Shown: in pieces, positions 1 through 64,000 of the stretch
Layout of the letters: each line of letters begins with the position of its first letter
Numbering within the stretch: the stretch's first letter is position 1
Assembly (NCBI RefSeq): GCF_029201445.1
Contig: NZ_CP102381.1
Coordinates: 124,001-188,000, forward strand
Length of the DNA stretch: 64,000 nt
Direction: 5' to 3'
Source of the DNA: Thiomicrorhabdus lithotrophica
Lineage (GTDB): Bacteria > Pseudomonadota > Gammaproteobacteria > Thiomicrospirales > Thiomicrospiraceae
Position numbers and translations under genes: made by a program
The notes under the pieces: generated by a model
What the model was told of the DNA's origin: nothing
The model's input: only the letters and a program-made list of their open reading frames with translations
Database searches by the model: none

Positions 1-1903
1 TAGAGCTTAAATAATCCAACTGTTCTTGGCTCTCAACTCCTTCAGCGACGACAGAAATATTAAGGTTTTCGGCCATTCTCACCATCGTATCTATGAAAAC
101 ACTTCCAGAATTAGACCGGTAGTCATCTAAGAAGCTTTTATCTATCTTTAAGGTGTTGATAGGGAAAGTCTTTAAATAGGCTAACGAGGAGTATCCTGTA
201 CCAAAATCATCTAATGAGATGCTTATCCCAATACCACGTATCTTTTTCAGCAGAGTAAGATGTTTTTCTGTGTCACCCATTAATACAGACTCCGTCACTT
301 CAATATCTAAATGGCGTGGTTCAAAGTTTAATCTGTAGATTAAGTCATGTAATTCGGAGAAAAATTTGTCATGGCCGAACTGTATAGCGGAAACATTAAC
401 GGAGACAGGTAGCGTAATGCCATACTGTTTTTGCCATTCAAGCTGGTCTTGCATCGCTTGCTGTAATATCCAGTTCCCTAAAGGGATAATTAAGCCAGTT
501 TGTTCTGCAATGGGTATAAACTCTTTAGGAGATATAATGCCTTTTTTAGGATGAATCCAGCGAATTAGGCTTTCTACGCCCATTACTTTACCTGTTTTTA
601 CGCAAGTTTTAGGTTGGTAATACATTTCAAATTCATGGTTTGCTAGGGCACGTTTAAGTTCTTGCTCCATGGCAATTTCAGAAATGATTTTTTGATTAAG
701 TTGCTCTGTAAAGTAATGGACCTGGTTTTTGCCACGTTTTTTAGCTTCATACATGGCAATGTCGGCGTTTTTTAATAATGTTTGTGTTGTGTCACCATCT
801 TTAGGATAAAACGCAACACCAATACTCGCGGTAACATTGATTGGTTGTTGGCGAACGAGTTGGGTTTTGGAAAGCTTTACAAGAACCCTATCTATGATGT
901 GATTAAGCTCAAGATGGCTCTGATATTTATTGATAACCATGACAAATTCATCACCGCCAAAGCGAGCAATGATATCGTAGCCACGAACTTCTGATTGCAT
1001 TATCTCGGAAACATTGATTAACAGTTCATCTCCAACATCATGCCCTAAACTGTCATTAATGTTTTTGAAATTGTCGATATCAACAAACAGGAAAGCAAAC
1101 TCCGCATCTGCTCTGGAGGATTCTGCAATCAACCAAGTTAAACGTTCATTTAATTGATAGCGGTTAGGCAGGCCGCTTAAAGCATCCTTTCTTGAGGATG
1201 AATAGAGCGCTTTAGTTTCTTCTTCAAGGCGTTGAAAGGTTTGAACCATTGAGCTACGAATCGCTTCAAGCTCCTTAATTTTTAGAGCTTGTGGCACTAT
1301 GTCATGATAATAGGCAAACTTTCTAAGGCTTTCTAACGGCCTAATCAGACGAGAACGAAAAACCCAATACAGCAGTGCTGCAATCAAAATAGTTGGAAAA
1401 AAAGTGTAGAGGATGTAGGTATTTGTTGTTTGTGAAAAATACCCTTTTAACTCATAGTGATTTGGATAAAGGTAAATACTGAGATAGATGGGGTTGTTTT
1501 GTTCATAGACTTGAAAAGTAATTTGATGGACTTCATGGGCTAACAGTTGCGTAACTTTTTTTTCATCCATATTGGAGTGAACATGAGCATTGTGAGGGAC
1601 TCTTTTGATAGAGGGGTTAGTGCTTAATAACACTTCATGTTCTTTTGTGATAATCATCGCGTCGATGAGATTATTTTGGGCAACCTGGCGGTTAAAACGT
1701 GATTTGAAATTATTTATCGAATCGATGCCTTCGAGTTCTGTGGCTATTTGATAACTCGCTTCACCTAAAATTCGATGGAATTCATCAGTGATAATTTGGG
1801 CTTTAGTTTCTTGTTCGTTCAAATAATAAAAAGCAAAAGATGAATAAAGTCCAGCCACAATAAATAAAAACAGAAAAGCGAGGAAGCGATTAATGGTTAG
1901 CAT
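1..1903 (-). CDS. GGDEF-EAL c-di-GMP turnover protein (3' end outside window)
   Basis: The ATG is the reverse complement of 1901-1903 and about 634 codons are open to the window edge, so the C-terminus is missing. An N-terminal membrane segment (about residues 5-25), an extracytoplasmic region of about 130 residues and a second membrane segment precede the GGDEF and EAL domains. The GGDEF active site reads RFGGDEF, with an inhibitory-site RGYD five residues upstream. The EAL signature is GVESLIRW, keeping the catalytic Glu with Ser for Ala, and the later NVSA, EVTES, DDFGTGYSSL and VAEGVES motifs are intact. Both synthesis and hydrolysis of c-di-GMP therefore look possible. Its ATG directly follows the TAA of the upstream binding-protein gene (TAAATG), so the two are probably translationally coupled and may form one sensor. 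Confidence 0.92.
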   Translation of the reverse strand, partial: MLTINRFLAFLFLFIVAGLYSSFAFYYLNEQETKAQIITDEFHRILGEASYQIATELEGIDSINNFKSRFNRQVAQNNLIDAMIITKEHEVLLSTNPSIKRVPHNAHVHSNMDEKKVTQLLAHEVHQITFQVYEQNNPIYLSIYLYPNHYELKGYFSQTTNTYILYTFFPTILIAALLYWVFRSRLIRPLESLRKFAYYHDIVPQALKIKELEAIRSSMVQTFQRLEEETKALYSSSRKDALSGLPNRYQLNERLTWLIAESSRADAEFAFLFVDIDNFKNINDSLGHDVGDELLINVSEIMQSEVRGYDIIARFGGDEFVMVINKYQSHLELNHIIDRVLVKLSKTQLVRQQPINVTASIGVAFYPKDGDTTQTLLKNADIAMYEAKKRGKNQVHYFTEQLNQKIISEIAMEQELKRALANHEFEMYYQPKTCVKTGKVMGVESLIRWIHPKKGIISPKEFIPIAEQTGLIIPLGNWILQQAMQDQLEWQKQYGITLPVSVNVSAIQFGHDKFFSELHDLIYRLNFEPRHLDIEVTESVLMGDTEKHLTLLKKIRGIGISISLDDFGTGYSSLAYLKTFPINTLKIDKSFLDDYRSNSGSVFIDTMVRMAENLNISVVAEGVESQEQLDYLSS

Positions 1904-2800
1904 TTAAAGAAGGTCTCTAGTAGGGAATTCTATGCTATTCATTTTTTCAATCATTTCATCTGATAGTGTTTTGTTTAACCATTCAATATCGTTAAGAGCA
2001 GCTTTAAAATCTTTATAGCTCACTTCTTCTAAATAAGGTTTAACTACGGCGTAGTAGGCTTTTGGGTCTTGCTTTAAATCTTTAAGTGCACGACTTATTA
2101 AGCTTTTAAGTTGTTCAAAAGTTTCTCTGTTTTCCATAAAAACTTCTTTAGGAGTATACAAGGCATCCAAGACAATAATGTCCAAAGTATCTTTAGTTGA
2201 AGCAATCGTTTTAAAGCCATGTTTGGCTAGTTCAAAGTTGTAGGGAACGTAAGTAATGATAATTGTAGGTTGATTAGTTTGCTCGGTTTTTAACTGGGTA
2301 ACAATTCTTAATTGATCTTTGTTAATAAAGTTAAAGTTTTTATCATTTAACTGATTAGCGTTAATAAAGTCTTTAAAAACCAGGTAGTTAATGGAATCAA
2401 TTTCTAAAAAAACGTCAATGGTGTCTGAAGTGTTTTGTAAATCAGAAATAGACTGATTACTCATAACCATATCGCCACCATTTGAGCGATTAAACATGAT
2501 AATGGGGATTAGATCACTGTGTTGTTCATGTAGTTTTTGGTATTCATACTGTGTTCCCGCAATACCATGAAAATGCCCAGTTCGATAAGTCATCATGCTT
2601 TCACCTAGAGAAACCACATTTGAGACCTCAATATTAATTTCATCGAGCCAACCTTTATCTTTGGCATAGAAAAGAGGTGAATAACCAATCCAGGAGTTAG
2701 CCACGATTTTAATAGGTGGTTTTTGTTGGGTGCCACAGCTGTATAGTAGTACAACGATTAGAAAGAAAAGAGCTATTAATTTGTATCCTGTCTTATGCAT
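1904..2800 (-). CDS. periplasmic substrate-binding-like lipoprotein
   Basis: 298 residues. A short basic N-terminus and hydrophobic stretch end in the lipobox-like LYSC with Cys22, so it should be a lipoprotein. The mature start, IKIVANSWIGYSPLFYAKDKGW, resembles NMT1/SsuA/ThiY-type solute-binding proteins. No ABC permease or ATPase gene is nearby; the following gene, starting at the next base, is the GGDEF-EAL protein. The likely role is therefore ligand sensing for the membrane signalling protein rather than transport. This role is inference; the fold assignment rests on the N-terminal motif and overall length. The ligand cannot be told from sequence. Confidence 0.8.
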   Translation of the reverse strand: MHKTGYKLIALFFLIVVLLYSCGTQQKPPIKIVANSWIGYSPLFYAKDKGWLDEINIEVSNVVSLGESMMTYRTGHFHGIAGTQYEYQKLHEQHSDLIPIIMFNRSNGGDMVMSNQSISDLQNTSDTIDVFLEIDSINYLVFKDFINANQLNDKNFNFINKDQLRIVTQLKTEQTNQPTIIITYVPYNFELAKHGFKTIASTKDTLDIIVLDALYTPKEVFMENRETFEQLKSLISRALKDLKQDPKAYYAVVKPYLEEVSYKDFKAALNDIEWLNKTLSDEMIEKMNSIEFPTRDLL

Positions 2801-2879
2801 CGGTTGAACCTCTTATCACTTTATCTCATTAAAGTATTTTGAAGAAATTATTGATTGCTTTGAACGGTAATACTGATGA

Positions 2880-5258
2880 CTAATCGATCTCTAAAATAAT
2901 TTCATCGATTTGGTTTGAATCTAAGTATTGATTATATGTTTTGTATAGTCCACTTTCATAGAAAAAACGCAGTAAGGTTTTATCTATTAAGCCATCATTT
3001 GCCATTGAAAAAAGAATTTTAAATATTTGCGATAACGTATTAGGATCTTTGTAAGGTCGATTTCTAGACGAAAGCGCTTCATATAAATCTGCTAGGATCA
3101 ATATTCTATCTTCTAAAGAGATATCAGCATCTTTTAGGCCTCGTGGATACCCACTACCATCAAGCTTTTCGTGATGGTTGGCAGCAATATCTACTACACG
3201 TTTATACTTGGCAGGGAAGGGTAAAGTTTGCAATACTTCAAGTGATACTCGGGCATGATCCATAATTTTTTCACGCTCTTCATTGTTCAGTGTTCCTGAA
3301 CGGATGCTTAAATTAATTTTTTCATCTTCATTAATAAGCGGTACAGAATGTCCTGACATTTGATATGTATAGTTAGTTAAGCTTTCGATACGATTAAGCT
3401 CTTCTTGTTGTAAGAAATCTTCACCCGTATTAATTTTTTTCAAAAACTGATATAACTCATCAAGTTCTTGTACTTTAGCTTCATACTCGGCTTTAAATTG
3501 ATTATTTGGATTGTCAGCAACAGATTCTTGCAAGTATTTAATTTGTGCATCACGCTTTAAAATTTCAATTCGATCGCCAATAACTTGAATCCGGTCATAG
3601 ACTTGTTCTAGCTTGGTTGATTTTTGCATAATAAATTCAGGTGTGGCAATTTTGCCCACATCATGAAGTAAGGCAGCAATTTTTATAGCGTGCAAGTCAT
3701 CAGCTGAATAATTTACATCTTTATAAACGGTGTTATCTTCGGCGATTCCTTGAGAGATTATTTGTGATAGCTCGGCCACTAAACGCACATGCCCGCCAGT
3801 AAATGAACATTTTTCGTCAAAGGCTTTAGTAATAGTGCCAATGACTGATTCAAATAAGGTCTCGAGTTCTTTAATTAATAAAGTATTAGTCAAAGAAATG
3901 GCTGCTTGAGAAGCAAGTGCTGAAGTGTTCTGTTGATCAGGATGTCTAAAAGGTATCGTGTTACCCGCGCTATCCATTTTATTAATTAATTGCAACACGC
4001 CAAGTAGTTCATTGTTAGAGTTGAGCAATGGAACAACTAGCATTGATTTGGATCGATAGCCAGTATTGGCATCAAATTTTTTGGTGCCTTCAAAGTTAAA
4101 GTTTCTAGCTTCATATACACAATCAATATTGATAACTTTCTTATTTAACGCACAATAAGTCGCGGCCATTTGTTCATTTGGTTGGCCATCTTCGAGATAA
4201 AGCGGAAGGTTCTCCCAACTGATGGGCTGGGCAGTCCCTCCCATATAAATGTCTAAACTGCGATTTTGAACTACTGTAAAAATCAATTCTTTTTTGTTAT
4301 CAGAAAGTCGATAGAGTGTTCCTGCATCAGCTTTAGAAAAGCTTATTGCCTGTTGCACAATCATCTCTAGTAACTTATCAAGATTGGTTTCAGAAGAAAG
4401 TGCCTGTGCTGTAGTTAATAATGATTGTAATTGTTGATAACTTGCATCGCTCGTTTCCGATGTTGGCGACATAATATGTGTCGTGCTACCAAATACATCA
4501 AGCTCATCGCCTGTATCTAATACTTTTTTAATTGTAGAATCAAAATCTGGGTGTGTTAACTCATCCAAAATCTGATTCTCACAAGCCGGTTTTAAATGAT
4601 ATGGGTATACGGCAATAGGGCGTTTTATTTCATTTAATACTGTTTTTAGTAATTTTGGTGTTAGATGCTTACTTTGTGTGGCAAGTTCTTCTTGATCAGA
4701 AGGGAATGAAGTATCAATTAACAAGCTTTGAATGCTGTTATCTTTATTAATAATCTTAGCGATGCTTGGGTTTAAATAGGTGTCCCCGGTAATAAGACAG
4801 CCTAAATTATTTTGTTTTACTAAATAACCGCAAGCGCCTTCGGAGTGAACAGCATCTATTGCTTTTACGATGGTATCGCCAACGGTAATCTCTTCGTCTA
4901 ATTTTATTTCTTTAAAAATGAGTAATGGAGATTTGAGTAATGAATGTTGAATGCTTTGAAATTTTGGCCAGATAATATCATTGAAGATATGTGCTTGTAA
5001 TATATCTAATGTTGGTTTTAGCGCGTATATTTTTAAAGGAGTTTTACGTTTATTGAAATGCGTTTCAATGAGAAAAGGTAGGTCTAAAATATGATCAAAA
5101 TGTGCATGCGTCAAAAATACGTGTTCAATTAAGCTACTACTTTCACCTAAAGCACGAATGACGTTTCCTGCATCAATGATAGTTGTTTCATTGAGTTGAA
5201 AGGATATACAGGCTCTGTCTTTATCTAATGAGCCTGATGCACCGAGTACTTTAATCAT
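2880..5258 (-). CDS. metallo-beta-lactamase / GAF / HD-GYP fusion phosphodiesterase
   Basis: 792 residues in three parts. Residues 1-250 are a metallo-beta-lactamase fold with THAHFDH (about 50-56), later His137 and a GD at 158-159; the layout resembles class II cyclic-nucleotide phosphodiesterases. Residues about 280-460 are a GAF domain. Residues about 475-780 are an HD-GYP domain with LHDVGK (531-536) and HHEKLDGSGYP (695-705), predicted to hydrolyse c-di-GMP. An extra, partly coiled-coil insert of about 120 residues separates the HD pair from the GYP motif. The RBS GGAG lies 8 nt before the ATG. The gene follows the class III cyclase by 44 nt, which suggests one product degrades or reads the other's cyclic nucleotide. 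That link is inferred. Confidence 0.88.
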   Translation of the reverse strand: MIKVLGASGSLDKDRACISFQLNETTIIDAGNVIRALGESSSLIEHVFLTHAHFDHILDLPFLIETHFNKRKTPLKIYALKPTLDILQAHIFNDIIWPKFQSIQHSLLKSPLLIFKEIKLDEEITVGDTIVKAIDAVHSEGACGYLVKQNNLGCLITGDTYLNPSIAKIINKDNSIQSLLIDTSFPSDQEELATQSKHLTPKLLKTVLNEIKRPIAVYPYHLKPACENQILDELTHPDFDSTIKKVLDTGDELDVFGSTTHIMSPTSETSDASYQQLQSLLTTAQALSSETNLDKLLEMIVQQAISFSKADAGTLYRLSDNKKELIFTVVQNRSLDIYMGGTAQPISWENLPLYLEDGQPNEQMAATYCALNKKVINIDCVYEARNFNFEGTKKFDANTGYRSKSMLVVPLLNSNNELLGVLQLINKMDSAGNTIPFRHPDQQNTSALASQAAISLTNTLLIKELETLFESVIGTITKAFDEKCSFTGGHVRLVAELSQIISQGIAEDNTVYKDVNYSADDLHAIKIAALLHDVGKIATPEFIMQKSTKLEQVYDRIQVIGDRIEILKRDAQIKYLQESVADNPNNQFKAEYEAKVQELDELYQFLKKINTGEDFLQQEELNRIESLTNYTYQMSGHSVPLINEDEKINLSIRSGTLNNEEREKIMDHARVSLEVLQTLPFPAKYKRVVDIAANHHEKLDGSGYPRGLKDADISLEDRILILADLYEALSSRNRPYKDPNTLSQIFKILFSMANDGLIDKTLLRFFYESGLYKTYNQYLDSNQIDEIILEID

Positions 5259-5302
5259 TTTGTATGCTCCAGAAAGCTCATCATTGGTGTAAACATCATT
5301 AA

Positions 5303-7495
5303 TTAGGCCTTAGTGGTGTGTTGGTATACGCCATCAAAATTGGTTGGACTATCACTAATATAGTGTTTACAGCGCTCGATGTAAATGCCATAAATTTTTT
5401 GATTTGTTTTATCTTGCCAGGTTTGTAGTTCATTAAAAATTTTAAGGGCTTCTGCAAACTGACTATTTTGATATAAAGCAATGGCTTGGTGATAGTTATC
5501 TAGCTCTTTTTTAAGTCTTTCTGTCGGTTGACCAAAGCCATGCACTTGCCAAATCTCAACAGCCTGCTTTTTTCCTTTTACGGTCACTTTGTCAATAAAA
5601 CGAAAGCTATACTCTTCTTTAAGAGCGGCTTTAGTGTATTGAGAAATATTGAGGGTTGAGCCATAAAACTTACACAAAGATTCTAAGCGAGAGCTTAAGT
5701 TTACTGTATCGCCAATGACAGTATAATCACTGCGCCCAGCACTTCCCATTTCACCGACAACGGCATCGCCGGTATTAAGACCAATGCCTATCTTGATCGG
5801 TTCAATATTTTCTTGCTTGCAGTATTTAGCCAGCTCTTCAAATAATGGGTTTTGCTTAATCTGATTATTTAAAGCGGTAAGTGCCGCTAATTGCTTAAGG
5901 CTTGCTGAAACAGCTAGATCAGCGTGGTTATTGAGTTCAATGGGTGCATTCCAGTAAGCCATGATTGAATCGCCAATAAACTTATCAATCGTTCCTTGTT
6001 TTTCAACAATAATATTAGTCATTGCTGTGGTGTATTCATTTAGAAATTGAATTAAAACTTGAGGGTTAGAGGTGGCTTCAGATAGATTTGTAAAACCTCT
6101 TAAGTCTGAAAAAAATACGGTGATTTCACGTGTTTGGCCTTGCATAATATCCAAACTTTCGTTTTTCAGGATTTCATCCATGACCGAAGAGCTTACCTTG
6201 CTGGCAAGCTTATTTTTAATGAGATCTTTCTGACGGCTTTCAAAAAAATAGTTAAAAAGGGTAGATAGAATCAAGGCAAGGATGAGTGCCGAAAAAGGCA
6301 TAAGGATATTTAGAATGATACCTTCCGTAAAAAGCATGTAATTAATAAAAAAGTACAGGCCTGTAAAGCTCGATATTGCAGTTAGGATTAAGAATATAGC
6401 GCCTAAAGAGTTAAATACTAAATAGCTTAATAAAAAGACACTCACAATAAATAACAAATCAGCGGCTTCAATCCAGTTGGGTTTAGATAAAGTGTCACCC
6501 TTTAAAATATTATCAATCACATTGGCATGTGCTTCCACGCCAGGATAGGCGTTATCAAATGGCATGGAGCGTAAATCTAATAAAGCGCTCGCAGAAGTTC
6601 CAACTAGAAGCCATTTTCCTTCAATGGCTGTTTTATCATATTGATTGTTAAGCACGTCTGCTGCGCTAATGTAGGTAAAGGTGTGACCAGGGCCTCGATA
6701 ATTAACAAACAGCTGGCCGTAACGATTGGTGGGTATCAAAAGGTCTCCAATTTGTACGGATTCAACACCTGTTTCTGAGCTTTTCACTTTTATGGAAGGA
6801 CTCTGGTGTGCCACTCTTAACATTTCTAAAGCTAGCGAAGGATAGATAATGTTATTGAATTTCATAATTAATGGGATATTTCTAACCATGCCCGATGGGT
6901 CGGGTAGATTGTTAAAAAAACCACTGCTATACGCTTTGTCTTGGATTGCTGGTGTATTAGGTAATACGCCTAGAGGTTCAAGTATATAAGATTGACCGGA
7001 GGTGTTTTGCTCAATCACAATGCCAGGAATTGAAGGTGCTGTGGCTTTAGGCGTTTTATCATTCATCATAAAAACATAGCCCAAAATAGTGGGGGTGTTG
7101 CCAACGGTATTGCCCAATATCTCATCATAATCTTCAGGGTTGTCTATGTTCAGAGAATGCTTTTTATTTAGATACGCAGGAGAGGTTTTATCTTTTTCTG
7201 AAAACACGATATCTAGACCGATAATGCCTGCGCCATCATCACTGAGTTGTTGTATAAGTTGGGCGACTAAGTTGCGTTCCCATGGCCATTGTCCAAACGT
7301 TGCCAAGCTTTTTTCATCGATATCAATAATGACGACTTCGCCGGTAGTGGGTATCTCACCACGAATTTGAAAAAAGATATCGCGAAGGGAATTATCTAAA
7401 GATTGTAGCTGGGGAGGTGAAAAAACAAATAAAAAGGCCATAAAAAAAGCACCAATCACACTTGTAGATAAGGTGATGAGGTGCTTTTTATTCAT
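5303..7495 (-). CDS. CHASE2-domain class III adenylate/guanylate cyclase
   Basis: 730 residues. A membrane segment at about 6-26 leads into an extracytoplasmic CHASE2 sensor (about 30-335, with VVIIDIDEKSLATFGQWPW). Three or so membrane segments follow (about 343-417), then a cytoplasmic class III nucleotidyl cyclase domain (about 455-650). The two metal-binding aspartates are visible in FFSDLRGFTN (Asp464) and DKFIGDSIMAYW (Asp509), and GDTVNLSSRLE is the usual late motif. Residues about 660-710 look like a short TPR-type tail. Whether it makes cAMP or cGMP cannot be settled by eye. It sits 31 nt after a FecR-domain gene, and FecR plus CHASE2-cyclase neighbours are a recurring bacterial arrangement, so an envelope signal is the likely input. 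Confidence 0.93.
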   Translation of the reverse strand: MNKKHLITLSTSVIGAFFMAFLFVFSPPQLQSLDNSLRDIFFQIRGEIPTTGEVVIIDIDEKSLATFGQWPWERNLVAQLIQQLSDDGAGIIGLDIVFSEKDKTSPAYLNKKHSLNIDNPEDYDEILGNTVGNTPTILGYVFMMNDKTPKATAPSIPGIVIEQNTSGQSYILEPLGVLPNTPAIQDKAYSSGFFNNLPDPSGMVRNIPLIMKFNNIIYPSLALEMLRVAHQSPSIKVKSSETGVESVQIGDLLIPTNRYGQLFVNYRGPGHTFTYISAADVLNNQYDKTAIEGKWLLVGTSASALLDLRSMPFDNAYPGVEAHANVIDNILKGDTLSKPNWIEAADLLFIVSVFLLSYLVFNSLGAIFLILTAISSFTGLYFFINYMLFTEGIILNILMPFSALILALILSTLFNYFFESRQKDLIKNKLASKVSSSVMDEILKNESLDIMQGQTREITVFFSDLRGFTNLSEATSNPQVLIQFLNEYTTAMTNIIVEKQGTIDKFIGDSIMAYWNAPIELNNHADLAVSASLKQLAALTALNNQIKQNPLFEELAKYCKQENIEPIKIGIGLNTGDAVVGEMGSAGRSDYTVIGDTVNLSSRLESLCKFYGSTLNISQYTKAALKEEYSFRFIDKVTVKGKKQAVEIWQVHGFGQPTERLKKELDNYHQAIALYQNSQFAEALKIFNELQTWQDKTNQKIYGIYIERCKHYISDSPTNFDGVYQHTTKA

Positions 7496-7526
7496 ATTTA
7501 ACGCCTAATGCAATTTTAATATAGTG

Positions 7527-8795
7527 TTAAGGTTTAATGCCTTCGGCTTCAGTGCTTATGGCATTGAAAACGCCAGTTGAACTTTGAGCTTCTCCGGTTA
7601 TTTCATGTTGACCTTGCAGGTCAAAGTTTCCAGAAACTTCTTGACCATTCGGTCCATAAAATTTGCCGTCGATCGTGCCATTTATGCCATCAATGTCTGA
7701 ACCACCTTTAACGGTAAAATCGGTAAGGGTAAAACCATCGTTGGTCACGGCGCCTTCAAATTTAGTATCCCAGCGTATCTCTTCTGCTGTACCGGCATTA
7801 AAGGTATAGTCAATATCACCATCTATAGCCGTTGAACCTCCATCAAAGTCTACTTTGATTTTGATATCTCCAGTAGCAAGGTTGTTATTTGAGTCTAAGG
7901 CCAGGACGCCACCATTGTATTCAGCTCTTGTATTGGTGCCAATGTAGCCATCAAGAACAGACGGATCTGTTTGAGGTGCCGCTTCAATCCAAACACTGGT
8001 TACTTCAGCCGTTTCTTCGTTTAACCAATAACCATAAGAGGTATAGGTGGCTGAACCTTCAACTATTTTGGCATTTTCTACTGGTGTTTCAGTGGTGGTT
8101 TCGTCGACAATATCAGCGGTAACATCCGTTGTATCTCCAGTGGTGTTTTCAGTGTCATTCTCAGTCGGCGTTTCTGTAGAAGCATCACTGCTTGTCTGCG
8201 AAGAGCTCGTTTTACTTTCAGTATTGTCAGCTATGGCTAAGGTCGCAATAGTGGCTTTGCCTGAGCTGTGATTAAAGCTTAATTGTTTATCTTTAGGCAC
8301 ATCATAGGTGGTACCTGTTGCGTTGTCTGTAAGGTACGTTGCACCTTTAAACGTTGCTAATCGAGTGAATTTATCATTGGTAACGACAGTAAATGTTGTT
8401 CCACGAATACCGATAGTGGCTGTTTTTGTTTTAATCTTGAAGCGCGCTGGAGCCAATTTTCCAATTTTGCCAGAAACGGATTTTAGGAAGCCTTTGGTTA
8501 AACCAAACTCAGCTTGAGAGTTTGTGAGTGATCCAAATTCGTATTTATTCACAATAAAGTTGGTGTTTGAACCTAATGTAACGGTAGTTTTATCGTTAAA
8601 AACAATTTGTACCTGCGTTTTATCACCAGTCTGTATAACGTCTTTTTCTTCAATCTTTAGCCCTGCTTTAGCCATGATTTGTGTTTGGTTACGTTCAATT
8701 GAGGCTGTGCCGCTAACGGCTGTAATTTGTCCAATAGAAGCATAAGCTTGAATGCTGAATAACAGCGTAAACAAAAATAATATAGTGTGCTTCAT
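7527..8795 (-). CDS. secreted FecR-domain protein with TbpB-like C-terminal barrel (copy 1)
   Basis: 422 residues with a type I signal peptide ending near AYA-S and no lipobox cysteine. Residues about 20-150 are a FecR domain, including IGIRGTTFTVV. A Thr/Ser/Glu-rich linker (about 195-245) leads to a C-terminal domain of about 170 residues. Its strand GKFYGPNGQEVSGNFDL matches the FYGP-x-E-x-x-G-x-F signature of transferrin-binding-protein-B-like 8-stranded barrels. Such barrels are typical cargo of Slam (type XI) outer-membrane translocons. The TPR-barrel gene immediately upstream ends one base before this ATG. A close paralogue lies at 10337-11545. FecR here is not next to a sigma factor, so iron-dicitrate regulation is unlikely. 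Confidence 0.82.
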   Translation of the reverse strand: MKHTILFLFTLLFSIQAYASIGQITAVSGTASIERNQTQIMAKAGLKIEEKDVIQTGDKTQVQIVFNDKTTVTLGSNTNFIVNKYEFGSLTNSQAEFGLTKGFLKSVSGKIGKLAPARFKIKTKTATIGIRGTTFTVVTNDKFTRLATFKGATYLTDNATGTTYDVPKDKQLSFNHSSGKATIATLAIADNTESKTSSSQTSSDASTETPTENDTENTTGDTTDVTADIVDETTTETPVENAKIVEGSATYTSYGYWLNEETAEVTSVWIEAAPQTDPSVLDGYIGTNTRAEYNGGVLALDSNNNLATGDIKIKVDFDGGSTAIDGDIDYTFNAGTAEEIRWDTKFEGAVTNDGFTLTDFTVKGGSDIDGINGTIDGKFYGPNGQEVSGNFDLQGQHEITGEAQSSTGVFNAISTEAEGIKP

Positions 8796-8796
8796 T

Positions 8797-10140
8797 CTAA
8801 TTCCCTTCGCTAAAACGTTTGATTACATTTAAGGTCGCTAAATCTTTTTGGTATTCATAAGGCTCTTGATTGGACTGGTTAAAGGTCCGATTAAGGCTTG
8901 CTTGAATCGCCAGGCTTTTATTGATGTTTTTTGTGAGGTTGATAGAGAGTCTTCGGTTACTGTCTTCACGTTGCTCAAAAAAGAACGGATTCTTGTCGCT
9001 ATAACGCACTTCTTTAATGCCTATGCTACCACCTAATTTCCAATCGTGCGATAAGCCATAGTTTATACCGAGTTGAATACCTATGCTGTCGTAATCTACA
9101 TCATATAAGTCACCAGAGTCTTTACGTTCACGCTGAGCTTTAGATGTTAGGTTAATTAAAAGGTTGGAATTGATTTTCTGTTTCACGGCGATAGAAATTT
9201 CGCCTTGTGTGGCATCTTTTTCTTGTTTTTCTGCTTGTAGATAATGCTTTTTAAGGATTTTACCTTGTAGGCTCACCATCTGATTTGGCTTAGTTTTAAA
9301 TACCATCTTAGGAGCTAGACCATAGCTTTCTAAATAGGATTCTTCACCATAATGCATGTGGCTGTATTCTAAAGCGGCTTCTAAACGGTTTTTTCCTACA
9401 GGAAAAACCAATGCAGGCGTATAGCGTGTAAATAGGATGTTGTAATCATTCTGTTCTGATAGCGTTTTTGCATAGAACAATAAATTGTTTTTTATACCAA
9501 ATCCATATTCTTGTAACGCATCGTAGTAATGATCTACCACCACGGTTTCTTGATGAAAGTTGCTGCCAATAACTTCATTAGCATTGTCAAAATCAACCCC
9601 GAATGCGGGTACAAACCAGCTTTCGGATTCAGGCGTTGTATTGATGTTGCTGTCATGTCCAACCCCAAAAATAACGGCCGCGGATAGCGTTGATTTGCTT
9701 CGTGTACTTTTCATTTTAGTAAGGTACTGGTTGACGTTTCTAGCCACAGCTGGAGGAATATCCTCTTTTAAAGCATCTTTAAAATAACTTTCGGATAAAG
9801 CATAGCTGTTTTGTTGAAAATGGAGCTTTCCTAACTCAAGCTTACTGCGTGTATTCGTTGGGTCTACAATCAATATACGTTCGTAGATTGAAATGGCTTC
9901 ATCTAAATTATTTAAAAGAGTGGCAGATCGTGCTAGATAAAAATTGTAATTAAAGGAATTGAAATCTGACTGAACCAGTTTTTCAAAAGCGTTGTAAGAG
10001 GCCTGGTAGTCTTTGGCTTTAAAAAGCTGTAAGGCTTTAATATAAGGATCATCATTTGCCTGAATATTTTGGCCGATTGTGAGACCAGCAAACAATAAAA
10101 TCAGGAAAAGTGCTTTTTTGGGAAAGCTAAGCGTAAACAA
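8797..10140 (-). CDS. TPR plus outer-membrane beta-barrel protein, Slam/T11SS-like (copy 1)
   Basis: 447 residues. The start is TTG with AGGA 7 nt upstream, and it is needed to include the basic N-terminus of the signal peptide. TPR-type helices occupy about 35-145 (for example LDEAISIYERILIVDPTN). From about residue 155 to the end the sequence alternates like outer-membrane strands and begins with VGHDSNINTTPE, a start common in DUF560/Slam-type barrels. The N-terminal TPR, C-terminal barrel order and an adjacent TbpB-like barrel protein suggest a type XI secretion translocon. A different TPR-porin family, such as a PgaA-like exporter, is the main alternative. The paralogue is at 11557-12894. 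Confidence 0.72.
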   Translation of the reverse strand: MFTLSFPKKALFLILLFAGLTIGQNIQANDDPYIKALQLFKAKDYQASYNAFEKLVQSDFNSFNYNFYLARSATLLNNLDEAISIYERILIVDPTNTRSKLELGKLHFQQNSYALSESYFKDALKEDIPPAVARNVNQYLTKMKSTRSKSTLSAAVIFGVGHDSNINTTPESESWFVPAFGVDFDNANEVIGSNFHQETVVVDHYYDALQEYGFGIKNNLLFYAKTLSEQNDYNILFTRYTPALVFPVGKNRLEAALEYSHMHYGEESYLESYGLAPKMVFKTKPNQMVSLQGKILKKHYLQAEKQEKDATQGEISIAVKQKINSNLLINLTSKAQRERKDSGDLYDVDYDSIGIQLGINYGLSHDWKLGGSIGIKEVRYSDKNPFFFEQREDSNRRLSINLTKNINKSLAIQASLNRTFNQSNQEPYEYQKDLATLNVIKRFSEGN

Positions 10141-10336
10141 ATATTAATCCTAAAAAAATAAATATCATCAAAACGATTATCAAACAGTGGTTTTGGTGAT
10201 TTGAAGTAATGTAATTAAGATTTATTATAATCTTTAAATCTCTAGGATGTGATTATCATTTTTTAACTTAGATTTAATTGAGTTTATTATAAATTAATAT
10301 AACCAGCTGTATCCTTGGTGAAAATAGTGCGATTTT
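10141..10336. other. 196-bp AT-rich gap with imperfect hairpin between the two FecR/TPR-barrel pairs
   Basis: No gene fits here. An 11-bp inverted repeat with one mismatch pairs 10164-10174 with 10190-10200 around a 15-nt loop. On the minus strand it is followed by a T-rich run toward 10151, so it could be a weak terminator after the upstream FecR gene or an attenuator before the downstream TPR-barrel gene. The stem is AT-rich and the call is weak. Confidence 0.3.
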
Positions 10337-11545
10337 TTATTGGATACCAGCCGCTGATGTTGCATTGTAAGAACCACTCGAGTTTACATCAGCACTGGTT
10401 GAATCTTGTCCTGATAAAGAGAAGGTGCCTGCTAGTTCTTCGGCATTAGGCCCATAAAATTGTCCAGAAATCTCGCCAGATATATTACTCACATCAGAGG
10501 TTGCAGGCGTAAAGCTGTTGAAATCAATACCATTTTGGTTAACATCTCCTGCAAAACTTGTATTCCAGTGAGTTCCTGCAATTGTATATTCTAAATTGCC
10601 TGTTACCGGATTCACCGCATTAAAATTAATATTTACAAGAATACTACCGCTCCCTTTGTTATTTGCATCATCAAAGGCGACAACATTTCCACTATATAAT
10701 GCGTTTGGGGATGGGCCTATGAAGTTAATTGCAGCTAAAATTATATCTGGGTCGGTTGTACTAGCTCCTGGAGCAGCTTCTGCCCAAACATCAGTCATTT
10801 CTCCATTTGAGGCATTGGCCCAGTAACCGTAAGAAGAGTATGTAGCCGTATTTACGGTAATTTTTTCAATGTTATTATCAAGACTGTTGTTGATGGAGCT
10901 AGTTTGAATGGTTTCATCGGCATTAAGCACGCTTTGATTTACTTCATCCAATGTCTTGGTGGCATTTCCTGTCAGCATTGCCGAATTCAGCTCAGTTTCA
11001 ACTATTTCAACCTCTTTGGTTTCACTGTTAAAGCTTAGCTTTTTACCTTTTGGTACTTCGTAAATTTTACCTGTTTCATTATCTCTTAAGTAGGTTGCGC
11101 CACTGAGTGTGATTAGCTGGGTAAAGCGATCATTCGTTTCTAACGTGAAAGTTGTTCCTCTAATGCCAATGGTCACATCTTTGGTTTTGACTTTAAAGCG
11201 GTTAGGCGCAAGTTTACCAATTTGTCCTGTCACCGACTTCATAAAGCCATTAGCTAAAGAGAATTCAGCATGAGAATCTGAGATACCGTTAAACATATAA
11301 GCTTGGATGATAAATTTTGTTCGCTCACCTAAGGTAATCACGGTTTTGTCGTTAAATATCATCTGTAATTGAGTGTTATCGTCGGTGATGATTATGTCTT
11401 GAGTTTCGATTAATGAGCCAATTTTGGCAATTAATGTTTGCTGATTTCTTTCAATTGTTGCAGAGCCATTGATTGCGGTAATTTTGCCGATTGATGCAAA
11501 AGCTTCAGTAGTGACAAATAAGATGAGTAATAGTATCAGTTTCAT
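10337..11545 (-). CDS. secreted FecR-domain protein with TbpB-like C-terminal barrel (copy 2)
   Basis: 402 residues, the same architecture as the 7527-8795 product: a signal peptide ending around AFA-S, a FecR domain (about 18-150, with IGIRGTTFTLE), a linker, and a C-terminal domain carrying GQFYGPNAEELAGTFSL, an even clearer TbpB-like barrel signature. The RBS AAGGAG is 7 nt before the ATG, and the upstream TPR-barrel gene ends 11 nt before. The two FecR proteins share motifs along their length but differ at many positions, pointing to an old tandem duplication of the pair. The expected location is the periplasm or cell surface, depending on whether the partner barrel exports it. Confidence 0.82.
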   Translation of the reverse strand: MKLILLLILFVTTEAFASIGKITAINGSATIERNQQTLIAKIGSLIETQDIIITDDNTQLQMIFNDKTVITLGERTKFIIQAYMFNGISDSHAEFSLANGFMKSVTGQIGKLAPNRFKVKTKDVTIGIRGTTFTLETNDRFTQLITLSGATYLRDNETGKIYEVPKGKKLSFNSETKEVEIVETELNSAMLTGNATKTLDEVNQSVLNADETIQTSSINNSLDNNIEKITVNTATYSSYGYWANASNGEMTDVWAEAAPGASTTDPDIILAAINFIGPSPNALYSGNVVAFDDANNKGSGSILVNINFNAVNPVTGNLEYTIAGTHWNTSFAGDVNQNGIDFNSFTPATSDVSNISGEISGQFYGPNAEELAGTFSLSGQDSTSADVNSSGSYNATSAAGIQ

Positions 11546-11556
11546 AACCGGGCTCC

Positions 11557-12894
11557 TTAGAAATGCTTAACGATATTAACTAAGAATACATTTTTAGTAT
11601 ATTCATAAGCGGCTTGATTTGAGCTGTTTTGAATACGTTCAGCTCTTGTCTGTAGTGACAAGTCTTTGTCTAGGATTTTAGAGACATCGAGCGCAATTTT
11701 TATATTATTATCTTGGCGTTTGTTTAAGAAAAATACACTATCATCAAGATAGTTTTTTTGAAACGCTCCAAGCTCTCCGCCAATTCGAATACCTGTAGAG
11801 TATTGATAATTAACGCCAGCTTTTAAGGCAAACATATCATTAGAAACGTCTGTAAGATTACCAGACTCTTTGCGCTCTTGAATGAGCATCGTATCAATAT
11901 GCCAAGCCGTTCGATTGTTGAGCAATTTTTGATAAGTAACCCCTCCCTCAACGTAATTAGCATCTCGACCTTGATCTTCAGTTCTCAAATAATTTTTCTT
12001 AAAAAGCTTTAAGTGCGCTGACAGTTGAGCGCTTGGGTTAATTTGATGTGTGATGTTAGGGGTTAAACCATAATTTTCTAAATAAGCTTTACCACCATAA
12101 TACATAGTATCGAACTGTATAGCGGCATCTATTTTGTAGTTTTTTGTGGAAAATACTAAGGACGGCTTGTAGCGAAGGTACAAAATGTTGTAGTCGCTTT
12201 CTCCTGGGATAGATTTGTTATAGGCCAAAAGACTGTTTTTAATGCCAAAGCCATATTTTTTTGTACTGTCATAATAGTGGTTTAACAAAGCCATTTCTTG
12301 ATGGTAAGCGTTTTCAACTGTTTCAGTTGTGTTAGTAAAGTCTGCGCCAAAGACAGGTACAAACCAAGAAGAAGCGTAAGGGGCGCTATTTACATTTGTG
12401 TCATAGCCAAGTCCAAATACTAAAGCACCATTAAGGCTTCCTAATCGAGACTGTTTTTCAATTTTTTCTAGATAGCGCGAGATATTAAGGCGAACGGTTT
12501 CAGGAATTCGGTCGTTTTGTGCAGAGCTAAAATAGCTTTTAGATAAAGTATATTCTTGTAGTTGATAATAGAGTTTTCCAAGCTCTAGCTTACTGCGAAT
12601 ATGATTGGGTTGAAGTATTAATATTCGTTCATATGCAGTGATGGCTTCTTTGTGTTTGTTAAGCTTAGCAGCGGCTTGAGCCAAATAAAAACTGTAATCT
12701 ATTGAGGAATAGTCTTGTTCCACTAATACAGAAAATGCACGGTAAGCCTCTTGGTAGGATTGCTCATCATACAGTTTTACAGCTGCGGTAAATTGACTTG
12801 AATCGGCAAGCAGAATAGGGGTGTAGCTCAAGCTAAATGCACTTGTAAGTAGAGTAGCCAGCGTACTATTTTTTATATTTGAAACTAACCGCAT
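11557..12894 (-). CDS. TPR plus outer-membrane beta-barrel protein, Slam/T11SS-like (copy 2)
   Basis: 445 residues, a paralogue of the 8797-10140 product. It has an N-terminal signal peptide, TPR helices (about 35-145, with KEAITAYERILILQPNH) and a C-terminal barrel beginning around LVFGLGYDTNVNSAPY. Conserved shared strands include GFGIKNSLLAYNKS and the terminal aromatic-ending stretch LVNIVKHF, as expected for an outer-membrane barrel. It is the first gene of the eight-gene minus-strand cluster and has a good promoter candidate about 45 nt upstream. The RBS is weak. Function as a translocon for the adjacent FecR protein is inferred from domain order and pairing. Confidence 0.72.
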   Translation of the reverse strand: MRLVSNIKNSTLATLLTSAFSLSYTPILLADSSQFTAAVKLYDEQSYQEAYRAFSVLVEQDYSSIDYSFYLAQAAAKLNKHKEAITAYERILILQPNHIRSKLELGKLYYQLQEYTLSKSYFSSAQNDRIPETVRLNISRYLEKIEKQSRLGSLNGALVFGLGYDTNVNSAPYASSWFVPVFGADFTNTTETVENAYHQEMALLNHYYDSTKKYGFGIKNSLLAYNKSIPGESDYNILYLRYKPSLVFSTKNYKIDAAIQFDTMYYGGKAYLENYGLTPNITHQINPSAQLSAHLKLFKKNYLRTEDQGRDANYVEGGVTYQKLLNNRTAWHIDTMLIQERKESGNLTDVSNDMFALKAGVNYQYSTGIRIGGELGAFQKNYLDDSVFFLNKRQDNNIKIALDVSKILDKDLSLQTRAERIQNSSNQAAYEYTKNVFLVNIVKHF

Positions 12895-12939
12895 GAGAAT
12901 CCGATAACAGAGTTGTATTTTTGGGTAACAGTTAATTCA

Positions 12940-12969
12940 ATTCTAGATTAGATAGTGAAGTAATGGCAA
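12940..12969 (-). promoter_or_regulatory. sigma70-like promoter for the FecR/cyclase cluster
   Basis: Reading the minus strand, TTGCCA (12969-12964) is followed after 18 nt by TAGAAT (12945-12940), a near-consensus -35/-10 pair. It lies between the upstream ArsR-rhodanese stop and the TPR-barrel ATG at 12894, giving a leader of about 40 nt. Confidence 0.45.
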
Positions 12970-12999
12970 ATATATTCGCGAAAGGATGTCTATTTTGCA

Positions 13000-13656
13000 C
13001 TAATTGTGTTGGTCAAAAGCCCATTCAGGAAAACCATCGGGCATTCGGCTGGCTTGGATGTCTTGTTTGGTGAGGTTTTCTACTGCTTCGTAAGACCAAA
13101 GACAGTAAGGCCCTCGGCAATAAACGACTACGGGTTTGTCTTTAGATAAAGTGGAAATGTTTTGATTAAGTTGTTCTATTGGAATATTAACAGCACCTTC
13201 GATATGACCTGCTTGATATTCATCTTGAGGACGGACATCCAATAAGGTGACTTGGTTATTTTGCAGTGCTTTTTTAAGTTCTTTTGGATTAAAAGGCATA
13301 AGAGGCGCGCGAGGATGGAGTTTTTCATTCAGAATGGTGGAAACTTCTGTCATTTGGTTTTCTGCTACTTGGCGCATGGCTTGAATAAGCGGCACAATAG
13401 CTGGATCACTTAAACGATATATTCTAAGTGCGCCATTAACCTCATTGATTACCAGGCCTGCTTGTTTGAGTTGTTGCAGATGTTTGGATACATTCGCCAC
13501 ACTCAAACCGAGTTTTTTGCTTAATACTTCAACCTGTGTAGGTGCTTGAGCCAAAATGTCTAAAATCAGTAAACGGTTGGCGTGACCTAAAGATTTGCCC
13601 ATCTGCGCGAGTTGTTCAAACAAACAAATCTTTAAGTTGGTTTCACACGTATCCAT
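13000..13656 (-). CDS. ArsR-family regulator fused to a rhodanese domain
   Basis: 218 residues. The N-terminal ~95 residues are an ArsR-type winged helix (SVANVSKHLQQLKQAGLV is the recognition region). Residues about 115-218 are a rhodanese domain with LLDVRPQDEYQAGHIEGAVN and the active-site loop VVYCRGPYC, Cys180 being the sulfur-carrying candidate. Additional cysteines near the N-terminus (Cys4, Cys11) could take part in sensing. Fusions of this kind are known regulators in many proteobacteria and are thought to respond to sulfur or metalloid species; the ligand here is not visible. It lies downstream of the hydrolase gene on the same strand, separated by 38 nt containing the CCAGGCCTGG palindrome. 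Confidence 0.9.
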   Translation of the reverse strand: MDTCETNLKICLFEQLAQMGKSLGHANRLLILDILAQAPTQVEVLSKKLGLSVANVSKHLQQLKQAGLVINEVNGALRIYRLSDPAIVPLIQAMRQVAENQMTEVSTILNEKLHPRAPLMPFNPKELKKALQNNQVTLLDVRPQDEYQAGHIEGAVNIPIEQLNQNISTLSKDKPVVVYCRGPYCLWSYEAVENLTKQDIQASRMPDGFPEWAFDQHN

Positions 13657-13669
13657 AATTTAAGCTTTT

Positions 13670-13681
13670 ACCAGGCCTGGT
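13670..13681. repeat. iterated palindrome ACCAGGCCTGGT (intergenic copy)
   Basis: This is a perfect 12-bp palindrome in the gap after the hydrolase stop. Its core CCAGGCCTGG occurs exactly at ten places in the window: 13671, 16211, 17949, 20113, 22979, 23257, 26672, 53651, 57060 and 63925. Copies with one mismatch or a shortened arm lie near 13461, 18306, 20499, 23164, 58037, 60389 and 63052. Function unknown. Confidence 0.85.
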
Positions 13682-13694
13682 TATTTATTCAAAT

Positions 13695-14597
13695 TTATTG
13701 ACGAATGAATTCAACAGCCGCTTCTACTAGCTCTTCTGAAAACAAGTCTAAGAAAAAGTGGTCTGAATCTTCAACAATATACTGACTAACTTGATCGTTA
13801 TTTACTTTCGTCATTTTGTCCGTTAAATCCGCAACCACATTATCCGCTGAACCAATAATAACTAAAGTTGGTTTTACCGCTTTTTTCAATAAGGTTGGCG
13901 TATCCATACGCTCATCGGCACGATAGTAGCTCACAAAAGCTTCAGCCGTTGCACTGGTATCTTTACAGTAAATAAAGTTAATATTTTCAAGTTTTGTATC
14001 ACCTTTACCTGCTTTCACTAGTTTTTGAGCAGAGTTAAGAATGGGCTCTAAAGGAACATTGTATTTTTTCTGATAGTCTTTTTGTTCAGCTGCATTTGAC
14101 CATGTTTGTGGAGCAATTAACACCACGTTCTTAATCATGTCACTGTCATTTTCTACGCTATACCAAGCGGTTTGGTTACCACCACGAGAATGCCCCATTA
14201 ATGTAATGGATTGAGCGCCTTGAGATTTTAACCAATTCACCCAAAAATCGATTTCTAACATGGCATCGTCATGCTTGTGGGTTTGAAAATTATTACAGTC
14301 ATATTCGCCATGACGGTCATTAATGCCTAGGCTTAAGTTTGGAGCAATAGAGCTGATACCGTTTTCAGCTAATAGTTCTTGGATAGCTGAGTAAGTTTCG
14401 CGACCGTTGTGCGTTAAGGTACCGTGGGTAAACAGCACGACTTCATCGGCAAAAGTTTTGCCTTCGGCCATAACTACATTAGCGTTAATGGTTAAGCCAT
14501 TAAACGTTTCTTTAATTTCTTTAGCCTGAGCTGAAACGGCGAATACACTCATTAGTAATGCGCTTAAGAAAATCTGTTTGGTAAGTCTACGTAACAT
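13695..14597 (-). CDS. secreted alpha/beta hydrolase
   Basis: 300 residues from the ATG at 14597, chosen because GGAG sits 6 nt upstream. An ATG 12 bases earlier (14609) is also open but poorly placed. The protein has a signal peptide (MLRRLTKQ followed by a hydrophobic run, ending near AQA-K). It has an alpha/beta hydrolase fold with an oxyanion-type HGT, the nucleophile elbow GHSRGG, an acid in IIGSADNV and a late His in EDSDHFF. The triad is therefore complete. A periplasmic serine esterase or lipase-like activity is likely; the substrate is unknown. It is transcribed away from the MFS gene. Confidence 0.85.
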   Translation of the reverse strand: MLRRLTKQIFLSALLMSVFAVSAQAKEIKETFNGLTINANVVMAEGKTFADEVVLFTHGTLTHNGRETYSAIQELLAENGISSIAPNLSLGINDRHGEYDCNNFQTHKHDDAMLEIDFWVNWLKSQGAQSITLMGHSRGGNQTAWYSVENDSDMIKNVVLIAPQTWSNAAEQKDYQKKYNVPLEPILNSAQKLVKAGKGDTKLENINFIYCKDTSATAEAFVSYYRADERMDTPTLLKKAVKPTLVIIGSADNVVADLTDKMTKVNNDQVSQYIVEDSDHFFLDLFSEELVEAAVEFIRQ

Positions 14598-14700
14598 ATT
14601 GATCTCCATGTCCTGTTGAACGTAATAAATTTGTTATTGCTTGACAATTATAGGCTGTTTTAAATACCATTCAACCATTTGGTTGAATAAAGGAATCCCC

Positions 14701-15987
14701 TTGTCAATTTCTACGATTGAAAGCTCATTGATTTTACACGGCATAAAAGTGAATCGCCAACAGTTTATTCATCAGTTAATCCAAGTGTTTTTGGTGGGCT
14801 GCATGATAGGGCTGACCCGAACGGTGTTACCTGGTTTAGCTTCAACGGAATTTGGTTTAGCTCAGCAACAGTTTGTATTGTTAACCACTTTTGTCGTTGT
14901 GTTTGGCTTAGTTAAAGCGAGTATGAATTTATTTGCAGGAAGGTTGTCCGATAGATTTGGGCGTCGTCCTGTTTTAATAAGTGGTTGGTTAGTGGCTATT
15001 CCAATTCCATTTTTGCTTTATTGGGCGCCAAATTGGTACTGGATTGTTGCTGCCACGGTATTCCTTGGCTTGAACCAGGGATTGAGTTGGTCAATGGCCT
15101 TAAATAGTAAGCTGGACCTGGCTAAGACTTCTCAAAGGGGGTTGGTCAATGGCTTAAATGAATTCTCAGGATATGCCGCTGTTGGTATTGCCGGCTTGGT
15201 AGCTGCCAGTTTAGCAGTAAGTTTGGGGGCGAGAGAAGCCCTTTTTATTATGGCGTTAGGGGTCTTGTTAGTGGGTTTGTTACTAGCGGTCTTTTATGTA
15301 GAAGAGACTAAATCGTGGTCGGATGAGCATGATAAACAAGCTAAAATATTACAAGGCCAGAGTGTTATACCTAGCCAACAGCATGTAAGAACCTTTAAAG
15401 CACTATTTGCATTTGCCTCTTACCAAAGTAAGCCTCTCATGGCGCTGAATCAAGCAGGTCTGGTAGAAAAGTTTGTTGACGCATTAATCTGGATATTACT
15501 GCCTATTTATTTACTGGCTCAAGACTTATCGTTGGTTGAAGCCAGTGCCATTATTACTATTTACGGTGTGGTTTGGGGTGGGTCTCAGCTTATTACAGGG
15601 CCTTTGTCCGATAAAGTGGGCCGCAAAGGGCTTATTGTTGGCGGTATGTGGGTTTGTGGACTCGGTAGTTATGCTTTGATTCATACCAATACGGTTCTGG
15701 GTTGGAGTATTGAAGCCGCTATGATTGGTATTGGTATGGCGATGTTATATCCCACTTTAGGTGCCGCCGTTGCGGATAATAGTTTGGCTCATGAACGTGC
15801 ATCATTATTGGGTATTTACCGTTTTTGGCGAGACTTTGGTTATGCAATAGGGGCATTGTTAATGGGGTTAGTTGCCCAATACACAGGGCAGATTGAAAGT
15901 GCTTTTGTATTGGTTGCTATATCCATGATGCTATCAGGCCTGTTAGTTTTAGTTTGGTTGCCTAATAGCAAATCCACAAATAATTAA
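14701..15987 (+). CDS. MFS transporter
   Basis: 428 residues from a TTG at 14701 with AAGGA 7 nt upstream. An in-frame TTG at 14641 coincides with a TTGACA that looks like a -35 box, and a GTG at 14749 is another option, so the start is uncertain. About 12 hydrophobic segments are seen. The major-facilitator loop motif appears twice, GRLSDRFGRRPV after the second segment and GPLSDKVGRKG in the second half. It has an acidic, Gln-rich central loop around residues 205-235. The specificity is not recognisable; it is not obviously linked to the Bat operon that begins 94 nt later. Confidence 0.88.
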   Translation: MSISTIESSLILHGIKVNRQQFIHQLIQVFLVGCMIGLTRTVLPGLASTEFGLAQQQFVLLTTFVVVFGLVKASMNLFAGRLSDRFGRRPVLISGWLVAIPIPFLLYWAPNWYWIVAATVFLGLNQGLSWSMALNSKLDLAKTSQRGLVNGLNEFSGYAAVGIAGLVAASLAVSLGAREALFIMALGVLLVGLLLAVFYVEETKSWSDEHDKQAKILQGQSVIPSQQHVRTFKALFAFASYQSKPLMALNQAGLVEKFVDALIWILLPIYLLAQDLSLVEASAIITIYGVVWGGSQLITGPLSDKVGRKGLIVGGMWVCGLGSYALIHTNTVLGWSIEAAMIGIGMAMLYPTLGAAVADNSLAHERASLLGIYRFWRDFGYAIGALLMGLVAQYTGQIESAFVLVAISMMLSGLLVLVWLPNSKSTNN

Positions 15988-16081
15988 TGTTACTTTACAT
16001 AAAGCGATAAAATAAAAATATTACAGGTAATAGTTGCGATAGCACAATTTGCTTCAGTCGCAACGCTTTAGGAAATGAATT

Positions 16082-17056
16082 ATGTCTATTCAAGCAGAGT
16101 TTCAAACACTTAAACAGCATCTACAGACGGTTATTGTGGGCCAAGAAGCCTTATTAGATAAGATGCTAATTGCCTTATTAACTGGAGGGCATGTATTGCT
16201 TGAAGGGCCTCCAGGCCTGGCAAAAACCACGGCGGTTAAAACGTTGGCAAATGGCGTTCATGCCAGTTTTCAACGTATTCAGTTTACACCTGATTTAATG
16301 CCTGGTGATGTAATGGGGTCTGACGTGTTGGATGTCAATACTGGGGCGTTGAGCTTTGTGAAAGGACCGATTTTTAACGAGATTGTTCTGGCAGATGAGA
16401 TTAACCGTGCCCCGCCTAAAGTTCAGTCTGCTCTGTTAGAAGCTATGGCAGAAAAGCAAGTGACCGCAGGTGGACAAACACGTGCATTGCCTGAGATGTT
16501 TTTAGTGATGGCAACGCAAAACCCTTTAGAGCAAAGCGGAACTTATCCTCTGCCAGAGGCGCAATTAGACCGCTTTATGTTGCATTTGGTATTAGATTAT
16601 CCGACAGAGTCTGAAGAGCTAGAAATTTTAAGACGTGATCGTGCACATCATTTTGGTGAAGATAAAGAGCCGGTAAATCCGTTTTTAACGCCTGAAAAGG
16701 TGCTGCATGCTCGACGAGATGTATCTGAACAGTATGTCTCTGATTCAATTGAAAAATATATTGTTCAGTTGATTGCTGCTACGCGTAAATTAGGTGACTT
16801 AGATCGTTCTCTTGCAGGCATTCTAGAAGTCGGTGCGTCTCCTCGTGCATCCATTGCATTGTTACATGCCGTTAGTGCTTACGCTTGGTTACAAGGGCGT
16901 GACTTTGTCACTCCTGATGATGTTATTAAGCTATTGCCTGATGTTTTAAGACATCGTTTGATTATCAGTTTTAGTGGTCGTGCGCAAAAATGGACACCTG
17001 ATACGATTATTCAAAAGATTATTCAGCTTATTCCTGTGCCAGTTGGTTTGGAATAG
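16082..17056 (+). CDS. MoxR-family AAA ATPase
   Basis: 324 residues. The Walker A motif is GPPGLAKTT (about 42-50), Walker B is IVLADEIN (about 101-108), and PPKVQSALLEAMAEKQVT is typical of MoxR proteins. Length matches the family. It is the first gene of a six-gene set whose other members are DUF58, DUF4381, two VWA proteins and BatD. In such operons the ATPase is thought to act as a chaperone on the VWA partners. AGGA lies 9 nt before the ATG. The Walker A coding sequence contains one CCAGGCCTGG palindrome (16211-16220). Confidence 0.95.
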   Translation: MSIQAEFQTLKQHLQTVIVGQEALLDKMLIALLTGGHVLLEGPPGLAKTTAVKTLANGVHASFQRIQFTPDLMPGDVMGSDVLDVNTGALSFVKGPIFNEIVLADEINRAPPKVQSALLEAMAEKQVTAGGQTRALPEMFLVMATQNPLEQSGTYPLPEAQLDRFMLHLVLDYPTESEELEILRRDRAHHFGEDKEPVNPFLTPEKVLHARRDVSEQYVSDSIEKYIVQLIAATRKLGDLDRSLAGILEVGASPRASIALLHAVSAYAWLQGRDFVTPDDVIKLLPDVLRHRLIISFSGRAQKWTPDTIIQKIIQLIPVPVGLE

Positions 17057-17066
17057 AGCGCATAGT

Positions 17067-18143
17067 ATGATGCCGAAGACGTCTATGTCATTTATAAAGT
17101 TAATCTATTTATTGCTTTCAAAACTGTGGCTGCGTTTCAAGCAGCGAACTGCTAAATCTATGTCTAATCAAACCGCTTTACCGATTCTTTCTGCAACAGA
17201 AATTGTTGAGTATGCTGAGTCTCTGTCACATACGGCAGGAAAAATTCCTCCTAATTTCAAACAGAGTGACGCCTTACGTCAAGGTGAGCAGAGTTCACGT
17301 TTTATGGGAGCAGGCTTGGAGTATGAAGAGAGTCGAGCTTATCAAATGGGCGATGAGATACGCCGCATAAACTGGCGCTTAATGGCGCGTACGGGCAAAG
17401 CCTATACCAAGTTGTTTCAAGAAGAGCGTCAAGAAAACTGGTTTATTTTGGTGGATCATCGCGCCAGTATGCGTTTTGGTACACGTAAACGTTTAAAGGC
17501 GACTCAGGCAGCAAGAGTAGCAGGTTATTATGCTTGGCAAGCGCAGCAAGCGGGTATTCCTGTTTCTACTGGACGCTTAGCGGAAGATTTTGTGTTTTCT
17601 CCTATTTATGAAGGTAAGTTGACCTACGCAAATATTATGCAAGCCATCTGTAAGCCTTGCCCTCCAATGGCCAATCAAAACAACAGTGAGCCAGAACTCA
17701 ATGATGTTTTTTTAAGTTTAACTGCACGCTTACAGCCTGGAGCGCGTTTGATTGTGATTAGTGATTTTCACGATGTGAATCAGCGTACGGCGGAGATTTT
17801 GACCGCGCTGCAAGATAGGGTCAAAATTAAGACAGTATTGATTAAAGATGTGAGTGAAGTGGCTCTACCTGATATTGAGGGATTGCAGTTGCAATCTATG
17901 GTAGATAACCAAGTTTATGAAATATCGAATGAGCGTCAAAGAGAGAGTTACCAGGCCTGGTCTACACATTATCAACAGGCTATTCAATCTTTATTGCTAC
18001 AGGCGAATGTGTCTTTATATTCACTTTATGCGCATGATTCAATTTTGCAGTTAAGCCAAGCATTGAGTACGGAAAACATCAATTTAGTTAGCTCTACAGT
18101 ACAGCAAAATTCTGTGTTAGAAAAGCGTGTTAAGTATGGCTGA
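17067..18143 (+). CDS. DUF58 protein of the MoxR/Bat operon
   Basis: 358 residues from the ATG at 17067, ten bases after the MoxR stop; the frame is open further upstream inside moxR, and ATG17161 is a later alternative. The DUF58 signature is clear: EYEESRAYQMGDEIRRINW followed by LMARTGKAYTKLF. A degenerate VWA-like fold follows (WFILVDHRASMRFG), where Asp is kept but the MIDAS serines are altered. A short hydrophobic N-terminal patch is present. The family always travels with MoxR ATPases and VWA proteins; its biochemical role is not established. Confidence 0.9.
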   Translation: MMPKTSMSFIKLIYLLLSKLWLRFKQRTAKSMSNQTALPILSATEIVEYAESLSHTAGKIPPNFKQSDALRQGEQSSRFMGAGLEYEESRAYQMGDEIRRINWRLMARTGKAYTKLFQEERQENWFILVDHRASMRFGTRKRLKATQAARVAGYYAWQAQQAGIPVSTGRLAEDFVFSPIYEGKLTYANIMQAICKPCPPMANQNNSEPELNDVFLSLTARLQPGARLIVISDFHDVNQRTAEILTALQDRVKIKTVLIKDVSEVALPDIEGLQLQSMVDNQVYEISNERQRESYQAWSTHYQQAIQSLLLQANVSLYSLYAHDSILQLSQALSTENINLVSSTVQQNSVLEKRVKYG

Positions 18144-18714
18144 ATCAGTACTTGAACCAAGTAAAGTGATACCAGCTGAGCAGCTTGACTCCAAGTCATT
18201 TAATGCTGAGTTGCTGGATATTGAACTACCTTTAGAGCCAGGATTTGATTGGCTAGCGTTTTGGCACACGGGTAGCATGGTGTTGATTACAATATTGATT
18301 TTATCAGGCCTGGTATATCTTCTAAGGTACTCCCAAATGGCAAAAAATGGCTTGCTGAGTGCGCCTTTTATTCTGCGTTGGCAGCTATGGCGGCTTAAGC
18401 GCATTTTAAATAATGAATCTCATGAAAAATTAGCCTTTGTTCCCCAAGAAACACTTTGCGAGTTTTACCTCTGGAGTCAAAGCCTAAATACATTATTAGC
18501 CAGAACGTGCGGAGAGCTTGAAGAGGGATTGATACAAGAACTACGGGAACTGAATGAATTAAGTGAATATATGACCTTTTCTGACATGGTTGTTTCACGT
18601 GAAACCTATTATCAAGCATTGCAAGAGGCACAAATATTAGCCAATAAGGTGTTAAGTTTTCAAGTGGTGTTCAGGTGCTTATTTAACAGCTTTTTTGCAA
18701 GGGGAAGCCAGTAA
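18136..18714 (+). CDS. DUF4381 single-pass membrane protein
   Basis: 192 residues from ATG18136, overlapping the DUF58 gene by 8 bases, so translation is probably coupled. One membrane segment lies near residues 52-70 (MVLITILILSGLVYLLRY), preceded by PLEPGFDWLAFWH and followed by a helical cytoplasmic region. This matches DUF4381 proteins of gammaproteobacterial MoxR/Bat operons in size, position and topology. Its stop overlaps the start of the next gene (TAATG). Function unknown beyond operon membership. Confidence 0.82.
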   Translation: MAESVLEPSKVIPAEQLDSKSFNAELLDIELPLEPGFDWLAFWHTGSMVLITILILSGLVYLLRYSQMAKNGLLSAPFILRWQLWRLKRILNNESHEKLAFVPQETLCEFYLWSQSLNTLLARTCGELEEGLIQELRELNELSEYMTFSDMVVSRETYYQALQEAQILANKVLSFQVVFRCLFNSFFARGSQ

Positions 18715-19910
18715 TGGAAACTTGGCTTTTAAATTTATTTTCACTGCTTGAGGTTTTTGGAATAACTCAGCTGTTTGAGCAGAGTGAAGGCATGGCGTTT
18801 GAGTCTCCTGAGTGGTTGTGGCTAATCTGGTTGTGGCCACTTTTGTGGGCAATCAGTGCGCTGTTTACTGCTAGAAATGATTTAAGTGAACTTACCGCTA
18901 ACCGTCAGTTACGTGTGAAACACGTTCTCATCCATAAAATGCAAAACCATATGGCGCCCATCTCAGTTAGAAGCTGGAGTATGAGAGGTGTTTTTTTTAA
19001 TCTGTTCAGAGGGTTGATTATTACTTGCTTGGCGGTTGCTTTGGCACAGCCAATACAAAAATTACCTACGCCTACTGAGCCTGAGAGCAAGACGGTAAGA
19101 GACATTGTTTTTGTCATTGAAAGCTCGGCTTCCTTTTTGCTGCCAGATTATGAAATTAACGGCCAGCCTGAAACACGAATGAATGTAGTTAAGCAAGTGT
19201 TAGATAATTTTATCGGTGAGTTGAAGGGTAATCGATTTAGTTTAGCGATTTATGCCGACAGTGCTTATACCTTGTTACCGCTGACCAATGATCAAACCCT
19301 AGCGCGTTTAACGTTAAAGCGATTAAAACCTTATTTAGCTGGGCGAACGGATACCGCGATGGGTGAAGCATTAGGTTTGGCCTTAAAACAGACGGATCAG
19401 TCCACAGGGATTACTAAGGCCAATGCGGATACGTTGAAAAGAGTGGTGGTTTTAATTAGTGATGGTTTAAGCCAACCTAGCCGAATAGAGTTAACAGAGG
19501 TGGTTAATTATGCTCAGCTCTTGCAAGTACCCATCTATAGTATTGGTGTTGGTGCTAGCAGTGAAAAGGCTGACAAACGTATTTATAGTGGTTTGCTCTA
19601 TCAATCCTTAGAGTCAGAATCGTTACAAGCGCTAGCCGAACAGACCAAAGGGCAATATTTTCAAGTGGGTAGTGGGCAGGAAATCACTACGGTTTTAGAG
19701 CAGATTAACCAGGCAGAGGGTGTGCCTTATATCGCGCCACCAGCACCTCCACAAAAACAAGACTTATACCCTTATCCGTTAATTGTTGCCTTAGTGCTTT
19801 TAGGTATCTATTGGATTCTGAGTATTCTGTGGATGAGTTATTCGGCAAAACCAAGGCTGAAATCCAATCCCAACTCACATTCCCCAAAACCAGTGAAAGG
19901 AGGCGCATAA
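18714..19910 (+). CDS. BatA-like VWA membrane protein with altered MIDAS
   Basis: 398 residues. Membrane segments lie near 34-52, 98-112 and 350-370, with a von Willebrand A domain between them (about 128-330). The first MIDAS motif is VFVIESSASF, with Glu136 in place of the usual Asp. The later Thr (GRTDTAMGEAL) and Asp (LISDGLS) positions are normal. Metal binding may be weakened. The gene overlaps DUF4381 by one base and abuts the next VWA gene exactly, so it is part of the operon. By comparison with Bat operons it should sit in the inner membrane with the VWA domain facing the periplasm. Confidence 0.88.
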   Translation: METWLLNLFSLLEVFGITQLFEQSEGMAFESPEWLWLIWLWPLLWAISALFTARNDLSELTANRQLRVKHVLIHKMQNHMAPISVRSWSMRGVFFNLFRGLIITCLAVALAQPIQKLPTPTEPESKTVRDIVFVIESSASFLLPDYEINGQPETRMNVVKQVLDNFIGELKGNRFSLAIYADSAYTLLPLTNDQTLARLTLKRLKPYLAGRTDTAMGEALGLALKQTDQSTGITKANADTLKRVVVLISDGLSQPSRIELTEVVNYAQLLQVPIYSIGVGASSEKADKRIYSGLLYQSLESESLQALAEQTKGQYFQVGSGQEITTVLEQINQAEGVPYIAPPAPPQKQDLYPYPLIVALVLLGIYWILSILWMSYSAKPRLKSNPNSHSPKPVKGGA

Positions 19911-22007
19911 ATGATTGAAGCCTTTTTAAACGGTGAAATGGTTTGGCGCGCGCCGATTTGGCTATGGGCGTTGTTTCTGCCATTAGTAATTGCATTGATG
20001 CAACGTATATTACGAAACAGTCAGAAGCAAAACTACGCAGATAGTCATCTTTGGTCATGGGTCGCTGCGGATGTTTCAAGCAATGTTTTAGGTTCATCCA
20101 CTGCAAAAACCACCAGGCCTGGTTATCTATGGCGAGGCTTAAATTTTTTCAAAATATTGCTTACTGGGTTATTTACCCCGAGTCGGTTTTTGGCGATTGC
20201 TTGGCTATGTTTTGTTATTGCGATTGCTGGCCCGCGTAGCCTAGATACTCAGTTTGATGTGCAAACGCGTAATGGTGTAGATGTGATGATAGATATCGAT
20301 TTATCACAGTCTATGACGGCCGAAGACGTTTTACCTAACCGTTTTCTGTTTGCAAAATCGATCAGTGAATCTTTAGTCAATCAGCTGGAAACAAACGATA
20401 GAGTTGGGTTAAGTGTGTTTGCAGGGCAGCCGCATACAGTTGTTCCCTTAACCTATGATAAAGACGTCTTTAATCGGGCGGTAAACCTGATTGAACCAGG
20501 CCTGCTAGCCATTAAAGGTAGTTGGTTGGATTTAGCCTTAATTGGCGCTTTAAATGTCTTAACGCAAACAGGTCGGCCCGCAAAAGTGTTAGTGGTATTT
20601 ACCGATGGCGCACCACCATTTTGGAAACCGGTAAAACTCCCTAAAGTGGTAGAGTCGTTAGAGGTAACTAAATCCCAAAAGCAGTCCGATACGGGTGTTA
20701 AAGTCATTTATGTGGGGGTGGGTAAAACACGTTCAGCCACCATTCCTGACAGCACTCATTCATCAGGTAAATTGCATGTTAATGGTTTATTGGTGCAGAG
20801 TCGTTTAGAAGAGAGTCAGCTAATGAAGCTTGCTCAAAAAACAGAAGGTGTGTATTTGCGTGCTGAACCGGGTCAAGACTTTATGCAAAAGCTGGTAGCT
20901 GAGGTGATGCAAACTGCCGCGAGTTACCAAGATACTACTTCAAGAAAAGTTTGGATCAACTACGCTCAACCTTTTATGGTGGTGGGTGTAGTAAGTTTAC
21001 TGTTAGCCTTTTATCTGTGGCAGATGACTTCAGGGTTGGGGCAGATTTCAAAAAAACGATTAAGACCTTTTAAGGCTAGAGGCGTTGCTCGTAAAGCTAG
21101 TTCAACTACCCATTCTATACTAAGTGGTTTAGTCGCGATTCCGTTGACCACAATACTTGCCTTTAATGTTTGGCCAAGCCCCTCCATGGCGGCGGAAGGG
21201 GCTAATAAACAACGTTCGAATCTTGAACAAGCTTACCAAGCGTTTACCAGTGAGTCTTATGAGTTGGCACAATCTTTATATGATGCTTCTCCCAGTTTTG
21301 AAGGTTGGTTTGGGGCTGGTGCGGCGGCCTATAAGCAGGAGGATATTGAAAGTGCCGTACTTTACTTTAGACAAGCCGCTTGGCAAGCACCCAGTGAGTT
21401 AAAACGAGCACAGGCCTTGTATAACTTAGGCAATAGTTACTATCAGGCTAATTTGCTACCGCAAGCGATAGAATCTTTTCAACAGGCGCTAAAGTACCAG
21501 TCGCCCTATGCTAAGGCTGAACACAATTTGGCGCTTGCAGAAGAGCGTCATAAACTTGAAAGAGAAGGTAAGCTAAAAAAACAAAAGCAAGAAGGAAAGG
21601 GCGAGGACGAAGGCTCACAAGGTAGTGATTCTGCTGGAGCCTTTTATGGTGGTCAAAAGTCAGCCGACTCTGACTCTAAAGAACCAGGTTTTGGTTCTGA
21701 TGGCGATTCATCTGGCGGTAGTCGTCATGGTAATCAAGTGAATTTACCAAACTCAGATGAGTTGACGGATTATCGTTTAAACCCAAGTATTGCTAAGTTG
21801 CGCTTAAATAGCTTGAAGAAGGATAGTTCGGTTAATAAAGTGATACGTGCGCAGCAAAATCAGCAACGCGCTGAAAAATTTGAACATGAATTACAGCAAT
21901 TAAAAGATGACCAGAAAATATTGTTAAAGCGCATTTTTGAACGTGAGGCAGGTTTTCAGGCTAAACAAGAAAAAGCCCACGCTATTCCAGGAATACAGCC
22001 ATGGTAA
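19911..22007 (+). CDS. BatB/BatC-type fusion: VWA plus TPR membrane protein
   Basis: 698 residues; the ATG immediately follows the previous stop (TAAATG). Two N-terminal membrane segments lead to a VWA domain with an intact MIDAS (DIDLSQSMTAED, Asp130 and serines following; FTDGAPP later). Further membrane segments lie near 345-365 and 405-425. TPR motifs follow (about 435-545, for example AQALYNLGNSYYQANLLPQA), then a Ser/Gly/Asp/Lys-rich low-complexity stretch (about 550-605). This joins what are separate BatB and BatC proteins in Bacteroidota. A palindrome copy in codon phase AGG-CCT-GGT lies at 20113-20122. Confidence 0.9.
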   Translation: MIEAFLNGEMVWRAPIWLWALFLPLVIALMQRILRNSQKQNYADSHLWSWVAADVSSNVLGSSTAKTTRPGYLWRGLNFFKILLTGLFTPSRFLAIAWLCFVIAIAGPRSLDTQFDVQTRNGVDVMIDIDLSQSMTAEDVLPNRFLFAKSISESLVNQLETNDRVGLSVFAGQPHTVVPLTYDKDVFNRAVNLIEPGLLAIKGSWLDLALIGALNVLTQTGRPAKVLVVFTDGAPPFWKPVKLPKVVESLEVTKSQKQSDTGVKVIYVGVGKTRSATIPDSTHSSGKLHVNGLLVQSRLEESQLMKLAQKTEGVYLRAEPGQDFMQKLVAEVMQTAASYQDTTSRKVWINYAQPFMVVGVVSLLLAFYLWQMTSGLGQISKKRLRPFKARGVARKASSTTHSILSGLVAIPLTTILAFNVWPSPSMAAEGANKQRSNLEQAYQAFTSESYELAQSLYDASPSFEGWFGAGAAAYKQEDIESAVLYFRQAAWQAPSELKRAQALYNLGNSYYQANLLPQAIESFQQALKYQSPYAKAEHNLALAEERHKLEREGKLKKQKQEGKGEDEGSQGSDSAGAFYGGQKSADSDSKEPGFGSDGDSSGGSRHGNQVNLPNSDELTDYRLNPSIAKLRLNSLKKDSSVNKVIRAQQNQQRAEKFEHELQQLKDDQKILLKRIFEREAGFQAKQEKAHAIPGIQPW

Positions 22008-23584
22008 AATTTGGCCTAGCAATCTTATTCTCTAGCTGGTTTTTAGTGCTGAATGTCGCACAGGCGATAGAGATTCAACCTTCCAGCGTTAACTATTCAA
22101 AACTTGTCCAAAAAAACCTATCGATTAAAGTCAAAATTCGTCCAGAAAAAGTTCAACTCGGTGAGCCCGTTACTTTGGTGATTGAGGGAGAGCAACTTGC
22201 CAAATCGGTTGTTAAAATTGATTGGTCTGTCTTTACCCAGGACTTTGTAATAGACGATATAAACCAAGGTTCAAATCTATTAAGAGTGCGACTCTACCCT
22301 TTAAAAACAGGACAGTTTACGATTAAGGCCCAAGCTGCGGGGGCGATAAAAATACCAGAAACCATCGTGAGTGTTGAAGAAAATCCAGGTGTGCAAGTGG
22401 ATTGGAGTTCACCTCAAGCCGTTTTGTATAGTCAACAGCAAGCGATATGGCAAGCCGATGTTAAGGTTTCTAATCCGGCATTTTTAATTGAATTACAGTC
22501 ACGAGAAGAGCAAGAAAACCAGGGCGTGGTAGTACATCTGTTTAAAGAGAATCTTATGGCATCTTATGAAATGCCAACGGTTTTTGAAGCGCAAGTTCTC
22601 ACGTTATCGTCACCTGTTATTGAAGTCAAAAATACCACTAACCGACGTTGGAAGTTTTTTGATTATCCACAAGAAGTTCAGCTTCAACCACTACCTAGTT
22701 TCTTACCAGTGTCTGTTGCTGTGGGTCAGTTAGAGTGGGAAATTAAACCGCTTAAACATTTCTATCAAAACGGTGAGTTGGATTATTGGCAGTGGCAATT
22801 AAATGGGCATGGTTTAACGGGTGATTATTTAAAAGCAGTCGCTTATCAGTTAGTCTCACAGCTCCAACACAGTGAGGAGGTTAGTTGGTTGTCTGAGTCC
22901 ATGAGTTTGGAACAAACGTTTGATGAACATGGAATGTTGAGTAAATTACAGGTTCAAGTACCCTATCGAATCAATCAACCAGGCCTGGTAACTTTTCCAG
23001 AGCTCGTTTTACGCGTGTTTAATCCACAGACAGGTAAAGTGAAGCAACAAACGTTTAATCAATCAATGGCTTTGGTTATGCCGGCTTGGATAGTTTGGGT
23101 TGTGCAATGGATTGCTTTATTGCTTGTTTTGTTTGGCTTGTTTCTAGTGCTGTTTTTAATTAAACAGGCCTGGTATAACCAGAAATTGGTTAAAGCCATT
23201 CGTCATGCACTAAGCCCACAAGATATTTGGTTTGCGATGCAAACTTGGCAGAATCACCAGGCCTGGCATCAGACTCCATCAGCAGTCGATAAGTCAACCT
23301 CTATAGGGCTCTGGCAACAATGGTATTTAGACGCTTATGCTGCGAATGAAAAACAAATCCAAACCACTCAACGGTTGGTTAATTTGTTAAATAAAGCGCT
23401 ATTTTCTGAATCAACGAATAATAAAGATGGTTACGACAGGAGCGGTTTGCAAAGAGTGGAAGCTGAATTGTTTACAGTGGCTGTGGAGTGGTCTGCTAGG
23501 CAATCGGTTTGGCCTTCTTTTGCTCAAATAAAACGATACCTGCTACAAATTAAGCAACAGTTAAGCAATACAGTTAGTCGTTGA
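22001..23584 (+). CDS. batD: BatD family protein
   Basis: 527 residues; it starts inside the end of the previous gene (7-base overlap). A signal peptide (ending near AQA-I) precedes a periplasmic beta-rich region with VRPEKVQLGEPVTLVIEG-like features (here KIRPEKVQLGEPVTLVIE). A membrane segment follows near 365-388, then a cytoplasmic helical tail of about 135 residues. The order signal peptide, Ig-like modules, single membrane anchor and last position in a MoxR/VWA operon is that of BatD. Three palindrome copies or near copies are found in this gene (22979, 23164, 23257), in different codon phases. Its 3' end overlaps the convergent small gene by 11 bases. Confidence 0.87.
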   Translation: MVKFGLAILFSSWFLVLNVAQAIEIQPSSVNYSKLVQKNLSIKVKIRPEKVQLGEPVTLVIEGEQLAKSVVKIDWSVFTQDFVIDDINQGSNLLRVRLYPLKTGQFTIKAQAAGAIKIPETIVSVEENPGVQVDWSSPQAVLYSQQQAIWQADVKVSNPAFLIELQSREEQENQGVVVHLFKENLMASYEMPTVFEAQVLTLSSPVIEVKNTTNRRWKFFDYPQEVQLQPLPSFLPVSVAVGQLEWEIKPLKHFYQNGELDYWQWQLNGHGLTGDYLKAVAYQLVSQLQHSEEVSWLSESMSLEQTFDEHGMLSKLQVQVPYRINQPGLVTFPELVLRVFNPQTGKVKQQTFNQSMALVMPAWIVWVVQWIALLLVLFGLFLVLFLIKQAWYNQKLVKAIRHALSPQDIWFAMQTWQNHQAWHQTPSAVDKSTSIGLWQQWYLDAYAANEKQIQTTQRLVNLLNKALFSESTNNKDGYDRSGLQRVEAELFTVAVEWSARQSVWPSFAQIKRYLLQIKQQLSNTVSR

Positions 23585-23825
23585 TTTCAAATGGCTTCAC
23601 AATACGCTGATATTTCTTATAAGCGATTGTAAAAGAATAGAGAAGTGACCCCACGATAATCACCGTGCCAAGATATAACAAACCAGATGAGAATGCGTTA
23701 TCTCTAATGAAGTTCGGAATCATCAAGATAAATCCTAAAATAAAGCCTAATGAGGCCGTTTTAACGGCTACTTTTACAATGCTTCTAGTGAGAAGCTGTT
23801 TGTGTTCTGCTGAGCCTAATTCCAT
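23574..23825 (-). CDS. small membrane protein, unknown
   Basis: 83 residues with two hydrophobic segments (about 20-38 and 46-66) and charged ends. Not recognised. It converges on batD with an 11-base overlap and lies downstream of trxC on the same strand, after a hairpin. The RBS is weak. Reality is supported by the clean two-helix layout and by filling the space between batD and trxC. Confidence 0.6.
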   Translation of the reverse strand: MELGSAEHKQLLTRSIVKVAVKTASLGFILGFILMIPNFIRDNAFSSGLLYLGTVIIVGSLLYSFTIAYKKYQRIVKPFEIND

Positions 23826-23858
23826 GGAATTCTCGCTTAATTTAGTGGGTTAACTAAT

Positions 23859-23896
23859 GACTCTGTTTCATGTTTACATAATACAGAGTCGTTTTT
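23859..23896 (+). terminator. Rho-independent terminator after the Bat operon
   Basis: GACTCTGT (23859-23866) pairs with ACAGAGTC (23883-23890) and is followed on the plus strand by GTTTTT. The batD stop is about 275 nt upstream, beyond the antisense small gene. Confidence 0.55.
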
Positions 23897-23934
23897 GGTT
23901 TGTTTTAGCTTGATTATGTTGGCTAATTACGATT

Positions 23935-24363
23935 TTATTTGGGTAAGTTCTGCTCTAGCCAACGGCTAAAATTACCATAATCCATCGCACCAGCCATTCT
24001 CGTTAGCTCTTTTCCCGATTGGAATATCGCTAAAGTAGGAATAGATCGAATGCCATATTGTGCGGCAATTTGCTGTTCGTTTTCTGTATTTATTTTGATA
24101 AAACGCGCTTGAGGCTCAAAATTAGCCGCTGCTTGAGCAAATGTTGGTGCAAAACCTTGGCAAGGTCCACACCAAGGCGCCCAAAAATCAACCACTAAAG
24201 GTTGGTCAGTCTTTTGCAGCGCGCGCGTAAACTGTTCACCGTTCATTTCAATCGGCTTACCTGGAAACAAGTTCTGTTTACATTTCCCACAGCTAGCCTG
24301 TTTGTTCAATTTGTCATCTGCAACGCGGTTTAATCCACCGCAACTTGGGCACATAATAATCAT
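23935..24363 (-). CDS. trxC: thioredoxin 2 (zinc-ribbon thioredoxin)
   Basis: 142 residues. The N-terminal zinc ribbon has CPSC (Cys5, Cys8) and CGKC (Cys25, Cys28), and the thioredoxin domain has the active site WCGPC (Cys65, Cys68) and the cis-Pro motif SIPTL. This is the TrxC arrangement: cytoplasmic disulfide reduction, often in oxidative stress. An internal ATG three codons in is also possible. About 150 nt separate it from the histidine-rich gene upstream. Confidence 0.95.
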   Translation of the reverse strand: MIIMCPSCGGLNRVADDKLNKQASCGKCKQNLFPGKPIEMNGEQFTRALQKTDQPLVVDFWAPWCGPCQGFAPTFAQAAANFEPQARFIKINTENEQQIAAQYGIRSIPTLAIFQSGKELTRMAGAMDYGNFSRWLEQNLPK

Positions 24364-24513
24364 CGTGTTAAGTCACTCCACTTACTTAGACCTTTGTGCA
24401 CATCTCGTGCAAAGGGCTCTTAGAATTTTGATATTACTAAATCAATAATAACAAAACTGAATAATTCAAGACTACAAATCCAATGTTGTTAGGCGCTAAA
24501 AGGTATTTTGTTT

Positions 24514-24975
24514 CTAGTCAGTTAACCATTCGGGTTTAGGGCTTTCTCTTTTTCCAGCATTAAAGCCTTCATTGACAAACCCATGTAGAGTTTCATCATG
24601 GCAATGAATTAGCTCAATAATTTTAGGATCTTCACTGGTTAGGGTCGCTTCAACCCCATTTTTGATATTATGGTATTCCATATTGATTTGGTCTTTGTAT
24701 TCAAATAAAGCAGAAAAAAGAGGGTCCCAAGAACGAATAGCTCTACCCATACCAAAGCGTTTTTCCATGCCGACTACATGCTCTTGCAGAATTCTAGCTA
24801 GTTCAGGAGATTCTGATGTGGTACGGCTACAAATTCCATTTGTGAGTTGTTCGGTCGTGCGCTTCAGCTTGGTGTGTTGTTCAAGTAACTGGCTAAATAA
24901 GGCTTGATCTTGCTTGTGTTGTTCATCGCTACCATGGCCATGTTTGTAATTGCGGTGCGCAGATTTACTTTCCAT
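24514..24975 (-). CDS. conserved His-rich helical protein, internally duplicated
   Basis: 153 residues, mostly helical, His-rich at the N-terminus (NYKHGHGSDEQHKQ) and near the C-terminus (LIHCHDETLHGF). Two related stretches can be aligned: NGICSRTTSESPELARILQEHV and NGVEATLTSEDPKIIELIHCHD, which suggests an internal duplication. GGAG lies 9 nt before the ATG. The function is not recognised; spaced His residues hint at metal or heme binding, but that is inference. It is probably monocistronic, with a terminator-like hairpin upstream at 25056. Confidence 0.75.
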   Translation of the reverse strand: MESKSAHRNYKHGHGSDEQHKQDQALFSQLLEQHTKLKRTTEQLTNGICSRTTSESPELARILQEHVVGMEKRFGMGRAIRSWDPLFSALFEYKDQINMEYHNIKNGVEATLTSEDPKIIELIHCHDETLHGFVNEGFNAGKRESPKPEWLTD

Positions 24976-25049
24976 AACAAATACTCCATTAGACTGTTTT
25001 TATTGTAGATATTTTTTGGCTTGTTGTCGCTATATGAATTTTAGACGAA

Positions 25050-25076
25050 AAAAAACGCGGTATTGGTCGTACCGCG
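25050..25076 (-). terminator. Rho-independent terminator
   Basis: CGCGGTA (25056-25062) pairs with TACCGCG (25070-25076) around a 7-nt loop. On the minus strand the stem is followed by a run of T from the A-tract just before 25056. It would stop transcripts coming from the GTPase side before they reach the His-rich gene. Confidence 0.6.
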
Positions 25077-25353
25077 CTTTTAAAGCTGAGGAGCATTAAG
25101 AACCCATTTTAAAACAGGGAATGTTTTTTGAGGTTTTTAAGACTATATAAGGAGCGACTAGAATAAAGTGATTAAGTTTATTGAAGTCAACTAAAGTTTA
25201 CTGCTCAACAAGAATCAGGGCAATAGGTAAATATTGAGGAAGTATTGAAAGAGTATGGATTATTAATAAGGGTATTAGAATAATTTATACATATGGAGAA
25301 GTAAACTAAATACTTGATGTATTTTTTATATTTATCTAATGATAAATCATATG

Positions 25354-25405
25354 CTTAAAGCAGTGAAAGTGAACTGAGATAATTCAGTTCTTTTTCTGCT
25401 TTAAG
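25354..25405. other. long two-part hairpin downstream of the GTPase gene
   Basis: A 10-bp outer stem (25354-25363 with 25396-25405) and a 7-bp inner stem (25371-25377 with 25384-25390) are separated by an internal loop of 7 and 5 nt. It lies 22 nt past the GTPase stop. There is no clear T-run on the minus strand, so it may be a 3'-end stabiliser rather than a terminator. Confidence 0.5.
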
Positions 25406-25427
25406 TTTTAATATTAAGCGTTAATTC

Positions 25428-26996
25428 TTATTTTTCAGATGCAACTGTTTTAGCCTCAGTTGATTCAGCAATGGTAGATTCTGGGGTTTCTATTTTAATC
25501 GCTACTTCTTTATTAATGTCTTCTTTAACTGGTGCTTTTTCTTCGATTACCTGTTCGTTAACAGTCTGTAAGGAAGCCGAATTGCCGTCTTGTTTGCCTG
25601 ATGGGTTAGCAAATTGATCGTTAAGTTTTTGAATTGCTTTCTTGCTTGCAGTAACAATTTTGCTTAGTTTACGGCGGTTACGTTTGCTCCAACCTCTTGG
25701 TTCTTTTGGGAACATACCACGCCAAAAACGCGTGTTATGTCGTAACGCATTGGCCAATTGTGGGTTAGTTTTTTCAATTCGAGCAGAATCCCATTTTGAA
25801 AATTTAGCGCGTAAAAACCAGTGAATGACAAAAATAATCAACACCGCTATTGCACTATAGCCTGCACCATAAATAATTGAGTCTTGCATCATTTGAAATA
25901 CTGGCCACTCTAAGAATGGGGTATTAAACATGCCAAACATTTTGAGCACAAAGAAAAGTGCGATTATAAGTGCTGTAAAAACAGCGATATCTGCAGCAAT
26001 GACCTTTCTTCGCCAAGAGGTAATAGCTTTTTCTATGAGTGGTATTTTATGAGCATGCATATCCTCAATGATGGTTTCCATCGCATTGGCAATACGATAA
26101 GTACGCTCTATACTCACCTTGTCAATTCTTGAGTTAATACGTGCTAAATCTAAATCTTTTTTACGCTTAAATCGTTCTGCTTTTGCGCTATCGTTAAAAT
26201 CATTTGCAGATTCTTCATTATAAATCGCGTAGAAGTTCCCGCCGACTAAACCCTGGCTAGAAATTGCACGTTGCCAGGATCCAATGACCTCTTCTGGGTT
26301 ATCCTCTTGAGCCGCTGTGTCGATTTGATTAAGAATGTAGAGAATTTTATCAGAGTCTTTACGGTTAATAGTGGTTGCTACTAGATGCTCTAAAGTATCT
26401 CGCATAGCGCCTGGTTCCGGATGGCGGGCATCAAAGAAAACCAATACTAAATCTGACATTTCGATAATGTGATTGGTAATCCGTAAGGTTGAATCGCGCT
26501 GAGAATCTGCATCAAATCCTGGCGAGTCGATAATAATTTTACCCTTTAAAGCCGCTGAATTCGTTGTTTTAAGCTGGAGATAGTTATCAATACGGCTCCC
26601 TTCTCCAGTTTTTACTTTTTCAATCTCTTTGCTGATACCAAAAAAAGGAAAGCGTGGGTCAGAGTCAAGTGCCAGGCCTGGTAAAGTCGTAACTTCATCG
26701 TTACCACCGTAACAAAGTACGGTAAATTTATCATCAACCGCTTGGTTTCCTGTCGATTGAACCGCTTTACTTGTGTAGCCATTAATAAAGGTTGATTTAC
26801 CTGCCGAAAACGTACCCAAAACTGAGATTAATGGCCACCAAGATATTTGAGTTGCGTAAGACTCATCACGCTTTAACAATCCTGTTTTATAGCCGATTTT
26901 ATCGAGTTCTTTATAGGTATTAATGATATCTAATAGAACGGGGTTTTCTTCAGTAAGATGTTGTTGTAATTTTAGATAGCGCTCTTTGGGTGTCAT
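25428..26996 (-). CDS. dynamin-like membrane GTPase
   Basis: 522 residues. The GTPase motifs are G1 GTFSAGKST (61-69), G3 DSPG (157-160) and G4 NQID (223-226, a variant of NKxD). Two membrane segments lie near 334-352 and 373-392, with a basic stretch after them (RAKFSKWDSARIEK) and an acidic/Ala/Glu-rich C-terminal tail. The layout is that of bacterial dynamin-superfamily proteins that bind or remodel membranes. The RBS GGGAG is 7 nt before the ATG. Apparently monocistronic; no partner dynamin gene is adjacent. The physiological role is not clear. Confidence 0.82.
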   Translation of the reverse strand: MTPKERYLKLQQHLTEENPVLLDIINTYKELDKIGYKTGLLKRDESYATQISWWPLISVLGTFSAGKSTFINGYTSKAVQSTGNQAVDDKFTVLCYGGNDEVTTLPGLALDSDPRFPFFGISKEIEKVKTGEGSRIDNYLQLKTTNSAALKGKIIIDSPGFDADSQRDSTLRITNHIIEMSDLVLVFFDARHPEPGAMRDTLEHLVATTINRKDSDKILYILNQIDTAAQEDNPEEVIGSWQRAISSQGLVGGNFYAIYNEESANDFNDSAKAERFKRKKDLDLARINSRIDKVSIERTYRIANAMETIIEDMHAHKIPLIEKAITSWRRKVIAADIAVFTALIIALFFVLKMFGMFNTPFLEWPVFQMMQDSIIYGAGYSAIAVLIIFVIHWFLRAKFSKWDSARIEKTNPQLANALRHNTRFWRGMFPKEPRGWSKRNRRKLSKIVTASKKAIQKLNDQFANPSGKQDGNSASLQTVNEQVIEEKAPVKEDINKEVAIKIETPESTIAESTEAKTVASEK

Positions 26997-27170
26997 TATA
27001 TCGCTCCCTAATTAATGGGGTTGGATGTGCTTATGGTCGTGAAATTATTAGCTGTGTATGGGCAGAGAAGGTTTCAAGATGATATGCAGCTGGTGGAGGT
27101 TCTGAGTTATGTTCAAATTTTCCACCAGGTCTGCTTCGCTGAAAGGAATCGATTTTGAGCTATACAAAAC

Positions 27171-27506
27171 TTATTTATTTAATGGATCACTTAGGTTTGC
27201 TAAGTAATTGCTCTGCGTCTGTAGGTCAGAGGCATAAGTTAAACCTGTTGTGGTTTGGTTAGCTTCGTTTTGTTTGTTTTCAACGGCATCTGCACTTCGT
27301 AATGTTTGATTGTTACCTAATTGTGAATAATCAACCGTGTCTTGCGATAGTTCAGACAGCGTTACTGAGCTGTTACCACTTGTAGCACTTTTCTGACTCT
27401 CTAATGGGCGTTCATCAGCTTTAACATCTTGCTTGATGTTTGTACCATTTTGTTGGTTTTGTACGTTTAGTGCAATGGAGGCTAAATTTGGATTGATAGT
27501 TGCCAT
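27171..27506 (-). CDS. small hydrophilic protein divergent from the giant adhesin
   Basis: 111 residues, rich in Asn, Gln, Ser and Thr, with no cysteines, no signal peptide and no membrane segment. The AGGAG ribosome site 8 nt before the ATG is strong, so the gene is probably real. No family recognised. It shares a 318-nt divergent region with the adhesin gene and could be co-regulated with it. Confidence 0.62.
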   Translation of the reverse strand: MATINPNLASIALNVQNQQNGTNIKQDVKADERPLESQKSATSGNSSVTLSELSQDTVDYSQLGNNQTLRSADAVENKQNEANQTTTGLTYASDLQTQSNYLANLSDPLNK

Positions 27507-27824
27507 GATTAAAGCTCCTAGTGTTGCTTAAAAACTTATCAATATTATTGATTCTTATAACAATTATAGTTTAAAAACATCTGTTAGTTAATCAAATTCC
27601 TATGTTTGTAAAAAATAACAATAAAGAAGCATTTATTAATAAGCACAACATTTAGTGATATTCCTTCGGGTAACCGTATATTTAGTGAGCTTGTCTAAAT
27701 CGAAGAGGTAATTAATATTGATACTGTCCTTTGGTACAGTAGTTGGCATTGATTAGCTAGCGTATGATGGTTTCAAATAGAGTTTTAATGACTTGATGTC
27801 AATGCAAAATTTGGAGTGAACAAA
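27507..27824. promoter_or_regulatory. divergent regulatory region of the giant adhesin gene
   Basis: 318 bp without a gene. A 9-bp direct repeat ATTTAGTGA occurs at 27650-27658 and 27680-27688, exactly 30 bp apart. A 6-bp inverted repeat (TACTGT at 27722-27727, ACAGTA at 27736-27741) lies 84 bp before the start. TATGAT at 27763-27768 could be a -10 box but the only -35-like sequence is 14 nt away. GGAG (27813-27816) is the adhesin ribosome site. Confidence 0.4.
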
Positions 27825-30800
27825 ATGTCTACAATCGTCGGTGAAGTTTCAAAGTTAGAAGGCATAGTCCGCGCAATAAATCCAGTAACTGGAGAGGTGC
27901 GAGTTCTTGAAAAGGGTAGCCCTGTCTTCGCTGGAGAGATTATACAAACTTCTGGTAAAGGTGGCGTTGTTGTTGACATGACAAATGGTACTTTACTGAC
28001 GTTAGGCCGTGATACTCAAATGCGTTTGGATGATGATGTGTCAGGAAAGGCAAGTACAGTTGATTCTGGAACAGAAGGCGCAGTAGACATCGCCGCACTC
28101 CAGCAAGCTGTGTTAGAAGGAAACTTTGATGAACTTGAAGCCACAGCAGCGGGCGAAGCATTTGTAACTGGAAGCGCTTCTGACGGTGGTGTATTTGTAG
28201 AACGTCTAGGGCTAGAAGGTCAAGTAACGTCAGGTTTTGATACAGCAACTACAACACAAACCTTCAATGAAGGTTCTCGTTTTGTGGGTACAAATATAAC
28301 TCCATTAGAGGAGAATGATATAACACCGCCACCAGAAGATGACGATGTAGCGTTTACGTTCCAGTTATTCGGATTAGATGGCAGTGGCAACTACGTGAGT
28401 GCGAACAGCATTAACGAAGAGGGTGAGACCTCAGCGGAATACGTTGTACTAGCGGTAGACGGTACAGGTACGCCATTAACGACTCAGCCGACAGGCACAG
28501 TGGATGTTAGCTTCACAAACAACGGCACAACGAGTGCAGGTGACTACACAACCAGTGGGACAGTAGCGACGATTAGTACAGCCTTCAGCTCAACGGCGGT
28601 GGATGACGCGTTCGCAGATAATGGCGAAACGTTCACAGTCGCGTTAGAAGGAAACTACTCAGACGCTGCGGCGTATGAAGCGATCAACTACAACGCAGAC
28701 ACAGTGACCACGACAATCGTAGATGAAACCTCAACGACTCCACCAGAAGATGACGATGTAGCGTTTACGTTCCAGTTATTCGGATTAGATGGCAGTGGCA
28801 ACTACGTGAGTGCGAACAGCATTAACGAAGAGGGTGAGACCTCAGCGGAATACGTTGTACTAGCGGTAGACGGTACAGGTACGCCATTAACGACTCAGCC
28901 GACAGGCACAGTGGATGTTAGCTTCACAAACAACGGCACAACGAGTGCAGGTGACTACACAACCAGTGGGACAGTAGCGACGATTGGTACAGCCTTCAGC
29001 TCAACGGCGGTGGATGACGCGTTCGCAGATAATGGCGAAACGTTCACAGTCGCGTTAGAAGGAAACTACTCAGACGCTGCGGCGTATGAAGCGATCAACT
29101 ACAACGCAGACACAGTGACCACGACAATCGTAGATGTGGATTCAATGACAGTCACGGTTGGAAATGCAACAGTCAATGAAGATGCGACTTCAGCGACAGT
29201 GTCAGTGACATTAGCGGGTTACGACTTCAGTACAGGTGAGACAGTCACAGTGACGTTAGATGATGGTTCGACAGTGGACTTTACATCTAACGGATCACAA
29301 AACGCGACCTATGCAATCACACCAGACTCCGATTCACTAGTCGAAGCCGATGCGACGACAGCAATCACAGCGACAGTCGCAAGTGATGCAGGCACCATTG
29401 AGAACCCATCGGTAATGGCAGGAAGCTTAACGGTCAGCGATTCAATCGATGCTCCAAGCGTGACGATAGGGAATGCAACAGTCAATGAAGATGCGACTTC
29501 AGCGACAGTGTCAGTGACATTAGCGGGTTACGACTTCAGTACAGGTGAGACAGTCACAGTGACGTTAGATGATGGTTCGACAGTGAACTTTACATCTAAC
29601 GGATCACAAAACGCGACCTATGCAGTCACACCAGACTCCGATTCACTGGTAGAAGCCGATGCGACGACAGCAATCACAGCGACAGTCGCAAGTGATGCAG
29701 GCACCATTGAGAACCCATCGGTAACGGCAGGAAGCTTAACGGTAAGCGATACGGTTGACGCGACAACCTTGACGTTGAATGACGTAAGCGTAAATGAAGG
29801 GACAGGCCAAGCGACAATCACAGCGAGCCTAGATCACACACCTGAAACCGAGTTAGTTGTAACGTTGGACAATGGCGCGACAGTGACCTTCGGCACAGAC
29901 TATGTGGCAGGTACAGACGTGAGTTCAACACCGTTCAACATCAACAATGGTGAAGACGTTTATGTAGACGGTTCAAGCTTCGATGTAGCGGTTGCGAGCA
30001 CAACTGGCGGCAACTTCGAAAACCTAGTGACAACCGACACAGCGACCGTAACGGTAAGCGATACGGTTGACGCGACAACCTTGACGTTGAATGACGTAAG
30101 CGTAAATGAAGGGACAGGCCAAGCGACAATCACAGCGAGCCTAGATCACACACCTGAAACCGAGTTAGTTGTAACGTTGGACAATGGCGCGACAGTGACC
30201 TTCGGCACAGACTATGTGGCAGGTACAGACGTGAGTTCAACACCGTTCAACATCAACAATGGTGAAGACGTTTATGTAGACGGTTCAAGCTTCGATGTAG
30301 CGGTTGCGAGCACAACTGGCGGCAACTTCGAAAACCTAGTGACAACCGACACAGCGACCGTAACGGTAAGCGATACGGTTGACGCGACAACCTTGACGTT
30401 GAATGACGTAAGCGTAAATGAAGGGACAGGCCAAGCGACAATCACAGCGAGCCTAGATCACACACCTGAAACCGAGTTAGTTGTAACGTTGGACAATGGC
30501 GCGACAGTGACCTTCGGCACAGACTATGTGGCAGGTACAGACGTGAGTTCAACACCGTTCAACATCAACAATGGTGAAGACGTTTATGTAGACGGTTCAA
30601 GCTTCGATGTAGCGGTTGCGAGCACAACTGGCGGCAACTTCGAAAACCTAGTGACAACCGACACAGCGACCGTAACGGTAAGCGATACGGTTGACGCGAC
30701 AACCTTGACGTTGAATGACGTAAGCGTAAATGAAGGGACAGGCCAAGCGACAATCACAGCGAGCCTAGATCACACACCTGAAACCGAGTTAGTTGTAACG

Positions 30801-33800
30801 TTGGACAATGGCGCGACAGTGACCTTCGGCACAGACTATGTGGCAGGTACAGACGTGAGTTCAACACCGTTCAACATCAACAATGGTGAAGACGTTTATG
30901 TAGACGGTTCAAGCTTCGATGTAGCGGTTGCGAGCACAACTGGCGGCAACTTCGAAAACCTAGTGACAACCGACACAGCGACCGTAACGGTAAGCGATAC
31001 GGTTGACGCGACAACCTTGACGTTGAATGACGTAAGCGTAAATGAAGGGACAGGCCAAGCGACAATCACAGCGAGCCTAGATCACACACCTGAAACCGAG
31101 TTAGTTGTAACGTTGGACAATGGCGCGACAGTGACCTTCGGCACAGACTATGTGGCAGGTACAGACGTGAGTTCAACACCGTTCAACATCAACAATGGTG
31201 AAGACGTTTATGTAGACGGTTCAAGCTTCGATGTAGCGGTTGCGAGCACAACTGGCGGCAACTTCGAAAACCTAGTGACAACCGACACAGCGACCGTAAC
31301 GGTAAGCGATACGGTTGACGCGACAACCTTGACGTTGAATGACGTAAGCGTAAATGAAGGGACAGGCCAAGCGACAATCACAGCGAGCCTAGATCACACA
31401 CCTGAAACCGAGTTAGTTGTAACGTTGGACAATGGCGCGACAGTGACCTTCGGCACAGACTATGTGGCAGGTACAGACGTGAGTTCAACACCGTTCAACA
31501 TCAACAATGGTGAAGACGTTTATGTAGACGGTTCAAGCTTCGATGTAGCGGTTGCGAGCACAACTGGCGGCAACTTCGAAAACCTAGTGACAACCGACAC
31601 AGCGACCGTAACGGTAAGCGATACGGTTGACGCGACAACCTTGACGTTGAATGACGTAAGCGTAAATGAAGGGACAGGCCAAGCGACAATCACAGCGAGC
31701 CTAGATCACACACCTGAAACCGAGTTAGTTGTAACGTTGGACAATGGCGCGACAGTGACCTTCGGCACAGACTATGTGGCAGGTACAGACGTGAGTTCAA
31801 CACCGTTCAACATCAACAATGGTGAAGACGTTTATGTAGACGGTTCAAGCTTCGATGTAGCGGTTGCGAGCACAACTGGCGGCAACTTCGAAAACCTAGT
31901 GACAACCGACACAGCGACCGTAACGGTAAGCGATACGGTTGACGCGACAACCTTGACGTTGAATGACGTAAGCGTAAATGAAGGGACAGGCCAAGCGACA
32001 ATCACAGCGAGCCTAGATCACACACCTGAAACCGAGTTAGTTGTAACGTTGGACAATGGCGCGACAGTGACCTTCGGCACAGACTATGTGGCAGGTACAG
32101 ACGTGAGTTCAACACCGTTCAACATCAACAATGGTGAAGACGTTTATGTAGACGGTTCAAGCTTCGATGTAGCGGTTGCGAGCACAACTGGCGGCAACTT
32201 CGAAAACCTAGTGACAACCGACACAGCGACCGTAACGGTAAGCGATACGGTTGACGCGACAACCTTGACGTTGAATGACGTAAGCGTAAATGAAGGGACA
32301 GGCCAAGCGACAATCACAGCGAGCCTAGATCACACACCTGAAACCGAGTTAGTTGTAACGTTGGACAATGGCGCGACAGTGACCTTCGGCACAGACTATG
32401 TGGCAGGTACAGACGTGAGTTCAACACCGTTCAACATCAACAATGGTGAAGACGTTTATGTAGACGGTTCAAGCTTCGATGTAGCGGTTGCGAGCACAAC
32501 TGGCGGCAACTTCGAAAACCTAGTGACAACCGACACAGCGACCGTAACGGTAAGCGATACGGTTGACGCGACAACCTTGACGTTGAATGACGTAAGCGTA
32601 AATGAAGGGACAGGCCAAGCGACAATCACAGCGAGCCTAGATCACACACCTGAAACCGAGTTAGTTGTAACGTTGGACAATGGCGCGACAGTGACCTTCG
32701 GCACAGACTATGTGGCAGGTACAGACGTGAGTTCAACACCGTTCAACATCAACAATGGTGAAGACGTTTATGTAGACGGTTCAAGCTTCGATGTAGCGGT
32801 TGCGAGCACAACTGGCGGCAACTTCGAAAACCTAGTGACAACCGACACAGCGACCGTAACGGTAAGCGATACGGTTGACGCGACAACCTTGACGTTGAAT
32901 GACGTAAGCGTAAATGAAGGGACAGGCCAAGCGACAATCACAGCGAGCCTAGATCACACACCTGAAACCGAGTTAGTTGTAACGTTGGACAATGGCGCGA
33001 CAGTGACCTTCGGCACAGACTATGTGGCAGGTACAGACGTGAGTTCAACACCGTTCAACATCAACAATGGTGAAGACGTTTATGTAGACGGTTCAAGCTT
33101 CGATGTAGCGGTTGCGAGCACAACTGGCGGCAACTTCGAAAACCTAGTGACAACCGACACAGCGACCGTAACGGTAAGCGATACGGTTGACGCGACAACC
33201 TTGACGTTGAATGACGTAAGCGTAAATGAAGGGACAGGCCAAGCGACAATCACAGCGAGCCTAGATCACACACCTGAAACCGAGTTAGTTGTAACGTTGG
33301 ACAATGGCGCGACAGTGACCTTCGGCACAGACTATGTGGCAGGTACAGACGTGAGTTCAACACCGTTCAACATCAACAATGGTGAAGACGTTTATGTAGA
33401 CGGTTCAAGCTTCGATGTAGCGGTTGCGAGCACAACTGGCGGCAACTTCGAAAACCTAGTGACAACCGACACAGCGACCGTAACGGTAAGCGATACGGTT
33501 GACGCGACAACCTTGACGTTGAATGACGTAAGCGTAAATGAAGGGACAGGCCAAGCGACAATCACAGCGAGCCTAGATCACACACCTGAAACCGAGTTAG
33601 TTGTAACGTTGGACAATGGCGCGACAGTGACCTTCGGCACAGACTATGTGGCAGGTACAGACGTGAGTTCAACACCGTTCAACATCAACAATGGTGAAGA
33701 CGTTTATGTAGACGGTTCAAGCTTCGATGTAGCGGTTGCGAGCACAACTGGCGGCAACTTCGAAAACCTAGTGACAACCGACACAGCGACCGTAACGGTA

Positions 33801-35879
33801 AGCGATACGGTTGACGCGACAACCTTGACGTTGAATGACGTAAGCGTAAATGAAGGGACAGGCCAAGCGACAATCACAGCGAGCCTAGATCACACACCTG
33901 AAACCGAGTTAGTTGTAACGTTGGACAATGGCGCGACAGTGACCTTCGGCACAGACTATGTGGCAGGTACAGACGTGAGTTCAACACCGTTCAACATCAA
34001 CAATGGTGAAGACGTTTATGTAGACGGTTCAAGCTTCGATGTAGCGGTTGCGAGCACAACTGGCGGCAACTTCGAAAACCTAGTGACAACCGACACAGCG
34101 ACCGTAACGGTAAGCGATACGGTTGACGCGACAACCTTGACGTTGAATGACGTAAGCGTAAATGAAGGGACAGGCCAAGCGACAATCACAGCGAGCCTAG
34201 ATCACACACCTGAAACCGAGTTAGTTGTAACGTTGGACAATGGCGCGACAGTGACCTTCGGCACAGACTATGTGGCAGGTACAGACGTGAGTTCAACACC
34301 GTTCAACATCAACAATGGTGAAGACGTTTATGTAGACGGTTCAAGCTTCGATGTAGCGGTTGCGAGCACAACTGGCGGCAACTTCGAAAACCTAGTGACA
34401 ACCGACACAGCGACCGTAACGGTAAGCGATACGGTTGACGCGACAACCTTGACGTTGAATGACGTAAGCGTAAATGAAGGGACAGGCCAAGCGACAATCA
34501 CAGCGAGCCTAGATCACACACCTGAAACCGAGTTAGTTGTAACGTTGGACAATGGCGCGACAGTGACCTTCGGCACAGACTATGTGGCAGGTACAGACGT
34601 GAGTTCAACACCGTTCAACATCAACAATGGTGAAGACGTTTATGTAGACGGTTCAAGCTTCGATGTAGCGGTTGCGAGCACAACTGGCGGCAACTTCGAA
34701 AACCTAGTGACAACCGACACAGCGACCGTAACGGTAAGCGATACGGTTGACGCGACAACCTTGACGTTGAATGACGTAAGCGTAAATGAAGGGACAGGCC
34801 AAGCGACAATCACAGCGAGCCTAGATCACACACCTGAAACCGAGTTAGTTGTAACGTTGGACAATGGCGCGACAGTGACCTTCGGCACAGACTATGTGGC
34901 AGGTACAGACGTGAGTTCAACACCGTTCAACATCAACAATGGTGAAGACGTTTATGTAGACGGTTCAAGCTTCGATGTAGCGGTTGCGAGCACAACTGGC
35001 GGCAACTTCGAAAACCTAGTGACAACCGACACAGCGACCGTAACGGTAAGCGATACGGTTGACGCGACAACCTTGACGTTGAATGACGTAAGCGTAAATG
35101 AAGGGACAGGCCAAGCGACAATCACAGCGAGCCTAGATCACACACCTGAAACCGAGTTAGTTGTAACGTTGGACAATGGCGCGACAGTGACCTTCGGCAC
35201 AGACTATGTGGCAGGTACAGACGTGAGTTCAACACCGTTCAACATCAACAATGGTGAAGACGTTTATGTAGACGGTTCAAGCTTCGATGTAGCGGTTGCG
35301 AGCACAACTGGCGGCAACTTCGAAAACCTAGTGACAACCGACACAGCGACCGTAACGGTAAGCGATACGGTTGACGCGACAACCTTGACGTTGAATGACG
35401 TAAGCGTAAATGAAGGGACAGGCCAAGCGACAATCACAGCGAGCCTAGATCACACACCTGAAACCGAGTTAGTTGTAACGTTGGACAATGGCGCGACAGT
35501 GACCTTCGGCACAGACTATGTGGCAGGTACAGACGTGAGTTCAACACCGTTCAACATCAACAATGGTGAAGACGTTTATGTAGACGGTTCAAGCTTCGAT
35601 GTAGCGGTTGCGAGCACAACTGGCGGCAACTTCGAAAACCTAGTGACAACCGACACAGCGACCGTAACGGTAAGCGATACGGTTGACGCGACAACCTTGA
35701 CGTTGAATGACGTAAGCGTAAATGAAGGGACAGGCCAAGCGACAATCACAGCGAGCCTAGATCACACACCTGAAACCGAGTTAGTTAACGTTGGACAATG
35801 GCGCGACAGTGACCTTCGGCACAGACTATGTGGCAGGTACAGACGTGAGTTCAACACCGTTCAACATCAACAATGGTGA
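27825..35879 (+). CDS. giant LapA-type T1SS adhesin, N-terminal part up to the first frame break
   Basis: The start is ATG27825 with GGAG 8 nt upstream; a GTG three codons earlier overlaps the ribosome site. Residues 1-100 form a LapA-type retention module (MSTIVGEVSKLEGIVRAINP; GEIIQTSGKGGVVVDM). Residues 107-110 are TAAG, the dialanine motif cut by LapG in LapA proteins. Next come two 137-residue modules with PPEDDDVAFTF, two 103-residue modules with VNEDATSATVSV, then the 104-residue array from residue 644. The frame is intact until a 2-base deletion at about 35786; beyond it the listed frame runs out of register and stops at 35879. The real gene almost certainly continues to 52126. Restored, it would be 8099 residues: 643 before, 6032 inside and 1424 after the array. 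Confidence 0.88.
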   Translation: MSTIVGEVSKLEGIVRAINPVTGEVRVLEKGSPVFAGEIIQTSGKGGVVVDMTNGTLLTLGRDTQMRLDDDVSGKASTVDSGTEGAVDIAALQQAVLEGNFDELEATAAGEAFVTGSASDGGVFVERLGLEGQVTSGFDTATTTQTFNEGSRFVGTNITPLEENDITPPPEDDDVAFTFQLFGLDGSGNYVSANSINEEGETSAEYVVLAVDGTGTPLTTQPTGTVDVSFTNNGTTSAGDYTTSGTVATISTAFSSTAVDDAFADNGETFTVALEGNYSDAAAYEAINYNADTVTTTIVDETSTTPPEDDDVAFTFQLFGLDGSGNYVSANSINEEGETSAEYVVLAVDGTGTPLTTQPTGTVDVSFTNNGTTSAGDYTTSGTVATIGTAFSSTAVDDAFADNGETFTVALEGNYSDAAAYEAINYNADTVTTTIVDVDSMTVTVGNATVNEDATSATVSVTLAGYDFSTGETVTVTLDDGSTVDFTSNGSQNATYAITPDSDSLVEADATTAITATVASDAGTIENPSVMAGSLTVSDSIDAPSVTIGNATVNEDATSATVSVTLAGYDFSTGETVTVTLDDGSTVNFTSNGSQNATYAVTPDSDSLVEADATTAITATVASDAGTIENPSVTAGSLTVSDTVDATTLTLNDVSVNEGTGQATITASLDHTPETELVVTLDNGATVTFGTDYVAGTDVSSTPFNINNGEDVYVDGSSFDVAVASTTGGNFENLVTTDTATVTVSDTVDATTLTLNDVSVNEGTGQATITASLDHTPETELVVTLDNGATVTFGTDYVAGTDVSSTPFNINNGEDVYVDGSSFDVAVASTTGGNFENLVTTDTATVTVSDTVDATTLTLNDVSVNEGTGQATITASLDHTPETELVVTLDNGATVTFGTDYVAGTDVSSTPFNINNGEDVYVDGSSFDVAVASTTGGNFENLVTTDTATVTVSDTVDATTLTLNDVSVNEGTGQATITASLDHTPETELVVTLDNGATVTFGTDYVAGTDVSSTPFNINNGEDVYVDGSSFDVAVASTTGGNFENLVTTDTATVTVSDTVDATTLTLNDVSVNEGTGQATITASLDHTPETELVVTLDNGATVTFGTDYVAGTDVSSTPFNINNGEDVYVDGSSFDVAVASTTGGNFENLVTTDTATVTVSDTVDATTLTLNDVSVNEGTGQATITASLDHTPETELVVTLDNGATVTFGTDYVAGTDVSSTPFNINNGEDVYVDGSSFDVAVASTTGGNFENLVTTDTATVTVSDTVDATTLTLNDVSVNEGTGQATITASLDHTPETELVVTLDNGATVTFGTDYVAGTDVSSTPFNINNGEDVYVDGSSFDVAVASTTGGNFENLVTTDTATVTVSDTVDATTLTLNDVSVNEGTGQATITASLDHTPETELVVTLDNGATVTFGTDYVAGTDVSSTPFNINNGEDVYVDGSSFDVAVASTTGGNFENLVTTDTATVTVSDTVDATTLTLNDVSVNEGTGQATITASLDHTPETELVVTLDNGATVTFGTDYVAGTDVSSTPFNINNGEDVYVDGSSFDVAVASTTGGNFENLVTTDTATVTVSDTVDATTLTLNDVSVNEGTGQATITASLDHTPETELVVTLDNGATVTFGTDYVAGTDVSSTPFNINNGEDVYVDGSSFDVAVASTTGGNFENLVTTDTATVTVSDTVDATTLTLNDVSVNEGTGQATITASLDHTPETELVVTLDNGATVTFGTDYVAGTDVSSTPFNINNGEDVYVDGSSFDVAVASTTGGNFENLVTTDTATVTVSDTVDATTLTLNDVSVNEGTGQATITASLDHTPETELVVTLDNGATVTFGTDYVAGTDVSSTPFNINNGEDVYVDGSSFDVAVASTTGGNFENLVTTDTATVTVSDTVDATTLTLNDVSVNEGTGQATITASLDHTPETELVVTLDNGATVTFGTDYVAGTDVSSTPFNINNGEDVYVDGSSFDVAVASTTGGNFENLVTTDTATVTVSDTVDATTLTLNDVSVNEGTGQATITASLDHTPETELVVTLDNGATVTFGTDYVAGTDVSSTPFNINNGEDVYVDGSSFDVAVASTTGGNFENLVTTDTATVTVSDTVDATTLTLNDVSVNEGTGQATITASLDHTPETELVVTLDNGATVTFGTDYVAGTDVSSTPFNINNGEDVYVDGSSFDVAVASTTGGNFENLVTTDTATVTVSDTVDATTLTLNDVSVNEGTGQATITASLDHTPETELVVTLDNGATVTFGTDYVAGTDVSSTPFNINNGEDVYVDGSSFDVAVASTTGGNFENLVTTDTATVTVSDTVDATTLTLNDVSVNEGTGQATITASLDHTPETELVVTLDNGATVTFGTDYVAGTDVSSTPFNINNGEDVYVDGSSFDVAVASTTGGNFENLVTTDTATVTVSDTVDATTLTLNDVSVNEGTGQATITASLDHTPETELVVTLDNGATVTFGTDYVAGTDVSSTPFNINNGEDVYVDGSSFDVAVASTTGGNFENLVTTDTATVTVSDTVDATTLTLNDVSVNEGTGQATITASLDHTPETELVVTLDNGATVTFGTDYVAGTDVSSTPFNINNGEDVYVDGSSFDVAVASTTGGNFENLVTTDTATVTVSDTVDATTLTLNDVSVNEGTGQATITASLDHTPETELVNVGQWRDSDLRHRLCGRYRREFNTVQHQQW
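28329..29136 (+). repeat. two 411-bp tandem coding repeats in the adhesin
   Basis: Copies begin at 28329 and 28740 (137 codons apart) and are nearly identical in DNA; one visible difference changes AGT to GGT (Ser to Gly) in VATISTAFS versus VATIGTAFS. The second copy loses identity just after 29136. Each encodes an acidic beta-sandwich-like module starting PPEDDDVAFTFQL. Confidence 0.88.
29145..29753 (+). repeat. two 309-bp tandem coding repeats in the adhesin
   Basis: Two copies, offset by exactly 309 bp (shared stretch GCAACAGTCAATGAAGATGC at 29166 and 29475), with a few substitutions. Each encodes a 103-residue Ig-like module. They form a transition between the 411-bp repeats and the 312-bp array. 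Confidence 0.85.
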
Positions 35880-38800
35880 AGACGTTTATGTAGACGGTTC
35901 AAGCTTCGATGTAGCGGTTGCGAGCACAACTGGCGGCAACTTCGAAAACCTAGTGACAACCGACACAGCGACCGTAACGGTAAGCGATACGGTTGACGCG
36001 ACAACCTTGACGTTGAATGACGTAAGCGTAAATGAAGGGACAGGCCAAGCGACAATCACAGCGAGCCTAGATCACACACCTGAAACCGAGTTAGTTGTAA
36101 CGTTGGACAATGGCGCGACAGTGACCTTCGGCACAGACTATGTGGCAGGTACAGACGTGAGTTCAACACCGTTCAACATCAACAATGGTGAAGACGTTTA
36201 TGTAGACGGTTCAAGCTTCGATGTAGCGGTTGCGAGCACAACTGGCGGCAACTTCGAAAACCTAGTGACAACCGACACAGCGACCGTAACGGTAAGCGAT
36301 ACGGTTGACGCGACAACCTTGACGTTGAATGACGTAAGCGTAAATGAAGGGACAGGCCAAGCGACAATCACAGCGAGCCTAGATCACACACCTGAAACCG
36401 AGTTAGTTGTAACGTTGGACAATGGCGCGACAGTGACCTTCGGCACAGACTATGTGGCAGGTACAGACGTGAGTTCAACACCGTTCAACATCAACAATGG
36501 TGAAGACGTTTATGTAGACGGTTCAAGCTTCGATGTAGCGGTTGCGAGCACAACTGGCGGCAACTTCGAAAACCTAGTGACAACCGACACAGCGACCGTA
36601 ACGGTAAGCGATACGGTTGACGCGACAACCTTGACGTTGAATGACGTAAGCGTAAATGAAGGGACAGGCCAAGCGACAATCACAGCGAGCCTAGATCACA
36701 CACCTGAAACCGAGTTAGTTGTAACGTTGGACAATGGCGCGACAGTGACCTTCGGCACAGACTATGTGGCAGGTACAGACGTGAGTTCAACACCGTTCAA
36801 CATCAACAATGGTGAAGACGTTTATGTAGACGGTTCAAGCTTCGATGTAGCGGTTGCGAGCACAACTGGCGGCAACTTCGAAAACCTAGTGACAACCGAC
36901 ACAGCGACCGTAACGGTAAGCGATACGGTTGACGCGACAACCTTGACGTTGAATGACGTAAGCGTAAATGAAGGGACAGGCCAAGCGACAATCACAGCGA
37001 GCCTAGATCACACACCTGAAAAACCGAGTTAGTTGTAACGTTGGACAATGGCGCGACAGTGACCTTCGGCACAGACTATGTGGCAGGTACAGACGTGAGT
37101 TCAACACCGTTCAACATCAACAATGGTGAAGACGTTTATGTAGACGGTTCAAGCTTCGATGTAGCGGTTGCGAGCACAACTGGCGGCAACTTCGAAAACC
37201 TAGTGACAACCGACACAGCGACCGTAACGGTAAGCGATACGGTTGTGACGCGAACCTTGACGTTGAATGACGTAAGCGTAAATGAAGGGACAGGCCAAGC
37301 GACAATCACAGCGAGCCTAGATCACACACCTGAAACCGAGTTAGTTGTAACGTTGGACAATGGCGCGACAGTGACCTTCGGCACAGACTATGTGGCAGGT
37401 ACAGACGTGAGTTCAACACCGTTCAACATCAACAATGGTGAAGACGTTTATGTAGACGGTTCAAGCTTCGATGTAGCGGTTGCGAGCACAACTGGCGGCA
37501 ACTTCGAAAACCTAGTGACAACCGACACAGCGACCGTAACGGTAAGCGATACGGTTGACGCGACAACCTTGACGTTGAATGACGTAAGCGTAAATGAAGG
37601 GACAGGCCAAGCGACAATCACAGCGAGCCTAGATCACACACCTGAAACCGAGTTAGTTGTAACGTTGGACAATGGCGCGACAGTGACCTTCGGCACAGAC
37701 TATGTGGCAGGTACAGACGTGAGTTCAACACCGTTCAACATCAACAATGGTGAAGACGTTTATGTAGACGGTTCAAGCTTCGATGTAGCGGTTGCGAGCA
37801 CAACTGGCGGCAACTTCGAAAACCTAGTGACAACCGACACAGCGACCGTAACGGTAAGCGATACGGTTGACGCGACAACCTTGACGTTGAATGACGTAAG
37901 CGTAAATGAAGGGACAGGCCAAGCGACAATCACAGCGAGCCTAGATCACACACCTGAAACCGAGTTAGTTGTAACGTTGGACAATGGCGCGACAGTGACC
38001 TTCGGCACAGACTATGTGGCAGGTACAGACGTGAGTTCAACACCGTTCAACATCAACAATGGTGAAGACGTTTATGTAGACGGTTCAAGCTTCGATGTAG
38101 CGGTTGCGAGCACAACTGGCGGCAACTTCGAAAACCTAGTGACAACCGAACAGCGACCGTAACGGTAAGCGATACGGTTGACGCGACAACCTTGACGTTG
38201 AATGACGTAAGCGTAAATGAAGGGACAGGCCAAGCGACAATCACAGCGAGCCTAGATCACACACCTGAAACCGAGTTAGTTGTAACGTTGGACAATGGCG
38301 CGACAGTGACCTTCGGCACAGACTATGTGGCAGGTACAGACGTGAGTTCAACACCGTTCAACATCAACAATGGTGAAGACGTTTATGTAGACGGTTCAAG
38401 CTTCGATGTAGCGGTTGCGAGCACAACTGGCGGCAACTTCGAAAACCTAGTGACAACCGACACAGCGACCGTAACGGTAAGCGATACGGTTGACGCGACA
38501 ACCTTGACGTTGAATGACGTAAGCGTAAATGAAGGGACAGGCCAAGCGACAATCACAGCGAGCCTAGATCACACACTGAAACCGAGTTAGTTGTAACGTT
38601 GGACAATGGCGCGACAGTGACCTTCGGCACAGACTATGTGGCAGGTACAGACGTGAGTTCAACACCGTTCAACATCAACAATGGTGAAGACGTTTATGTA
38701 GACGGTTCAAGCTTCGATGTAGCGGTTGCGAGCACAACTGGCGGCAACTTCGAAAACCTAGTGACAACCGACACAGCGACCGTAACGGTAAGCGATACGG

Positions 38801-41800
38801 TTGACGCGACAACCTTGACGTTTGAATGACGTAAGCGTAAATGAAGGGACAGGCCAAGCGACAATCACAGCGAGCCTAGATCACACACCTGAAACCGAGT
38901 TAGTTGTAACGTTGGACAATGGCGCGACAGTGACCTTCGGCACAGACTATGTGGCAGGTACAGACGTGAGTTTCAACACCGTTCAACATCAACAATGGTG
39001 AAGACGTTTATGTAGACGGTTCAAGCTTCGATGTAGCGGTTGCGAGTCACAACTGGCGGCAACTTCGAAAACCTAGTGACAACCGACACAGCGACCGTAA
39101 CGGTAAGCGATACGGTTGACGCGACAACCTTGGACGTTGAATGACGTAAGCGTAAATGAAGGGACAGGCCAAGCGACAATCACAGCGAGCCTAGATCACA
39201 CACCTGAAACCGAGTTAGTTGTAACGTTGGACAATGGCGCGACAGTGACCTTCGGCACAGACTATGTGGCAGGTACAGACGTGAGTTCAACACCGTTCAA
39301 CATCAACAATGGTGAAGACGTTTATGTAGACGGTTCAAGCTTCGATGTAGCGGTTGCGAGCACAACTGGCGGCAACTTCGAAAACCTAGTGACAACCGAC
39401 ACAGCGACCGTAACGGTAAGCGATACGGTTGACGCGACAACCTTGACGTTGAATGACGTAAGCGTAAATGAAGGGACAGGCCAAGCGACAATCACAGCGA
39501 GCCTAGATCACACACCTGAAACCGAGTTAGTTGTAACGTTGGACAATGGCGCGACAGTGACCTTCGGCACAGACTATGTGGCAGGTACAGACGTGAGTTC
39601 AACACCGTTCAACATCAACAATGGTGAAGACGTTTATGTAGACGGTTCAAGCTTCGATGTAGCGGTTGCGAGCACAACTGGCGGCAACTTCGAAAACCTA
39701 GTGACAACCGACACAGCGACCGTAACGGTAAGCGATACGGTTGACGCGACAACCTTGACGTTGAATGACGTAAGCGTAAATGAAGGGACAGGCCAAGCGA
39801 CAATCACAGCGAGCCTAGATCACACACCTGAAACCGAGTTAGTTGTAACGTTGGACAATGGCGCGACAGTGACCTTCGGCACAGACTATGTGGCAGGTAC
39901 AGACGTGAGTTCAACACCGTTCAACATCAACAATGGTGAAGACGTTTATGTAGACGGTTCAAGCTTCGATGTAGCGGTTGCGAGCACAACTGGCGGCAAC
40001 TTCGAAAACCTAGTGACAACCGACACAGCGACCGTAACGGTAAGCGATACGGTTGACGCGACAACCTTGACGTTGAATGACGTAAGCGTAAATGAAGGGA
40101 CAGGCCAAGCGACAATCACAGCGAGCCTAGATCACACACCTGAAACCGAGTTAGTTGTAACGTTGGACAATGGCGCGACAGTGACCTTCGGCACAGACTA
40201 TGTGGCAGGTACAGACGTGAGTTCAACACCGTTCAACATCAACAATGGTGAAGACGTTTATGTAGACGGTTCAAGCTTCGATGTAGCGGTTGCGAGCACA
40301 ACTGGCGGCAACTTCGAAAACCTAGTGACAACCGACACAGCGACCGTAACGGTAAGCGATACGGTTGACGCGACAACCTTGACGTTGAATGACGTAAGCG
40401 TAAATGAAGGGACAGGCCAAGCGACAATCACAGCGAGCCTAGATCACACACCTGAAACCGAGTTAGTTGTAACGTTGGACAATGGCGCGACAGTGACCTT
40501 CGGCACAGACTATGTGGCAGGTACAGACGTGAGTTCAACACCGTTCAACATCAACAATGGTGAAGACGTTTATGTAGACGGTTCAAGCTTCGATGTAGCG
40601 GTTGCGAGCACAACTGGCGGCAACTTCGAAAACCTAGTGACAACCGACACAGCGACCGTAACGGTAAGCGATACGGTTGACGCGACAACCTTGACGTTGA
40701 ATGACGTAAGCGTAAATGAAGGGACAGGCCAAGCGACAATCACAGCGAGCCTAGATCACACACCTGAAACCGAGTTAGTTGTAACGTTGGACAATGGCGC
40801 GACAGTGACCTTCGGCACAGACTATGTGGCAGGTACAGACGTGAGTTCAACACCGTTCAACATCAACAATGGTGAAGACGTTTATGTAGACGGTTCAAGC
40901 TTCGATGTAGCGGTTGCGAGCACAACTGGCGGCAACTTCGAAAACCTAGTGACAACCGACACAGCGACCGTAACGGTAAGCGATACGGTTGACGCGACAA
41001 CCTTGACGTTGAATGACGTAAGCGTAAATGAAGGGACAGGCCAAGCGACAATCACAGCGAGCCTAGATCACACACCTGAAACCGAGTTAGTTGTAACGTT
41101 GGACAATGGCGCGACAGTGACCTTCGGCACAGACTATGTGGCAGGTACAGACGTGAGTTCAACACCGTTCAACATCAACAATGGTGAAGACGTTTATGTA
41201 GACGGTTCAAGCTTCGATGTAGCGGTTGCGAGCACAACTGGCGGCAACTTCGAAAACCTAGTGACAACCGACACAGCGACCGTAACGGTAAGCGATACGG
41301 TTGACGCGACAACCTTGACGTTGAATGACGTAAGCGTAAATGAAGGGACAGGCCAAGCGACAATCACAGCGAGCCTAGATCACACACCTGAAACCGAGTT
41401 AGTTGTAACGTTGGACAATGGCGCGACAGTGACCTTCGGCACAGACTATGTGGCAGGTACAGACGTGAGTTCAACACCGTTCAACATCAACAATGGTGAA
41501 GACGTTTATGTAGACGGTTCAAGCTTCGATGTAGCGGTTGCGAGCACAACTGGCGGCAACTTCGAAAACCTAGTGACAACCGACACAGCGACCGTAACGG
41601 TAAGCGATACGGTTGACGCGACAACCTTGACGTTGAATGACGTAAGCGTAAATGAAGGGACAGGCCAAGCGACAATCACAGCGAGCCTAGATCACACACC
41701 TGAAACCGAGTTAGTTGTAACGTTGGACAATGGCGCGACAGTGACCTTCGGCACAGACTATGTGGCAGGTACAGACGTGAGTTCAACACCGTTCAACATC

Positions 41801-44800
41801 AACAATGGTGAAGACGTTTATGTAGACGGTTCAAGCTTCGATGTAGCGGTTGCGAGCACAACTGGCGGCAACTTCGAAAACCTAGTGACAACCGACACAG
41901 CGACCGTAACGGTAAGCGATACGGTTGACGCGACAACCTTGACGTTGAATGACGTAAGCGTAAATGAAGGGACAGGCCAAGCGACAATCACAGCGAGCCT
42001 AGATCACACACCTGAAACCGAGTTAGTTGTAACGTTGGACAATGGCGCGACAGTGACCTTCGGCACAGACTATGTGGCAGGTACAGACGTGAGTTCAACA
42101 CCGTTCAACATCAACAATGGTGAAGACGTTTATGTAGACGGTTCAAGCTTCGATGTAGCGGTTGCGAGCACAACTGGCGGCAACTTCGAAAACCTAGTGA
42201 CAACCGACACAGCGACCGTAACGGTAAGCGATACGGTTGACGCGACAACCTTGACGTTGAATGACGTAAGCGTAAATGAAGGGACAGGCCAAGCGACAAT
42301 CACAGCGAGCCTAGATCACACACCTGAAACCGAGTTAGTTGTAACGTTGGACAATGGCGCGACAGTGACCTTCGGCACAGACTATGTGGCAGGTACAGAC
42401 GTGAGTTCAACACCGTTCAACATCAACAATGGTGAAGACGTTTATGTAGACGGTTCAAGCTTCGATGTAGCGGTTGCGAGCACAACTGGCGGCAACTTCG
42501 AAAACCTAGTGACAACCGACACAGCGACCGTAACGGTAAGCGATACGGTTGACGCGACAACCTTGACGTTGAATGACGTAAGCGTAAATGAAGGGACAGG
42601 CCAAGCGACAATCACAGCGAGCCTAGATCACACACCTGAAACCGAGTTAGTTGTAACGTTGGACAATGGCGCGACAGTGACCTTCGGCACAGACTATGTG
42701 GCAGGTACAGACGTGAGTTCAACACCGTTCAACATCAACAATGGTGAAGACGTTTATGTAGACGGTTCAAGCTTCGATGTAGCGGTTGCGAGCACAACTG
42801 GCGGCAACTTCGAAAACCTAGTGACAACCGACACAGCGACCGTAACGGTAAGCGATACGGTTGACGCGACAACCTTGACGTTGAATGACGTAAGCGTAAA
42901 TGAAGGGACAGGCCAAGCGACAATCACAGCGAGCCTAGATCACACACCTGAAACCGAGTTAGTTGTAACGTTGGACAATGGCGCGACAGTGACCTTCGGC
43001 ACAGACTATGTGGCAGGTACAGACGTGAGTTCAACACCGTTCAACATCAACAATGGTGAAGACGTTTATGTAGACGGTTCAAGCTTCGATGTAGCGGTTG
43101 CGAGCACAACTGGCGGCAACTTCGAAAACCTAGTGACAACCGACACAGCGACCGTAACGGTAAGCGATACGGTTGACGCGACAACCTTGACGTTGAATGA
43201 CGTAAGCGTAAATGAAGGGACAGGCCAAGCGACAATCACAGCGAGCCTAGATCACACACCTGAAACCGAGTTAGTTGTAACGTTGGACAATGGCGCGACA
43301 GTGACCTTCGGCACAGACTATGTGGCAGGTACAGACGTGAGTTCAACACCGTTCAACATCAACAATGGTGAAGACGTTTATGTAGACGGTTCAAGCTTCG
43401 ATGTAGCGGTTGCGAGCACAACTGGCGGCAACTTCGAAAACCTAGTGACAACCGACACAGCGACCGTAACGGTAAGCGATACGGTTGACGCGACAACCTT
43501 GACGTTGAATGACGTAAGCGTAAATGAAGGGACAGGCCAAGCGACAATCACAGCGAGCCTAGATCACACACCTGAAACCGAGTTAGTTGTAACGTTGGAC
43601 AATGGCGCGACAGTGACCTTCGGCACAGACTATGTGGCAGGTACAGACGTGAGTTCAACACCGTTCAACATCAACAATGGTGAAGACGTTTATGTAGACG
43701 GTTCAAGCTTCGATGTAGCGGTTGCGAGCACAACTGGCGGCAACTTCGAAAACCTAGTGACAACCGACACAGCGACCGTAACGGTAAGCGATACGGTTGA
43801 CGCGACAACCTTGACGTTGAATGACGTAAGCGTAAATGAAGGGACAGGCCAAGCGACAATCACAGCGAGCCTAGATCACACACCTGAAACCGAGTTAGTT
43901 GTAACGTTGGACAATGGCGCGACAGTGACCTTCGGCACAGACTATGTGGCAGGTACAGACGTGAGTTCAACACCGTTCAACATCAACAATGGTGAAGACG
44001 TTTATGTAGACGGTTCAAGCTTCGATGTAGCGGTTGCGAGCACAACTGGCGGCAACTTCGAAAACCTAGTGACAACCGACACAGCGACCGTAACGGTAAG
44101 CGATACGGTTGACGCGACAACCTTGACGTTGAATGACGTAAGCGTAAATGAAGGGACAGGCCAAGCGACAATCACAGCGAGCCTAGATCACACACCTGAA
44201 ACCGAGTTAGTTGTAACGTTGGACAATGGCGCGACAGTGACCTTCGGCACAGACTATGTGGCAGGTACAGACGTGAGTTCAACACCGTTCAACATCAACA
44301 ATGGTGAAGACGTTTATGTAGACGGTTCAAGCTTCGATGTAGCGGTTGCGAGCACAACTGGCGGCAACTTCGAAAACCTAGTGACAACCGACACAGCGAC
44401 CGTAACGGTAAGCGATACGGTTGACGCGACAACCTTGACGTTGAATGACGTAAGCGTAAATGAAGGGACAGGCCAAGCGACAATCACAGCGAGCCTAGAT
44501 CACACACCTGAAACCGAGTTAGTTGTAACGTTGGACAATGGCGCGACAGTGACCTTCGGCACAGACTATGTGGCAGGTACAGACGTGAGTTCAACACCGT
44601 TCAACATCAACAATGGTGAAGACGTTTATGTAGACGGTTCAAGCTTCGATGTAGCGGTTGCGAGCACAACTGGCGGCAACTTCGAAAACCTAGTGACAAC
44701 CGACACAGCGACCGTAACGGTAAGCGATACGGTTGACGCGACAACCTTGACGTTGAATGACGTAAGCGTAAATGAAGGGACAGGCCAAGCGACAATCACA

Positions 44801-47800
44801 GCGAGCCTAGATCACACACCTGAAACCGAGTTAGTTGTAACGTTGGACAATGGCGCGACAGTGACCTTCGGCACAGACTATGTGGCAGGTACAGACGTGA
44901 GTTCAACACCGTTCAACATCAACAATGGTGAAGACGTTTATGTAGACGGTTCAAGCTTCGATGTAGCGGTTGCGAGCACAACTGGCGGCAACTTCGAAAA
45001 CCTAGTGACAACCGACACAGCGACCGTAACGGTAAGCGATACGGTTGACGCGACAACCTTGACGTTGAATGACGTAAGCGTAAATGAAGGGACAGGCCAA
45101 GCGACAATCACAGCGAGCCTAGATCACACACCTGAAACCGAGTTAGTTGTAACGTTGGACAATGGCGCGACAGTGACCTTCGGCACAGACTATGTGGCAG
45201 GTACAGACGTGAGTTCAACACCGTTCAACATCAACAATGGTGAAGACGTTTATGTAGACGGTTCAAGCTTCGATGTAGCGGTTGCGAGCACAACTGGCGG
45301 CAACTTCGAAAACCTAGTGACAACCGACACAGCGACCGTAACGGTAAGCGATACGGTTGACGCGACAACCTTGACGTTGAATGACGTAAGCGTAAATGAA
45401 GGGACAGGCCAAGCGACAATCACAGCGAGCCTAGATCACACACCTGAAACCGAGTTAGTTGTAACGTTGGACAATGGCGCGACAGTGACCTTCGGCACAG
45501 ACTATGTGGCAGGTACAGACGTGAGTTCAACACCGTTCAACATCAACAATGGTGAAGACGTTTATGTAGACGGTTCAAGCTTCGATGTAGCGGTTGCGAG
45601 CACAACTGGCGGCAACTTCGAAAACCTAGTGACAACCGACACAGCGACCGTAACGGTAAGCGATACGGTTGACGCGACAACCTTGACGTTGAATGACGTA
45701 AGCGTAAATGAAGGGACAGGCCAAGCGACAATCACAGCGAGCCTAGATCACACACCTGAAACCGAGTTAGTTGTAACGTTGGACAATGGCGCGACAGTGA
45801 CCTTCGGCACAGACTATGTGGCAGGTACAGACGTGAGTTCAACACCGTTCAACATCAACAATGGTGAAGACGTTTATGTAGACGGTTCAAGCTTCGATGT
45901 AGCGGTTGCGAGCACAACTGGCGGCAACTTCGAAAACCTAGTGACAACCGACACAGCGACCGTAACGGTAAGCGATACGGTTGACGCGACAACCTTGACG
46001 TTGAATGACGTAAGCGTAAATGAAGGGACAGGCCAAGCGACAATCACAGCGAGCCTAGATCACACACCTGAAACCGAGTTAGTTGTAACGTTGGACAATG
46101 GCGCGACAGTGACCTTCGGCACAGACTATGTGGCAGGTACAGACGTGAGTTCAACACCGTTCAACATCAACAATGGTGAAGACGTTTATGTAGACGGTTC
46201 AAGCTTCGATGTAGCGGTTGCGAGCACAACTGGCGGCAACTTCGAAAACCTAGTGACAACCGACACAGCGACCGTAACGGTAAGCGATACGGTTGACGCG
46301 ACAACCTTGACGTTGAATGACGTAAGCGTAAATGAAGGGACAGGCCAAGCGACAATCACAGCGAGCCTAGATCACACACCTGAAACCGAGTTAGTTGTAA
46401 CGTTGGACAATGGCGCGACAGTGACCTTCGGCACAGACTATGTGGCAGGTACAGACGTGAGTTCAACACCGTTCAACATCAACAATGGTGAAGACGTTTA
46501 TGTAGACGGTTCAAGCTTCGATGTAGCGGTTGCGAGCACAACTGGCGGCAACTTCGAAAACCTAGTGACAACCGACACAGCGACCGTAACGGTAAGCGAT
46601 ACGGTTGACGCGACAACCTTGACGTTGAATGACGTAAGCGTAAATGAAGGGACAGGCCAAGCGACAATCACAGCGAGCCTAGATCACACACCTGAAACCG
46701 AGTTAGTTGTAACGTTGGACAATGGCGCGACAGTGACCTTCGGCACAGACTATGTGGCAGGTACAGACGTGAGTTCAACACCGTTCAACATCAACAATGG
46801 TGAAGACGTTTATGTAGACGGTTCAAGCTTCGATGTAGCGGTTGCGAGCACAACTGGCGGCAACTTCGAAAACCTAGTGACAACCGACACAGCGACCGTA
46901 ACGGTAAGCGATACGGTTGACGCGACAACCTTGACGTTGAATGACGTAAGCGTAAATGAAGGGACAGGCCAAGCGACAATCACAGCGAGCCTAGATCACA
47001 CACCTGAAACCGAGTTAGTTGTAACGTTGGACAATGGCGCGACAGTGACCTTCGGCACAGACTATGTGGCAGGTACAGACGTGAGTTCAACACCGTTCAA
47101 CATCAACAATGGTGAAGACGTTTATGTAGACGGTTCAAGCTTCGATGTAGCGGTTGCGAGCACAACTGGCGGCAACTTCGAAAACCTAGTGACAACCGAC
47201 ACAGCGACCGTAACGGTAAGCGATACGGTTGACGCGACAACCTTGACGTTGAATGACGTAAGCGTAAATGAAGGGACAGGCCAAGCGACAATCACAGCGA
47301 GCCTAGATCACACACCTGAAACCGAGTTAGTTGTAACGTTGGACAATGGCGCGACAGTGACCTTCGGCACAGACTATGTGGCAGGTACAGACGTGAGTTC
47401 AACACCGTTCAACATCAACAATGGTGAAGACGTTTATGTAGACGGTTCAAGCTTCGATGTAGCGGTTGCGAGCACAACTGGCGGCAACTTCGAAAACCTA
47501 GTGACAACCGACACAGCGACCGTAACGGTAAGCGATACGGTTGACGCGACAACCTTGACGTTGAATGACGTAAGCGTAAATGAAGGGACAGGCCAAGCGA
47601 CAATCACAGCGAGCCTAGATCACACACCTGAAACCGAGTTAGTTGTAACGTTGGACAATGGCGCGACAGTGACCTTCGGCACAGACTATGTGGCAGGTAC
47701 AGACGTGAGTTCAACACCGTTCAACATCAACAATGGTGAAGACGTTTATGTAGACGGTTCAAGCTTCGATGTAGCGGTTGCGAGCACAACTGGCGGCAAC

Positions 47801-47851
47801 TTCGAAAACCTAGTGACAACCGACACAGCGACCGTAACGGTAAGCGATACG
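29754..47851 (+). repeat. 58 tandem 312-bp coding repeats
   Basis: Counting from GTTGACGCGACAACC at 29754 to the diverged GTTGACGTAACGACT at 47852 gives 18098 bp: 58 x 312 plus the net +2 bases of the indels. Outside the indel cluster the copies I compared are identical in DNA, synonymous positions included. Each unit encodes 104 residues (VDATTLTLNDVSVNEGTG to TATVTVSDT), an acidic Ig-like beta-sandwich. Unit GC is 158/312 (50.6%). The length and near identity are those of the calcium-dependent extender repeats in the Marinomonas primoryensis ice-binding adhesin. Confidence 0.97.
35786..39133 (+). other. cluster of frame-breaking indels inside the repeat array
   Basis: Compared with the unit, there are a 2-base loss at 35786; +2 at 37021 (AAAAA for AAA); a compensated +2/-2 at 37245-37253 changing VDATT to VVTRT; -1 at 38150; -1 at 38576; and +1 at 38821, 38971, 39047 and 39132. 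The net is +2. The fragments are open at 35791-37032, 37041-38162, 38192-38590 and 38599-38829, all encoding the same repeat. No other damage is visible in 18 kb, so assembly or consensus error is more likely than true decay. Confidence 0.9.
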
Positions 47852-50800
47852 GTTGACGTAACGACTCTGTCATTGTCTGGATCTATTTCTGTTAATGAAG
47901 GGCAAGCTGCTAGTTATACACTAGCTGTTAATAATCCAATTCTTGTTGGAGAAAGTATTGTTGTTCCTATTAACTATACTTATGTTAGTGCTGAGACTGG
48001 AGATATTATCGAGTCTACATCTACTATTACTCTTGATTCTAATAATCAGAGTCAGACATTCACTGTTCAATCGGTTTCAGATAAGTTAGCTGAAGGTGAT
48101 GAGGTTTATTTAGTTTCGATTGGTAATTACACTAATAATACGAGTTTTGAGTCCCTGATACTGGGTAATGATTCTGTTTCTACAACTATTTTGGATGACG
48201 ATAATGCACCTACATCATTTGATGCAACAGCGCGAGTTTCAGAAGAAGGTCTAGCAACAGGTATAGTGGATACGGTTGGTGAAAATTTAGGTGATGATAC
48301 AACGGATTTAACAGTTATTTCTGGCAGTATCGCACAAGACCTCGACGGTGATGCTTTGATAATAGGCTTATCTAATCCTACTAATTCTACCGTTCCACTA
48401 TCTTCTGGAGGTGTTCCGATATCATGGGGTGGTGAAGGTACAAATCAACTAATAGGTTCTGCTAATGGTGTACCAGTTATCACGATTGATATTGATAGTA
48501 CTGGAGAATATACAGTCACATTAACAGGTCCTTTAGATCACCCTATTACTCCTGTTGAAGACATCTTATCATTTGATTTGGGGGTCACTGTTTCCGATGG
48601 TGTTAATACGCCAGTTTCATCCACACTTACGGTTATTGTTGAAGACGATATGCCTACTGCAAGTAACATTACACAGGATGTAACAATCCCTCTTCAGAAT
48701 TCTAATATTATGATTATGTTAGACGTCTCTGGAAGTATGGGGTCTGGTTCTGGTGTGTTTGACGGTGGAATAGAATTAACACGTTTAGAGGTTGCTAAGC
48801 AAGCTATTAATGATTTACTAGATGAGTATGCATTGATGGGAGCTGTAAGAGTCCAGGTGGGAACTTTTGCAACAGATCTAGCGACACCTAATCCAGTGTG
48901 GATGACTGTTGATCAAGCCAAAACTTATGTTGCAGGGTTAACTGATGGCGGTGGAACTAACTATGACTATGGCCTAGATGGTTTAGAAACTATGTTTTTA
49001 ACGGATGGCAAAATTGATGGTGCACAGAATATCAGTTATTTCTTTTCAGATGGTGTTCCAACTTTTTCTGATGAGAACCCAGACAGTTCAACAAATAATG
49101 GTTCTGTTACCAATACGGATTTAGGTGATGGTATTGATGCAGCAGAAGAGGCGGCTTGGATTTCTTTCCTTGAAACAAACAGTATCGTTTCAAATTCTGT
49201 AGGTTTAGGGACAGGTGTAACGGGTGATTATCTAAATCCGATTGCTTACGATGGTGTTGCATCTCAGGATGCTGATGCAATTATTGTTACAGATCTAAAT
49301 CAATTAGATGATAGCTTAAATGCGACTCTACCGGTTCCTTTAACAGGGGATATCTTAACTGGAAACGTGTTAGAAAGTGGTTTTGGTGTTGGTGCTGATG
49401 GTGGTTACGTTAGTGAGATTACTGCAGATGGTAATACCTATTCATTCGATGGTACTTCTCTAACGGTGGCGGGTTCAGGAACTAGCACTTATACATTTGA
49501 CGAAACCAAAAATGAAATTGTCATCACTACGGCTAACAACAGTACTTTAAGAGTTGACATGGATGATGGCGATTACCTATATCAAGCTAATCCAACTGTA
49601 ACAACAGGCTATACAGAACTTCTTGGCTTTGAGTTGAGTGATAATGATGGCGATACGGCAAGTGGAATTGTTACGCTCAATGTTAATCGTGAATCTTATC
49701 CAGATTCTCTTCTAAATGACAATGCTGCAATTGTGTATGAAGAGGCTATATCAACAGGAACAAATAGTGTTAGTACGGCTGAAATTGCAACGGGTAATAT
49801 CATAAGTGATGACAGTATTGCTACTGGTTCTATTCTGTCTAACATTACTATTGCTGGTGGAACAACAGATACAAGCGTTGCAGGAGTTATTACCGTTACA
49901 ACGGCAGAAAGTAACGTCTTAGTTGTCAACTCTGATTCGACTTCTGCAAATTATGGAGACTACACTTATACACTAAATAATGCGCTAGACCATAATGTGC
50001 AAGGTAACGATAGTGTTACGGATAACTTTACCTACACAACGACTGACTTAAATGGTTTTGATTGGTCAGCGAGTTTAGCTGTACAAGTTGTTGATGATGC
50101 GCCTGTAGCAACACCACAGGCTGTAGATTTGAAGATTGATCCAATAGTGACTAATTTGTCATTTATTGTGGATGTTTCAAGTAGTATGAGCGACCAGGAT
50201 TTAGCATTAACGGAACAGGCTATTTCTGAACTGATTAGTCAATATGACGGGATTGGTACAGTTAACGTAAATATCGTTCAGTTCTATGGCAATGGCAATA
50301 TCAATAGTGGTTGGATAGATGCAACCTCTGGCGATGCGGTTGTCTTGGATACCACTCGAAGTGGTACTGATATTGAGCAGGGCTTAAGAGAGATGGTAGA
50401 TGGCTCTTATAGTGGAAATCAACCTGGTGGAACTTTGTACACGGGTACGCTTCCTGCTGCTAATCAAGATGTGATGTACTTTTTTGGTGATGGTAATGCT
50501 TATAGTGATTACCTAACGGATTTTAATGCCTATCTTCCAACCTGGAACAGTTTTGTAACGGGTGGTGACATTGATAAGTTATTTAGTTATAGCGTAAATA
50601 CTACGGATGTATTAAGTGATATTGTGCGTGTTGCTGATAATGGTGAAAACATAGTTTCTCAAGATGTTGTTAATATCACTGATATTGCGGATTTAGCATC
50701 AGCTGTTGCACAAACTTCTGGAGTATATAAAGAAGGAAACCTTCTTCAGCAAGAAACAGGCACTGTTATCATTAATTACGGTGCTGATGGCGGTCATATT

Positions 50801-52126
50801 GAGTCAGTCACGGTTAGTGGAAATACTGTTGCATATGATGCTGCTAACCCAACTCAAGAAGTTGCAGGGCAATATGGGACTTTCACTTTAAATTTTGTTA
50901 CAGGTGACTATACATATACTCCAACAGAATATGTGAACCATGTTGAAACGGTTAATGTTTCGATTGCTGATGGCGATGGTGATGTTTTAGATACTATTTT
51001 GTTAGACATCAATGTTGTCTATGATGATAGTTTTAACCCAGTCACTTATGGGCTGTCAGAAGTGAATATGATTACTTCACAAAATACGACCGACATTGTG
51101 ACGGGAAGTGTATCGGATAATATTGATTATGGCATCGCTGGTCCAGGGCAGATTGATTCAATTACTTACAATGGCACAGCGTACAATAGTGTTGATAACC
51201 CTACAGGTGTTACGATTGCGATGCAAAATGGCGGTTCATTAACGTTTGATTTTGCAACGGGTAATTATACCTTCAATAATACTGCTGGCTCAGCTACAGC
51301 AGAAGAGATATTTGCGATTGTTGCGAGCGATAGTGCTGGTAGCAGCCAGTTGTTAAATTTAAAACTTTCTGCAGCTGGTAATCTTGCTGAAACTTATACA
51401 GAAGATTTTACTAATGGTGTTATTGGCTGGGGTGCTCAGGTTAGTCAAGCAAATGATGCAATGGAAATTGGGCGAGATGAAACAGCAACTAAACTCTTTA
51501 GTTTTGGAGCTGAAAATGCTGGACAGACAGTTACTGTGGAATTTGATGTTTGGGTGAACAGTGAGTGGGAAGCTTCAGGACGCAATCAAGATTATTTCAA
51601 TGTTTCAGTGGATAACAATAATATTATCTCTAATAGCTATTCTGGTAATGGTTCTGATACAGGTGAGCATTATAGTTTTGATGTAGTTTTGGACAGTAAT
51701 GGCGAGTTTACACTTGCGCTAAACGTCGATGCGACTGCAAATGATGAATATGCTCAAGTTACAAACTTTGAGATATCAGGATTGAATAGTAATATTGGTG
51801 ATATTTTGTACGGTGATTACGGCGAAGCCGAGCAGTTCATTATTCATAGTGATGAGGATGTCACCTTGGTTAACTTCGACACGGCAAATGATGTTCTTGA
51901 TTTGAGTGAAGTCATTACGGATACAGCCGTTACTGAAGCAACATTAGGTGATTATCTAAACTTTACAAACTTAGATAGTGATAATGATGGTGTTGCAGAT
52001 GACACTCGTATTGATGTGGATGCCGATGGGGATGCTACAACTACGAATGATATCACTACGGTATATATTCAAGACGAAGACATTGTTGATATTAATGATA
52101 TGAACATTGACTTCCAAAATGACTAA
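39116..52126 (+). CDS. giant LapA-type T1SS adhesin, C-terminal part
   Basis: The frame is open from 39116 (a nominal TTG that is not a real start) to the TAA at 52124-52126. After the array (to 47851) come a Calx-beta/Ig-like module (SISVNEGQAASYTLAV) and a T1SS-143-type module (VSEEGLATGIVDT). Next is a VWA domain with MIDAS DVSGS (Asp at 48722-48724). A further T1SS-type module precedes a second VWA domain (DVSSS, Asp at 50171-50173). After VTVSGN-type modules, a ligand-binding-like region runs around 51390-51780 (EDFTNGVIGWGAQ). The C-terminal type I secretion region contains DVLDLSEVI and GDYLNF. Only a weak RTX-like GDILYGDYGEAEQF is seen. The export ABC, MFP and OMP genes are not in the window. 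Function: surface attachment, with the VWA and distal modules at the tip. Confidence 0.92.
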   Translation: MTRQPWTLNDVSVNEGTGQATITASLDHTPETELVVTLDNGATVTFGTDYVAGTDVSSTPFNINNGEDVYVDGSSFDVAVASTTGGNFENLVTTDTATVTVSDTVDATTLTLNDVSVNEGTGQATITASLDHTPETELVVTLDNGATVTFGTDYVAGTDVSSTPFNINNGEDVYVDGSSFDVAVASTTGGNFENLVTTDTATVTVSDTVDATTLTLNDVSVNEGTGQATITASLDHTPETELVVTLDNGATVTFGTDYVAGTDVSSTPFNINNGEDVYVDGSSFDVAVASTTGGNFENLVTTDTATVTVSDTVDATTLTLNDVSVNEGTGQATITASLDHTPETELVVTLDNGATVTFGTDYVAGTDVSSTPFNINNGEDVYVDGSSFDVAVASTTGGNFENLVTTDTATVTVSDTVDATTLTLNDVSVNEGTGQATITASLDHTPETELVVTLDNGATVTFGTDYVAGTDVSSTPFNINNGEDVYVDGSSFDVAVASTTGGNFENLVTTDTATVTVSDTVDATTLTLNDVSVNEGTGQATITASLDHTPETELVVTLDNGATVTFGTDYVAGTDVSSTPFNINNGEDVYVDGSSFDVAVASTTGGNFENLVTTDTATVTVSDTVDATTLTLNDVSVNEGTGQATITASLDHTPETELVVTLDNGATVTFGTDYVAGTDVSSTPFNINNGEDVYVDGSSFDVAVASTTGGNFENLVTTDTATVTVSDTVDATTLTLNDVSVNEGTGQATITASLDHTPETELVVTLDNGATVTFGTDYVAGTDVSSTPFNINNGEDVYVDGSSFDVAVASTTGGNFENLVTTDTATVTVSDTVDATTLTLNDVSVNEGTGQATITASLDHTPETELVVTLDNGATVTFGTDYVAGTDVSSTPFNINNGEDVYVDGSSFDVAVASTTGGNFENLVTTDTATVTVSDTVDATTLTLNDVSVNEGTGQATITASLDHTPETELVVTLDNGATVTFGTDYVAGTDVSSTPFNINNGEDVYVDGSSFDVAVASTTGGNFENLVTTDTATVTVSDTVDATTLTLNDVSVNEGTGQATITASLDHTPETELVVTLDNGATVTFGTDYVAGTDVSSTPFNINNGEDVYVDGSSFDVAVASTTGGNFENLVTTDTATVTVSDTVDATTLTLNDVSVNEGTGQATITASLDHTPETELVVTLDNGATVTFGTDYVAGTDVSSTPFNINNGEDVYVDGSSFDVAVASTTGGNFENLVTTDTATVTVSDTVDATTLTLNDVSVNEGTGQATITASLDHTPETELVVTLDNGATVTFGTDYVAGTDVSSTPFNINNGEDVYVDGSSFDVAVASTTGGNFENLVTTDTATVTVSDTVDATTLTLNDVSVNEGTGQATITASLDHTPETELVVTLDNGATVTFGTDYVAGTDVSSTPFNINNGEDVYVDGSSFDVAVASTTGGNFENLVTTDTATVTVSDTVDATTLTLNDVSVNEGTGQATITASLDHTPETELVVTLDNGATVTFGTDYVAGTDVSSTPFNINNGEDVYVDGSSFDVAVASTTGGNFENLVTTDTATVTVSDTVDATTLTLNDVSVNEGTGQATITASLDHTPETELVVTLDNGATVTFGTDYVAGTDVSSTPFNINNGEDVYVDGSSFDVAVASTTGGNFENLVTTDTATVTVSDTVDATTLTLNDVSVNEGTGQATITASLDHTPETELVVTLDNGATVTFGTDYVAGTDVSSTPFNINNGEDVYVDGSSFDVAVASTTGGNFENLVTTDTATVTVSDTVDATTLTLNDVSVNEGTGQATITASLDHTPETELVVTLDNGATVTFGTDYVAGTDVSSTPFNINNGEDVYVDGSSFDVAVASTTGGNFENLVTTDTATVTVSDTVDATTLTLNDVSVNEGTGQATITASLDHTPETELVVTLDNGATVTFGTDYVAGTDVSSTPFNINNGEDVYVDGSSFDVAVASTTGGNFENLVTTDTATVTVSDTVDATTLTLNDVSVNEGTGQATITASLDHTPETELVVTLDNGATVTFGTDYVAGTDVSSTPFNINNGEDVYVDGSSFDVAVASTTGGNFENLVTTDTATVTVSDTVDATTLTLNDVSVNEGTGQATITASLDHTPETELVVTLDNGATVTFGTDYVAGTDVSSTPFNINNGEDVYVDGSSFDVAVASTTGGNFENLVTTDTATVTVSDTVDATTLTLNDVSVNEGTGQATITASLDHTPETELVVTLDNGATVTFGTDYVAGTDVSSTPFNINNGEDVYVDGSSFDVAVASTTGGNFENLVTTDTATVTVSDTVDATTLTLNDVSVNEGTGQATITASLDHTPETELVVTLDNGATVTFGTDYVAGTDVSSTPFNINNGEDVYVDGSSFDVAVASTTGGNFENLVTTDTATVTVSDTVDATTLTLNDVSVNEGTGQATITASLDHTPETELVVTLDNGATVTFGTDYVAGTDVSSTPFNINNGEDVYVDGSSFDVAVASTTGGNFENLVTTDTATVTVSDTVDATTLTLNDVSVNEGTGQATITASLDHTPETELVVTLDNGATVTFGTDYVAGTDVSSTPFNINNGEDVYVDGSSFDVAVASTTGGNFENLVTTDTATVTVSDTVDATTLTLNDVSVNEGTGQATITASLDHTPETELVVTLDNGATVTFGTDYVAGTDVSSTPFNINNGEDVYVDGSSFDVAVASTTGGNFENLVTTDTATVTVSDTVDATTLTLNDVSVNEGTGQATITASLDHTPETELVVTLDNGATVTFGTDYVAGTDVSSTPFNINNGEDVYVDGSSFDVAVASTTGGNFENLVTTDTATVTVSDTVDATTLTLNDVSVNEGTGQATITASLDHTPETELVVTLDNGATVTFGTDYVAGTDVSSTPFNINNGEDVYVDGSSFDVAVASTTGGNFENLVTTDTATVTVSDTVDVTTLSLSGSISVNEGQAASYTLAVNNPILVGESIVVPINYTYVSAETGDIIESTSTITLDSNNQSQTFTVQSVSDKLAEGDEVYLVSIGNYTNNTSFESLILGNDSVSTTILDDDNAPTSFDATARVSEEGLATGIVDTVGENLGDDTTDLTVISGSIAQDLDGDALIIGLSNPTNSTVPLSSGGVPISWGGEGTNQLIGSANGVPVITIDIDSTGEYTVTLTGPLDHPITPVEDILSFDLGVTVSDGVNTPVSSTLTVIVEDDMPTASNITQDVTIPLQNSNIMIMLDVSGSMGSGSGVFDGGIELTRLEVAKQAINDLLDEYALMGAVRVQVGTFATDLATPNPVWMTVDQAKTYVAGLTDGGGTNYDYGLDGLETMFLTDGKIDGAQNISYFFSDGVPTFSDENPDSSTNNGSVTNTDLGDGIDAAEEAAWISFLETNSIVSNSVGLGTGVTGDYLNPIAYDGVASQDADAIIVTDLNQLDDSLNATLPVPLTGDILTGNVLESGFGVGADGGYVSEITADGNTYSFDGTSLTVAGSGTSTYTFDETKNEIVITTANNSTLRVDMDDGDYLYQANPTVTTGYTELLGFELSDNDGDTASGIVTLNVNRESYPDSLLNDNAAIVYEEAISTGTNSVSTAEIATGNIISDDSIATGSILSNITIAGGTTDTSVAGVITVTTAESNVLVVNSDSTSANYGDYTYTLNNALDHNVQGNDSVTDNFTYTTTDLNGFDWSASLAVQVVDDAPVATPQAVDLKIDPIVTNLSFIVDVSSSMSDQDLALTEQAISELISQYDGIGTVNVNIVQFYGNGNINSGWIDATSGDAVVLDTTRSGTDIEQGLREMVDGSYSGNQPGGTLYTGTLPAANQDVMYFFGDGNAYSDYLTDFNAYLPTWNSFVTGGDIDKLFSYSVNTTDVLSDIVRVADNGENIVSQDVVNITDIADLASAVAQTSGVYKEGNLLQQETGTVIINYGADGGHIESVTVSGNTVAYDAANPTQEVAGQYGTFTLNFVTGDYTYTPTEYVNHVETVNVSIADGDGDVLDTILLDINVVYDDSFNPVTYGLSEVNMITSQNTTDIVTGSVSDNIDYGIAGPGQIDSITYNGTAYNSVDNPTGVTIAMQNGGSLTFDFATGNYTFNNTAGSATAEEIFAIVASDSAGSSQLLNLKLSAAGNLAETYTEDFTNGVIGWGAQVSQANDAMEIGRDETATKLFSFGAENAGQTVTVEFDVWVNSEWEASGRNQDYFNVSVDNNNIISNSYSGNGSDTGEHYSFDVVLDSNGEFTLALNVDATANDEYAQVTNFEISGLNSNIGDILYGDYGEAEQFIIHSDEDVTLVNFDTANDVLDLSEVITDTAVTEATLGDYLNFTNLDSDNDGVADDTRIDVDADGDATTTNDITTVYIQDEDIVDINDMNIDFQND

Positions 52127-52145
52127 TTTTTAAGTTAGAGTATTA

Positions 52146-52171
52146 GGGCGCCGAATTGGCGCCCTTTTTTT
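52146..52171 (+). terminator. Rho-independent terminator after the adhesin
   Basis: GGGCGCC (52146-52152) pairs with GGCGCCC (52158-52164) around a 5-nt loop and is followed by seven T. It lies 19 nt past the adhesin stop and before the kinase gene. Confidence 0.93.
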
Positions 52172-52205
52172 AGATTCTGTTATCTAGGTATGGAGAAAAG
52201 ACAGT

Positions 52206-53558
52206 ATGTCTGATGAGGTTTTGCCTATATTGGAACAACAACCTGATTTAAGTAAGATTAAGCTTATTAGTCAAGGGTCGACTGCATCTGTCTATAAGGT
52301 TAAACAAACTACTGAAAACGGTGAGCGTAAACAGTTTTTGCGCGTAATGCATGATATTCGTAATTATCAAGCGATTAAGCGTGAGAAAGATTTACTACAC
52401 TACTTAAACCAGTTTCCTGAATTTATTCACTTTAATGAAATTCGTAAAGTGGGTTATTACTATTTACAGTTTTTTGATTTTTCTGGTAAGCGAAACCTGG
52501 AGCAAATTATTGCAAAAAAGGGTGTTTTATCGGTTAAAGCAACAAAACAATTATTAGCCGATATGGTGGCAGTTTTAGAGCGAGTTCATTATCTGGGATT
52601 TGTTCATGGTGATATCAAACCTAGCAATATCGTCATGGGTAAAAAACAGTCGTATTTAGTGGATTGGAGCGATTCTATTCCTTCATTAAGCTCATATGAT
52701 TCAGAGAGAATAGCTGGAGATAATAAGTATTGTCCGCCTGAGCGCTTAAATGGCCGATTAGAAGAATCAGGGGATATTTATTCTTTAGGTTGTACGCTTT
52801 ATTACGCGTTAATAGGTAAGCATATTTATCGTCTAAATAAAGAAAAAAATACTGATAAACAGCTGTGGGCACATGCACATCATACGGTTCATAAAATGAA
52901 TAAATTGCCTATTTTTTGGCGATATTTAATTTTTTGGATGACACAAAAAGATCCAACTAAACGACCAACCTTGGTTGAATTAAAAACATGGCTAGAGGAT
53001 TTTACGGTTCCAGATTGGGTTCGTAAAATGAGTGTTCGAGTTGATAAGTCCTACCCTGCAGACCCCATGACTGTTTTGGCTGATGAGCATTATTTATATC
53101 CAATCTTTAAAAAGGCTTTAGCCTATGAAGAGGCTGGCGACTTGGATATTGCCTTTAACCTGTATGAAAACTGCGCATTTAGAGATTACTCTCGCGCAGA
53201 AAATAATCTAGGTTTAATGTATGAGAAAGGTGAGCCCGTTAAGCAGTCTTATGCCATGGCTGCTAATATGTACCATCAAGCCTTTGAAAAAGGTAATCCT
53301 TATGCGGCCTATAATTTAGCGAGGCTATTTGAACAAGGTTTAGGTATGCCTGTAAACTTAGATTACGCTTTTAAGCTGTATCGATTTGCAGCTATGCGAG
53401 GCAATCTAGAGGCTCAAAATGCATTAGCCATGATGTATATGGATGGACGTGGTACGCCTACAAATATGACTCAAGCGCGATCATGGCTTGGTATCGCTGC
53501 ACAATACGGCAATACAGCAGCCAAAAAAAATATCCGCTCACTTTTAAAAGAGGCTTAA
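52206..53558 (+). CDS. atypical Ser/Thr protein kinase with Sel1 repeats
   Basis: 450 residues. Residues 15-265 are a protein-kinase fold: glycine loop ISQGSTASVY, catalytic loop FVHGDIKPSN (Asp136, Lys138, Asn141), CPPERL and SGDIYSLGCTLYYAL. Two canonical positions differ: the beta-3 lysine appears as Arg46 (FLRVMHD) and DFG reads DWS (153-155). It may be weakly active or a pseudokinase. Residues about 300-450 hold about four Sel1-type repeats (AENNLGLMYEKGEPVKQSYA). No membrane segment is seen, so it is cytoplasmic. GGAG precedes the ATG. It is 80 nt downstream of the giant adhesin, past a strong terminator; a link to adhesin export or display is only suggested by position. Confidence 0.88.
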   Translation: MSDEVLPILEQQPDLSKIKLISQGSTASVYKVKQTTENGERKQFLRVMHDIRNYQAIKREKDLLHYLNQFPEFIHFNEIRKVGYYYLQFFDFSGKRNLEQIIAKKGVLSVKATKQLLADMVAVLERVHYLGFVHGDIKPSNIVMGKKQSYLVDWSDSIPSLSSYDSERIAGDNKYCPPERLNGRLEESGDIYSLGCTLYYALIGKHIYRLNKEKNTDKQLWAHAHHTVHKMNKLPIFWRYLIFWMTQKDPTKRPTLVELKTWLEDFTVPDWVRKMSVRVDKSYPADPMTVLADEHYLYPIFKKALAYEEAGDLDIAFNLYENCAFRDYSRAENNLGLMYEKGEPVKQSYAMAANMYHQAFEKGNPYAAYNLARLFEQGLGMPVNLDYAFKLYRFAAMRGNLEAQNALAMMYMDGRGTPTNMTQARSWLGIAAQYGNTAAKKNIRSLLKEA

Positions 53559-53645
53559 AGCGATATTTGATATGAAGAAAGCTTAAAAGAATTTATAGTT
53601 GTAGAGAGTGATTTAGAAAGCCAAAATAATTTAGACTTTTTTATA

Positions 53646-53665
53646 AGTTACCAGGCCTGGTAACT
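53646..53665. repeat. 20-bp perfect palindrome with CCAGGCCTGG core
   Basis: AGTTACCAGGCCTGGTAACT lies between the convergent kinase and hypothetical genes, 88 nt past the kinase stop and 32 nt past the other. There is no T-run on either side, so it is not an ordinary terminator. Confidence 0.9.
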
Positions 53666-53696
53666 ATGGCTCAGCACTGGTAATTTAATAAGTTAA

Positions 53697-54104
53697 TTAC
53701 ACCTTTTGCTTTAACTGCTTGGCAAAACTGGTTAACCAACTACTAAAGACAGGGTAACCTTCCTGACTCATTTCAATAACCTCTTTCACTGAATAAGCAT
53801 TTAATGGCAGCTTAATACTAGAGCAGGCCGCCTTCATTAAGTAGAGTAACTCTTCTTTAGTAAAGTGAGGGTTAGGTAAAAAATAGGTCGTTTTTGCTAG
53901 TAGCGTCGCATTTATAATTTCTTCCCAAAGGCTTTCTGGTACATGGTGTCGATGCAATAAATCTTTGTTCGGGGTACCATCTTTCCATATTAATAGCAGC
54001 TCATGCAACGGAGTAATCGTTAACAAGTGTTCTGCAATATCTCGTGCATGGGGCGGCAGCTTTAATAATCCTGCTGTTTCATATTTGTTTTCAATAAGGT
54101 GCAT
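53697..54104 (-). CDS. hypothetical protein
   Basis: 135 residues, probably cytoplasmic and helical, with no signal or membrane segment. LLHRHHVPESLWEEIINATLLAKTTYFLPNPHFTKEEL is the most distinctive region, its length and acidic character reminiscent of conserved proteobacterial unknowns. No family recognised. The ribosome site is weak. It is convergent with the kinase and divergent from apt, with 157 nt to the apt start. Confidence 0.7.
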   Translation of the reverse strand: MHLIENKYETAGLLKLPPHARDIAEHLLTITPLHELLLIWKDGTPNKDLLHRHHVPESLWEEIINATLLAKTTYFLPNPHFTKEELLYLMKAACSSIKLPLNAYSVKEVIEMSQEGYPVFSSWLTSFAKQLKQKV

Positions 54105-54261
54105 AAAATATTTTGTGAACTGCGTTACATTTTTGAAAGCCTAAAAGACTTGGAATTGTTAGAATAATCATTTATGTTTTTAGAGTAAAGCGCGTTTCAT
54201 TAAACCGCTTGTTTATTTTACAGCTTCAACCCAATTCAAATCATTTAAGTAAAGGAAAAAC

Positions 54262-54780
54262 ATGGCTCAACATCCATTGGCGCAATATTTAGAGGCAGTT
54301 CCTGATTTTCCAAAACCAGGTATAGTTTTTAGCGATATCTCACCCTTATTGAAAAGTCATTTTACAGAAACGATTGATGCAATGAGTGCATTATTTACCG
54401 AAGCGGAGTGGGCAGAAATTGATTGTTTAGCGGGCATAGAATCACGTGGGTTTATTTTTGCAGCGGCTTTAGCATATAAATACAATAAAGGGTTTATTAA
54501 AGTTAGAAAGCCAGGCAAGCTACCCAATGTTGCCGCTTCGATTGAATATGGCTTAGAGTACGGGTCTGATAAGCTAGAAATGCAAAAGGGTGACGGTAGT
54601 AAGATTGTACTTTTAGATGATTTGATTGCCACTGGAGGTTCTATGGGAGCTGCTGCGTCATTATGTGAGCAAGTGGGGTACGACGTGGTAGGCATGGCGT
54701 GTTTAATTGATTTAGCGAGCTTGAATAGCTTCACATACAATGATATGACGGTTCGTTCAGTGATTCAATTTTCTGATTAA
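54262..54780 (+). CDS. apt: adenine phosphoribosyltransferase
   Basis: 172 residues, normal for the family. It converts adenine and PRPP to AMP in purine salvage, in the cytoplasm. The PRPP-binding motif is IVLLDDLIATGGSMGAA (about 114-130), and the N-terminal VPDFPKPGIVFSDISPLL and AGIESRGFIFAAALA are diagnostic. AGGA lies 7 nt before the ATG. The diguanylate cyclase gene follows 26 nt later and may be cotranscribed. Confidence 0.97.
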   Translation: MAQHPLAQYLEAVPDFPKPGIVFSDISPLLKSHFTETIDAMSALFTEAEWAEIDCLAGIESRGFIFAAALAYKYNKGFIKVRKPGKLPNVAASIEYGLEYGSDKLEMQKGDGSKIVLLDDLIATGGSMGAAASLCEQVGYDVVGMACLIDLASLNSFTYNDMTVRSVIQFSD

Positions 54781-54806
54781 TCAATCTTATACATAAGGCG
54801 CAATTA

Positions 54807-56183
54807 ATGCAGATCCCAAGACTCACTAAAAGTATTTTTTTAGATCAGTTTCTCTACATGCAAATGGTTGGTGTAGTGATTGGATTATGTTTTCCTCATT
54901 TTCTAGTATGGTACGGTTTTCCGCCAGAAGAGGTACTCACTTGGCAGTTTTATTTACTGACTCAAGTGGCGGGGCAAATAGTTGGATTATTAAGTTTTTT
55001 GATGATTTCAATGGTGGTGCGACCACACTTAAAGCAGTTGTCACTAAAGATGCAGGATATTGCAAAAGGGCTTAATGAGAAAGATTTTTTAGATTACTCG
55101 GCAAAGTGTAATGAAGAATTATGCACCATGGATGTAGTCTCTAATGATGAAATTGGAGTCAGTGCAAGTGCCTACAATCAATTACTATCTGCTTTACTAT
55201 CTGCTCACGAGAATGAGCAGCTGTTTAATAACTTCACTACTGTGATGTCACAAAACCTAGAGGTAAACGCGCTTTCTGAAAAGACGATAGATTTGCTTAT
55301 TTCATCTACAAAAATTGAAGCCGCCACTATTCTTCTATTTAAAAATGGTGAAATCAATGTGGAAGCAACTCAAGGGATTCTCAAGCCTCAAACTTTAACA
55401 GAACATACCAGTGTGCTTGATGCCGTAAATAAAGGTAAAGCACAAAGAATTACACTACCCAAACACATTCAATTAGACGGTGTTCTAACGCACTTTACAC
55501 CCACAGAAGTCTTTATTGAACCCATTGAGTTTAAGGGAACGCATTTAGGCGTTATGATTGCTGCAACGGGTTCTGAGATGGCAGATGATCGTACCAATAC
55601 AACGTTGCATTTGTTTGTTCGTAGTATGGGGTTAGCTCTAAATAATGCTCTAATTCACTCAAAATTCCAAAGATTGGCCGCTTATGACGGGTTAACCAAT
55701 ATTTATAATCGTCGGTTTGGTATGGCTAGGCTAAAAGAAGACTTTGGTCGTGCCAGTCGTGAACAATCTGCGCTAAGTGTGGTCATGGTTGATGTCGATC
55801 ACTTTAAGAATATTAATGATAACTATGGTCATCTAGTGGGGGATAAGGCCATTATGCTTATCGCATCTATTCTTAAGGATACTTTGCGTGATGGTGATAT
55901 CGTTATACGTTATGGTGGCGAAGAGTTCTTAATGATATTGCAAGGTGCCAGTTCTAAGGATGCTGCTGAAGTGAGTGAGCGAATTCGTTACCAGATTGAA
56001 GATACCGTCTTCAATCATGGTGAACAGCAGATTGGGATGACGGTGAGTATTGGTGTTTGTGGCTATCCAGAGACTCTCGTGACAAATGAGGTGCTTTTGC
56101 TAGATAAAGCGGACCAAGCACTTTATCACGCCAAACAGACGGGTAGAAACCGTGTTGTGCAATTTGGCGCACTTTCAGATTAA
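54807..56183 (+). CDS. membrane diguanylate cyclase (HAMP-like, GAF, GGDEF)
   Basis: 458 residues. Two membrane segments (about 17-37 and 45-70) are separated by a very short loop, followed by a HAMP-like linker, a GAF-like domain (about 145-285) and a GGDEF domain (about 290-455). The active site is YGGEEF, with the inhibitory-site RDGD five residues upstream, so c-di-GMP synthesis with product inhibition is expected. There is no EAL domain. It is the third c-di-GMP enzyme in the window. It ends before a structured convergent gap shared with rsuA. Confidence 0.92.
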   Translation: MQIPRLTKSIFLDQFLYMQMVGVVIGLCFPHFLVWYGFPPEEVLTWQFYLLTQVAGQIVGLLSFLMISMVVRPHLKQLSLKMQDIAKGLNEKDFLDYSAKCNEELCTMDVVSNDEIGVSASAYNQLLSALLSAHENEQLFNNFTTVMSQNLEVNALSEKTIDLLISSTKIEAATILLFKNGEINVEATQGILKPQTLTEHTSVLDAVNKGKAQRITLPKHIQLDGVLTHFTPTEVFIEPIEFKGTHLGVMIAATGSEMADDRTNTTLHLFVRSMGLALNNALIHSKFQRLAAYDGLTNIYNRRFGMARLKEDFGRASREQSALSVVMVDVDHFKNINDNYGHLVGDKAIMLIASILKDTLRDGDIVIRYGGEEFLMILQGASSKDAAEVSERIRYQIEDTVFNHGEQQIGMTVSIGVCGYPETLVTNEVLLLDKADQALYHAKQTGRNRVVQFGALSD

Positions 56184-56222
56184 GTTTTAATCTGAGAAAG
56201 CAGACCTGAACACTAAATTTGT

Positions 56223-56266
56223 GAACTTACCATACCCATAGGGGGCTATAAAGGCCGGGTAAGTTC
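56223..56266. terminator. hairpin between convergent diguanylate cyclase and rsuA genes
   Basis: GAACTTACC (56223-56231) pairs perfectly with GGTAAGTTC (56258-56266) around a 26-nt loop that has its own G/C-rich complementarity (GGCT/GGCC). It sits in the 93-nt convergent gap, so it probably ends transcription or protects 3' ends on both strands, although the T-run is weak. Confidence 0.5.
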
Positions 56267-56276
56267 AATATATCTT

Positions 56277-56990
56277 CTATTTTTTTAAAGCAGTTTTGGT
56301 TATTGAATCAATCTCTTTTTGGCTTAAAGCGCGGTATTTACCCGCCGCTAAACTTTGATCAAGCACAATTTCGCCCATCGACTCCCTATGCAACGCTATA
56401 ACACGGTTGCCAACAGCGGCAAACATTCGTTTTACTTGATGATAACGCCCTTCATAGATTGTTAATCGACAAATGGTTGGGTTAATGATTTCGATCTCGG
56501 CAGGACTGGTCGTAATATTTTCATATTTAAAATAGATACCCTGCTGAAAAATGTCAGGTGTTTGTGGAGAAATAGCATAGGCTGTTTCAACCAAATACGT
56601 TTTTGGAATCTTTTGAAGCGGTTCTGTTAATTGTCGTGACCACTTTCCATCGTTAGTCAGAATAAGCAGGCCTGTTGTGGCACGATCTAATCGTCCAGCA
56701 AGGTGTAAGTCAGAGCCGTTTTCTTCATGAATCAGTTCAATGGCCGTGGTATGTTCAGGGTCTTTGGTCGCACTTAAAATACCCGCGGGTTTGTTCATCA
56801 TAAAATAGCGAGCTGGCTTATGCAGTGATAACAGTTCACCTTCAATGTGAACTTGTGAAAAATCATTCACTTCATGGGAGCGAGAGAAGGTAACAGTATT
56901 ATCGACCTGAATTTGTCCAACATGAAGCAGCCGTAAAATTGATTTACGACTTAAACCAGCATACTTGCTTAAATAACGATCTAATTGCAT
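56277..56990 (-). CDS. rsuA: 16S rRNA pseudouridine(516) synthase
   Basis: 237 residues. An N-terminal S4-type RNA-binding region (MQLDRYLSKYAGLSRKSI) precedes the catalytic domain with AGRLDRATTGLLILTNDG, where Asp102 is the catalytic aspartate. Later, YEGRYHQVKRMFAAVGN is the RsuA/RluB/RluF-type motif. The size and N-terminus fit RsuA best; RluE or RluF cannot be excluded without alignment. It acts on ribosomal RNA in the cytoplasm. argH lies upstream on the same strand, separated by a good terminator. Confidence 0.85.
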   Translation of the reverse strand: MQLDRYLSKYAGLSRKSILRLLHVGQIQVDNTVTFSRSHEVNDFSQVHIEGELLSLHKPARYFMMNKPAGILSATKDPEHTTAIELIHEENGSDLHLAGRLDRATTGLLILTNDGKWSRQLTEPLQKIPKTYLVETAYAISPQTPDIFQQGIYFKYENITTSPAEIEIINPTICRLTIYEGRYHQVKRMFAAVGNRVIALHRESMGEIVLDQSLAAGKYRALSQKEIDSITKTALKK

Positions 56991-57013
56991 ATTAATGGTT
57001 TCTTTTGGTAATT

Positions 57014-57049
57014 AAAAAAGCCGCTAAGAAATAAAACCCTTAGCGGCTT
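57014..57049 (-). terminator. Rho-independent terminator after argH
   Basis: An 11-bp stem pairs 57018-57028 (AAGCCGCTAAG) with 57039-57049 (CTTAGCGGCTT) around a 10-nt loop, followed on the minus strand by a T-run from the A-tract at 57014-57019. Confidence 0.9.
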
Positions 57050-57056
57050 AGAAAGT

Positions 57057-57072
57057 TTACCAGGCCTGGTAA
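57057..57072. repeat. 16-bp perfect palindrome with CCAGGCCTGG core
   Basis: TTACCAGGCCTGGTAA begins 4 nt beyond the argH stop and lies just before the argH terminator, so it is within the argH 3' untranslated region. Confidence 0.9.
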
Positions 57073-57076
57073 CTCT

Positions 57077-58471
57077 TTAAGAATCTAGGTAGGTTTTTGC
57101 TCTAGTAACGGCGGCTCTAACTTGGTTTGGTGCTGTTCCACCAAGGTGATCACGTGCGGCTACTGAACCTTCTAAAGTCAGTACTTCAAATACATCATCG
57201 GTAATTTTGTCACAGAACCCTTGCAAGGTTTCTAAAGACATTTCAGACAAGTCTTCACCTGTTTTTATTCCGTGAGCAACCGCTAATCCAACAACTTCAT
57301 GAGAGTCGCGGAATGCTAAACCTTTGCCAACTAAATAATCGGCTAAGTCCGTTGCTGTTGAAAAACCACGTTTTGCCGCTTCATACGTCATTTCACGTTT
57401 AACTTGAATGGCTGGAACCATATCCGCAAACGCTCTTAAAGAACCTTTTACCGTATCAACCGTATCAAATAGAGGTTCTTTGTCTTCTTGGTTGTCCTTG
57501 TTGTAAGCTAATGGCTGCGATTTCATTAGCGTTAACAGACTCATTAAATGCCCGTAAACACGCCCTGATTTACCGCGAACTAGCTCAGGAACATCAGGGT
57601 TTTTCTTTTGCGGCATAATTGAAGAACCTGTACAGAAACGGTCTGGCAAATCAATGAACTGGAACTGTGCAGAAGACCATAAGACTAACTCTTCAGAAAA
57701 ACGAGATAGATGCATCATTAAGGTGGCTGCAAAAGCGGTAAACTCGATAGCAAAATCACGATCCGAAACACCGTCTAAAGAGTTTTCGGTAATACGTTCA
57801 AAGCCTAGCAATTCAGCGGTATATTCACGCTCTATCGGGTAGGTTGTACCTGCAAGTGCCGCAGAACCTAAAGGCAGAGTGTTTACGCGTTTACGGCAGT
57901 CTTCCAAGCGCTCTACATCACGTTTAATCATCTCAAACCAAGCCAGCATATGGTGACCAAATGTGACGGGTTGTGCTGTTTGTAAATGTGTAAAGCCAGG
58001 CATGATAGTATCTGCCTCACGTTCGGCGAGTTCTACCAGGCCTGTCTGTAAGCGTTTCATTTCTGGGAGAATAGAGTCAATTTCATCACGAAGATAAAGG
58101 CGAATGTCAGTAGCGACTTGGTCATTACGTGAACGCCCAGTGTGTAGTTTTTTACCAGTAATGCCAATTAAACTAGTTAAACGTGCTTCGAGATTCATGT
58201 GAATATCTTCTTGCTTAATTGACCATTGAAACTCTCCAGCTTCAATTTCTCTCTGAACCTGGTTCAGTCCATTAATAATGTCATTAAGTTCCGCATCGTT
58301 CAAAATTCCTACTTTAGTCAGCATTTTGGCGTGTGCGATTGAGCCTTGAATATCCTGTTTGTACATACGATTATCAAATTGAATAGAGGCTGTGAAAGCT
58401 TCTACAAAAGCATCGGTTGATTCGCTAAAACGTGCGCTAGATAGTTTTTCTTGGTTGTGTTGATTGCTCAT
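57077..58471 (-). CDS. argH: argininosuccinate lyase
   Basis: 464 residues, normal length. It cleaves argininosuccinate to arginine and fumarate, the last step of arginine synthesis. The fumarase/aspartase-superfamily signature [12 protein letters not shown] is intact (about 282-293), and [12 protein letters not shown] and [17 protein letters not shown] are typical of ArgH. The thioredoxin-fold gene ends 14 nt upstream, so the two may be cotranscribed. A shortened palindrome copy (CCAGGCCTG) lies inside at about 58037. Confidence 0.97.
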
Positions 58472-58485
58472 TCTTATCTCGAACT

Positions 58486-59055
58486 TTATTTAATAGTGTT
58501 GGGTATTAATGTATCGGTTTGTTGTGACTGAATCTCTAACTGTTCAGGTGTCGCCGGAATTTGTTTTTTTAGCCCCATATTACGGTAGGCAATATTTAAG
58601 TTTTGGTGGATTAATGACGCGTAAAGCGTAATTTCAGAGATGCCAACAATACGAGGAGCAACCTCTCTAGCAAATCCATCAAGAAACAGTACAGTCGGTG
58701 TTAAATCTGCATTTATTTGGTAAGCCCATTTTTCTTTTGTAATGGGGTTGCCGTACCAATCAATTAATGGTTTTGGTTCGTCAATGCCAACATGGCGCAT
58801 TAAGACAACGTGTTCTTCATATAGTCCGCTTAAAGCCATAGGGTTAAAAACGTATTCATTCAATAGCTCACAGTATTCACACCATTCGGCACCAAACATC
58901 AGCATAATTGGCAACTCTTGCTGTTTGGATTCCTCAGCCAGCGTCTGCAGATTTGTTAACTCTTTAAAAGATGCATGTGAATTCGCAAATGTTAAAGATG
59001 TGATTAACGTTAGACTAAGAACCAAAAACAGAGAGGGAATGATGCCTAATTGCAT
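58486..59055 (-). CDS. periplasmic thioredoxin-fold protein
   Basis: 189 residues with a signal peptide ending near TFA-N. The thioredoxin-like fold has the active site CEYC (Cys59, Cys62) in [12 protein letters not shown] and the cis-Pro motif [10 protein letters not shown]. It resembles SoxW/DsbD-gamma-type thioredoxins that reduce periplasmic substrates. The C-terminal 40 residues are polar. AGGAG precedes the ATG by 6 nt. The electron donor and the substrate are unknown. Confidence 0.85.
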
Positions 59056-59378
59056 TACAAACTCCTGTTGTTATCAAAAGTATTCAACTGCTGCAAACGA
59101 GTGGTTTTTGATAGGGATTTGTTGTCTTATGTTTTATTCTGTATTTATACTGAAAATAAAAAAACATTCAAAGGACTCAAAAACATAGCAAGTTGGCTTA
59201 AAGCATTAACTTAAGCCCTTATTTTAACTAAAACTTTAAGGGGTTTTTCAGTAAAATGGATGCAATCGATGAATCTCTATTAAAAGAATTAGTTAAAACC
59301 GTGTATTTGAATAAATTAGACAGGTTTTTGTAGCTTGATGACTGAGAATCAAAATAACGCGGATAAATGGAATTAAGC
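59056..59378. other. 323-bp divergent region between thioredoxin-fold gene and hemC
   Basis: AT-rich, with no credible gene. It must carry both promoters, but I see no strong -35/-10 pair. A 7-bp inverted repeat (GGCTTAA at 59195-59201, TTAAGCC at 59211-59217) is present, weak as a hairpin. TTGAAT near 59303 is the only passable -35-like element for hemC. Confidence 0.5.
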
Positions 59379-60323
59379 ATGAAAAAAACGTTAAGAATAG
59401 CCACTCGTAAAAGCCCATTAGCCATGTGGCAAACAGAATTTGTGAAAGCAGAATTAGAAAAAGTGCACCCAGATTTAGAGATAATTTTGCTGCCGATGTC
59501 GACAAAAGGTGACAAAATTTTAGATGTGCCTTTAGCTAAAATTGGTGGTAAGGGTTTATTCACTAAAGAGCTAGAAGACCGAATGATGGAAGGTGATGCG
59601 GATATTGCCGTACATTCAATGAAAGATGTTCCAATGAAGCTTCCTGAAGGCTTTGCATTAGGCGCTATTTTAGAACGCCATGCACCAACGGATGCCTTTG
59701 TTTCAAATAATCACGAGTCTTTTGAGTCGTTGCCACAAGGCGCTATTTTAGGCACTTCAAGTTTACGTCGTAAAGCTCAATTATTGGCAGTAAGACCTGA
59801 TTTAGACGTGCGTGATTTACGCGGAAACGTCGGAACACGTCTAGGTAAGTTAGATGCAGGTGAATATGATGCCATCGTATTGGCTACATCTGGTTTACAA
59901 CGTTTAGAGTTAGATGAAAGAATTCGCCATGAACTTGCTCCTGAGGTTTGTCTACCAGCGGTTACCCAGGGAACCATTGGTATTGAGTATTTTGAAAAAG
60001 ATACGGAGACATTAGAAATTATTCAGGTTCTAAACCATAAAGAAACAGAAATTAGAACGACGGCAGAACGTGCAATGAATAACCGCCTTGAAGGAGGCTG
60101 TCAGGTTCCAATCGGTGTTTTTGCTGAACTGGATGAAGATAAGATTAATATACGTGGTTTAGTCGGGGCTTTAGATGGTTCTGAAATCCTAACGGCAAGT
60201 ATTTCTGGTAAAACTAAAGATGCAGAACAGCTTGGTATTAGTTTGGCCGAAAAGTTATTAGATCAAGGTGCTAAAGCTATCTTAGATGAAGTTTATGCTA
60301 ATGACGAGCATAACAAAGGTTAG
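59379..60323 (+). CDS. hemC: hydroxymethylbilane synthase (porphobilinogen deaminase)
   Basis: 314 residues from ATG59379 ([18 protein letters not shown]), the usual family start; an ATG four codons earlier is also in frame. It joins four porphobilinogens into hydroxymethylbilane. Cys241 in EGGCQVPIG carries the dipyrromethane cofactor, and [16 protein letters not shown] and HSMKDVP are all present. First gene of hemC-hemD-hemX-hemY. Confidence 0.97.
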
Positions 60324-60362
60324 ATGGTTTTGGGCTTTTGGTCACCACGGGTCATTTGTTAG

Positions 60363-61163
60363 ATGAAGCATTTCACGCTGTTAAATACCAGGCCTGCCCA
60401 TCAAGCTGATGCGCTTAATGAACTCGTTATTCAGCAAGGCGGTGAATCAATTAATTGCCCAACGATTGAGATTCAGTGGTTAGCTATTTCAGATAAAGAG
60501 TTTGTTAACGGTAGGCCTTTTGATAAAGCCGTTTTTACCAGTGCAAATTCGGTGTTAGGATGGTATCAAATTCAGCAAAACCTTTGCGCAGAAGCCAAAG
60601 AGTTATTTAGTCGGACTGAGTTCTACGCGATTGGTAAAGCGACTCAAGAAAAAGGTTTGGAGCTTGGTTTAGAAATTAAAACCTTGTCGGAAAAAAAGTT
60701 TGATAGTGAGCATTTTTTGGCTCATAAAAAGATGTTAGCGATAACCGGGCAGCAGATTGCAATATTTAAAGGTGTTGGGGGTCGTTCATTAATTGAGGAG
60801 ACTCTTTCTCGTCGAGGTGCTACTGCAAAGTTATTTGATGTTTATAAACGAAAAATGGCGCCTTTTTGTGTATCCAAGTGGAACAGATTTTTAAAATCAA
60901 ACTCGCCTGTTTTGTTGTTATCTAGCTTAGAAAGTTGGCAAAATTTAGTTTCAGGACTGTTGCAAGAAAATCAAAATATGGTAACAAGTAGAGAAGAATT
61001 GATTCAGGCGGAATTTTGGTTAAAACTTTCCACTACCGTAGTGATGAGTCAAAGAATTGCAGATACCATGATTGTAGAAGGCTGGAAATGGCCACTAATT
61101 GTTGTAGAAACACAGAGCAATCAAGGGATTGTTAAAGCAATCCTGAAATTTGTCCATAAATAA
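60363..61163 (+). CDS. hemD: uroporphyrinogen-III synthase
   Basis: 266 residues. It closes hydroxymethylbilane into uroporphyrinogen III. Sequence conservation in this family is low, but VFTSANSVLGW, AIGKATQEKGLELGL and GVGGRSLIEETLSRRGA are the usual markers and the position after hemC is diagnostic. It starts 39 nt after the hemC stop with a weak ribosome site. A one-arm variant of the iterated palindrome lies in codons 9-13. Confidence 0.92.
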   Translation: MKHFTLLNTRPAHQADALNELVIQQGGESINCPTIEIQWLAISDKEFVNGRPFDKAVFTSANSVLGWYQIQQNLCAEAKELFSRTEFYAIGKATQEKGLELGLEIKTLSEKKFDSEHFLAHKKMLAITGQQIAIFKGVGGRSLIEETLSRRGATAKLFDVYKRKMAPFCVSKWNRFLKSNSPVLLLSSLESWQNLVSGLLQENQNMVTSREELIQAEFWLKLSTTVVMSQRIADTMIVEGWKWPLIVVETQSNQGIVKAILKFVHK

Positions 61164-61190
61164 TTATAGAGTGTTTTATTAGGTGAAAAG

Positions 61191-62660
61191 ATGTCAAAAC
61201 GTATAAAACCAAACGCTGAACATCGCATTGTAGATGGTGAAGTCATCACCGCTAGTATTGATGAAAAAATTCAACGTGGTAGAGAATACTCAAAAGAGAA
61301 AGCAAATCAATCACAAGCGGAAATTGAAATATCCCGTGATGATGTGAATGATTTAGGTGATGATATTGACCCGCAAGCTTCCATTTCTGAAGGGTTAGAT
61401 TTATCTAATCAGCCCGAAGAAAAAGAAGATGGTTTTATGATTAGATATAAGTCTTATATTCTTTGGACTTTATTGTTTATTATTGTAATTTTGGTACTGT
61501 TCATAACGCGACCAAATACCGATTGGCAAGTGGAGCGTATTAATGATTTACAGAGTGAAGTATCCCAATTACGTCAAGAAAATAATGCCTTAGAATCACG
61601 TGTGCAAGAGCAGGAAGAGTCACTCGTCGAGCGTATTGACACTCAGGTCAATCAGGCTTTATCTAGAGCCGAAAATAAACCGATTGTGACTCAAGCAGAC
61701 TTATCAGCTATTCAAGAACAAACTCAGCAGCAGCTTACGCAATTACAAGAAAAGTTAGCAGGTTTGACTGGTCAAGCAGGGCAGCAGGTAGAGCAAGCAC
61801 TCACTCAGTTAAACCAAATGGCGCAAAATGCACAACAAGATCTTAAGCCGACAGAAAAACAATTGAATGCGCTTAAAGAGCTAGAACAAAAGTTACAATC
61901 GCAGTTAAATGGATTGGGTGACAAGTTAACTGAGCTATTTGATTTTAAGGCTGAACAGCAGGTTTTAACCAAACAACCTCCTGTATTAAAACTGGATATG
62001 CCGTTAGATAGTTTGCAGATTCAGCAGTGGATAGTAGAAATAAACACTCAGTGGATACTTAATGGCCGATCTGCTGAAACTCAGCAGCAATTGTTAGCTT
62101 TAGAGCAAGCGGCTAGCTTAAGTGATTTTGTTTACACAACCCAGTTAGCGCGTTTAATAGGTCAGGATTTGGGTTATTTAAAGCAACTTGAAGATGATGG
62201 TTTAAGGAGTCCGTTGCCAGATACGCGGTCACTTAAGAAAGTTATAAACCAATTAACCGTTAAAAATATGGCAAGGTCTGCTCCGCAATCGGGTATTAAC
62301 TCGACAGATGCTAGTGGCTCAACAAGTGCATTGGATGGATTGCTAGAAAAGTTCAGCCAGATGATTACCGTTAAAAAACGTCCCGAAGATGAGGCTTCTT
62401 CGGCAGTAGATTCTCTACTTATTAATGATGTTTTGCTGCAAAGACTCTCTCTTCTGGTGGATCGTTTGGACTGGGGTTTACAAACCCGTTCTGAAGATAC
62501 CGTCAACCTTGCGGTAGCGGATATTAAAGAGTTTATTCAGCGTCATTATGCTAATGAATTTTCTGAGTTTAATCTTTTATTGGCGCCTTTTGAGTCGGTA
62601 GAATTTCCTCGTAAACATAGTCTAGCTATCATGAAACTTGATGAAGCTGTACGTGAATAA
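61191..62660 (+). CDS. hemX: HemX-like membrane protein
   Basis: 489 residues. An acidic cytoplasmic N-terminus of about 85 residues precedes one membrane segment (about 88-106). A long Gln/Glu-rich coiled coil follows (about 118-250), then a helical extracytoplasmic domain. This is the HemX type encoded between hemD and hemY in gammaproteobacteria; despite the frequent name uroporphyrinogen C-methyltransferase it has no methyltransferase motif. AGGTG precedes the ATG. Confidence 0.9.
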   Translation: MSKRIKPNAEHRIVDGEVITASIDEKIQRGREYSKEKANQSQAEIEISRDDVNDLGDDIDPQASISEGLDLSNQPEEKEDGFMIRYKSYILWTLLFIIVILVLFITRPNTDWQVERINDLQSEVSQLRQENNALESRVQEQEESLVERIDTQVNQALSRAENKPIVTQADLSAIQEQTQQQLTQLQEKLAGLTGQAGQQVEQALTQLNQMAQNAQQDLKPTEKQLNALKELEQKLQSQLNGLGDKLTELFDFKAEQQVLTKQPPVLKLDMPLDSLQIQQWIVEINTQWILNGRSAETQQQLLALEQAASLSDFVYTTQLARLIGQDLGYLKQLEDDGLRSPLPDTRSLKKVINQLTVKNMARSAPQSGINSTDASGSTSALDGLLEKFSQMITVKKRPEDEASSAVDSLLINDVLLQRLSLLVDRLDWGLQTRSEDTVNLAVADIKEFIQRHYANEFSEFNLLLAPFESVEFPRKHSLAIMKLDEAVRE

Positions 62661-62703
62661 TCCATTGTGTTTCCCTGTGCAATATAAAGAGTTCAATTAA
62701 TTT

Positions 62704-63879
62704 ATGCGTTTAATTATTGTCTTATCTCTAGTATTTTTTGTTGCTACCTCGCTTGCGACTCTGCTTTTGTACGATAACGGCCAGGTGTCTATGGTTTGGG
62801 GAGACTGGGTTGTAGAAACGAGTGTGAGCTTCTTAATCGCAGCAGTTTTAATCGGCTTTATTGTTGTGTATGGTTTGCTTCGTTTGCTTTTAAATATATG
62901 GCATTTACCGCTTTTCTGGCGAAAACATAGACGTTTACGCCAGTACAGTAAAGCAGAAACTGCGATGGCAAAGGGAATGATTGCTTTAGAGTATGGTGAT
63001 TGGCATAAAGCAGAAAAACAGTTGATTAAAAGCGCTAAGAATAGTGAAGCAGGCCTGGTGCATTATTTAAGTGCAGCCAAAATGGCTCATAATCAAAAAG
63101 CGTTTGGTCGCAGAGATCAATATATTAATCAGGCGAGAGAGATTTATCCAGCTGAGTATGTGACGATTGGTTTGGTTGAAGCACGCCTGCTTTCTGAAGA
63201 TAAGCCTGAAATGTCTTTAGCAATATTGGAAGCTTTGTATGAACAGCAGTCTAAAAATCCTACGATTTTAGCCGAATATGCGGCTGGCTTAAAGAAGCAA
63301 GGTTATTGGCAAACGTTGTCAGAAATATTACCAGACCTTAAGAAAACTAGAGCTTTAGACAGTCTTGAATATGCTGAATTAGAGCAACAGTTTTGGGCTG
63401 GAAAATTAGCTACTGCAGCGGATGAAGCAGAATTGGATTCGGTTTGGCAAAGTCTATCCAAGAAGCAACAACTTATCCCAGAGATTTTGGCAGAGTATGT
63501 TGAGCAAAGAATAGGTTGGGATCAAGAAGTTACTTTAGAAAGCCTGCTAGAACGTGCGATCAAAAAGCAGTGGAATGACCGATTGGTATACCAGTACGGA
63601 CGTCTAACATTAGGGCCTGCTTTTGAGCGTTTAAAAGTAGCTGAGAAATGGCGCAAAACTTATGGGGATGAAAACCCCGTATTATTGTTAACCTTAGGCC
63701 GTTTAGCCTGTAAAAGTCAATTGTGGGCATTAGGTCAAGGTTACCTAAAGCAGAGTCTTCAGCTTCGTACCGAAGTTGAAACCTTTCATGCTTTAGCTCA
63801 ATGTTATGAGGCTGAAGGTAAAGAAAACCAAGCCGCCATAACCTACAAAGAAGCAATTTTACAATTAGAAAATAAATGA
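62704..63879 (+). CDS. hemY: HemY-like TPR membrane protein
   Basis: 391 residues. Two N-terminal membrane segments (about 3-22 and 39-65) precede a TPR-rich region from about residue 85 to the end (ETAMAKGMIALEYGDWHKAEKQL). The size, topology and place at the end of hemC-hemD-hemX identify HemY; this is not the protoporphyrinogen oxidase of the same name. Its biochemical role is not established. It overlaps a palindrome half copy at 63052. Confidence 0.92.
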   Translation: MRLIIVLSLVFFVATSLATLLLYDNGQVSMVWGDWVVETSVSFLIAAVLIGFIVVYGLLRLLLNIWHLPLFWRKHRRLRQYSKAETAMAKGMIALEYGDWHKAEKQLIKSAKNSEAGLVHYLSAAKMAHNQKAFGRRDQYINQAREIYPAEYVTIGLVEARLLSEDKPEMSLAILEALYEQQSKNPTILAEYAAGLKKQGYWQTLSEILPDLKKTRALDSLEYAELEQQFWAGKLATAADEAELDSVWQSLSKKQQLIPEILAEYVEQRIGWDQEVTLESLLERAIKKQWNDRLVYQYGRLTLGPAFERLKVAEKWRKTYGDENPVLLLTLGRLACKSQLWALGQGYLKQSLQLRTEVETFHALAQCYEAEGKENQAAITYKEAILQLENK

Positions 63880-63919
63880 TTTACTGGCCTGGTTTTCTTT
63901 ACCTAGCAGCTTAATTCGT

Positions 63920-63939
63920 ACTTACCAGGCCTGGTAAGT
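63920..63939. repeat. 20-bp perfect palindrome with CCAGGCCTGG core
   Basis: ACTTACCAGGCCTGGTAAGT begins 40 nt past the hemY stop. The flanking arms differ from those at 53646, yet both are perfect, so each copy has grown its own matched arms. No T-run follows. Confidence 0.9.
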
Positions 63940-64000
63940 GCAAATCAGTTCACATCACATGTTTTGACTCTTTTTTATTAAATACGATTGCTTTCTAATG

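Follow-up and report, generated by a model that had tools for sequence, protein, structure and literature searches.

How do CHASE2 cyclases of the inner membrane learn of events beyond the outer membrane? The question is made testable by a locus of Thiomicrorhabdus lithotrophica that lies in the 64,000-nucleotide stretch of DNA analysed here (the window). A preliminary description, made from the sequence alone, had placed two consecutive pairs of genes, each for a TPR-barrel protein and a FecR protein, and then a CHASE2 cyclase gene at positions 5303-12894, and had proposed a sensing role. All five genes were found there, on the minus strand, and the sensing role gains support by analogy with the NsrA-CyaK system of Sinorhizobium meliloti. 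We consider it fairly probable (roughly 60%) that the locus represents NsrA-CyaK in split form: a trans-envelope receptor serving the CHASE2 adenylate cyclase, in which the FecR relay bears a cargo barrel of type XI secretion (T11SS; Slam/DUF560).

Gene order and conservation

The intergenic gaps are, in gene order, 11, 196, 1, and 31 nt, and the cyclase gene is followed after 44 nt by the next gene, in agreement with the earlier account of gaps of 1 to 44 nt apart from one of 196 nt. The pairs are diverged paralogs, the barrel proteins being 39% and the FecR proteins 44% identical. No terminator-like site was found on the minus strand within the 196-nt gap between the pairs (10141-10336). Promoter-like matches in this gap and upstream of position 12894 are modestly above the shuffle level over the region, which is weak evidence, and the gap may contain a second promoter. 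A search of the window's first 16 kb found no Rfam family.

The gene after the cyclase (5258-2880, minus strand) encodes a 792-aa MBL (class II cAMP phosphodiesterase-like)-GAF-HD-GYP protein, recognised by PDEase_II (40 bits against 23.7), HD_5 (118 bits), and its motifs, and in most relatives this gene is part of the module. Further genes are perhaps included. A substrate-binding-like lipoprotein gene (1904-2800) with weak NMT1/ABC_peri_uca similarity and a GGDEF-EAL protein gene (1-1903; its 3' end is outside the window, the whole gene being L011:7912-9903) are possibly associated, both on the minus strand and both in the same place in the relative G050. The five genes first described are thus real, but the extent given for the locus ended one to three genes short.

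In the order, there are 12 CHASE2 loci scoring above 200 bits, and in all 11 that have sequence on the relevant side a FecR and a barrel gene are adjacent, whereas none of the eight weaker CHASE2 loci examined has an adjacent barrel gene. The association is therefore more than chance. A genome-wide scan placed barrel and FecR genes beside CHASE2 in 40 of 78 loci, and module loci also occur in Campylobacterota, Desulfobacterota, Nitrincola, and on an alphaproteobacterial (Shinella) plasmid; Hydrogenovibrio halophilus is another carrier. The conserved co-occurrence with CHASE2 cyclases that had been anticipated was thus borne out in the order and in several phyla, and this recurrence makes the cluster, in all probability, a common means of relaying external events inward.

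Identity of the proteins

The TPR-barrel proteins 1 (10140-8797, 447 aa, TTG start) and 2 (12894-11557, 445 aa) scored 29.4 and 30.4 bits with SlipAM (PF04575, curated cut-off 22), and generic TPR families of Pfam were above cut-off in both; TPR_Slam was below its cut-off in both (15.4 and 14.6 against 35.2). Among the module barrels, SlipAM was found at E<=1e-3 in 18 of 29. In protein 1 the TPR part is at 10047-9703 and the barrel at 9693-8806, and its predicted model (pLDDT 89) has TPR helices at residues 32-146 and a large barrel. For this barrel 15 strands are listed, and 267-275 and 278-284 could be two pieces of a single strand (T11SS outer-membrane proteins are 14-stranded). Across 369 columns, the window barrel is also homologous to another barrel of its own genome, which is of T11SS type and is paired with a non-FecR TbpB protein. 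The best PDB fold match of the model, among the matches listed, was BcsC, which also combines TPR and barrel, and CymA, OmpG, and FadL matched too, all of them as generic TPR or barrel matches; no Slam structure is among those listed, an absence that is not evidence, and the ranking therefore says little. When the barrel profile was searched against PDB sequences, the best 60 matches listed were TPR proteins, and thus they are uninformative on the barrel.

FecR-TbpB protein 1 (8795-7527, 422 aa) has a FecR domain (PF04773) at 8642-8340 with 55.8 bits and a TbpB_B_D domain (PF01298) at 7934-7560 with 29.2 bits; protein 2 (11545-10337, 402 aa) scored 45.3 and 36.4 bits, the cut-offs being 24 and 26. 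The comparisons proposed earlier, of the barrel proteins with SlAM (PF04575) and of the FecR C-termini with the TbpB barrel family, thus both gave matches above cut-off, and the FYGP-x-E-type signature was found as FYGPNGQE and FYGPNAEE. As judged by eye only, the N-termini are hydrophobic, end in AYA-S or AFA-S, and are signal-peptide-like, without a lipobox cysteine. In the AlphaFold model of protein 2, whose confidence is low at about 120 to 225, the FecR domain (residues 20-165; 11051-11488) is followed by a predicted disordered linker (167-224; 10874-11047; pLDDT <50) and then by a pedestal and a TbpB-type barrel (226-396; 10358-10870) with eight strands within 281-396. The models therefore agree with the barrels that had been predicted in both protein types. 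Compared with the PDB, the C-terminus matched NHBA best (Z 17.6 over 148 residues), with fHbp and TbpB next. NHBA, fHbp, and TbpB are known Slam/T11SS cargo.

The signature of T11SS cargo is a C-terminal barrel with an adjacent outer-membrane protein gene (PMC8406197), and the FecR genes do lie beside T11SS-type barrel genes, at 1 and 11 nt. With the NCBIfam model slam_lipo (NF041636) they scored 21 and 35 bits against 80, so they are related to this family but outside the equivalog. We also considered whether the FecR proteins are anti-sigma regulators and rejected this, since they are far under the cut-off of the FecR equivalog NF007296 (12.4 and 15.3 bits against 385).

The cyclase (7495-5303, 730 aa) has a CHASE2 domain at 7444-6431 (206.7 bits against 26.3) and a class III cyclase domain at 6136-5540 (Guanylate_cyc, 88.9 against 21.9). 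It carries the motifs FFSDLRG, DKFIGD, and DYTVIGDTVNLSSRL, which we take to provide the metal-binding Asp, the substrate Lys, and the transition-state Asn/Arg of a class III adenylate cyclase. The enzyme probably makes the messenger cAMP. The genome encodes cNMP-binding proteins, and its frames inspected by eye included, apart from a probable FNR-type protein (L136), no clear CRP that also binds DNA.

A proposed route across the envelope and its alternatives

In the split-NsrA reading, the TPR-barrel proteins, whose fold is predicted here, would lie in the outer membrane, and each would handle the neighbouring FecR protein through its C-terminal TbpB-type barrel in a T11SS-like way, as their family identity suggests. 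The TbpB-type domain, outside or in the pore, would be the variable sensing end while the FecR domain stays periplasmic, a step backed by segment swapping and by similarity to a retention domain. The FecR domain would then signal to the periplasmic CHASE2 domain, as NsrA genetics and the gene order suggest, and the class III domain, in which the catalytic residues are present, may alter its cAMP output. Finally, the MBL-GAF-HD-GYP protein would, from its domains, reset cAMP and provide a link to c-di-GMP.

Between two close relatives from the Hydrogenovibrio group, the TbpB segment is replaced while the remaining locus is 80-94% identical. That this segment was swapped and the barrel kept suggests the TbpB segment as the part that faces the environment. 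Not every module has the TbpB part: in several, the FecR proteins measure 213-316 aa and lack this domain. We had also considered a special coevolution of barrel and TbpB part, but when FecR-only proteins were removed and trimming was applied, the partial r of their distances fell from 0.66 to 0.47, close to the values for barrel-TPR and barrel-FecR, and therefore it is not claimed.

The sole significant PDB match of the FecR profile was the anchoring domain 5ix9 (E 8.5e-5), to which about the first half of the FecR domain, its initial ~65 residues, can be aligned both by sequence and by fold (rmsd 0.9, 61 columns). All 30 FecR domains matched the LapA retention model weakly, and the FecR 1 domain of the window missed the curated cut-off of NF033682 (22.7 bits against 50), so the similarity is distant only. 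The likeness to the LapA/MpAFP retention domain suggests that the cargo may be arrested in the barrel. We tentatively propose, at less than even odds, that the FecR-TbpB protein enters T11SS export as a substrate but stops half-way, with the TbpB barrel passed out through the SlipAM barrel, the disordered linker lying in the pore, and a periplasmic FecR domain touching CHASE2. In that case the FecR domain would be a relative of the plug domain found in LapA-type adhesins. If this topology is true, a secretion system has been put to a new use, as a modular outside-to-inside receptor with naturally exchangeable sensor domains.

Several observations count against the split-NsrA reading. The window barrels showed no sequence similarity to the NsrA barrel (with hhalign and a single NsrA sequence, the TPR part alone aligned), and some modules have FecR proteins without a TbpB domain. 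The case of SMc02177 of S. meliloti, described below, points the same way. Moreover, typical T11SS cargo is exported whole, and FecR would then be beyond the reach of CHASE2.

A doubtful alternative, itself a version of the split-NsrA reading, is that only the barrel acts as ligand receptor, with outer loops like those of NsrA, while the FecR-TbpB protein is wholly periplasmic, plugs or caps the barrel, and relays to CHASE2. The external loops of the NsrA barrel have been proposed as ligand binders (PMC7529298), NsrA fuses FecR and barrel with no TbpB domain detected, and FecR-only modules exist. However, between close relatives it is the TbpB segment and not the barrel that is swapped, and a single barrel can serve two FecR-TbpB proteins, as in the relatives L036 and L074, where one barrel gene is beside two FecR-TbpB genes.

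The latter arrangement is transporter-like, and it is consistent with an explanation that we consider unlikely, namely that the FecR-TbpB proteins are output rather than input: ordinary soluble T11SS cargo, wholly exported to the surface, with the cyclase cluster controlling their expression or sharing their regulation. The C-terminal barrel and the adjacent outer-membrane protein gene fit the definition of cargo (PMC8406197), and in S. meliloti the cAMP/Clr targets include the FecR protein SMc02177, which is dispensable for signal perception (PMC5498481); outputs may thus be found among the FecR neighbours. But the N-terminus here is a FecR domain and not a handle or effector, and among the module FecR proteins it shows more conservation than the TbpB part, with mean identities of 36% and 26%. 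FecR is also fused to a barrel in the input receptor NsrA, and the FecR-only members, which sit next to the same barrel and cyclase, lack any cargo barrel by which they could be exported.

It is very unlikely that the TPR-barrel protein is a polysaccharide or small-molecule channel like BcsC or PgaA with a merely regulatory neighbourhood: BcsC leads the fold matches listed, but that ranking says little in a list with no Slam structure, SlipAM is above cut-off, the full-length homology is to the T11SS-type protein paired with a non-FecR TbpB protein, and no polysaccharide synthase gene is beside the barrel.

Comparison with known systems

The preliminary description knew of no described system joining these parts, but that none exists is not supported here. 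In S. meliloti, CHASE2 cyclase signalling depends genetically on the outer-membrane receptor NsrA (PMC7529298, PMC13001267), and nsrA is needed for the cyaK-dependent response (PMC7529298). That gene is directly upstream of cyaK, and in our analysis the single chain of NsrA proved to contain FecR (66-160), TPR (about 378-587), and then the barrel region. NsrA-CyaK (and CyaD1/D2) and our locus thus share FecR, TPR, and an outer-membrane barrel set beside a CHASE2 cyclase. NsrA is a single chain of 1190 aa in which no TbpB domain was detected, whereas here FecR and TPR-barrel are separate, duplicated genes and FecR carries a T11SS-cargo barrel. In Campylobacterota, according to a 2022 paper (PMC9239204), the same gene set forms a cluster of CHASE2 cyclase, FecR, TPR, and phosphodiesterase genes, for which one pathway and horizontal transfer were proposed; its passages on the cluster concern Campylobacterota, and in them the TPR protein is not described as a SlipAM-type barrel, nor is a TbpB barrel ascribed to the FecR protein.

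The LapA/MpAFP adhesin retention module (NF033682; PDB 5ix9) shares sequence and fold with the start of the FecR domain, but here no type I secretion genes were seen alongside and the score is under the NCBIfam cut-off. Type XI secretion (Slam, NilB, HrpB; PMC8406197, PMC12282271) likewise combines two proteins, a DUF560/SlipAM barrel that begins with a TPR domain and, next to it, a protein that ends in an eight-stranded TbpB-type barrel. The cargo of that system has an effector or handle at the N-terminus and its partners are TonB receptors, whereas here these places are taken by a FecR relay domain and a CHASE2 cyclase; neither FecR nor a cyclase appears in the main text of those two papers. 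What is new here is the identification of the parts as T11SS-type, the equivalence of split and fused forms, the swapping of the TbpB segment, and the likeness of FecR to the LapA/MpAFP retention domain. The locus offers SlipAM/T11SS barrels a role outside the well-studied cluster 1, and it joins the T11SS field to that of CHASE2/NsrA cAMP signalling.

Gene content of the locus

The five genes of the preliminary description are real and were correctly placed on the minus strand, and each domain claimed for them gave a Pfam match over the curated cut-off. In transcription order, TPR-barrel 2 (12894-11557) comes first and FecR-TbpB 2 (11545-10337) second. A 196-nt gap separates this pair from TPR-barrel 1 (10140-8797), which is followed by FecR-TbpB 1 (8795-7527) and the CHASE2 cyclase (7495-5303). 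The cyclase gene is followed, also on the minus strand, by one for an MBL (class II PDE-like)-GAF-HD-GYP protein (5258-2880). Next come genes for a lipoprotein weakly similar to substrate-binding proteins (2800-1904) and for a GGDEF-EAL protein, the latter running from 1903 past the window end (L011:7912-9903, in a region of the same genome, a single contig of 2.52 Mb). The lipoprotein and GGDEF-EAL genes lie 3' of the module both in the window (1-2800) and in genome G050 (L036:12412-15300), and they may couple the module to c-di-GMP. Downstream of the GGDEF-EAL gene, a multicopper-oxidase-like protein carries a long tandem MDHSQHQGMNHDMPAV-type repeat (L011:5195-7234). An ArsR-type HTH-rhodanese fusion (13000-13656) directly precedes the module in the same orientation.

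The cyclase has the class III catalytic motifs, and by a simple hydropathy scan its CHASE2 domain is flanked by membrane segments, one on the N-terminal side and about three on the C-terminal side. HAHFDH, HDVGK, and HHEKLDGSGYP are retained in the MBL-GAF-HD-GYP protein. The barrel 1 model (mean pLDDT 89) shows a barrel of 14 or 15 strands alongside TPR helices, and barrel 1 aligned over 369 columns with a T11SS-type barrel from another part of the genome, whose partner is a non-FecR TbpB protein. This ordinary pair, a TPR-SlipAM barrel and then the non-FecR protein (G000:C1:9272-11801; L010:4273-6802), is a useful internal control; the TbpB-type C-terminus of the non-FecR protein scored 24.5 bits, slightly below the cut-off.

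Conservation of the module

Within the order, a search for TbpB_B_D, CHASE2, and SlipAM covered 63 genomes, and 20 regions were read. There were 12 CHASE2 loci above 200 bits. One of them (G059:C139) starts at a contig edge and was left out of the count; in all 11 others, the cyclase has both a FecR protein and a TPR-barrel as immediate neighbours. Together with loci outside the order, this bears out the proposal that the set is kept next to CHASE2 cyclases in other genomes. An HD-GYP gene then follows in 8 of the 12. The order is either barrel-FecR-cyclase or FecR-barrel-cyclase; three relatives also have two pairs (L035, L038, L039), L036 has two FecR-TbpB genes and one barrel, and L033 has one pair. 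At the eight lower-scoring CHASE2 loci read, the barrel was absent, and one (L048) had a FecR gene.

Used as a genome-wide query, the CHASE2 region gave at least 80 loci. Among the matches listed, FecR and barrel were both within four frames of the cyclase in 40 of 78 loci with a readable cyclase, including relatives of Arcobacter, Sulfurospirillum, Sulfurimonas, and Sulfurovum, Nitrincola, Desulfobacterota, and a Synergistaceae bin. On a Shinella plasmid, the genes for a barrel, a FecR protein with a Slam-cargo-like end, and a cyclase are consecutive; NHLP bacteriocin export genes come after this copy (L133:8191-14163). Across 369 gammaproteobacterial genomes sampled evenly, CHASE2 and FecR were each common. 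Among the matches listed there, only the window genome's two proteins covered the profile to its C-terminal end, and the TbpB-bearing FecR form looks uncommon in Gammaproteobacteria.

Other arrangements were also seen. At six loci, mostly from Rheinheimera (L118, L119, L121, L122, L128, L129), a gene for a protein of 1900-2100 aa, with a lipoprotein-like N-terminus in L119, separates the FecR gene from the MBL/CHASE2-cyclase/HD-GYP genes. In an Arcobacteraceae locus (L057:8137-12812), separate MBL and HD-GYP genes flank the cyclase with no FecR or barrel nearby. A gammaproteobacterial MAG (L055:3819-10496) encodes consecutively a CHASE2 protein, a probable PP2C phosphatase, a probable FHA protein (both identified by eye), and a CHASE2 cyclase.

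The FecR-TbpB proteins

In the PDB, the FecR-protein profile matched TbpB (E 1e-13), NHBA, LbpB, and hemophilin. For FecR 2, AlphaFold (mean pLDDT 72) predicts a FecR domain, then a disordered linker at 167-224, and after it three strands forming a pedestal and a barrel of eight strands (281-396). VIA-align placed this model closest to the NHBA C-terminal domain (Z 17.6 over 148 residues), followed by fHbp and TbpB. For the FecR-domain profile, the only significant PDB sequence was 5ix9 (E 8.5e-5), an MpAFP adhesin domain titled cell surface anchoring domain, which we take to be a periplasmic plug; Foldseek superposed 61 columns at 0.9 A. Each of the 30 FecR domains gave a match to the LapA retention model that falls short of its cut-off. 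In a scan of seven further FecR proteins, matches to that model were weak in L133, L048, and L102 and absent in NsrA, the pSymB FecR protein, L119, and L096. The FecR-TbpB protein may be exported, retained half-way, or a periplasmic plug.

Two close Hydrogenovibrio-group relatives, G014 and G008, are 80-94% identical in locus DNA outside one segment. Starting near codon 250 of the first FecR gene, identity is 51-62% for the remainder of that gene, is 41% over the opening 150 nt of the gene that follows, and then recovers. Between G014 and genome G007, identity is 80-84% in the last 300 nt of this segment and 58-75% elsewhere in the first barrel gene and the first FecR gene. Since identity breaks at the 3' part of the FecR gene, the TbpB-type end can be exchanged, as would be expected if it faces the environment.

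Comparison with NsrA-CyaK

Distances of the barrel, TPR, FecR, and TbpB regions correlate beyond the cyclase distances, but this is expected for co-inherited neighbours and was given little weight. In the annotated pSymB region of Sinorhizobium meliloti, a FecR-domain gene is directly upstream of cyaK; from the described size and barrel position, we take this gene to be nsrA. Its protein has FecR, TPR, and then a barrel region. NsrA is described as about 1200 aa with the barrel at 600-1200 (PMC7529298), and it is required for CHASE2 cyclase signalling (PMC7529298, PMC13001267). FecR homology between NsrA and the window type was supported by hhalign (E 1.1e-8), and barrel homology with the window barrels was not. 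NsrA carries FecR, TPR, and barrel in one chain, and the window locus has the same domain set split over two genes. The reading with the best support is that the locus encodes a split NsrA-type receptor, with a probability of about 60%.
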